DNA of 27,776 nucleotides, taken from the IMG/VR virus record IMGVR_UViG_3300025098_000224, positions 1 to 27,776 of that record. The stretch is one strand, 5' to 3'. Below the pieces are notes generated by a model. That model made no database searches. It saw nothing but the letters and a program-made list of their open reading frames with translations, and was not told where the DNA came from. The position numbers and the translations under genes were made by a program. The number at the start of each line of letters is the position of its first letter. Positions within the stretch are counted from its first letter, which is position 1. Shown piece by piece: positions 1 through 27,776 of the stretch. The stretch is from a virus.

Positions 1-203
1 GACGCAAGTTCTTTATCAGCAAACTTAAAGCATTCAATTTCTTCAACATTATGCGCATTCTTGCGTGTCCACGATTTATCCTTTGAGGCAAATACCTTCA
101 CCGAATCGCCAACCGACTTATGATATGCCAATTGCTCAAGTGTAAACTTTGTTACACCGCAGCCTTCGATGCCGCGGCCCATTATGATAGAAATATTTTT
201 CAT
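1..203 (-). CDS. agt: DNA alpha-glucosyltransferase, N-terminal part (runs off window)
   Basis: The first 67 residues are visible; the gene continues beyond position 1. It should transfer glucose from UDP-glucose to 5-hydroxymethylcytosine in phage DNA, protecting it from restriction. The N-terminus has a hydrophobic strand followed by RGIEGCGVTKFTLEQ (residues 10-24) and KDKSWTR (41-47). As remembered, T4 AGT begins almost identically (RGLEGCGVTKFSLEQ, then AKDKSFTR), which is strong evidence. The start ATG (201-203) overlaps the stop of the Nmad1-like gene upstream in an ATGA junction, so the two are translationally linked. The dCMP hydroxymethylase that would make the substrate is encoded 0.8 kb upstream in the same orientation. 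T4 AGT has about 400 residues, so roughly five sixths of the protein is not seen and its integrity is unknown. Confidence 0.9.
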   Translation of the reverse strand, partial: MKNISIIMGRGIEGCGVTKFTLEQLAYHKSVGDSVKVFASKDKSWTRKNAHNVEEIECFKFADKELA

Positions 204-547
204 TTTACATCACGGTTTAAAAAATCTTTATCGGCGTCTTGACCATCGATGCCTTTACGACAATACGCAACTAAGAATGAAGCGTAATTGATTAGATCTT
301 TTCCAGAATCTTCGATTGATTCAAAATTAGGTTCATAGCTTGGATCATTTTCCATTGCTTCAATAACCGAATACATTCTAAGTGTCTTTGCATAAATGAT
401 ATCCAAAAGTGATGCAATTCCTCGTGGGTAATAATCCGCCTGGCGAATTCTAGAATTAGGATTTTGATAATCCTTGGACTTTTTGAGTTGCAGCTGATAG
501 CATTCATTAAGAACTCGAATTGATTCCGGCTGTTTTTCTTCTTTCAT
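200..547 (-). CDS. Nmad1/DUF1599-like protein (nucleotide modification associated domain)
   Basis: A 115-residue protein. The pattern KSKDYQNPNS (residues 24-33), then PRGIASLLDIIYAKTLRM, then SGKDLINYASFLVAY resembles the Nmad1 family (formerly DUF1599), whose members carry K-x-DY, a DK/R helix and a D-L-x-x-Y motif. The family is found in phages and linked by context to modified nucleotides; its reaction is not established. It sits between dCMP hydroxymethylase and alpha-glucosyltransferase, which fits a role in modified-cytosine metabolism. A sigma70-like promoter lies just upstream, with its -10 hexamer ending 6 nt before the ATG and no Shine-Dalgarno, so the mRNA may be leaderless. The family call is from pattern memory; the functional link is inference. 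Confidence 0.7.
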   Translation of the reverse strand: MKEEKQPESIRVLNECYQLQLKKSKDYQNPNSRIRQADYYPRGIASLLDIIYAKTLRMYSVIEAMENDPSYEPNFESIEDSGKDLINYASFLVAYCRKGIDGQDADKDFLNRDVK

Positions 548-553
548 AGGTGT

Positions 554-582
554 ATTATAACATTATTTATGATGATTGTAAA
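554..582 (-). promoter_or_regulatory. sigma70-like promoter TTTACA-N17-TATAAT for the Nmad1-like gene
   Basis: On the minus strand TTTACA (577-582) and TATAAT (554-559) are separated by exactly 17 nt. The -10 ends 6 nt before the ATG at 547, so the expected start of transcription falls on or beside the A of the ATG. It lies at the junction with the upstream nuclease-like gene and could re-initiate expression of the Nmad1-like gene and agt. It has the same layout as the promoter of the gp45 gene at 10410-10438. Confidence 0.65.
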
Positions 583-989
583 ACAAATTTTTTATCGTCC
601 CACTGGTAAATCCCGTGTAAGTGATATTCGTCTGAAAATGTTTTTGCGATAAAAATGTATAAAATATCAGGGTAGTTGCGAAAAGTTTCTGCATGGGCGC
701 TGTTCGCTCTTTTTAAAACGTACGGAACATAATAATCACCTTCAGTAACCTTTACTTCAACATGCTCGCCATTTTTATTTATGACATCTTTATAAGGCCG
801 CGGATCGTCCGTAAAGTTTTCTTTTTCAATGAGATATTGTTCGGCAACATGACCATAAAGAGATGTCGAAAATATTTCGTTAAATGATCTATTTCTGCGG
901 GTGCTAGGCTTATTAAAAATTTGTGTTGCTTCTTCTTTAGCACGACATGCTAATGCAGAATGATCTATATCTCGAAGTGAGAATTTCAT
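567..989 (-). CDS. Hypothetical protein, possible PD-(D/E)XK nuclease fold
   Basis: A 140-residue protein not recognised by name. YGHVAEQYLIE (residues 45-55) followed by D68 and E78-V-K80 in HVEVKVTE resembles the core of PD-(D/E)XK nucleases: an early helix glutamate, then D-x(n)-E-x-K on a beta-hairpin. Residues 105-137 look like further strands. Its start overlaps the end of the dCMP hydroxymethylase gene by 4 nt (ATGA), so it belongs to the modification operon. It could be a nuclease acting on unmodified DNA, as T4 uses nucleases against host cytosine DNA, or a fold relative without activity. The motif is seen; the activity is inferred. Confidence 0.55.
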   Translation of the reverse strand: MKFSLRDIDHSALACRAKEEATQIFNKPSTRRNRSFNEIFSTSLYGHVAEQYLIEKENFTDDPRPYKDVINKNGEHVEVKVTEGDYYVPYVLKRANSAHAETFRNYPDILYIFIAKTFSDEYHLHGIYQWDDKKFVLQSS

Positions 990-1747
990 ATTGTTTTTAT
1001 CATACGGCTATGCATAAAACTATCGCCTAACAATTCTTCAGTCATGTTATGTAGTCTTTGCCTTTCAGCTTCTTTTTCGATTTGCTTTTCGATTAGCCCA
1101 AAGTGTCTTTCGTAAACATGCAATGAACCAACATTCCAATAGATTGGACCAGCTTCGTATCGTTTGTATGTGTCTGTTTCTAAATCATCGATGAGATTGT
1201 CGCGGACGTGTTTTTGCCATGCAAAATCGTTATTGTAACCAAACACAGCATCGTTAGATCGCATGTTAACTGACGTAATAAGTTGATTGTCACGGATAAA
1301 ATATTGCACATTGTTTGTACAAATAAAATCTGACATCCCATTGCTAAAAGCTTCTATGTGAATATTGGGACGAGTGTAAATCATGTTAGCACGGCGAGAA
1401 TTTGGATCTTCGGCAAGTTCAGTTAACACGTTTTGATATTGAGAATAGTTTTCTTCGCTATGAATTAGATAACCATAGTTAGAATTAATGATGCCATCTT
1501 TATCTGAAACCGCTTTCCATATCGCAGGAGTTTCACCGGCAATATCATTTACATCAAGCGATTGAGATTCGTACCAATTGAGTTCGCGTTTAATGTAGTC
1601 ATAATTAGGAGATCGCAGAATAAATTCTTCATCTGCCACAAAAGATGCATTAATTATTTCGATTGTTTTACAATCTGTTTTGTCTATGACAAATTGTTCA
1701 GCTTTGTATTTTTCAATAATTGCTTTCTTGATATCTTTAACTTGCAT
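986..1747 (-). CDS. 42: Deoxycytidylate hydroxymethylase (T4 gp42)
   Basis: A 253-residue thymidylate-synthase-fold enzyme that converts dCMP to 5-hydroxymethyl-dCMP with methylene-tetrahydrofolate. Close similarity to remembered T4 gp42 runs through most of the protein: KTIEIINASFVADE (27-40), RELNWYESQSL (54-64), PNSRRANMIYTRP (115-127), MSDFICTNNVQY (138-149), NMRSNDAVFGYNND (161-174) and WNVGSLHVYERHF (204-216). The catalytic cysteine is C143 (T4 C148). D174 matches T4 D179, the residue that favours dCMP over dUMP. The C-terminal tail after about residue 218 diverges from T4. The start codon overlaps the previous gene by 11 nt. With alpha-glucosyltransferase downstream it defines a cytosine hypermodification pathway. 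Identification is very secure. Confidence 0.96.
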   Translation of the reverse strand: MQVKDIKKAIIEKYKAEQFVIDKTDCKTIEIINASFVADEEFILRSPNYDYIKRELNWYESQSLDVNDIAGETPAIWKAVSDKDGIINSNYGYLIHSEENYSQYQNVLTELAEDPNSRRANMIYTRPNIHIEAFSNGMSDFICTNNVQYFIRDNQLITSVNMRSNDAVFGYNNDFAWQKHVRDNLIDDLETDTYKRYEAGPIYWNVGSLHVYERHFGLIEKQIEKEAERQRLHNMTEELLGDSFMHSRMIKTI

Positions 1748-1994
1748 ATGTATTGGTTGTAAGTTCTTTAGTGATTAGTTCCATAGCACGATCAATGTCG
1801 TTTGCGGGTCGAAGAGGAGTTTCAAACTCGAAAGAGTGTGTAGTATATCCGGTTTGTCGATGAATAACCTGACCATCTTCGATTCGATAATCACGGCTCC
1901 AATTAAACTTTTGACAAAGATAATCATAACAAATATGAAACCTTTGGGCTCCATCAATTTCTACTTCGATGCTTTGATTTGCTGTTATTTTCAT
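1737..1994 (-). CDS. Hypothetical protein upstream of dCMP hydroxymethylase
   Basis: An 85-residue protein not recognised. It begins with a short beta-rich stretch (MKITANQSIEVEID) and contains an aromatic-rich segment around residues 18-36 (RFHICYDYL, KFNWSRDYR). No membrane segment, cysteine cluster or catalytic motif is visible. Its end overlaps the dCMP hydroxymethylase start by 11 nt and it begins 6 nt after the previous stop, so it is an operon member. There is no Shine-Dalgarno; the ATG lies in AT-rich sequence. The tight packing supports a real gene. Confidence 0.7.
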   Translation of the reverse strand: MKITANQSIEVEIDGAQRFHICYDYLCQKFNWSRDYRIEDGQVIHRQTGYTTHSFEFETPLRPANDIDRAMELITKELTTNTYAS

Positions 1995-2000
1995 TATATA

Positions 2001-2273
2001 TTAATCGTAGTTGTAAAAAGTTTTTACGCAATGTTCATAAACGCCAATTGCTAATGTGCGTAAGGGAGAAGGTGGCATGTAAATAGTAGAGGGATTGCCG
2101 CCTACTGCCAACAAAGTTTTGGCTATTCTTTTAAGATGAAATTTTTGGATCTTATGTCCTGCCTTAATATCACCAAAATCAATAGGGAGGCGTTCTCCTA
2201 AAAAGCGATTGGCAAGAGTGTCAGCAAGATACACAAGAAAGTCATTTTCACGAAGACTATTTTCCTTATTCAT
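2001..2273 (-). CDS. Hypothetical protein, first gene of the modification operon
   Basis: A 90-residue protein not recognised. The middle is basic (HKIQKFHLKRIAK, about residues 40-52) and followed by a hydrophobic helix and a proline-rich turn (YMPPSPLR), giving a mostly helical small protein. It is the first gene after a well-formed promoter (2280-2308) whose -10 ends 6 nt before the ATG, so translation probably starts at the mRNA 5' end. It leads a run of closely packed genes down to alpha-glucosyltransferase. Function unknown. Confidence 0.7.
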   Translation of the reverse strand: MNKENSLRENDFLVYLADTLANRFLGERLPIDFGDIKAGHKIQKFHLKRIAKTLLAVGGNPSTIYMPPSPLRTLAIGVYEHCVKTFYNYD

Positions 2274-2279
2274 ACTAGT

Positions 2280-2308
2280 ATTCTACCAAAATCTTGGCAG
2301 AAAGTACA
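2280..2308 (-). promoter_or_regulatory. Phage promoter TGTACT-N17-TAGAAT
   Basis: Minus-strand TGTACT (2303-2308) and TAGAAT (2280-2285), spacer 17 nt, with the -10 ending 6 nt before the ATG at 2273. The sequence around the -35, ACTTTTTTATGTAC, is identical to that of the promoter at 14436-14463, which argues against chance. It should drive the modification operon. Confidence 0.75.
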
Positions 2309-2332
2309 TAAAAAAGTAACCATTGTGAATCT

Positions 2333-2353
2333 CAAAAATGCGGTATTTACGCA
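2333..2353 (-). terminator. Weak intrinsic terminator after the AEP-like gene
   Basis: On the minus strand TGCG, TAAATAC, CGCA forms a short hairpin (2339-2353), followed by ATTTTT. It overlaps the stop codon region of the AEP-like gene and lies just before the promoter at 2280-2308, which is where a terminator is expected. The stem is short, so read-through is likely. Confidence 0.4.
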
Positions 2354-3291
2354 AATTGACCCTTTGAAAGGGCAAAATCGATGGCGCGGGATGCCTCGAG
2401 CCTCACTGGACGTCCCTTGTACCATCCGCCATTTTCCATATCGATTTCTCGTACGAGGGCTTCTACATCCTCTGGAGTGATTGGATATCCCCTTCGAATG
2501 GCGTTTGCTGCAATGCTCATCATGATTCTATACATGTGATGATACCAGCCTGACTCATTGATGGTCGTATATTCCGCCACCAATTGCTTATTGACAAATG
2601 GACAATCCCTCCAGCCTGACCAAGTTATGTTTGTATTGGTTAGCTTATTCTTAAAATGCTTTCGCAATTCTTCTTGTATTGCATCAGAAAAATTGCTGCC
2701 AAATGTATTGCTTTGATTATTCACAAAAGCGTGCTTTGACATAAGTTTGTCTGGATCGAGGTGAGGACCATTGTGCGTAAAAATAAAATTGTAAGCATTC
2801 TGATATTGTGCTGGCACATAATACATGCGAGACAAGTCTTTGGTTTGAGGATCACCAAGAGAATTATATTCTTTATTTGCAGCAAACCATAAGTGCTTGA
2901 TCTTATCAGCCTTTACTTCTTTTGTCAATGGAAAAACTATTCTAAACTTAGGCTTTTCTTTTGAAGAAGATGCAGAGCTATAGCATACAAAATGGTGGCC
3001 CTTAAATGTTTCAATGGTGTTTTCAAACGTATCTTCATACTCGTCAATATCCATCGCCACCCAGCTTGCCCATGATATGACATTCCGATTTGCACGAGTA
3101 GTGCCGGGGTTATAAATCGCAGGAGTGATAAGAGGCGAACCATCTTTTCTTTCTCCCTTTTTTGGTTTATACCCCGGCTGCTCGCTAAGCGAATATAGCA
3201 AATCTTCGAACTTTTCCCAATTGGAAAAAGACATATTTCGATGCGTTTTATTATCGAATATGCTATTGAATATTGTTAGCTTATAGCTCAT
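2347..3291 (-). CDS. Archaeo-eukaryotic primase (AEP)-like replication protein
   Basis: A 314-residue protein with the sequence signature of AEP-type primase/RepB-like domains. It has TPAIYNPGTTRANRNV (residues 56-71), then MDIDEYE with an acidic DxD pair (D81, D83), a strand ending CYSSASSS, KPKFRIVFPL (113-122), and DLSRMYYVPAQY (152-163), matching the D-x-SR-x-x-x-x-P element of phage and plasmid members. The C-terminal part (about 200-314) is helical, with WYKGRPVRLEASRAI near the end. It starts inside the MazG-like gene and lies two genes downstream of DNA polymerase, which supports a replication role. T4 normally uses the Toprim primase gp61, not visible here. The DxD and R-x-V-F-P-L elements are seen; primase activity is inferred. 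Confidence 0.6.
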   Translation of the reverse strand: MSYKLTIFNSIFDNKTHRNMSFSNWEKFEDLLYSLSEQPGYKPKKGERKDGSPLITPAIYNPGTTRANRNVISWASWVAMDIDEYEDTFENTIETFKGHHFVCYSSASSSKEKPKFRIVFPLTKEVKADKIKHLWFAANKEYNSLGDPQTKDLSRMYYVPAQYQNAYNFIFTHNGPHLDPDKLMSKHAFVNNQSNTFGSNFSDAIQEELRKHFKNKLTNTNITWSGWRDCPFVNKQLVAEYTTINESGWYHHMYRIMMSIAANAIRRGYPITPEDVEALVREIDMENGGWYKGRPVRLEASRAIDFALSKGQFA

Positions 3292-3682
3292 TGAGTTTTC
3301 CGTGATTTCCTTTATGACTTGGTGGAGTCCAACCCTCTGGTTTAATTAGATCAGGAAGTCCTAGTTTATTAGGACGAGATTCTTTAATGCCAACCTCTTT
3401 TGCCATGTTGGCAGTTTGTACCTTATTCCAAGCCTGATAAGCGTTAACGCCGAATGCATCCATTGTGCCAATTGCTACGACACACAGATCAATCAAACCA
3501 TCAACAACTTCTTCAGCGTCTTTTTCTTCGGCTGCCTTTTTCGTTTCGTTTAGTTCTTCCTCAAGAAAACGTATTCTAAATTGTAGAAATTCGTTTAGTT
3601 CTTCAGGACTAAGCTTTTCAATTGCTTTGCGCACACCAAACTTTGTGTGCATATCATAGATGTCTTTTACCCAGTGTTGCAT
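3281..3682 (-). CDS. MazG-like nucleotide pyrophosphohydrolase
   Basis: A 133-residue all-helical protein of the MazG/PRA-PH (all-alpha NTP pyrophosphatase) type. The metal-binding pattern is present: E42-E43-x-x-E46 in FLEEELNE, then E58-x-x-D61 in EEVVDGLIDL, followed by a hydrophobic helix and an AWNKVQTANMAKE helix (84-96). These enzymes hydrolyse NTPs or dNTPs to NMP and PPi. The gene follows DNA polymerase by 12 nt and overlaps the next gene by 11 nt. In a phage making hydroxymethylcytosine a dCTP-hydrolysing activity (T4 gp56) is needed to exclude cytosine; this protein is a candidate substitute, but its substrate cannot be read from sequence. Confidence 0.82.
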   Translation of the reverse strand: MQHWVKDIYDMHTKFGVRKAIEKLSPEELNEFLQFRIRFLEEELNETKKAAEEKDAEEVVDGLIDLCVVAIGTMDAFGVNAYQAWNKVQTANMAKEVGIKESRPNKLGLPDLIKPEGWTPPSHKGNHGKLNEL

Positions 3683-3694
3683 GTTAGTTGTTTA

Positions 3695-6169
3695 TTAAAA
3701 AAAGAATTGCTGTAGATCTGCTCTTGGTTCTGCTGACCAGCCGATCGCATTGAGAATAATGTCGATTGGCGCAAGGAATGTTTTTTCAAATTGAAGATCG
3801 TAGTTAATGTATTTATGTAGTTCAAGTTCCTCTGGTAAATGGCCAGGGAATGCAATAACATTTTCCTGAATACTGTTTGGCACCATAAGGTAAACAAACT
3901 TTATCTTATCGCCATTCTGAATAATTTCATACTTTTTCTCGAGACCTTTATTACGTATCTGACGATTATAGAGAAGTGAGCCACGAACATGAATTGGTGT
4001 ACCCTTTTCGTAAATGGTTGATGCACAAGCCCACTTTGACATATCCGTTATTCCTCGAGGAAAGGCGACTTCATCAGGAGAAAGAGATTTGAAGTGGTCT
4101 TTAAAGAGCTTAATCGCTTCCTGTGTTTTTTCCTCGTCGCCGGTCACAATAATTTTAAACATTTCTTTCATTGCTTTGCGACAGACTTGAGGTGTTGACG
4201 ACTTAACAGCTTCAATACCCATGACTTTGATTTTTGGTTCAGCGTATTGGACCCCTTCGTTATTGTGAACATTGAGAATATAGCGCTTTTTAGCAGTCCA
4301 TACACCACGATCAGCGATTGCTTCACGTTTCATAACCATACGATTTGTGTAAGCATTACTTTCTTTAGCAAATTTGTCGAATGCTTTTTCTAGCATTGGT
4401 TCAATCGCCTTGCTTCCAAACTCATCAAGAAAGGAAATGGGATTGTTTGGTTTGAACTTGTCAATGACATCCTTTACGCCGATGTAAAGCGAATCAGTAT
4501 CCATTGCAATCACACGGTCTTTTTCACTTTTAAGAAAAGAATCTAAATAGCCATTTACGCTTTTTTCTGCATGCTTAATGACTGCTTGGCCTGTAAGAGT
4601 AATACCAGAAGCAATCCGCAAATCGAAATATCGAAAGTACTTATTGCCCATAGCACCATAAAGAGAGTTCATAAGAATCTTGATTGCTGTCTGAAGAGTT
4701 TCGAGACGAGCAACCTGCGAGGTGGTTGCAATATATTCGGTGCGCTGTCGTTTTGAAATTGTTTCAAGTTTTGTTTTTGCGTCAAGCATTTCCTGCTTAA
4801 CAGTAACACGTTTATCGTACAACTCCTCGACAATTTCGGGAATGATTCCTTTCTTTGCCTTTGAAAATACAGCACCATTCGAAGCAATCGCACCTTCGGC
4901 GCCTGGCATAGTGAGAAGAGTTTCGGGTGACATATTGTATTGCACAATAAGATTTGGATAAAGTGAATTGAGGTCAAAGGACATTACCCAGTCGTGCATT
5001 CCAACGTGCGGATCTTTTACATAGCCACCAGGGAAGGCAGCTGTGGTTTTATCTTCAGATGGAGGAATGGCGATTTTAGAACGCGCTAGTCGACGAAAAA
5101 TAATAGAATCCCATATCGCTGTAGTGCCAAGTGTGTCTTGGTAATTCACACCACCTAGATACGCCATTGTCATAACGAGTGTAATGAGACCAAGCTTTTC
5201 TTCCATACGTTCGATAAGCTCAACATCTTTAATGTTATAATCGACAAATAGCTGGTAATCTTCGTCATACAAATCACGCAGTGTACCGATTTCAGAATAG
5301 TCGAGTTTCTTTTCATCTAAGACTACACTTGAAATATGGTTAAGCGAATAAGATTCTTGGTTACCATAAGTATATGCAAACTTTTTGAAAAGTTCCATAT
5401 AGTCAAGATGTTGAATTCCTACAATATCAAAGGTTGTTCGAACAGTGCCTTGAATGCGAATATCCCTTCGTTCGATTTTGCGCCAGGGAGACATGTTGCG
5501 AACAACTTCTTCGCCTAAAAGAAACGCCATTCTGGAAATCATATATGGAATATCAAAGAAACGCGTATTCCAACCAGTGATAATATCAGGTGTATTATCA
5601 GGCGAAGACCAATATTCAATAAAGGCCTGAAGCATTGATTGCTCATTAGTGAATTGACGGTATTCGATATTCAGGTGTTTTAGTTGTGACTTTTTCTCGT
5701 CATAACCTTTTAATCCCCAAACACGATACGTATCATCCTTTGAGCTTTTATATGCGATAGTAAGTATTTCGTTGATTGGATTGTCAATCTCGGGAAAGCC
5801 ATCGCCAAATGCTGTTTCGATATCAATCGATGCTATGTCAATTAGACGACGATCATAAGGAATTTCGTTAGGAAACTGCCCTTGAATAAATGCGGGGATG
5901 TGACGATCGTTGCCATAAATTTTAAATTCAGGCACATCCCTATATGTTTTTTGGAAATCCCTAAGCTCACGCATTGAGCTAAACTGCAATGGCTCGACCG
6001 GAACGCCGTCAAGCGATTTCCATTCGGTATTCGGCTTTTCAGATTTGAGATATACCGTGGGCTTGTATTTAATGCGATGGGAAATCTTTTTTCCGTTATC
6101 GTCGTATCCTCGATAAAGTAGATTGTTCGCCAGCCGCTCGACAGAAGTGTAGAATCCTCCAAGAAACAT
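3695..6169 (-). CDS. 43: DNA polymerase, family B (T4 gp43)
   Basis: An 824-residue replicative polymerase with 3'-5' exonuclease; T4 gp43 is 898 long. Exo I is IDIETA (D116, E118), Exo II ITGWNTRFFDIPY (D206), Exo III YNIKDVEL (Y311, D315). Polymerase motif A is SFDLNSLYPN (D399), motif B KILMNSLYGAMGNKYFRY (from K497) and motif C MDTDSLYI (D557, D559). All catalytic acids are present, so the enzyme should be active. It starts beside a promoter whose -10 ends 5 nt upstream of the ATG, with no Shine-Dalgarno. It precedes the MazG-like and AEP-like genes. In T4 the gene is repressed by RegA and autoregulated by a leader hairpin; here a leaderless start would leave no room for the latter. Confidence 0.98.
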   Translation of the reverse strand: MFLGGFYTSVERLANNLLYRGYDDNGKKISHRIKYKPTVYLKSEKPNTEWKSLDGVPVEPLQFSSMRELRDFQKTYRDVPEFKIYGNDRHIPAFIQGQFPNEIPYDRRLIDIASIDIETAFGDGFPEIDNPINEILTIAYKSSKDDTYRVWGLKGYDEKKSQLKHLNIEYRQFTNEQSMLQAFIEYWSSPDNTPDIITGWNTRFFDIPYMISRMAFLLGEEVVRNMSPWRKIERRDIRIQGTVRTTFDIVGIQHLDYMELFKKFAYTYGNQESYSLNHISSVVLDEKKLDYSEIGTLRDLYDEDYQLFVDYNIKDVELIERMEEKLGLITLVMTMAYLGGVNYQDTLGTTAIWDSIIFRRLARSKIAIPPSEDKTTAAFPGGYVKDPHVGMHDWVMSFDLNSLYPNLIVQYNMSPETLLTMPGAEGAIASNGAVFSKAKKGIIPEIVEELYDKRVTVKQEMLDAKTKLETISKRQRTEYIATTSQVARLETLQTAIKILMNSLYGAMGNKYFRYFDLRIASGITLTGQAVIKHAEKSVNGYLDSFLKSEKDRVIAMDTDSLYIGVKDVIDKFKPNNPISFLDEFGSKAIEPMLEKAFDKFAKESNAYTNRMVMKREAIADRGVWTAKKRYILNVHNNEGVQYAEPKIKVMGIEAVKSSTPQVCRKAMKEMFKIIVTGDEEKTQEAIKLFKDHFKSLSPDEVAFPRGITDMSKWACASTIYEKGTPIHVRGSLLYNRQIRNKGLEKKYEIIQNGDKIKFVYLMVPNSIQENVIAFPGHLPEELELHKYINYDLQFEKTFLAPIDIILNAIGWSAEPRADLQQFFF

Positions 6170-6174
6170 AGTTT

Positions 6175-6203
6175 ATTCTACCACAGTTTGGGCAAATTGT
6201 ACA
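6175..6203 (-). promoter_or_regulatory. Phage promoter TGTACA-N17-TAGAAT for gene 43
   Basis: Minus-strand TGTACA (6198-6203) and TAGAAT (6175-6180), spacer 17 nt. The -10 ends 5 nt before the polymerase ATG, placing the predicted transcript start at the start codon. It is one of seven matches to the same layout in this window. Confidence 0.75.
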
Positions 6204-6220
6204 ACCAAAAATACAATTAC

Positions 6221-6233
6221 GGGCTTGGAACCC
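6221..6233 (-). terminator. Possible weak hairpin between the 160-residue gene and gene 43
   Basis: On the minus strand GGGTT, CCA, AGCCC forms a 5-bp hairpin containing one G-U pair, with ATTTTT about 10 nt further on. It lies just past the stop codon of the upstream gene and before the gene 43 promoter. The distance to the U-run makes it at best a weak terminator. Confidence 0.25.
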
Positions 6234-6237
6234 TTAT

Positions 6238-6720
6238 TCATACCCACATTCTTTCGTAATGTTTGATAATAATATTAAGGGCTTTTTGATCACGTTCACG
6301 CATGTAATTTTCGGTCTTGATGCTCTCATCGAGAATTGCTTCCTGCTGTTTTGGAATTATGTCAAAAAAATCAGCTCCCTCAAATGCTTTATCAAGTAGG
6401 TCGTTTTCATATACTTTTTTTCGTGGACGATCACATTTAATGTAAACATATGCCCACTCCAACTCTTCTCGTGCCTTATTGGTAGCGTCAGCTTCTTCCT
6501 GAGAAATATGACCTGCTTCAACTTCGTCAGACCAATCCCAGTCGAGATTATCAAAAGCTTTTTCTTCCTCGATATAATTCACCAAACACTCAAAGAGAAT
6601 ATCTCTAATAAGTTCTGGCTTATCGCTCCAACAACGTGGGATTTTTTTAGTGAGCCATTTTTGCTTTGGTGCGAAGAGGTCGCAAATCCATTGCTTAATT
6701 TGAAGGATTCGGTATTTCAT
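6238..6720 (-). CDS. Hypothetical phage protein with WSD motif
   Basis: A 160-residue soluble protein. The segment KKIPRCWSDKPELIRDILFECLVNYIEEE (about residues 25-53) and the following acidic, tryptophan-containing stretch (DNLDWDWSDEVEAG) resemble uncharacterised proteins found in many tailed phages, but no function is known to me. The rest is helical and charged. It stands between the structured interval at 6721-6940 and gene 43, and begins 15 nt after the T-run of a hairpin terminator, so its own expression may depend on read-through. The ATG has no Shine-Dalgarno. Confidence 0.75.
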   Translation of the reverse strand: MKYRILQIKQWICDLFAPKQKWLTKKIPRCWSDKPELIRDILFECLVNYIEEEKAFDNLDWDWSDEVEAGHISQEEADATNKAREELEWAYVYIKCDRPRKKVYENDLLDKAFEGADFFDIIPKQQEAILDESIKTENYMRERDQKALNIIIKHYERMWV

Positions 6721-6734
6721 ATTTTTGTAGAGTT

Positions 6735-6791
6735 AAAAACACCCCCGGAATTACGCTTCATAGTCCGCTAGACTAGAGAGGCGCCGGGGGT
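6735..6791 (-). terminator. GC-rich hairpin followed by T-run
   Basis: On the minus strand ACCCCCGG (6784-6791) pairs with CCGGGGGT (6741-6748), 8 bp, and is followed by GTTTTT. The 35-nt loop contains a second hairpin, TAGTC/GACTA (6771-6775 with 6761-6765). The arrangement fits an intrinsic terminator ending a transcript that starts upstream, leaving only 14 nt from the T-run to the next ATG. Confidence 0.6.
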
Positions 6792-6794
6792 CTG

Positions 6795-6813
6795 CTATAA
6801 AAATTTTTTATAG
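6795..6813. repeat. Perfect AT palindrome CTATAAAAA-T-TTTTTATAG
   Basis: A 9+1+9 inverted repeat located between the two GC-rich hairpins of the intergenic region. Each arm contains TATAAAAA, one mismatch from the late box TATAAATA, so it may be a bidirectional promoter-like element or part of the RNA structure. Its loop would be too small for a stable RNA hairpin at full pairing. Confidence 0.6.
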
Positions 6814-6930
6814 ACTTAGAGAGTAACCTCCCTGGTGCGCATCGTGGAGAGGCGTGGGAGGTGTTGTTTGCTAGAATCGCAGGTTAAACGATCCCGTAAC
6901 TTTTTCTACGCATGGTAGATAAGCTAATAT

Positions 6931-6938
6931 TATTTATA
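6931..6938 (-). promoter_or_regulatory. Late promoter TATAAATA at the end of the Hsp20 gene
   Basis: An exact T4-type late box on the minus strand, followed by ATATTA, the same eight bases plus downstream context as the box before the tail-tube-like gene at 20886-20893. It lies 7 nt short of the Hsp20 stop and does not precede a start codon, so it would transcribe the structured interval 6925-6735. Confidence 0.6.
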
Positions 6939-6940
6939 AG

Positions 6941-7369
6941 CTATTCGGTAAGAAGGCTTGGGCTTTTATCAGCATTAATGGTAAATTGCTTTGGCTTCTT
7001 TTCCTCTGGAATATTTTTTTCCAAAGATACGGTAAGAATGCCATTTTGCAATGTAACATCAACGACTTCGATAAATTCGGCAAGATTAAATGACTTATCG
7101 AATTTACGAGTTCCAATGCCTTTATACATGTAGTCGGCTGAAATATCTGAGTTATCTTTTCCTTCAATAGTCAATACACTTTTTTCAAGTGTGACTGAAA
7201 TGTCTTCCTCAGTAAAGCCAGCAACGGCTACTTCGATTTTAAACTTATCGTCATCACACGCAATTAGATTGTGCGGAGGATAAGATTTATAATTATTTGT
7301 TGCTTCCATTCGATCAAAAAATTGATCGAAGCCGATAGACCACGAGCGTGGATATTTTAGTGTTGTCAT
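6941..7369 (-). CDS. Small heat-shock protein, Hsp20/alpha-crystallin family
   Basis: A 142-residue IbpA-like chaperone. The alpha-crystallin domain spans about residues 38-125 with strands FKIEVAVAGFTEEDISVTLEKSVLTIEGK, the GIGTRKFDKSFNL segment, and the signature NGILTVSLEK. A short C-terminal tail with KQFTI may serve as the I-x-I-like oligomer contact. Hsp20 genes are common in cyanophages and other marine T4-like phages and probably assist folding or assembly. The start at 7369 is supported by AAGGAGAA about 6 nt upstream, the only strong Shine-Dalgarno I found in the window; its neighbours lack one. It follows RegA across a 91-nt gap containing two small hairpins. Confidence 0.95.
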   Translation of the reverse strand: MTTLKYPRSWSIGFDQFFDRMEATNNYKSYPPHNLIACDDDKFKIEVAVAGFTEEDISVTLEKSVLTIEGKDNSDISADYMYKGIGTRKFDKSFNLAEFIEVVDVTLQNGILTVSLEKNIPEEKKPKQFTINADKSPSLLTE

Positions 7370-7375
7370 ATATGT

Positions 7376-7383
7376 TCTCCTTA
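7376..7383 (-). promoter_or_regulatory. Strong Shine-Dalgarno of the Hsp20 gene
   Basis: AAGGAGAA on the minus strand, ending 6 nt before the ATG at 7369. It is the only near-consensus ribosome binding site seen in this window, where most genes start without one, and it decides the start of the Hsp20 gene. Confidence 0.75.
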
Positions 7384-7410
7384 TAATAAGCGAGTTGTTT
7401 GTCTGTGTTT

Positions 7411-7453
7411 GAGACCCATAATAGGCGTCTCTTTGAATAACCTACTCAGTTAT
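7411..7453 (-). other. Two small hairpins between regA and hsp20
   Basis: On the minus strand ATAAC/GTTAT (7449-7453 with 7437-7441) is followed by GAGAC/GTCTC with an inner CC/GG and a TATTAT loop (7427-7431 with 7411-7415). Neither is followed by a T-run, so they are more likely mRNA structures or processing sites than intrinsic terminators. Confidence 0.35.
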
Positions 7454-7460
7454 CCAAAAT

Positions 7461-7877
7461 CTATTTATTTGTGAGACCAATTGAATACTTTGGCTGAAGT
7501 GTCCAATTTCTTTTATCTCGGTGAGGGATAATCTTTATTGCTTTAAGAGAGGTCTTTGGATTTGCGTTTTCTACTTTACAAATTTCTAATAAACCCCAGT
7601 CTGATAAAAGCGTTGCAATGGTGTTTCTTCTTGCTAAATCATCCTCTGTAAAGTTTGATGGTTTCCCATCAAGCATAAAAAGTTCTTTAAAATGCACAAT
7701 AAAGTAATGCCCTTGTTTGTGTAAAATGTGGCAACTTTGAAAAAGTGTATTATGTTCTTTCTTCGAAGAAACTCCAATGCGAGTTAGTGTTTCTTTTATT
7801 TTTAGAAAGTCGTCAGGTTCACTCAATAAGACCTCCAACATGCTTGTTGGAGACCATTCTATAATGTCATTATTCAT
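7461..7877 (-). CDS. regA: RegA translational repressor
   Basis: A 138-residue homologue of T4 RegA (122 residues), an RNA-binding repressor that blocks translation initiation on early mRNAs including those of 44, 62 and 45. Matching blocks to remembered T4 RegA include FLKIKETLTRIGV (24-36), FQSCHILHKQGHYFIVHFKELFMLDG (46-71), TEDDLARRNTIATLLSDWGLLEI (76-98) and the C-terminal LQPKYSIG. The protein has about 12 extra N-terminal residues; an internal ATG at residue 13 (7841) aligns with the T4 start. The upstream start is kept because a late box lies 7 nt before it. It follows gp44 and gp62 in the T4 order. Confidence 0.95.
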   Translation of the reverse strand: MNNDIIEWSPTSMLEVLLSEPDDFLKIKETLTRIGVSSKKEHNTLFQSCHILHKQGHYFIVHFKELFMLDGKPSNFTEDDLARRNTIATLLSDWGLLEICKVENANPKTSLKAIKIIPHRDKRNWTLQPKYSIGLTNK

Positions 7878-7884
7878 AAAATAG

Positions 7885-7892
7885 TATTTATA
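7885..7892 (-). promoter_or_regulatory. Late promoter TATAAATA before regA
   Basis: An exact T4-type late box, 7 nt upstream of the regA ATG at 7877 and just past the gene 62 stop at 7911. Initiation five nt downstream would leave about two leader bases. It suggests regA and hsp20 are also transcribed late. Confidence 0.6.
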
Positions 7893-7910
7893 TGAATGAG
7901 TATCTTCGAC

Positions 7911-8351
7911 TTATGATTTTTTCATGCCACCCGTGCTGTGTTTTTTTCTTAGTTTTTCTAATTCTTTTTTTGTAAAAACAGGATAATGCATTTCAGCGGT
8001 TTGACGAGAATAGTTGTATTCCTTTTGTATAAGAGCGATGTCTTCAGACACATCTTTCTTTTTAGCCCATTTCGAAAAACGCTTTTTATTTGTTACCATG
8101 TTTCGATAAAAATCATATTGCATTCTTGGCGGAAGGTCCGCATGCTGATTCATTTCATTGGCAAATAAAACGGTGTCCCTAAAATAAGACATACCACGAT
8201 TGATAATGAATGGCACATAAGATTTGTCTATTGCATCAGGATTAATGACCTCTAAAGATTCATCAGCCTTTGAATCGCATAAAAGGTGTTTACCTTTACG
8301 ACCCTGATTTATGTTGTTTATAAAAGTGAATGGTGTTGTTTTATTACTCAT
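7911..8351 (-). CDS. 62: Clamp loader small subunit (T4 gp62)
   Basis: A 146-residue protein in the position of T4 gene 62, between gene 44 and regA. It has the pattern known from cyanophage gp62: an N-terminal YVPFIINRGMSYFRDTV-type segment with NEMNQ after it, and KKRFSKWAKK near residues 89-98, recalling the RYGKWAK of T4. It pairs with gp44 in a 4:1 complex that loads the gp45 clamp. The start at 8351 is preferred over an in-frame ATG 12 codons upstream because it gives an ATGA overlap with the gene 44 stop, as usual for translational coupling, and an AGG lies nearby. Confidence 0.88.
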   Translation of the reverse strand: MSNKTTPFTFINNINQGRKGKHLLCDSKADESLEVINPDAIDKSYVPFIINRGMSYFRDTVLFANEMNQHADLPPRMQYDFYRNMVTNKKRFSKWAKKKDVSEDIALIQKEYNYSRQTAEMHYPVFTKKELEKLRKKHSTGGMKKS

Positions 8352-9292
8352 TTCCACTGACCTGATGCCATGATTTCTGTTAAGCATGCAACAGTATTGA
8401 TTTCTTTATCTGCAACAAAGCACGCCTTATGCTGATAATCAGCAAGGATTAGAATGATTGCCGGAATCGATTGAGGTTGCACAAAGTCATAAAGCATATC
8501 ATAGATTCTACGAAAAACAACCGAGGAATCTACATCGGCGTTGTTCGTTACCCATGATCGCATGTTTTTAAAGTCTTTGCCTTTGATGAATCCTATTAGA
8601 GATGCAACATTCTGATCAGACATACCTACAAGAATGTCTGTTGTGATTTCACCAGACGATGAGTATCTTTGACATTCGTTAATTACACGACGCCAATCTG
8701 GCGCATAGCGCATAATAAGTTCAGCAAGTACTTTATTGTTATAGCTAACCTTTTCTTTTTCAAGAATGAGTTGCATTCTTTTCATGAATTTAGCCGCAAG
8801 TTCTGCTAGCTGTTTTTTCGTTGTATTGAACTCAATGACTGAACAACGAGAATGCAAAGGTTCGATGATGCGATTTTTAAAATTACATGTAAGAATAAAT
8901 CTACAGTTTGCGCTAAACTCCTCGATGAAGCCACGCAAAGCTGGTTGCGTAGATTGCGCATTAAGATAATCAGCCTCATCAAGAATGACTACCTTAATAC
9001 CACCTGTCAATGAAACAGTCGATGCAAACTGTTTAATCTTTGAACGAAGAACGTCAATGCCGCTTTCTTCAGAAGCATTAATAATCATATAGTCCAGATT
9101 CAGTTGATTGCATAAGGCTCGAGCAACAGTGGTTTTACCTAGGCCAGCAGAACCGCTTAAGATCATGTTAGGTATTTCAACCAGCTTGACTAAATCATTA
9201 AAAGACTTTTTTAAATTTGCAGGAAGAATACAATTATCAATTGTTTGTGGCCTCCATTTTTCGCACCACAGAAATTCATTTTGGTTTGTCAT
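8348..9292 (-). CDS. 44: Clamp loader ATPase large subunit (T4 gp44)
   Basis: A 314-residue AAA+ ATPase that opens and loads the sliding clamp. Walker A is GSAGLGKT (47-54), Walker B VVILDEAD (101-108), sensor 1 LTCN (134-137) and the arginine-finger SRC motif is at 148-150. The N-terminal WCEKWRPQTIDNCILP is the usual clamp-loader start. Length matches T4 gp44 (319). Its stop overlaps the gene 62 start. It follows a small ORF by 3 nt and is separated from gene 45 by two short genes, as in other marine T4-like phages. Confidence 0.97.
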   Translation of the reverse strand: MTNQNEFLWCEKWRPQTIDNCILPANLKKSFNDLVKLVEIPNMILSGSAGLGKTTVARALCNQLNLDYMIINASEESGIDVLRSKIKQFASTVSLTGGIKVVILDEADYLNAQSTQPALRGFIEEFSANCRFILTCNFKNRIIEPLHSRCSVIEFNTTKKQLAELAAKFMKRMQLILEKEKVSYNNKVLAELIMRYAPDWRRVINECQRYSSSGEITTDILVGMSDQNVASLIGFIKGKDFKNMRSWVTNNADVDSSVVFRRIYDMLYDFVQPQSIPAIILILADYQHKACFVADKEINTVACLTEIMASGQWK

Positions 9293-9295
9293 AGT

Positions 9296-9463
9296 TTATT
9301 GGTTTAGAGTATTTGGCGTAAGTAAGTAAATGGTCCATACACCATGTTTTAGCGAATTGGCATATTCATTTGCCGCAAGCCAGGTGTCAAAAGGACCAAT
9401 GAAACTTTTTGATTCAGGTCCTTTTTCTGCGGTGTAGTGTCTATGCTCAACAATATAGTTCAT
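9296..9463 (-). CDS. Small hypothetical protein (55 residues)
   Basis: A 55-codon frame filling the gap between gene 44 and the 74-residue gene. It begins MNYIVEHRHYTAEKGPES and ends VWTIYLLTPNTLNQ, ending 3 nt before gene 44. It reads like a small folded protein with a beta-strand start, an amphipathic helix (TWLAANEYANSL) and a final strand. No family is recognised. Support comes from tight spacing, lack of any other use for this stretch and sensible composition; there is no clear Shine-Dalgarno. Confidence 0.6.
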   Translation of the reverse strand: MNYIVEHRHYTAEKGPESKSFIGPFDTWLAANEYANSLKHGVWTIYLLTPNTLNQ

Positions 9464-9507
9464 AATAAAGTGTAGGCCTTTTGCGAACTTGCCCAGGTTG
9501 CTTTTCG

Positions 9508-9732
9508 TTACTCTGAGGTTTCCGCAGGCCCCCCAGCGCTAGGAGTAACGACTTGTGTTTTACCTGCAGGTTCTTGCGCGTGGAAATTCACAACAGAATC
9601 AAGTTTATCGCGTATTTCGCCAACGCGGGCCATTTCCTTTCCTTCAAAGGCGCCGCGGCGAGAACAAGTATCAATGATTTGAACTACGAGTTCGAGATCT
9701 GAGGCAGTAATAACAGGTGTTTCTTTACTCAT
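9508..9732 (-). CDS. Small conserved hypothetical protein after gene 45
   Basis: A 74-residue protein. DLELVVQIIDTCSRRGAFEGKEMARVGEIRDKLDSVV (about 12-48) resembles short uncharacterised proteins of marine T4-like phages found near the clamp genes; the RGAFEG-x(n)-G-x-x-RDKL spacing is the memorable part. The tail (about 50-74) is small-residue and proline rich and looks disordered. The start overlaps the gene 45 stop in an ATGA junction, so it is probably translated by coupling. Function unknown; its context suggests a replication-associated role, which is inference. Confidence 0.75.
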   Translation of the reverse strand: MSKETPVITASDLELVVQIIDTCSRRGAFEGKEMARVGEIRDKLDSVVNFHAQEPAGKTQVVTPSAGGPAETSE

Positions 9733-10403
9733 TTACTAAAGGTCGAATTTTTTTCCAGCGCAATCCAGTATTCTACTGAAGATGTTTTTGATGCCCAATG
9801 GGAAATAAGCTTAGAGCTAATTGATACATCATAATCGCCATTGACCAATTTAAGGTTAGAAACCAAGAACTGAAAATCAAACGAATCTGCATCAGTATTA
9901 CACGAAACTTTATGTGAGTACGTATTGGACGAACTATTGCTTGGGTCTTTTATCTGCATTACAGTATCGCCGTTTGCTTCTTTCTTCGTAATAGAAACAA
10001 TTGGATGACCTAGCGCGGATGATGCCTTTCTAATTTGTGCGATATCGTCGGCTGTCAGAGTAACTGTGACTTCTGCATCGGGCATGTTTACTTCTTTTTC
10101 GGGATGAGTAAGAATTGAAGAATCAGCGTATCGATATGTAAGAGAAGATACGGCTGATCCAATTTCAACTGATTCATCGCCAAAAGTAAGATCGGGGTCT
10201 TCGATAAGAGAAAGTGCAGAAAGAAACTCGTTTAAGTCATAAATACCTACTTTCTTTGGGAAGGCTTCTTGAACTTTGGCTGACGCCAAAATGTTTTTTG
10301 CTTCAGCAATGGTTTGAATTGTATCACCTTCACACAAAACCAAATTGGGCTGAATGGAGGCAAAGTTTTTAAGAACATCAATTGTTTCTTTACTAATTTT
10401 CAT
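9729..10403 (-). CDS. 45: Sliding clamp, DNA polymerase processivity factor (T4 gp45)
   Basis: A 224-residue clamp protein. The N-terminus MKISKETIDVLKNFASIQPNLVL parallels T4 gp45 (MKLSKDTTALLKNFATINS), followed by the AEA segment, KVGIYDLNEFLSALSLIEDPDLTF, and a C-terminus ending YWIALEKNSTF. It forms the trimeric ring that tethers gp43 and also activates late transcription with gp55. The start at 10403 was chosen over an in-frame ATG five codons upstream because it gives the T4-like N-terminus and lies 6 nt after the -10 of a good promoter. That promoter sits within the end of the DUF5664 gene. Confidence 0.95.
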   Translation of the reverse strand: MKISKETIDVLKNFASIQPNLVLCEGDTIQTIAEAKNILASAKVQEAFPKKVGIYDLNEFLSALSLIEDPDLTFGDESVEIGSAVSSLTYRYADSSILTHPEKEVNMPDAEVTVTLTADDIAQIRKASSALGHPIVSITKKEANGDTVMQIKDPSNSSSNTYSHKVSCNTDADSFDFQFLVSNLKLVNGDYDVSISSKLISHWASKTSSVEYWIALEKNSTFSK

Positions 10404-10409
10404 GGTTGT

Positions 10410-10438
10410 ATTATACACTAGTTTTTTCGTTTTGTAAA
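10410..10438 (-). promoter_or_regulatory. sigma70-like promoter TTTACA-N17-TATAAT for gene 45
   Basis: Minus-strand TTTACA (10433-10438) and a perfect TATAAT (10410-10415) with a 17-nt spacer. The -10 ends 6 nt before the gene 45 ATG. It overlaps the last codons of the DUF5664 gene and would make a leaderless clamp mRNA, giving independent high expression of gp45. Confidence 0.7.
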
Positions 10439-10710
10439 TAATAAAATTCTATAATGAATAGCAGGCATGAAATTGCGTGCGCTGCATGGTGAATGTCTGT
10501 TTCAGAATCAAATGTTTCTCCTTTTTTGAGAGCCCAAAGATGTCGCTGTGCTGCAGCAAAATAACGATTGTCCAAATTTTCAAGTTTTTTCCAATTTTCT
10601 CTATCATATTTTTGTGCGCCATAGGTAAGAACTTTTACAACATCGTCTAAAGCATTTGGCGGAATTAGACTATAGTCGGGTTTTTCTGAGTCGTATTTTA
10701 TACCTTTCAT
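10411..10710 (-). CDS. DUF5664 / dATP/dGTP diphosphohydrolase-like protein
   Basis: A 99-residue protein with the full pattern of the phage DUF5664 family, annotated as a dATP/dGTP diphosphohydrolase N-terminal domain: KYDSEKPDYSLIPPNAL (5-21), VLTYGAQKYDRENW (27-40), RYFAAAQRHLWALKKGE (49-65), then DSETDIHHAAHAISCLLF (67-84). The conserved histidines (RH, HHAAH) and acidic residues suggest metal-dependent hydrolysis of dNTPs, but the small members are not well characterised. The gene follows two stable hairpins and precedes gene 45. In this phage it would add to nucleotide-pool control with the MazG-like protein and gp42. The family match is strong; the substrate is inferred. Confidence 0.85.
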   Translation of the reverse strand: MKGIKYDSEKPDYSLIPPNALDDVVKVLTYGAQKYDRENWKKLENLDNRYFAAAQRHLWALKKGETFDSETDIHHAAHAISCLLFIIEFYYLQNEKTSV

Positions 10711-10721
10711 AGTTTTATGTG

Positions 10722-10754
10722 GGCGGCCATCCCTTATAAAAAAGGATGGCCGCC
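10722..10754 (-). other. Stable 11-bp hairpin before the DUF5664 gene
   Basis: GGCGGCCATCC (10722-10732) and GGATGGCCGCC (10744-10754) form an 11-bp perfect stem with an 11-nt AT loop containing TTTTTTATAAG on the minus strand. No T-run follows in either direction, so it is not a classic intrinsic terminator. It ends 11 nt before the DUF5664 start codon. Confidence 0.75.
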
Positions 10755-10767
10755 GATCAGGTTATGA

Positions 10768-10793
10768 TTTGTCGAAACACTACTCACGACAAA
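10768..10793 (-). other. Second hairpin after the CobS-like gene
   Basis: TTTGTCG (10768-10774) and CGACAAA (10787-10793) form a perfect 7-bp stem with a 12-nt loop directly after the stop codon of the CobS-like gene. With the neighbouring 11-bp hairpin it makes the whole 86-nt gap structured in RNA; an mRNA-processing or 3'-end-stabilising role is possible. Confidence 0.6.
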
Positions 10794-10796
10794 GTT

Positions 10797-11906
10797 TTAT
10801 TGTGATACGGGTTGTGGCTGAGCCAAGTTAAATGAATCTTCAAGAGTATAATCGACATTCACGTCAATCTTGCTATAAAGATCGAGGAAGGCTTGGCGGG
10901 TATCATCATCAAATCGGTTAATGCACATTTCGATAGATTTCAAACGATCATTAAAAATCGAATATGTTTTGACGATATGGCATAGTCTACGAGTGGAAAT
11001 AACGTCATCCACACCATCATTTTCAAATGTTTTGCGAATAACATTGGCCCATCCAATTAGACTTTGGATGAAATCAGAATCATCAACATCAAATGCATTT
11101 GCATGAAGATTTAAGATTTTGACTTCCTGTGCTGGAGAAGGATATTCTTGGTCAATTACCGCTACGAATCTTTCTAGGAATGCATCATCGATAATTGATG
11201 CCGCGCTATAACGACCATCTTCTGATCCACGACCTTTAGAGTTACCGGTCGCAATAACGTTAAATCCATGAGAAGGAGTAATTACTTCGCCAGTCTTTTT
11301 AATCATGATTGGCTTTCCTTCAAGGACACCCTGTAAGCATAAAATCTTATTTGTGCTTCGATCAATTTCATCGATAAGCAGAATCGCGCCACTTTCCATT
11401 GCCTTTACGACAGGACCTTTATGGAAAACGGTTTCGCCGTTGATAAGTCTAAAGCCTCCAATAAGATCATCCTCATCAGTTTCAGGCGAAATTTGCACAC
11501 GAATATATTCACTCTTTGTTTGTGCACAGGCTTGTTCAACCATAAATGATTTACCGTTGCCACTCATACCCTGAATGTAAATAGGGTAAAACATTTTAGA
11601 CTCGATAATTTTTACCAAAGAGGAGTGATTTCCCCATTTGACATATGTTCCGTTTTTATCGGGAATATAACAATCTTCGTTAACGATGGAGCTAACATTT
11701 TGAAGAACAGCAGGTTGCTTTACTTTAGTGACCGGCTTATTGGCTTGGCCAAAACTATAGCAACCACGAGATACGTTATTCATTTCGCGAAGGAGCTTCC
11801 AAACATCGCCATGAGGAATACTATTTTCATCAGCGATTTCTAAAATTTCCTTACGCTTAAACGTGGTGTTTTCTGTGTTTTTGAGAAGTTGTTTGAGTGT
11901 TTCCAT
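10797..11906 (-). CDS. cobS: MoxR/CobS-like AAA+ ATPase
   Basis: A 369-residue AAA+ ATPase of the MoxR/CobS type. Walker A is GMSGNGKS (113-120), Walker B AILLIDEID (174-182), followed by IATGNSKGRG (218-227) with the sensor 1 asparagine and LERF (244-247) with the arginine finger. The N-terminal 70 residues form a small helical domain. Such genes are annotated cobS in marine T4-like phages because bacterial CobS acts with CobT in cobalt chelation for cobalamin. Here the gene directly follows a VWA protein, the usual partner of MoxR ATPases. No other cobalamin gene is visible, so a protein-remodelling chaperone role is equally likely. It has its own promoter and a short leader containing AGGTAAG. 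Confidence 0.9.
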   Translation of the reverse strand: METLKQLLKNTENTTFKRKEILEIADENSIPHGDVWKLLREMNNVSRGCYSFGQANKPVTKVKQPAVLQNVSSIVNEDCYIPDKNGTYVKWGNHSSLVKIIESKMFYPIYIQGMSGNGKSFMVEQACAQTKSEYIRVQISPETDEDDLIGGFRLINGETVFHKGPVVKAMESGAILLIDEIDRSTNKILCLQGVLEGKPIMIKKTGEVITPSHGFNVIATGNSKGRGSEDGRYSAASIIDDAFLERFVAVIDQEYPSPAQEVKILNLHANAFDVDDSDFIQSLIGWANVIRKTFENDGVDDVISTRRLCHIVKTYSIFNDRLKSIEMCINRFDDDTRQAFLDLYSKIDVNVDYTLEDSFNLAQPQPVSQ

Positions 11907-11931
11907 ATTTTTCTTACCTGATTGTAGTGTT

Positions 11932-11960
11932 ATTCTATACTAAATTTAGCCTTTTGTACA
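11932..11960 (-). promoter_or_regulatory. Phage promoter TGTACA-N17-TAGAAT for the CobS-like gene
   Basis: Minus-strand TGTACA (11955-11960) and TAGAAT (11932-11937), spacer 17 nt, in the short gap after the VWA gene. Unlike the other copies the ATG is 25 nt away, leaving a leader of about 18 nt with an AGGTAAG Shine-Dalgarno-like element. Confidence 0.75.
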
Positions 11961-11979
11961 TAACAAAATGCTAAGCCAT

Positions 11980-14118
11980 TCATGAGATAGCCTGAGCAAA
12001 CTGCTCAAGCAAAATTTTAGATTTATTGTTTTTTTGGATATGAGCAGAAAAGTGACGGGCCAATTTTCCTTGTTCCCTTGCGGATGATTTAATGCTTTCG
12101 TTTGGCGAATCGCAATAATCAAAGTCATCATTATGAACTTTTACATCCACTGGAAGAATAAAGTGTTGATTATAGCCCAAGTAATTTTGTGATTCCACAA
12201 CATTATTTTTATGCATTTCCTTTTTAATCTTAAAAATGTCTTTACCTTTTATACTTGAAAGATATTTAAGCTGCTGGTTAAGATATCTTCTATTGTTTGG
12301 AAGATAATATCCAATCGTGTTGACATTCTTGGCGTCTGCCAGCATTTCTACAAATTTTGCAGTACGCAAATGGGCAGATCTAGGGATTTCGTATGTTTTG
12401 TTTTTAATACTAACCAAATAGTGTTCCGCACAATAACGAGAAGTTTTAGCCGGAGATGAATCGCCGTCAGTCAAAACAATAGTATTTAATTTTTGAACAC
12501 GATGAGCTTTTCTAAACTCGTCAATAAGTGCGTGAGCAATCACTAAAACATTTTGCGTAGGTGTCCCTCCCATATAATCAGCAGGGGTGCCAAGGAGACC
12601 TTCACTACAACCTACTTCAAATCGGTCTGCGATGGCCATACAAAATCTATCGTATGCCATTTCGTATACCTGTTTAGACATTTTGCTGGAAAAGTGTTCC
12701 ACAATGCGTGTATTAGTCAAATTAAACATGTTGTCATTTGAACTATCATCATATTGGCGCTCTTCAAAATTTATAGTTGTGAAAGAAAAAACCCTAAAAG
12801 GAATGCCGGCCATTTTGCAAAAATGCACCAAATTTAACGTATGCTCAAGCATATGATAAAACTGATTATGCATTGAAGCAGAAAAGTCAATAAAGAAAAT
12901 CATTCCATGACTTTTGGCATCGTACTTTTCAAATACACTATTGAAGATGTCATCTTTAATTTTATAAGAGTAAAGCCTGTTTGGATTAAGTGTGCCCGTT
13001 TTACTTTCTTTTCCGCGGGCATATTCATAAGCGGCCCTTTTTCTTTCAAAAGCTCTGGCTAAAATTGTGCCTTTCTTTCTAGTTCTCTTTTTTATCAGCA
13101 TTCCAGATGTGCTGATTTGTGACGTGTATGGATTGAAATGTGGTTCTTGAGTATTTTTGACGTACTTACTAAAATACTCTTTATAAGGAACAACATACTT
13201 AAGTAAATTTTCGTTGCTTTGAAAGACAACAGGCACCACTCCTCTATTTTTAAAAGATGCCGATTTGTCAATTAGATTTTTCTCAAAACTATCATCAATG
13301 GCTGTATCTTCTTTATCACAAATTTCGTTATCAGAATCTTCACCACCTGAATTGTTATTGCCAAAATCTTCGGTTCCAAAATCTTCGCCGCCATTTTCTT
13401 CTAAATCGGCATCAGAATCACCGGTGTTAGTATTAGAATCACCGGCATCAGATTCGTCAGTATCAGAATCATCGTAAAAATCAGGCGTATCTATGGAAGC
13501 AGATGGATCAAAAAGACTACCCTGTGGATCTGGTTGCTCATTCTTCTTTTTATTTTGTGAAATGAATTTTAGGATTTTGTGATATACACGAATCACATCA
13601 TCCCACGTTTCTGCAGAATAACATTCGTTGTAGAGATCCATTTCCTCGTTGTTAAGAGGTATGTCTACGTGATTTCCAATTTTAGCGTGAAGATTTAGGC
13701 GATTTGGAAACGACATTTTATTTATGTTTGCCTTATTGCCCAAGTTAAAAAAGTCGGAATCTACAAGTTCTTTATAGGCAGTATGAAAAATGCGAGGTAA
13801 AGAAGGATAAAGATTTTGTACAAGCCTTTCAATTCGAACATCCTCAATGACATTCAATAATTGGAAGTGCTTAGTGCCATGGTCTTTCTCAAATTGCTCG
13901 ACATCGTCTTTAAGTGTATAAAGAGCATGACCTACTTCATGCGCAATTAGCATATCATAAACCATGATGCCCATGTCTTTCCAAGCTGGCAATACGAGGT
14001 TGCGATTAACAACATCAAAACTTGCAGTGTCTGCTATAGGGTCATGTATGACGGTAATGTTTTCTTTAGCAAGGAGTTTTGCTAAAGTTGATTTATGTTG
14101 AAGTTTTAAAATTTCCAT
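11980..14118 (-). CDS. CobT-like VWA protein with HEXXH metallopeptidase motif
   Basis: A 712-residue protein in three parts. The N-terminal domain carries MLIAHEVGHALYTL with H60-E61-x-x-H64, followed about 30 residues later by NVIEDVRIERL (E92, E97), a gluzincin-like arrangement in which the second element supplies the third zinc ligand. Residues about 208-275 are a very acidic Asp/Ser/Glu/Asn linker. The C-terminal half is a von Willebrand A domain with the MIDAS motif D411-x-S413-x-S415 in FFIDFSASMHNQF and a later LTDGDSSP. Bacterial CobT has a similar acidic-linker-VWA layout and pairs with CobS; the MoxR/CobS-like ATPase is next downstream. The start at 14118, seven codons inside the frame, avoids overlap with the upstream tRNA. 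Proteolysis is inferred. Confidence 0.82.
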   Translation of the reverse strand: MEILKLQHKSTLAKLLAKENITVIHDPIADTASFDVVNRNLVLPAWKDMGIMVYDMLIAHEVGHALYTLKDDVEQFEKDHGTKHFQLLNVIEDVRIERLVQNLYPSLPRIFHTAYKELVDSDFFNLGNKANINKMSFPNRLNLHAKIGNHVDIPLNNEEMDLYNECYSAETWDDVIRVYHKILKFISQNKKKNEQPDPQGSLFDPSASIDTPDFYDDSDTDESDAGDSNTNTGDSDADLEENGGEDFGTEDFGNNNSGGEDSDNEICDKEDTAIDDSFEKNLIDKSASFKNRGVVPVVFQSNENLLKYVVPYKEYFSKYVKNTQEPHFNPYTSQISTSGMLIKKRTRKKGTILARAFERKRAAYEYARGKESKTGTLNPNRLYSYKIKDDIFNSVFEKYDAKSHGMIFFIDFSASMHNQFYHMLEHTLNLVHFCKMAGIPFRVFSFTTINFEERQYDDSSNDNMFNLTNTRIVEHFSSKMSKQVYEMAYDRFCMAIADRFEVGCSEGLLGTPADYMGGTPTQNVLVIAHALIDEFRKAHRVQKLNTIVLTDGDSSPAKTSRYCAEHYLVSIKNKTYEIPRSAHLRTAKFVEMLADAKNVNTIGYYLPNNRRYLNQQLKYLSSIKGKDIFKIKKEMHKNNVVESQNYLGYNQHFILPVDVKVHNDDFDYCDSPNESIKSSAREQGKLARHFSAHIQKNNKSKILLEQFAQAIS

Positions 14119-14131
14119 AATATAAAAAGTT

Positions 14132-14208
14132 TGGTACACCCAGCTGGGCTCGAACCAGCAACCTACCGCTTAGAAGGCGGTGGCTCTATCCAATTGAGCT
14201 ATGGGCGC
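14132..14208 (-). tRNA. tRNA-Arg(UCU), CCA encoded
   Basis: A complete cloverleaf on the minus strand. The acceptor GCGCCCA pairs with TGGGTGT (two G-U pairs), the D-arm contains AGCTCAATTGGATAGAGC, the anticodon stem ACCGC/GCGGT holds the loop CTTCTAA with anticodon TCT, and the T-arm has GGTTCGAGCC. The 3' end ACCA is encoded (discriminator A at 14135, CCA 14134-14132). It reads AGA, a codon favoured by AT-rich genomes. It lies between the 76-residue gene, whose last 10 nt it overlaps, and the VWA gene, and would be processed from their transcript. Confidence 0.96.
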
Positions 14209-14429
14209 TGTGTATCAAGAGCAATCAGGTCAGTAGTGACCATAAGTTCGGAATCCTCAGATTTCTTGAATGTTTCCATAGGAACACAAATGGTCGCGCT
14301 ACGACTTTCCTTTACGCTAAAGAGCTCTTTCTGAACGGCGGCGCGCTGAGCAAGCTCCTTGTTAAGGGCTTTTTGAAGACGGTCGATATCGTATTGCGAA
14401 ACAATCATGGTAGCGTTTTCCTTAATCAT
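14199..14429 (-). CDS. Small hypothetical protein upstream of tRNA-Arg
   Basis: A 76-residue protein not recognised. Residues 10-40 form a charged helix (DIDRLQKALNKELAQRAAVQKEL), possibly a short coiled coil, followed by beta-rich SATICVPMETF. The start MIKENATM is supported by a promoter whose -10 ends 6 nt before the ATG; an alternative ATG at residue 8 would shorten it. The reading frame runs 10 nt into the 5' end of the tRNA gene, so tRNA processing would cut the mRNA inside its stop region. Confidence 0.65.
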   Translation of the reverse strand: MIKENATMIVSQYDIDRLQKALNKELAQRAAVQKELFSVKESRSATICVPMETFKKSEDSELMVTTDLIALDTQRP

Positions 14430-14435
14430 GATAGT

Positions 14436-14463
14436 ATTCTAACAAAATGTCGTAAAATGTACA
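14436..14463 (-). promoter_or_regulatory. Phage promoter TGTACA-N16-TAGAAT
   Basis: Minus-strand TGTACA (14458-14463) and TAGAAT (14436-14441), spacer 16 nt, -10 ending 6 nt before the ATG at 14429. The ACTTTTTTATGTAC context is shared exactly with the promoter at 2280-2308. It should drive the 76-residue gene, the tRNA and the VWA gene. Confidence 0.75.
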
Positions 14464-14575
14464 TAAAAAAGTGCTGGCGCTAGTCCTTTAAAACCAACTC
14501 CTTACACATTGGGCTGCATTTTGTTCACAAGTCCCTTAGAACTAATCACTTACACACGTGATTGATTACCAACCA

Positions 14576-16285
14576 CTAAGCCTTAATCTGAGAAAAATTG
14601 CCGTTTTTCTCAAATGTGATCTTAGCAGGGAACTTACCCTCCAACTCGGCGTGCTTATGGGAAATCACAAATGTATTTGTGTCATCCTTAAGCGTATAAA
14701 GAATTTTCATCAGATTATCAACACCGTCGGAATCCATACTCGAATCAAACGTTTCGTCGAGAATAAGAAGATTTGTGTTTGCAGAGTTTTTCATTTTTGC
14801 GATTTGTCTCCAAGCAAACAAAAGACTTAAATCAATTCTTTGTTTTTCGCCTTCAGAAAAAGAAGCATAACTAAAATCATCACGATGGCGTGATCGAATA
14901 GTTTCGTTAAACGATTCGTCAAGATTAAATAGAACAAAAAAGTCAAGGACCTGCAAATACTGATTAATGAGCTTATTCATTACAGGCAAATACTGACGAA
15001 TAACCTTTGTCTTAATTCCAGTATCCCGAAGAAGTTCGCCAATTGCTTCATAGTATGAGCTAAGTTGACTTTGTTCAGTTTTTTCTGTTTGTAATGTGTT
15101 TCTTTTTTCCTGATCAGCCAAGAGTTTTGTTTTTGCTTTAGAAGTATCTTGCTTAGTTGCAACGCTCTTACTTAAAGCCTTTATTCTTTTTTCAATTAGT
15201 GTGATCCGAGTTTGATTTGAGCGAATACTTGAGTCTACCTCATTTAGGTGTGTATACGATTTTTGCAAATCTGCGATTTCTTTGTCAATCTTATCAAGCT
15301 TACCATTAATGGATTTATAGCTTATGTGCAAATTTTTGGCATGGGTCTTACACTCATCGTTTTTTTGTTTTTTCAAATCGGCAGAAAGCGCTTGCGCGCA
15401 CGTAGGACACGTGTCGTGTTTTTCATAAAAGCGGGCTTGCTTTACAACATCATCCATCTGAAGCTTTAAAGACGATTTTTGAATTTTAGTATCGTTCTTT
15501 AATTCTTGTGATGACTTTAATGCGTTTGATACCTTATCAAATTTATTGTCGTATTTGGATTGAAGGCTCGTATTGCTTTCTGATAAGACCTTCACCTCTT
15601 CCTTTAGCGTGGTGAGTTCCTTTTTTCTTTTTTCATTTTGAGAAGAATCAATTTTTTCCAACTCATTAATGTGATCAATTTGTAGCTTAATAGTTTCCTG
15701 AAGAATGTTCAGCTGATTATCTGTTTCATTAATTTCGTTCTTAAGAAGACCTGCCCTTTCTTTAAGGACAACATTCATTTTAGTAAAAACACCAATGTCA
15801 AGTAATTCCTCAATCACTGCCCGGCGTTGATGAGACGGCAGCTGCATAAAGGGAACAAAATTCGAAGAACCAAGGACCACGACTTGATGAAATGATTTGT
15901 GGTTAAGCTTAAGAATATTTTGCTCAATGATTTTTTGATAATCGCGACTGTGCGATTCTTGATTTAACAATTGGCCATTTCGATAAACCTCAAAAATATT
16001 TGGCTTCATTCCTCGAACAATTTTGTAATCAGTTGGACCTACACTAAAGTGAACAGTGACAAGACAATTTTTATTGTTGATCGTATTGACAAGTTGAGGC
16101 TTATTAATGTTACGGTGTGGCTTACCAAATAAAGCAAACGATAAGGCATCAAGCATAGTAGACTTTCCGGCACCGTTTGAGCCTACTACTAAAGTCGAGG
16201 CGTTCTTGTTTAAATAAACAGAGCTTGCTTTATTTCCTGTCGACAAAAAGTTTTGCCATTCCAATTTTTTAAATTCTAAAATCAT
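14576..16285 (-). CDS. 46: Recombination endonuclease ATPase subunit (T4 gp46, Rad50/SbcC-like)
   Basis: A 569-residue SMC-like ATPase; T4 gp46 is 560. The N-terminal Walker A is GSNGAGKS (35-42), followed by the Q-loop region with HQVVVLGSSNFVPFMQLP. Two long coiled-coil arms (about 180-280 and 300-400) flank a zinc hook C293-P-T-C296. The C-terminal half has the ABC signature FSEGEKQRIDLSL and Walker B LLILDETFDSSMD. With gp47 it resects DNA ends for recombination-dependent replication. It overlaps gene 47 in an ATGA junction. All catalytic elements are intact. Between its stop and the next promoter are about 110 nt with a small AATCAC/GTGATT hairpin. Confidence 0.97.
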   Translation of the reverse strand: MILEFKKLEWQNFLSTGNKASSVYLNKNASTLVVGSNGAGKSTMLDALSFALFGKPHRNINKPQLVNTINNKNCLVTVHFSVGPTDYKIVRGMKPNIFEVYRNGQLLNQESHSRDYQKIIEQNILKLNHKSFHQVVVLGSSNFVPFMQLPSHQRRAVIEELLDIGVFTKMNVVLKERAGLLKNEINETDNQLNILQETIKLQIDHINELEKIDSSQNEKRKKELTTLKEEVKVLSESNTSLQSKYDNKFDKVSNALKSSQELKNDTKIQKSSLKLQMDDVVKQARFYEKHDTCPTCAQALSADLKKQKNDECKTHAKNLHISYKSINGKLDKIDKEIADLQKSYTHLNEVDSSIRSNQTRITLIEKRIKALSKSVATKQDTSKAKTKLLADQEKRNTLQTEKTEQSQLSSYYEAIGELLRDTGIKTKVIRQYLPVMNKLINQYLQVLDFFVLFNLDESFNETIRSRHRDDFSYASFSEGEKQRIDLSLLFAWRQIAKMKNSANTNLLILDETFDSSMDSDGVDNLMKILYTLKDDTNTFVISHKHAELEGKFPAKITFEKNGNFSQIKA

Positions 16286-17340
16286 ATTGCGTCTAAGGCC
16301 TGTGCTTCTGTTAATAGTTCTTGAAGCATTTTCTTTAAGATGTCTTGGTCTAAGTTTGTTTCAGTGGCATCAATGTAACTATTCAAAAGTGTGGATGTAT
16401 CGTCAACTTTTACATCGTCATCATTTATTTTTTCACCTGCGTACTCATCAAAGTTTTCGATGATCTTTACTTCGTAAGGTTTAAAGTCATAAATTTTTTC
16501 TATGAACTTATCAAACTTGTAAAGGTCCTTTTTATTGGAAACAATTACTTTGACATAGTTGTCTTCGACCATGTCTTTTGTCACGTCGATTTCATCATCT
16601 TCGTTATAGTAGAATTTACGAAATAGAACATGCGGATTCTTAATAGCAGAAAGCTTTCGTGTTTCAGTATCCAAAACATGAAAATACTTTGGATCACCTG
16701 CATCGGACCACGTCAATTCAAACTGCGTACCAAGATAAGTGACATTAGAACGAGAACTTTTTGTATGATAGTGCCCACTATAAACAGCATCGTATCGATC
16801 AAAAATCGATTTGTCCATGCCATGAGACTTAATTGTTGCATTACCCATGTACTTGAATCCACTCAACTCTAAGTGGCCCATCATAATAGATGCCTTTGAG
16901 TTTTTGATAAAGTCCATTGACTTATCATAATTCTCTTCACACATCCATGGCAATAAACCAATGTCTAGTCCTTCATAACATTTTACAGTGGGTTCTTCAT
17001 GAATGTGAATTCGATCAGAGTATTGCTTAAGTATTTCGCGTAAAGAATTTAGTGTGTTCGTGTTTTTATAATATACATCATGGTTACCAAGAATAATGTC
17101 CATGTGAATATCATAATCATACAACTTCTTAATAAAGTGCTCGTAGTTATGACGAAGAACTTTAAAGTTTACATATTTACGATGTTCAAAATAATCACCT
17201 AAATGAATAATCTTTTGAATGTTATTCTTTTCTAAATATGGAAAGAACACACTATCATAAAACTTGGCCGTATGCTTAAGAAAAATATCCGAGCCATTCT
17301 TTACGCCTGCGTGCGTATCAGAGATAAGAGCGATTTTCAT
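16282..17340 (-). CDS. 47: Recombination endonuclease nuclease subunit (T4 gp47, Mre11/SbcD-like)
   Basis: A 352-residue calcineurin-type phosphoesterase; T4 gp47 is 339. Metal-binding motifs are in order: D8-x-H10 in LISDTHAG, GDYFEHR (D49), GNHD (85-88), GHLE (H156) and GHYH (H190, H192). It forms the nuclease of the gp46/47 complex. It starts directly at the gene 55 stop (overlap of 4 nt) and overlaps gene 46, so 55-47-46 are one operon driven by the promoter at 17930-17958. The residues after about 250 are acidic and helical and would contact gp46. Confidence 0.97.
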   Translation of the reverse strand: MKIALISDTHAGVKNGSDIFLKHTAKFYDSVFFPYLEKNNIQKIIHLGDYFEHRKYVNFKVLRHNYEHFIKKLYDYDIHMDIILGNHDVYYKNTNTLNSLREILKQYSDRIHIHEEPTVKCYEGLDIGLLPWMCEENYDKSMDFIKNSKASIMMGHLELSGFKYMGNATIKSHGMDKSIFDRYDAVYSGHYHTKSSRSNVTYLGTQFELTWSDAGDPKYFHVLDTETRKLSAIKNPHVLFRKFYYNEDDEIDVTKDMVEDNYVKVIVSNKKDLYKFDKFIEKIYDFKPYEVKIIENFDEYAGEKINDDDVKVDDTSTLLNSYIDATETNLDQDILKKMLQELLTEAQALDAI

Positions 17341-17912
17341 TTATTGAAAAATTTGTCAAGTTTCCCCGCAACCTTTTTCTTTACTCTCTTATTTTTTTGT
17401 GCTTTTTTGAATTCTTTAATCGATTCATCACGCTTTCGAACTGCATGAGTTTTTTGCTTAATTCGATCAACGATTCCTAGAGCATCTGGGTGATTGCCCG
17501 AATCCATTACTTCATAAGCACCGGCGTGTTCCATGTATTTTTCTTTAATATCCTGTTGCTTTTTCTCTTTAGCAATTCTACGTAAGAATGCATAATAAGA
17601 TATTTGCGTAAAATATGCAAAGGCATTGGGTAGTCCAGTTCGAGTTGCCTTTTCAACATTATAGTTCATAATGGCCTTGATGCAATTTTCGACTGCATCC
17701 ATCACCATTTCTTCTCTATACGTGTATCCAGAAAAATTGGATTTGTGTGATAACCCTTCTGCAATTTTAAGAAAACACTCGCCGATATATTCGGTAATGA
17801 TAGGTTCTTCTTTATTTTCTGATTTTGCTTCGTTTGCGCTATTTACATATTCAACGACGGCTTGAGAAAAATCTTTATTGTTAACGTAATGTGGTTTATC
17901 TTTCGCTTTCAT
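17337..17912 (-). CDS. 55: Late transcription sigma factor (T4 gp55)
   Basis: A 191-residue homologue of T4 gp55 (185 residues), the divergent sigma factor directing host RNA polymerase to TATAAATA late promoters with gp33 and the gp45 clamp. Shared blocks with remembered T4 gp55: KPHYVNNKDFSQAVVEY near the start, IAEGLSHKSNFSGYT (50-64) and NAFAYFTQISYYAFLRRIAKEKK (96-118). Several TATAAATA boxes in this window fit its activity. The start at 17912 is preceded by an ATG at 17923 that is followed at once by TAA, right where the predicted promoter would begin transcription. It shares its transcript with 47 and 46. Confidence 0.94.
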   Translation of the reverse strand: MKAKDKPHYVNNKDFSQAVVEYVNSANEAKSENKEEPIITEYIGECFLKIAEGLSHKSNFSGYTYREEMVMDAVENCIKAIMNYNVEKATRTGLPNAFAYFTQISYYAFLRRIAKEKKQQDIKEKYMEHAGAYEVMDSGNHPDALGIVDRIKQKTHAVRKRDESIKEFKKAQKNKRVKKKVAGKLDKFFNK

Positions 17913-17929
17913 AATTATTACATGAATGT

Positions 17930-17958
17930 ATTATATACTATAGAATTAGTATTGTACA
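17930..17958 (-). promoter_or_regulatory. Phage promoter TGTACA-N17-TATAAT for genes 55-47-46
   Basis: Minus-strand TGTACA (17953-17958) and a perfect TATAAT (17930-17935) with a 17-nt spacer. The -10 ends 6 nt before an ATG at 17923 that is immediately followed by TAA; the gene 55 start lies 11 nt further on. Confidence 0.75.
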
Positions 17959-17989
17959 TAACATTATGCTATAATAGTGCATTTTATTA

Positions 17990-18017
17990 TGTACAAATTT
18001 TTTATTCTTGGTATAAT
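17990..18017 (+). promoter_or_regulatory. Plus-strand promoter-like sequence TGTACA-N16-TATAAT
   Basis: TGTACA (17990-17995) and TATAAT (18012-18017) on the plus strand, spacer 16 nt, the same layout as the minus-strand phage promoters. It points away from gene 55 into the ends of the genes at 18039-19957, where no plus-strand gene is visible, so it would make antisense RNA. It may also be fortuitous in this AT-rich gap. Confidence 0.4.
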
Positions 18018-18038
18018 AGTTCTGTAACGAACGGAATA

Positions 18039-18464
18039 CTAATTATCCCATTGTTTCCTCCACTTATTAAATTGTGGATCAAGAACAGATGAACCTTGAT
18101 TATCAACTTCATCAGGAAATAGTTGATCGAGTATTGAATCTATTTCCCCTTCTGTCATAACAGCAGAAAGCTTATTCATAAGGTTATAACGATGATAATA
18201 GATTTTCAATTCAGGTGTTGTCGGAGATGCCACTAAGATTTTATCACCTTTAAGGGCAATTGGTTCTCCATCATTAGTGTGAAGCCACGGTTTTAAACTG
18301 CCTTCTCCCGATACATCGTACTTGAGTTCAAGTGGTTCTAAAAGATGGAACGTATCGTTATCAGCATCATACTCTTGTTCTAATGCTAAAATGTAGCTTC
18401 CATCTATAAGTCTAAACCCACTTACGAGATGATCATCTAAAAAGTCTCGAATTGCATAAATCAT
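18039..18464 (-). CDS. Conserved hypothetical protein between uvsW and 55
   Basis: A 141-residue protein in a position often occupied by an unnamed gene in marine T4-like phages. It looks beta-rich (VSGFRLIDGSYILALEQEYD, then FHLLEPLELKYD, then ALKGDKILVASPTTPELKIYYHRY), which could suit an Sm/SH3-like barrel, with a helical acidic C-terminus (MTEGEIDSILDQLFPDE). That fold suggestion is weak. It overlaps uvsW by 4 nt, so it is translationally coupled and probably shares its transcript. No catalytic motif is visible. Confidence 0.7.
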   Translation of the reverse strand: MIYAIRDFLDDHLVSGFRLIDGSYILALEQEYDADNDTFHLLEPLELKYDVSGEGSLKPWLHTNDGEPIALKGDKILVASPTTPELKIYYHRYNLMNKLSAVMTEGEIDSILDQLFPDEVDNQGSSVLDPQFNKWRKQWDN

Positions 18465-19957
18465 AGTGGAACTTCGTGTGTTTTATAGTTAAATTTTTCT
18501 TTAGCGTAAATCTTTACTCGCTGAATGGCATGATTGAGTGTGTAGTTCTTTCGTTTCTTCCAAGAAAGATCGTCTGCTAAATCGTAAATTGTCGTACCTT
18601 TACCGTCTTCTGTTTTTCTCAAACCTCGACCGATCGATTGTAAAATTCTTATTTGTGATTTTGTCGGTGAAGCAAACACGATGTTATGAAGATTGACAAT
18701 ATTTACACCGGTTGAAAATGTACCAACGCTTGCAACGATGATTGCATTTTTTTCCTTTTCGGTAATTTCCCGTATTCTTTCTCGCTCTTCGGCATTCACT
18801 GCACCTGAAACGAAAAATACTTTACGACCGGTTCCTTTTAATTTATTTATAAAGGCATCGTATAAAGGTTTACCATGCTTCTGCACAAGATTATAAAGAA
18901 CTAACGAGTTTCCACTCTGATCACACGTCAAATTTACAATAAAGCGATTTCTTTTTTCGTGTGAAACAATGAAATCAATTTCATCTTGGTACTTAAGTTG
19001 TCGACAAAACTTTCTTTCTTCGTCTTTATATTTTAATACCAGACATTGTACGGTTAACTGTGCCAGTGTATTTGAATCAATGAGTTCTTTCGTCGATGTA
19101 ACTTTATACACTGGTCCAAAGTTTCCTTCAAGCGTCATCTGATTTGAAACGGCATTATCAATTGTTCCTGTCGTGCCAATTCTATATTCAGCATTAACAA
19201 GGCGATTCATAATAGTCGTTAAACTTTTTGCTTTAAAGGTGTGTGCTTCATCGCCAATTACCATTCCATATTGTGTAAACCAATGAGGTGGAAGTTTAAT
19301 GGCGCTTTGCCATGTGGTAATTACTACCGAACTTTCAATATTAAGCTTTTCTTTGCCCGAATAAATTCTATGAACATCTTCTTCTACATCAAACTCGTTA
19401 TCTTTCCAAGAATAAGATTCAAAATCTTTGTACATTTGTTCAACCAACGATGTCGTCGGAACAACAATGAGAACCTTCTTATTCATTTCATGATTTAGGT
19501 AATGCCTCATCATAGTATAAATGATAAGTGATTTACCTGATCCAGTCGGTGAAATAAGAATCGTTCTTTTATTCTGAATAGCATGACAAAAAGCATCAAG
19601 TTGATAATCACGAGGCTTAATGTCTTTATCCTTTATCGTTAATTTACTATTGTCAATAAAGGATTGCAAATCTTTCTTTTCATAAAACTTATGAGATAAA
19701 GAATCATCGCATTCTAGTTTATAACCTCGTTCTTGACAAAACTCAGCAACTCGTGCAAGTAGACCAAACGGAAGTGTGTGTGATCGAGAATCGTATAAAC
19801 GGATTTTACCATCCCAAAGTTTATTTCGATATGCGGGCATAAACTTATAGCCCTCTGCGTAGAACGTAAAGTACTCTTGCAACTCCATCAGTATACCACT
19901 ATCGTCACTACGCAGCAGTACTTTAGATTCGTCTTTTTTAGTTACGTATAACATCAC
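18461..19957 (-). CDS. uvsW: UvsW RNA-DNA and DNA helicase
   Basis: A 498-residue superfamily 2 helicase; T4 UvsW is similar in length. The N-terminal domain (about 1-110) contains YRNKLWDGKIRLYD (43-56), typical of UvsW. The motor has Walker A SPTGSGKS (136-143), motif Ia VVPTTSL, a DEAH box (236-239), motif III GTTGT and motif VI QSIGRGLRK near residue 440. UvsW unwinds R-loops and branched DNA, shutting off origin initiation late in infection. It overlaps uvsY by 4 nt. An AGGA element lies shortly before the ATG. Confidence 0.96.
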   Translation of the reverse strand: MMLYVTKKDESKVLLRSDDSGILMELQEYFTFYAEGYKFMPAYRNKLWDGKIRLYDSRSHTLPFGLLARVAEFCQERGYKLECDDSLSHKFYEKKDLQSFIDNSKLTIKDKDIKPRDYQLDAFCHAIQNKRTILISPTGSGKSLIIYTMMRHYLNHEMNKKVLIVVPTTSLVEQMYKDFESYSWKDNEFDVEEDVHRIYSGKEKLNIESSVVITTWQSAIKLPPHWFTQYGMVIGDEAHTFKAKSLTTIMNRLVNAEYRIGTTGTIDNAVSNQMTLEGNFGPVYKVTSTKELIDSNTLAQLTVQCLVLKYKDEERKFCRQLKYQDEIDFIVSHEKRNRFIVNLTCDQSGNSLVLYNLVQKHGKPLYDAFINKLKGTGRKVFFVSGAVNAEERERIREITEKEKNAIIVASVGTFSTGVNIVNLHNIVFASPTKSQIRILQSIGRGLRKTEDGKGTTIYDLADDLSWKKRKNYTLNHAIQRVKIYAKEKFNYKTHEVPL

Positions 19958-20400
19958 ATTCCTGATGTAAACTTCTTAAAGTCTAGAATGTTCTTAACGT
20001 GAGTATGTCTCCACCGAATATTACCCATAATTTCTTCGAGTGTTTCAATGATTGCTTTCTGATAATCAATCTGGGCTTTAATACGAGTAAGATCTTCATC
20101 AGTTGAATAGTACATATCCATGTCTGACTTAAGAGGCTTTGTCATACCATCAAATGGATCGTATTTCCAATTACGTTTATCCATATCCTGCTGCGTCATC
20201 TTACCATTATAGTATAACCACTTGTCCTTTTTTATGGACTCATGTTCGATTTCTTTTCTTTTCAATTGCAGCTTCGCCATCGAAAAGAGTTCAAGGTATT
20301 TCGCGTGTAATTTTGAAGACTTAATCGTTTCTTCATCGAGGCAAACATCGTCAATTACGACGTCCTCTTTCCACATTTCAAGGATTTTATCAAGATTCAT
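19954..20400 (-). CDS. uvsY: UvsY recombination mediator
   Basis: A 148-residue helical protein matching T4 UvsY (137 residues) in layout: DVVIDDVCLDEETIKSSKLHAKYLELFSMAKL near the N-terminus, KDKWLYYNGKM (58-68), and a C-terminal HVKNILDFKKFTSGM corresponding to the T4 HIQDMRAFEAGK end. UvsY loads the UvsX recombinase onto gp32-coated single strands. The gene begins 3 nt after the tail-tube-like gene and overlaps uvsW. UvsX is not in this window. Confidence 0.88.
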   Translation of the reverse strand: MNLDKILEMWKEDVVIDDVCLDEETIKSSKLHAKYLELFSMAKLQLKRKEIEHESIKKDKWLYYNGKMTQQDMDKRNWKYDPFDGMTKPLKSDMDMYYSTDEDLTRIKAQIDYQKAIIETLEEIMGNIRWRHTHVKNILDFKKFTSGM

Positions 20401-20403
20401 ATT

Positions 20404-20880
20404 TTATTTAATAATCACAAATTCATCATAACGGAACGAAACATCAGACTGTAGGTATTCTACATCCGTTGATTGAGTATTGAACTCAACTCCGCTTAAC
20501 GAGATAGGAAAGGCATTTTTAAATTGGAATTGTTTGTTTACAACATTGTGTGCAGACATGACAGATAGAATCATATCGGCCTTTTCAGTTTTCTCTGTAT
20601 TCGCCTTTAACCAATTAAACATTTCGCTATAGTTGTTCATATCTTCGTCAATAATAAATCTAAGATTCAATTGCCCGAATTGGCGAGTTTCACCCGGCTG
20701 ATAACTAATAGCATTTCGAAATGGAACAGAAATTTCACCAGTCGAAATGTCTGGCAAATTAAACGTCGTTAAAAAGTATTCTGTATTCCCATACTTTTCA
20801 AGATTAATAGTAAGCTTAAAACCAATTGGCGTAAGATAATTAATATTGGTCGTTAAATTTTTCTTTACTGTTGTAGCCAT
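20404..20880 (-). CDS. Tail tube-like virion protein (gp19/gp54 type)
   Basis: A 158-residue protein. LPDISTGEISVPFRNAISYQPGETRQFGQLNLRFIIDEDMNNYSEMFNWLKA (middle) and the later FPISLSGVEFNTQSTDVEYLQSDVSFRYDEF follow the pattern of T4-like tail-tube and tube-initiator proteins, which share a G-x-L-x-x-x-F-x-x-DE-x-x-NY core. It may be the tube protein, a baseplate tube initiator, or a related head-tail protein; I cannot separate these. The start at 20880 is preferred to an upstream in-frame ATG because it lies 5 nt after an exact late box; the longer frame would translate through the terminator hairpin. Confidence 0.65.
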   Translation of the reverse strand: MATTVKKNLTTNINYLTPIGFKLTINLEKYGNTEYFLTTFNLPDISTGEISVPFRNAISYQPGETRQFGQLNLRFIIDEDMNNYSEMFNWLKANTEKTEKADMILSVMSAHNVVNKQFQFKNAFPISLSGVEFNTQSTDVEYLQSDVSFRYDEFVIIK

Positions 20881-20885
20881 AATAT

Positions 20886-20893
20886 TATTTATA
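20886..20893 (-). promoter_or_regulatory. Late promoter TATAAATA before the tail tube-like gene
   Basis: An exact late box on the minus strand, 5 nt before the ATG at 20880, which would put the transcript start on the A of the ATG. It directly abuts the T-run of the gene 23 terminator. Confidence 0.75.
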
Positions 20894-20923
20894 AAAAAAG
20901 GGGGCCCCCTTTCGGGGACCCCC
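20894..20923 (-). terminator. Strong intrinsic terminator after gene 23
   Basis: On the minus strand GGGGGTCCCC, GAAA, GGGGGCCCCC forms a 10-bp stem with one U-G pair and a GAAA tetraloop, followed by a run of T running into TATAAATA. Read on the plus strand the same position is an A-C mismatch, so the structure is built for minus-strand RNA. It ends the head operon. Confidence 0.9.
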
Positions 20924-20942
20924 AAGACTAAGAGTTTAAATC

Positions 20943-22214
20943 TTAGGTATTGTCATTGTTAATGTTATTAACGTTGAAGGTCTGATAGTAGACGTTAGTC
21001 TTATTGAGACCAGGTGAGTTGAACACTTCGTTCAGCGGGTTTTGCACAAGACCGTAACGTGTCTTGAAGGCAATCTTCGGTTGGAAGCTGTTCTCACCAA
21101 CGGCACGGACCATAGTAAGAGGAACGTATGGGCAGTAGAACAGACCAGCGTCGTATGCAGAAGCACCTTTATAACCAACGGTAGCGTAATCGTTACCAGC
21201 ATAAGGGTCAACATAAACCTTAAGGCGGCCATTCAGAGTACCAGCGAATGTGTTACCAAGGGCATCAACACTCAGTTCACCTTCACCACCGAATACAAGT
21301 TTACCAGCGGCAGCAAGGGCAGAAGCAACGTTGCTGGAGCAGATAACGAAGTTACCTTTTCCGCGACGAGTTTCAGTTGCAATCTTGTTAGCAGCTTGTT
21401 CGATGTGGAAGATAAGCGACTGGAATTTTTCTTGCAACCAACGGCCATCGGCGTCAGAGGCAAGGTCAAACTTACCGGCAGCAGCTGCTGCACCTTGGAA
21501 GCTCTTACCAGTGGTCACAATCTCGCGAATAACTTCACGGTTGATTTCACCAAGAATTTCACCGGAAAGGATGTTAGCAAGCTCGGACTCAGCGTCAAGG
21601 CCGTGAACAGCCTTAAGGTCTTGAGCAAGCTCCATTGAGTACTCAGCCTTAAGTTGACGTGTCTTAGCAGTAACAGTTGCTTTTTCGATGGTGAAACCCA
21701 TTTCAGCAAGTGAAGTTTCAACTTCAGCAGTTCCAGTAGCGATACCGGTACCAGTTGAACCTGTTGCTTCACCGAAGTGACCAGGGGAATCAAGAAGCTG
21801 ACCAGCGTGAGTACCTGTACCAGAGAAGTCTGTGTCAGGCTCATTCTTGAATGCTTCAGTATCGGTAGTAACGATTGCTGTACCATCACCGAAACGTGGC
21901 TTCATTGCAAAGATAAGACCGGTTGGTCCGCTCATTGGTTGAACGCCAGCAACATCATAAGCGATGAGGTTTGGCATTGCACGACGTACAAGAGAAATAA
22001 GCACTGGATCAGGAGTCGTAATAGAACCTGTATTTTGTTGTGCATCCTCTGTAAGAGTGAAGGATGAGTGAGCGGCTTCTTGGCGAAGTGCAACTTCGGT
22101 ATTTTCAAGAAGCTTGGCAGTCACTGCCTTCTTATAGCTATCACTGATAGCAGGAGCATCCGCGTGATCAAGCACTGGAGCCCACTTACTTAGTTCTTTT
22201 TCTGCGTTTAGCAT
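20943..22214 (-). CDS. 23: Major capsid protein (T4 gp23)
   Basis: A 423-residue capsid precursor; T4 gp23 is 521. The core SLVRRAMPNLIAYDVAGVQPMSGPTGLIFAMKPRFG is the gp23 hallmark, and the C-terminal PYVPLTMVRAVGENSFQPKIAFKTRYGL also fits. The start MLNAEKELSKW at 22214 is chosen because the upstream 34 codons have no capsid character. A likely gp21 cleavage site is FTLTE/DAQQ, after E56, matching the (I/L)-x-E rule, just before the conserved core. The gene follows gp22 by 25 nt with no promoter of its own seen, so it depends on the late promoter at 24501-24508. Confidence 0.97.
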   Translation of the reverse strand: MLNAEKELSKWAPVLDHADAPAISDSYKKAVTAKLLENTEVALRQEAAHSSFTLTEDAQQNTGSITTPDPVLISLVRRAMPNLIAYDVAGVQPMSGPTGLIFAMKPRFGDGTAIVTTDTEAFKNEPDTDFSGTGTHAGQLLDSPGHFGEATGSTGTGIATGTAEVETSLAEMGFTIEKATVTAKTRQLKAEYSMELAQDLKAVHGLDAESELANILSGEILGEINREVIREIVTTGKSFQGAAAAAGKFDLASDADGRWLQEKFQSLIFHIEQAANKIATETRRGKGNFVICSSNVASALAAAGKLVFGGEGELSVDALGNTFAGTLNGRLKVYVDPYAGNDYATVGYKGASAYDAGLFYCPYVPLTMVRAVGENSFQPKIAFKTRYGLVQNPLNEVFNSPGLNKTNVYYQTFNVNNINNDNT

Positions 22215-22239
22215 AATAGTTTTTTCTAGTTGTTTTGGG

Positions 22240-23673
22240 TTAGTCTTTGAAACGTGAAAGGGCAGAGGTGTACTTTTGCATATCCGAAGATAATTTAGCA
22301 TTAGGATCACCAGCACCTTCTACGATGGTTTGGGTTTGTGTTGAACTTTTAGTTTCAACGTTTGGAGTTTCTTCCTTATTGGAATCGGAAAAGAAGTTTT
22401 CCTTAATTGTAGCAACTTTATCTGCAAAGGTATCAGCATCGACAAATTCGATTTCTTCAACCATTGAAGCAAGTTTTGCACTTTCTGTAGTTGCCAAATC
22501 AGACGATGCTTCAGTAATAACCTTTTCCTTTTCAAGAGAAACGACTTTCTCCGAAAGAATAATGTTACTTTCTTGTGCATCAGCCAAAGATTCATTTGCC
22601 GAAGAAAGGTCTTCGGAAAGTTCATCAACCAAATTCCTCTTGCCTTCAGGAACTTCAATGTAATGTTCTGTGAACACACCTTGAAGTGCAGACATGAAGT
22701 CTTCGGTAATCTCTGTACGAAGTTTGTTATCAACAAACTCTTGGTTTTCTTCAATCCAAGTTTCAACAACGTAAGAAAGATAATCGTCGATCTTAGTCAC
22801 AAGTTTTTCACGAATGTATTCAACTTCTTCCTTTAGATCTTCGTTATACTGTTCTTCGAGTTCTTCTTTAATTGAAGTTACACGGTTTGCCAAAGCAGCT
22901 TCGAATAGAGTAGCGGCTTTTGATTTGAAGTCTTCGGTGAGGTTTTGTTCAGCATCAACAAGCACTGAAAGATCTTCTTCAAGCGCATTTGCACCTTCTT
23001 CAGTACTTTCATTGCAATGTGATGCCATGATGTTTTTATAAGAAGCTGTAAGCTCGTCCTTTTTCATGGCCTTAAGTTGACCATACATGGCGTTGATCAT
23101 GTCAGCCTTAGTTTTAGGCATGTCAGAATCTTCTTCATGTTCGCCTTCTGCTATAGGATTGATTGCCTTATAAGCAGAAACCAATTGGGACTTTTTCATG
23201 CCTTTTAACGCATCAAAACTGGCGGAAAGAATACCACCCTTTGTTTTGTCTTCAGGCATTTCAACTTCATCTTCTTCCTCTTCTTCGACTTCATCTTCAT
23301 GAGCATCCTCTTCGACTTCATCTTCATGAGCATCCTCTTCGACTTCGTCTTCTTCTTCATGGGCACCCTCTTCGATGTCTTCTTCTTCATCTTCGTGAGC
23401 ACCCTCTTTAACTTCGTCTTCGTCTTCTTCGACTTCATCTTCGTGGGCACCCTCTTTGACTTCATCTTCGTCTTCGTGAGCATCCTCTTCGACTTCGTCT
23501 TCTTTTTCGTCTTCCTCGTTCTTCTTAGCTTCGCCAAGGAGAACATCTAAGATTGAATCAGACAGATCTTGTGTTGTCTCAGAAACTTCTTCAGGTGTAT
23601 CCTGTTCAAGCTCCTGATTCTCAACGAGATCAATCTCTTCAATATCTTCGACAGTTTGTTTTTCGTCTAACAT
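22240..23673 (-). CDS. 22: Prohead core scaffold protein (T4 gp22) with acidic repeat domain
   Basis: A 477-residue scaffold protein; T4 gp22 is 269. The C-terminal half (about 225-440) is helical and charged, as in gp22, with coiled-coil segments (ELEEQYNEDLKEEVEYIREKL and LVDELSEDLSSANESL). Residues 52-140 form an almost purely Glu/Asp stretch with six AHE units, encoded by imperfect direct repeats. Residues 156-171 and 200-215 are duplicated (LKGMKKSQLVSAYKAI versus LKAMKKDELTASYKNI). Position between gp21 and gp23 supports the call. The N-terminal acid region may organise the core or be removed by gp21 before DNA packaging; that is inference. Confidence 0.9.
   Translation of the reverse strand: MLDEKQTVEDIEEIDLVENQELEQDTPEEVSETTQDLSDSILDVLLGEAKKNEEDEKEDEVEEDAHEDEDEVKEGAHEDEVEEDEDEVKEGAHEDEEEDIEEGAHEEEDEVEEDAHEDEVEEDAHEDEVEEEEEDEVEMPEDKTKGGILSASFDALKGMKKSQLVSAYKAINPIAEGEHEEDSDMPKTKADMINAMYGQLKAMKKDELTASYKNIMASHCNESTEEGANALEEDLSVLVDAEQNLTEDFKSKAATLFEAALANRVTSIKEELEEQYNEDLKEEVEYIREKLVTKIDDYLSYVVETWIEENQEFVDNKLRTEITEDFMSALQGVFTEHYIEVPEGKRNLVDELSEDLSSANESLADAQESNIILSEKVVSLEKEKVITEASSDLATTESAKLASMVEEIEFVDADTFADKVATIKENFFSDSNKEETPNVETKSSTQTQTIVEGAGDPNAKLSSDMQKYTSALSRFKD
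23286..23520 (-). repeat. 22: Acidic-coding tandem repeats in gene 22
   Basis: Imperfect tandem repeats; two adjacent 27-nt units (23286-23312 and 23313-23339) are identical and encode EEDAHEDEV, with 5-6 diverged units to about 23520. The units keep the reading frame. Such repeats are prone to length change and can break short-read assembly. Confidence 0.85.
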
Positions 23674-23688
23674 ATTAATTGTTTTGAA

Positions 23689-24330
23689 TTAGAGTTTGGA
23701 GAGGAAATCACTAAAGATCCGTTCCTGTGCTTCACTGATCCGCCCAAGTGGAACCTTTTTAATTTCAGTCTCATATTCTTCAATTTGCTGAGATTTTAAA
23801 ATGCCATTTTCCCAAACCCATTCAACTCCTTCCATGATACCTTCAACGAAGGCACTAGGAGCAGAGGGGTCTTGAACAATGTCGACAGTTGAAAGAATAA
23901 AATCATCTTTCACAAATGTCTTTGCATTTCGATTCTCAACAGTACCCATACCACGACTTGAGACACCTAACTTACACCCACCATCAACGAGACCTTTCAC
24001 AATTTTGCCCATCGGTGTGTCAAGAATAAGTGCCTTTCCAACAACATCATTACCTTGCCACTTAAGCTCGGTAATTCTGTGTGAAACTTTATCTAAGTTA
24101 ATTGTAGGACCATCAGGGTGATTTAATTCACCAACTGCTCTTCCCGTTTTAACTTGTTCTTTAACATACTTATCACATGCGCTTTCAAGAACGCCTTTTG
24201 GATAAATTCGCTTATTGCGATTTTCCTTTTCTGCTTGCATGAAGACACCTTCAATATAGACGTCCTTCTTACCGTTCTTTTCTTCGGTAATATATTCAAG
24301 CGATTCTAAGTGTTCTGTGATAAGTTTCAT
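23689..24330 (-). CDS. 21: Prohead core protease (T4 gp21)
   Basis: A 213-residue serine protease that digests the core and trims gp23; length equals T4 gp21 (212). The catalytic histidine is in GELNHP (H71), the serine in LGVSSRG (S124 or S125) and an aspartate in STVDIVQDPSAP (D150 or D154). NRNKRIYPKGVL near residue 38 is the usual substrate-binding region. It follows the small core peptide with an ATGA overlap and precedes gp22 by 15 nt, the T4 order. Confidence 0.96.
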   Translation of the reverse strand: MKLITEHLESLEYITEEKNGKKDVYIEGVFMQAEKENRNKRIYPKGVLESACDKYVKEQVKTGRAVGELNHPDGPTINLDKVSHRITELKWQGNDVVGKALILDTPMGKIVKGLVDGGCKLGVSSRGMGTVENRNAKTFVKDDFILSTVDIVQDPSAPSAFVEGIMEGVEWVWENGILKSQQIEEYETEIKKVPLGRISEAQERIFSDFLSKL

Positions 24331-24491
24331 TTTTCTTTAGATCTATTGTAAATGTCTGAGGTTAAACCGACCTTTCTTACTTCCAAAGCGGTTTTCAATT
24401 TACTATCGATCGCGTCTTTAAAATTTTTAGAAGCCTGAATAGGCTTATTTTGAACTATGCTTGAAAATACTTTTTCTGCGTCTTCTTTCAT
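24327..24491 (-). CDS. Small prohead core protein (T4 gp67/gp68-like)
   Basis: A 54-residue protein too short to stand out by length but well supported by context. It reads MKEDAEKVFSSIVQNKPIQA then FKDAIDSKLKTALEVRKVGL, the helical 'N-P-x-x-A-x-x-x-F-x-x-x-I-x-x-K' layout of the gp67/gp68 core peptides that precede gene 21 in T4-like phages. Its stop overlaps the gene 21 start (ATGA), and an exact late box lies 9 nt before its ATG, so it opens the head operon. Which of the two T4 proteins it matches cannot be decided. Confidence 0.75.
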   Translation of the reverse strand: MKEDAEKVFSSIVQNKPIQASKNFKDAIDSKLKTALEVRKVGLTSDIYNRSKEK

Positions 24492-24500
24492 ATTCTAATA

Positions 24501-24508
24501 TATTTATA
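24501..24508 (-). promoter_or_regulatory. Late promoter TATAAATA for the head operon
   Basis: An exact late box 9 nt upstream of the core peptide ATG at 24491; predicted leader of about 4 nt. It should drive the core peptide, 21, 22 and 23 to the terminator at 20894-20923. Confidence 0.75.
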
Positions 24509-24526
24509 ATAATTTAATTTTTAACT

Positions 24527-24838
24527 TCACTCTGAAGGAGAGTCGTTTGGCGCAACGTAGGTAACGCTACCATCTGCATTAGTCACAAACACTTCAGGGT
24601 TGTGTGCGGTCAAACCATCAGCTTGACCAAGAGAATCGAGCGCGGTGTAAAGAGTATTGTAAACAGTAATTGCTTCAACTGCCTGCGTACCAAGAACATC
24701 AAGAATTGCTTGTTCTTCGCCTTCAGTAGTAACAAGTGAATAAGCATTTTTTGCTTGTGCACGCAAAAAGCTAACTGTCTGCTCGTTGATTTCTTCAATC
24801 CGAACAGCGACTTGAGTTGATTTAGGTATTAGTGCCAT
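24527..24838 (-). CDS. Hypothetical virion-region protein
   Basis: A 103-residue protein not recognised. Residues 1-70 form helices (RIEEINEQTVSFLRAQAKNAYSLV, then EEQAILDVLGTQAVEAITVYNTLYTALDSLG), followed by a short, likely exposed tail (FVTNADGSVTYVAPNDSPSE). It lies between a tail-fibre gene and the head operon, preceded 5 nt upstream by a late-type box CATAAATA, so it is probably a late structural or accessory virion protein. No enzyme motif is visible. Confidence 0.65.
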   Translation of the reverse strand: MALIPKSTQVAVRIEEINEQTVSFLRAQAKNAYSLVTTEGEEQAILDVLGTQAVEAITVYNTLYTALDSLGQADGLTAHNPEVFVTNADGSVTYVAPNDSPSE

Positions 24839-24843
24839 GATTG

Positions 24844-24851
24844 TATTTATG
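24844..24851 (-). promoter_or_regulatory. Late-type box CATAAATA
   Basis: One mismatch from the T4 late consensus, 5 nt before the ATG at 24838, the same distance as the exact box before the tail-tube-like gene. Confidence 0.55.
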
Positions 24852-24855
24852 TTAA

Positions 24856-26139
24856 TTAGTTGTCAGGTGTATAAATTTTGCAGCTGTAAACATTGGCCTT
24901 GGAGGTTGCTGTTCCAGAAGATGAATTTGCTACTTCTATAGCAGCTCGTGATGTAGCAGATGCGCCCGTTCCAGTTGGACCGCCTGTGGTCGTAATCGTG
25001 CTAAAACTATCAGCGCCATAATTGCCATAATACGCTGTTATGGTTCCAGATGCGTTACTATAAATTGCTAAAGTTTGTGGTTGCAATCTCGTTCCAGAAT
25101 AAAGATTTGCAAATGTTGTTGCTGTAAGGGTGGTTCCGTTATGTGCAAATACTCTCCATTGCGTATGTGTGGCATTGCGTTTTATCTCAACTCCAAACCC
25201 GTCATCACTAATTGGATCATCACCTGATGCTGCAGGTGCACCTGTACCTGTTCCAACAATTATCCTAATTCGATTCGATTCGTCATTGGCTGCAAACTTA
25301 GAGATATTACAAGAAAGACCTATTGGCTTGCTAAAGTATATACCAGCACCTGAAAGACCGGGTGCGCTATTAAGGCCACGACCAATCACCGCCTTACCAT
25401 AACCGCTATTACTCGTGCCAGATTGCAACACTACCCAAGCATCACCAGCACTTGTTTGACTTACTGATCCAGTTCCAGTTTTAGTAAATGATGGTATAAC
25501 CAACGGGTTCCACAATCTTGCAGAGTTTAGCCATCTGTCGGTATCGACTAGGTTACGAGTCATTAGCGAATTATCTGTGCTTGCAGCTTGACTTGACGCT
25601 TCAGCTTGACCACCTATATTTACTCCACCACTAAAGGTGAAAGTCCCACCACTTTCCGAACCCCATTGGCTACTACCTCCTCCATCACGAAAAGTAGAGC
25701 AGGCAAGATATCCAGTTACAGTTGCATTATTGGTTACCGATAGATCACCAGTATATACAAAACTACCAGCAGTAATATCATTAGCAACATGAAGCGCGGT
25801 TGATGGTGAGGTTGTTCCAATACCTACACTGCCGCCCGAATCGACATACAATGTTCCAGAACCAAGTGCTGCGTTACCTGCCTGATCAAACGCATAAGAT
25901 GGTGAGGCTGTTCCAACGCCTACACGGTTATTTGACGAATCAACATGCAGTGTGTTAGTGTCCACGGTGAGATTAGCACTAAAAACAGCATTACTTGAAA
26001 ATGTTTTTGCACCACCAATGCTTTGAGTGCCGGTCAGTTTAACGTAGTTATTATCTAAATCCAAATTACTTCGCATAGCCGCATTGTTTGCAGATTGCAA
26101 AAATGTATCAACATTGGCACTTACTGTAACGTCTGACAT
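24856..26139 (-). CDS. Tail fibre or virion-surface protein with GIGT repeats
   Basis: A 427-residue late structural protein. The N-terminus (NNAAMRSNLDLDNNYVKLTGTQSIGGAKTFSS) is a classic tail-fibre shaft pattern, followed by two copies of a G-[VI]-G-T-[AT]-S-P unit (74-80 and 106-112), typical of marine phage fibres. The rest is beta-rich, Gly/Ser/Thr-rich and low in charge, ending in a possible lectin-like domain (FGVEIKRNATHTQWRVFAHNGTTLTATTFANLYSG, about 310-345). No chaperone or peptidase tail is visible. Probable role: host recognition. An exact late box lies 20 nt upstream. Confidence 0.75.
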   Translation of the reverse strand: MSDVTVSANVDTFLQSANNAAMRSNLDLDNNYVKLTGTQSIGGAKTFSSNAVFSANLTVDTNTLHVDSSNNRVGVGTASPSYAFDQAGNAALGSGTLYVDSGGSVGIGTTSPSTALHVANDITAGSFVYTGDLSVTNNATVTGYLACSTFRDGGGSSQWGSESGGTFTFSGGVNIGGQAEASSQAASTDNSLMTRNLVDTDRWLNSARLWNPLVIPSFTKTGTGSVSQTSAGDAWVVLQSGTSNSGYGKAVIGRGLNSAPGLSGAGIYFSKPIGLSCNISKFAANDESNRIRIIVGTGTGAPAASGDDPISDDGFGVEIKRNATHTQWRVFAHNGTTLTATTFANLYSGTRLQPQTLAIYSNASGTITAYYGNYGADSFSTITTTGGPTGTGASATSRAAIEVANSSSGTATSKANVYSCKIYTPDN

Positions 26140-26158
26140 AATTATTTATTGGTTAATT

Positions 26159-26166
26159 TATTTATA
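26159..26166 (-). promoter_or_regulatory. Late promoter TATAAATA for the fibre gene
   Basis: An exact late box 19 nt upstream of the fibre ATG at 26139, followed by a second near match AATAAATA (26143-26150). Predicted leader about 14 nt without a Shine-Dalgarno. Confidence 0.65.
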
Positions 26167-26197
26167 CTAGTTTTAATTTCTATTTGGACATATTGCC

Positions 26198-26638
26198 TTA
26201 GATCCAATTGTTATTTGGAAACCACCCATCAGCATCCATTTCTGCCTTGGTTCTAAGATTGGCGGACAAGCTAGGAGATTCAATAATTACTTGAAGGAAA
26301 GATATTCTACCACCCTTTGCATCTTCGATGTTAGTTTCGATCGCATTAGCTTCTTCTAACGTTACGGCATCCTCAATAAGCGCACGAAAAGCAGGAACAT
26401 CGCAATCTTCATGAATAGGCTGATCTTCAGTGCACTGATAAATGGTCTCGCCATTTTCGCCCTCAAGTTGATAACTGACCTCGCCTAATACACTAAGTGC
26501 TGCCCGGCCATCTGTGTGAACGTGCCAATCAACATAGTATTCGGTTGCATCGTTGCCACTAGGACGAGTTAATCTCCACATCGCAGAAGATAACGCTTTG
26601 GCGTGTTGCTCGCCCTGACTTAGAATTAGATATTTCAT
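26198..26638 (-). CDS. Hypothetical protein in the tail-fibre region
   Basis: A 146-residue protein not recognised. It has mixed beta and helical character: MKYLILSQGEQ at the start, a YYVDWHVHTDGRAAL segment (35-49), and a helical DAVTLEEANAIETNIEDAKGG region before a Trp-rich end. It could be a small fibre accessory or assembly protein, but nothing specific supports that. It overlaps the upstream LamG-like gene by 4 nt, so it is coupled to it. A gap of 58 nt, holding the fibre gene's late box, separates it from the fibre gene. Confidence 0.65.
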   Translation of the reverse strand: MKYLILSQGEQHAKALSSAMWRLTRPSGNDATEYYVDWHVHTDGRAALSVLGEVSYQLEGENGETIYQCTEDQPIHEDCDVPAFRALIEDAVTLEEANAIETNIEDAKGGRISFLQVIIESPSLSANLRTKAEMDADGWFPNNNWI

Positions 26639-27498
26639 GGTAAAGTAATTCCGTGGCGTCCAGCAATGTTGGATTCAATATCGGCGCGATTTGCTGATTG
26701 GTCTGTAAGGTAAATAACAATTTCTGAAATTGTGCCATTCCAAGTCAGGGTAACCCCATAAGATACAGAGCCGATCCGCCCGTTAGTTGTCGCGTTTGTA
26801 TTTGCTCCTGTAAGTGTGGTTCCTCCCGCCCCGTCAACGTATGCGGTCAAATCTGTTCCCGTGTATTCACCAGTAAACAGTTGAACATCTGCATCATAAT
26901 TTTGCTGTGCTTTTACGGCATTGCTTCTATGGTGAATAAGGCCCGACGATAAACCAAGCAAAGTAATGCCGTCATTACTGGCATCGCGAAAGTCAAGTAG
27001 GAACTGATTTGTGGTATTGTTTACGGGTTCGCAAACTGCAGACATCAAATGGCCAGAGTTTGACCCTGTGGCAAATGGCATTTGCAAATAATCGCCAGAA
27101 CCATCAAATGACACGGTTGCTTTACCATTGGAGTTCGTAATAACAGAACCACTATTTACGATCTTTGGTTGTGCCGATGCTGTAGTTTGTGTTGCGTTTT
27201 GCCCATTACCACTTTGATCATACCACGTCGTAACAAATGCATCTCCGGCACCAGCAAATGTAGCTAGAGCACCACCAGTAATATCTGTAGCCGAAAAATT
27301 ATCCTCGCTATTATCGCTGGAACGTCTTGCACGAATAACGTTACCACCGCCTCCAATGTTTTGCAGCGAATATGCTGCAGAAGCACCAGGATATTGATTT
27401 AACAAATGGGAACTATATGATAGCCCAAAAAAGGTGTTCGTAAAGCTATTTGAAAATGGTGAAATAAATGTATTCCACGTTGTTGATTTAAAAGGCAT
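26635..27498 (-). CDS. LamG-like (concanavalin-fold) virion-surface protein
   Basis: A 287-residue protein. AAYSLQNIGGGGNVIRARRSSDNSEDNF (41-68) and FVTTWYDQSGNGQNATQ (88-104) are the recurring elements of LamG/arabinofuranosidase-B-like domains found on phage and bacterial surface proteins, and the C-terminal ISEIVIYLTDQSANRADIESNIAGRHG is the usual closing strand and helix of such domains. It probably binds glycans on the cell surface. The start at 27498 (MPFKSTTW) is preferred over one 22 codons upstream, which lies inside the previous gene. Confidence 0.75.
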   Translation of the reverse strand: MPFKSTTWNTFISPFSNSFTNTFFGLSYSSHLLNQYPGASAAYSLQNIGGGGNVIRARRSSDNSEDNFSATDITGGALATFAGAGDAFVTTWYDQSGNGQNATQTTASAQPKIVNSGSVITNSNGKATVSFDGSGDYLQMPFATGSNSGHLMSAVCEPVNNTTNQFLLDFRDASNDGITLLGLSSGLIHHRSNAVKAQQNYDADVQLFTGEYTGTDLTAYVDGAGGTTLTGANTNATTNGRIGSVSYGVTLTWNGTISEIVIYLTDQSANRADIESNIAGRHGITLP

Positions 27499-27502
27499 AT
27501 TA

Positions 27503-27776
27503 CTATGCAGTAACTTTATAAAATTCGAATGTAATATTTGTGGAGCTTCCAGCACTGGCCACAACAGCTTTTAAATCTCCACCAGGGAGATAGACATTTT
27601 CATTAATTGCTGCTGTGATCGATTTAGTACTTCCATCATCCTGAAGTGCAATAAAGCTTGAATCGGAATCTCGACGGTATTGCAATGTAATAGTTGCACC
27701 ATCAAAGGTTCCGGAGACGCTTAAAAAATGCAAGCCTCCATTAACACTAAAGGAATCCGGCTGACCACTATTTGTA
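27503..27776 (-). CDS. Partial virion protein, C-terminal end (open at window edge)
   Basis: The frame is open to the window end, so the true start is outside; 90 residues are visible and end in FYKVTA. The visible part is beta-rich and polar (SVSGTFDGATITLQYRRDSDSSFIALQDDGSTKSITA), with a PGGDLKAVVASAGSSTNITF segment, a small domain seen in phage structural proteins. It is followed 4 nt later by the LamG-like gene. A tail or baseplate decoration role is likely from context; no family is recognised. Confidence 0.6.
   Translation of the reverse strand, partial: TNSGQPDSFSVNGGLHFLSVSGTFDGATITLQYRRDSDSSFIALQDDGSTKSITAAINENVYLPGGDLKAVVASAGSSTNITFEFYKVTA

Follow-up and report, generated by a model that had tools for sequence, protein, structure and literature searches.

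A MoxR-type ATPase and an adjoining VWA protein with a zinc-peptidase motif in a marine T4-like phage

Does the cobS gene of marine phages serve vitamin B12 synthesis, or does its product drive a different machine together with the protein encoded beside it? In the accessible text of the respective papers, the cyanophage core includes cobS (PMC3037559), and ecological studies enter it in their tables as a vitamin B12 gene (PMC2984593, PMC9983427), PMC9983427 also noting that what it does in the infected host is not known. Liu et al. 2021 (PMC8651126, accessible text) described the partner protein as "mistakenly annotated as a peptidase", whereas Iyer et al. 2021 (PMC7824862, accessible text) described a MoxR and metallopeptidase-vWA pair in group 2.2 T4-related jumbo phages. 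We analyzed such a pair in a 27.8-kb fragment, hereafter the window, of the marine T4-like phage IMGVR_UViG_3300025098_000224.

The gene pair and its surroundings

The ORF coordinates confirmed the arrangement proposed by the sequence-only reading, in which the gene of a 712-amino-acid CobT-like protein is followed by that of a MoxR/CobS-like ATPase.

9729..10418, minus strand: sliding clamp gp45, conserved flank (phrog_223, 1.8e-70)
10797..11906, minus strand: 369-aa MoxR-type AAA+ ATPase, "CobS" in phages (ORF; AAA_5, phrog_249)
11980..14118, minus strand: 712-aa metallopeptidase-VWA protein (ORF; phrog_459 "peptidase")
14132..14208, minus strand: tRNA-Arg (TCT), 13 bases upstream of the 712-aa gene (ARAGORN)
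14576..16285, minus strand: gp46 recombination nuclease subunit, conserved flank (phrog_77, 2.8e-159)

The tRNA-Arg is a neighbor only and lies outside the predicted machine. Because the GTG start of the listed 719-aa ORF falls within this tRNA gene, the ATG start yielding 712 residues was preferred. The 712-aa protein matched phrog_459 over its full length (E 1.8e-134; residues 6-712 to profile positions 4-736 of 736), and the ATPase matched phrog_249 (E 1.1e-107) and Pfam AAA_5 (E 5.1e-21), with Midasin as its strongest AAA+ sequence match. Both proteins are members of known phage families that are common in cyanophages. The adjoining genes for an AAA_5-type ATPase and a MIDAS VWA protein resemble those of MoxR-VWA pairs, and the 712-aa protein very likely works with the neighboring ATPase. 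No Pfam model scored above its cut-off on the 712-aa protein, matches to DUF5759 and AEP-TOTE falling below it and being dropped, and no NCBIfam model matched at E≤1. Sequence searches of the PDB with the whole protein, a nine-row profile, or an N-domain profile gave nothing meaningful, and the sole hit of a single-sequence search of viral contigs was a fragment identical over residues 101-712.

The corresponding pair of Kyanoviridae, annotated as phrog_459 "peptidase" and phrog_249 "porphyrin biosynthesis/CobS" (Syn9 gp150/gp153; Pelagibacter phage HTVC008M), has a full-length match, HExxH, MIDAS, and the same overall order as the window, gp46-peptidase-cobS-gp45, although identity with the window's 712-aa protein is only 29-30%. 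In T4-like phages the pair is flanked by gp45/44 and gp46/47; at other loci DNA ligase, DNA polymerase, or primase genes lie near it, and ssb-bet-exo in an IncC plasmid. Four of these context cases have one common gene order and are not independent. Since early phage genes frequently sit close to replication genes, the neighborhood is weak evidence; it hints at a role in replication/recombination rather than in virion maturation. Promoter signals added little: T4-type late promoter motifs with at most one mismatch numbered 59 in the window against a mean of 55 expected by chance, and because the counts match chance they were not used as strong evidence. Scans for sigma-70 promoters and terminators were likewise at chance level.

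A predicted zincin-like domain joined to a VWA domain

The HEVGH and IEDVRIE motifs, the acidic linker, and the MIDAS VWA domain named in the sequence-only reading were all read directly in the 712-aa protein.

13927..13941, minus strand: HEVGH (60-64), predicted zinc ligands H60 and H64, predicted catalytic E61
13828..13848, minus strand: IEDVRIE (91-97), E92 the predicted third zinc ligand
13525..14118, minus strand: N-terminal domain, residues 1-198, predicted gluzincin-like fold (AF2 model)
13294..13524, minus strand: acidic linker (199-275), from composition; low model confidence
12301..12966, minus strand: VWA domain (about 385-606), nearest solved folds NorD VWA and Midasin MIDAS
12874..12888, minus strand: MIDAS DxSxS, D411-x-S413-x-S415, kept in 111/111 sequences
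11547..11570, minus strand: Walker A GMSGNGKS (113-120) of the ATPase, from sequence
11361..11381, minus strand: Walker B region with DE of the ATPase, ILLIDEID (175-182), from sequence

The linker has 27 D/E against one K/R among its 77 residues, and pLDDT was below 50 at 199-204, 206-225, and 232-269. In a set of 111 sequences (window included, 80% identity filter) that was largely collected by these same motifs, H60, E61, H64, N89, D93, R95, T519, and D551 were invariant, as were the three MIDAS residues. Conservation of HExxH and of E92 and E97 in homologues had been set beforehand as a refutation test, and here E92 occurred in 110 of the 111 (D in locus L184) and E97 in 109. In the ATPase, G113, G116, G118, K119, D179, and E180 were invariant in nine phage CobS.

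Because most of the 111 sequences were gathered with the motifs themselves, a survey anchored on CobS, which does not select for HExxH, was the fair test; its 80 loci, those nearest to the window's CobS, overlap in contigs with the motif-gathered set and are unbiased for the motif, not for phylogeny. This survey of phage cobS neighbors, one of the checks proposed beforehand, found the same partner at 62 of the 80 loci. Among the 18 partnerless loci, 17 had less than 1.7 kb of contig upstream, and the remaining one (L215) shares a contig with L029, whose partner is about 7.7 kb away. At four loci the gene order was reversed, with the partner's ATG placed between a 1-base overlap with the CobS stop and 2 bases past it. 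HExxH was present in all 50 partners reaching the region (48/48 complete and two cut by contig ends), which fall into 47 sequence groups. On this sequence evidence, the HExxH motif is real and not due to chance. Two phage relatives, nickie and BUCTxx99, have lost HExxH and retained the MoxR neighbor; therefore, a non-catalytic role exists within the family.

Structure prediction of the N-terminal domain, another proposed check, gave a confident AF2 model (pLDDT 93.5, pTM 0.88) in which HEVGH sits in helix 51-67 and E92 in helix 85-103. Zinc peptidases ranked first in the structural searches: the seven best Foldseek rows were minigluzincins (selecase, abylysin, jannalysin; probability 0.90-1.00), followed by IrrE, LTA4H, and ArdC interspersed among chains of other kinds. 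A second search gave Z scores of 7.4 for jannalysin, 7.3 for BepA, 7.2 for selecase, 6.9 for BlaR1, 6.4 for ArdC, and 5.5 for Wss1, all below 8, where the tool warns that values may mean a common arrangement only. Although the top rows were zincins, the best E value was 0.064 and none reached 0.001. Minigluzincins, M48 peptidases (BepA), ArdC, Wss1, and IrrE resemble the phage domain in predicted fold and HExxH helix with weak structural scores; to our knowledge, none of them has a VWA domain or a MoxR partner. The 712-aa protein very likely contains an intact catalytic-site motif within a zincin-like domain, and it is probably, with considerable reservation, a true peptidase.

The VWA domain was closest in fold to NorD in NorQ-NorD (9qh6, E 1.9e-6; 9qh8, Z 15.4, rmsd 4.3, 238 aligned) and to the Midasin MIDAS domain (8ql1, Z 15.6, rmsd 3.2, 217 aligned). 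NorQ-NorD and Midasin combine a MoxR-clade ATPase with a MIDAS VWA domain, whose fold they have in common with the 712-aa protein, but the structural matches listed begin at model residue 293 or beyond, leaving the metallopeptidase domain uncovered.

Comparison with CobS-CobT and alternative functions

According to Liu et al. 2021 (PMC8651126, accessible text), the pair is CobST, which would join the host CobN and raise B12, for example for ribonucleotide reduction. Bacterial CobS-CobT (TIGR01650/TIGR01651; PDB 9uka) indeed consists of an AAA+ ATPase beside a VWA protein, and the window pair has this architecture, with a MIDAS VWA gene next to an AAA+ gene. In addition, a search of a Prochlorococcus genome (G012) gave two PF02514 proteins and no match to a CobT model; a likely host can therefore have CobN without CobT. 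The family models argued against this assignment: neither TIGR01651 nor Pfam CobT (PF06213) and CobT_C (PF11775) matched the 712-aa protein at E≤1, two phage relatives likewise lacked a TIGR01651 match at E≤1, and the window ATPase scored 58.2 bits against TIGR01650, failing its cut-off of 558.55. The HExxH kept in the phages was found in 0/25 genuine CobT. No PF02514 protein was found in four of 12 genomes searched, which were drawn from motif-gathered loci; all four have a cellular relative, and at least one is a draft MAG. Besides the pair, no cobalamin gene was detected among 28 window ORFs scanned with PHROGs (of 51 listed in this 27.8-kb fragment; 20 overlapping ORFs and three non-overlapping ones, 2001-2273, 24527-24838, and 26198-26638, were outside the scan), in agreement with the sequence-only reading. 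In the literature covered, which took in few subscription or bioRxiv texts, we found no paper testing HExxH in phage CobT or comparing it with CobT, and the accessible texts gave no plain statement that Pelagibacter and E. coli lack CobN.

Cellular proteins connect the two families. HExxH-VWA proteins encoded on bacterial chromosomes and on an IncC plasmid are homologous to the phage protein in the N-domain (hhalign 99.3%, E 6.2e-21) and have HExxH, EDxRIE, and VWA; a CobS-profile match lay within the fetched stretch at 11 of 17 motif-selected cellular loci, and the IncC protein is accompanied by a DUF3150 protein. We know of no tested function for these proteins. By tblastn the VWA protein of an Ochrobactrum phage had no plasmid homologue, yet a divergent one occurs in the IncC plasmid. 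The cellular proteins in turn matched CobT (79.4%, E 1.5e-5), and four of five scanned passed the PF06213 cut-off (L127 failed). The link between phage protein and CobT runs through them because the direct profile comparison was weak (1.9%, 37 columns). CobT EQARxE aligns with the phage-type EDxRIE. CobT entry 9uka did not appear in the listed structural matches, which is uninformative either way. CobT also has an invariant H[DN]xxxH (H73 and H78 in 25/25; position 74 being D in 20 and N in 5). We considered this as a shifted HExxH remnant (compare HEGVGH in L124-L126) and set it aside, since MAFFT and hhalign align HExxH with non-His residues; the idea keeps some plausibility. From these alignments, CobT looks like a relative of the phage and cellular HExxH-VWA proteins whose active site was lost. 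We consider it likely that the pair is not mainly a cobaltochelatase, and CobST in the sense of Liu et al. is improbable. In the conflict between the accessible texts of Liu et al. 2021 and Iyer et al. 2021, the sequence evidence favors the metallopeptidase-vWA view of the latter.

Neither the domain plan nor the idea is new: Iyer et al. 2021 (PMC7824862, accessible text) published both for related phages. The jumbo-phage pair, compared by its published description only, has the same domain plan and gene pairing; cyanophage P-SSM2 is placed there in group 2.1, not 2.2. For group 2.2, that work drew an analogy to the tail of Acidianus two-tailed virus and proposed that the MoxR-vWA pair assembles structural proteins, which the peptidase domain would trim. 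The sequence-only reading had also suggested virion maturation or host takeover, the latter being neither favored nor disfavored by the present results. The window, however, has a gp21-type head maturation protease gene of its own (23692-24330), the pair lies in a replication/recombination block away from gp21-gp23, no T4-type late promoter motif was found just upstream of it (a weak point), and an IncC plasmid and bacterial chromosomes also carry this module. A role in virion assembly or maturation is thus unlikely. Least probable is metal handling without proteolysis, in which the HExxH domain would deliver or insert metal into a target, as NorQ-NorD-type pairs activate metalloenzymes: the VWA is nearest to NorD, CobT relatives insert cobalt, and HExxH-less members exist, but E61, not needed for zinc binding alone, is kept in every CobS-anchored partner reaching it (50/50), and exactly this motif is gone from CobT, the member with a known role in metal insertion.

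A candidate motor-driven peptidase

The sequences suggest that an ATP-driven motor with a zinc-peptidase-motif partner, forming a remodelling or cutting machine, is more likely than a B12 enzyme. The sequence-only reading had predicted such a machine; its ATPase and VWA protein with an intact gluzincin-type motif stood, neither protein passed the CobT or CobS models, and proteolysis is the part that we infer. The MoxR-type ATPase, judging from its family, would form an ATP-driven ring, on which the 712-aa partner may dock by its MIDAS VWA domain, as NorD does on NorQ. A flexible acidic tether would carry the gluzincin-like domain, with H60, H64, and E92 as putative ligands and E61 as putative catalytic residue; motif, conservation, and predicted fold were computed here, and zinc binding and activity we infer. 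The VWA domain may recruit a target that the ring pulls or remodels, and the tethered domain would cut it or, at least, handle it in a metal-dependent manner. The machine would most likely serve the replication/recombination phase of infection, not B12 synthesis or head maturation, and the CobT active site may have decayed when cobalt insertion became the module's new task. Taken as a whole, this two-part machine, with motor, VWA docking, tethered domain, replication/recombination phase, and CobT offshoot, has slightly better than an even chance of being correct, and action on replication/recombination complexes is put forward only tentatively.

A broader possibility, which we regard as rather speculative, is that phages, conjugative elements, and bacteria have an uncharacterized class of MoxR-powered zinc peptidases acting on replication/recombination proteins, with CobST as a peptidase-dead offshoot whose motor was put to new use in cobalt insertion. 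Were this class real, the cyanophage "cobS" auxiliary metabolic gene would not be a vitamin B12 gene. Should the pair prove to be a motor-driven peptidase, a gene very common in marine viruses would have been misread as a B12 gene, and CobT would gain an evolutionary origin as a decayed peptidase.

Domain plan and genomic setting of the gene pair

Both genes of the pair were located on the minus strand of the window, a virus fragment of 27,776 bases, and were separated by 73 bases.

14132–14208: tRNA-Arg (TCT), ending 13 bases ahead of the 712-residue gene
11980–14118, minus strand: gene for the 712-residue HExxH-VWA protein, upstream of the AAA+ gene
10797–11906, minus strand: gene for the 369-residue AAA+ protein, downstream of the 712-residue gene

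The GTG start of an alternative 719-residue ORF would fall within the tRNA-Arg; therefore, the ATG at 14118 was chosen as the start. Sequence reading bore out the HEVGH (60–64), IEDVRIE (91–97), acidic linker (27 acidic and one basic among 77 residues), and VWA domain with a MIDAS DxSxS motif described in the sequence-only reading. The ATPase was extended at its N-terminus (residues 1–80), where a winged-helix model matched weakly, below its cut-off (PF25051, residues 2–44, E 0.0086). One flank of the pair carried gp43, regA, gp62, gp44, and gp45 in a T4-like layout, and the other gp46, gp47, gp55, a UvsW-type helicase, and UvsY, followed by tail tube, gp23, gp22, and the gp21 protease, these T4 names being assigned via PHROG descriptions and gene order.

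The 712-residue protein matched phrog_459, "peptidase", over its full length (1.8e-134), and the ATPase matched phrog_249, "porphyrin biosynthesis" (1.1e-107). By tblastn, the former was matched in 463 of 50,697 phage records, the majority from cyanophages, and most of the matches listed were annotated "peptidase". The ATPase query matched 872 records, remote AAA+ proteins among them; compared at the level of organism names, the tallies were equal for both queries (Synechococcus 365, Cyanophage 61, Prochlorococcus 24). The order gp46-peptidase-cobS-gp45 was found, in some cases with intervening genes, in Syn9, P-RSM4, Bellamy, ACG-2014f, S-B64, HTVC008M, and Ochrobactrum phage OC. S-CRM01 retained the pair with gp45 on the opposite strand and no gp46 in the stretch displayed.

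Conservation of the motifs and of the pairing

When the 712-residue protein was compared with eight relatives from phages (21–30% identical to it), HExxH, NxxEDxRI, and MIDAS were invariant. H60, E61, H64, N89, D93, R95, and the MIDAS residues were present in 111 of 111 sequences, E92 in 110, and E97 in 109, most of these sequences having been collected by means of the same motifs. A fairer test was a survey of 80 loci found by a CobS query, in which a partner VWA protein was present at 62. All 50 partners whose N-terminal region was present (47 groups by common 12-mers) had HExxH, and 49 had EDxR, the other (L184) having DDxR. Among the 18 partnerless loci, the upstream contig was shorter than 1.7 kb in 17; the remaining one, L215, shared its contig with L029, whose partner was approximately 7.7 kb away. 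In four loci with inverted gene order, the partner ATG lay between a 1-base overlap with the CobS stop and 2 bases past it, indicating that adjacency outlasts rearrangement.

Ten additional phage or island proteins were fetched by similarity and then aligned. HExxH was present in eight (CRP-810, RHEph10, SSU5, ICP2, HHTV-2 gp2, HCTV-5, BS162P1, and a Salmonella island), although ICP2 had no Glu at the E92 position. In the other two, nickie (L254 3067–5151) and BUCTxx99 (L257 2983–4968), HExxH had decayed to SEISK and REVST, respectively, with the MoxR partner retained; these two are apparent pseudo-enzymes, as judged from their motifs. HExxH and VWA parts were split over two ORFs in HHTV-2 (L255 416–2989), as were HExxH and MIDAS/VWA in the Pseudoalteromonas phage XG4 (L258 3851–6108). 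Of two candidate relatives, GodonK gp105 had HETGH without MIDAS, and Kudefre gp142 had neither motif.

Predicted folds and relation to CobT and CobS

An AF2 model of the whole 712-residue protein, built on the 111-sequence alignment, had pLDDT 83.1 and pTM 0.77, and that of residues 1–198 (N-domain) had 93.5 and 0.88. The N-domain model contained three strands, with HEVGH on helix 51–67 and E92 on helix 85–103. Zincin peptidases ranked top: the first seven Foldseek rows were selecase, abylysin, and jannalysin chains (probability 0.90–1.00), but the best E was only 0.064; IrrE, LTA4H, and ArdC were in lower rows mixed with unrelated chains. VIA-align gave Z 7.4 for jannalysin (rmsd 2.8, 99 aligned), 7.3 for BepA (4.0, 131), 7.2 for selecase (5.4, 97), 6.9 for BlaR1, 6.4 for ArdC, and 5.5 for Wss1. 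Singly these scores are not strong; the ranking, motif position, and motif conservation agree with one another. The folds nearest to the VWA domain were the Midasin MIDAS domain (Z 15.6) and NorD of the NorQ-NorD complex (Z 15.4). By sequence, the ATPase matched Midasin first in the PDB (2.9e-39, three stretches within one chain), followed by CobS (4.4e-17) and NorQ (2.7e-13).

The sequence-only reading had placed this machine instead of, or besides, cobalamin cobalt insertion. CobT models gave no match at E<=1 to the 712-residue protein and none to two of its phage relatives, and the ATPase scored 58.2 bits against a CobS model cut-off of 558.55. HExxH was found in none of 25 genuine CobT sequences, sampled from the order of Faunimonas pinastri, which retained E(Q/R/N)xRx(E/D). 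Compared directly, the phage N-domain and CobT matched weakly (1.9%), whereas the N-domain of chromosomal HExxH-VWA proteins matched both the phage N-domain (99.3%, E 6.2e-21) and CobT (79.4%, E 1.5e-5). Four of five chromosomal proteins scanned passed the Pfam CobT model (L127 fails). These proteins thus join the phage family and CobT. The cellular relatives L124, L125, L126, and L128 had one additional residue, HExxxH (HEGVGH, HEATGH), ahead of a normal EDIRIE. In a 52-row tree with long branches, an arbitrary root, 14 of the 25 CobT, and L124 coded as HExxH, CobT formed a single clade beside the HExxH-bearing CRP-810 protein (98/90); three HExxH changes were required, read here as probable losses in CobT, nickie, and BUCTxx99.

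Prochlorococcus genome G012 encoded two CobN/ChlH-family proteins, so a B12 hijack model is possible there. No PF02514 (CobN/ChlH) protein was found in four (G001, G002, G004, G005) of 12 genomes searched that came from motif-gathered loci, or in 10 of 60 CobT-matching genomes, some perhaps incomplete; CobST may therefore have a CobN-independent role besides feeding CobN. Caulobacter vibrioides, a control, had a CobT match and was not among the PF02514 matches listed.

Gene neighbourhoods and possible role

In T4-like phages, the pair adjoined gp46/47 and the genes for the clamp and its loader. In RHEph10, SSU5, and nickie, it lay near genes for DNA polymerase and DNA ligase, and in BUCTxx99 near those for primase, a recombinase, and DNA polymerase, these four being one common arrangement counted once; ICP2 had primase and helicase, CRP-810 endonuclease V and integrase, and HCTV-5 a Hef-type nuclease. 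The HHTV-2 and BS162P1 stretches held mostly hypothetical genes, and XG4 was without annotation. In an IncC plasmid (L263 5812–12438), genes for a MoxR ATPase and a hypothetical protein were followed directly by ssb, bet, and exo and then by DUF3150 and HExxH-VWA genes, the product of the last beginning with an N-domain of this type (HEAAH...NVLEDCRIER). The Salmonella island (L261 1–5291) had a matching order of bet, one more gene, a 425-residue gene (the DUF3150 counterpart by position), and the HExxH-VWA gene, with no CobS-profile match found in that stretch. These neighbourhoods point mildly to replication or recombination and, as the phage has its own gp21 for head maturation, mildly away from the role in virion maturation that had been proposed.

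MoxR-clade rings with MIDAS VWA partners are ATP-driven remodellers (PMC7159879). In the phage pair, a target would be recruited via the VWA domain, pulled by the ring, and cut by the tethered N-terminal domain. This kind of pair is already in print: a MoxR and metallopeptidase-vWA pair was described in group 2.2 T4-related jumbo phages, with virion assembly proposed (Iyer et al. 2021, PMC7824862). Liu et al. (2021, PMC8651126) favoured cobaltochelatase, the phage protein being "mistakenly annotated as a peptidase"; when their main text was searched for HExxH, zinc, and metalloprotease, none of these terms was found. CobT does prove to be a relative of the phage protein, as Liu et al. saw. The present analysis adds a test of whether the protein is a peptidase or CobT, the link to CobT through the N-domain, and the gene neighbourhoods. 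The core of the machine reading is well supported by the domain layout, the conserved residues, the gene pairing, and the modelled folds; the peptidase activity, its target, and a complex of the two proteins are putative. The evidence favours the domain reading of Iyer et al., which now reaches the cyanophage and pelagiphage family.
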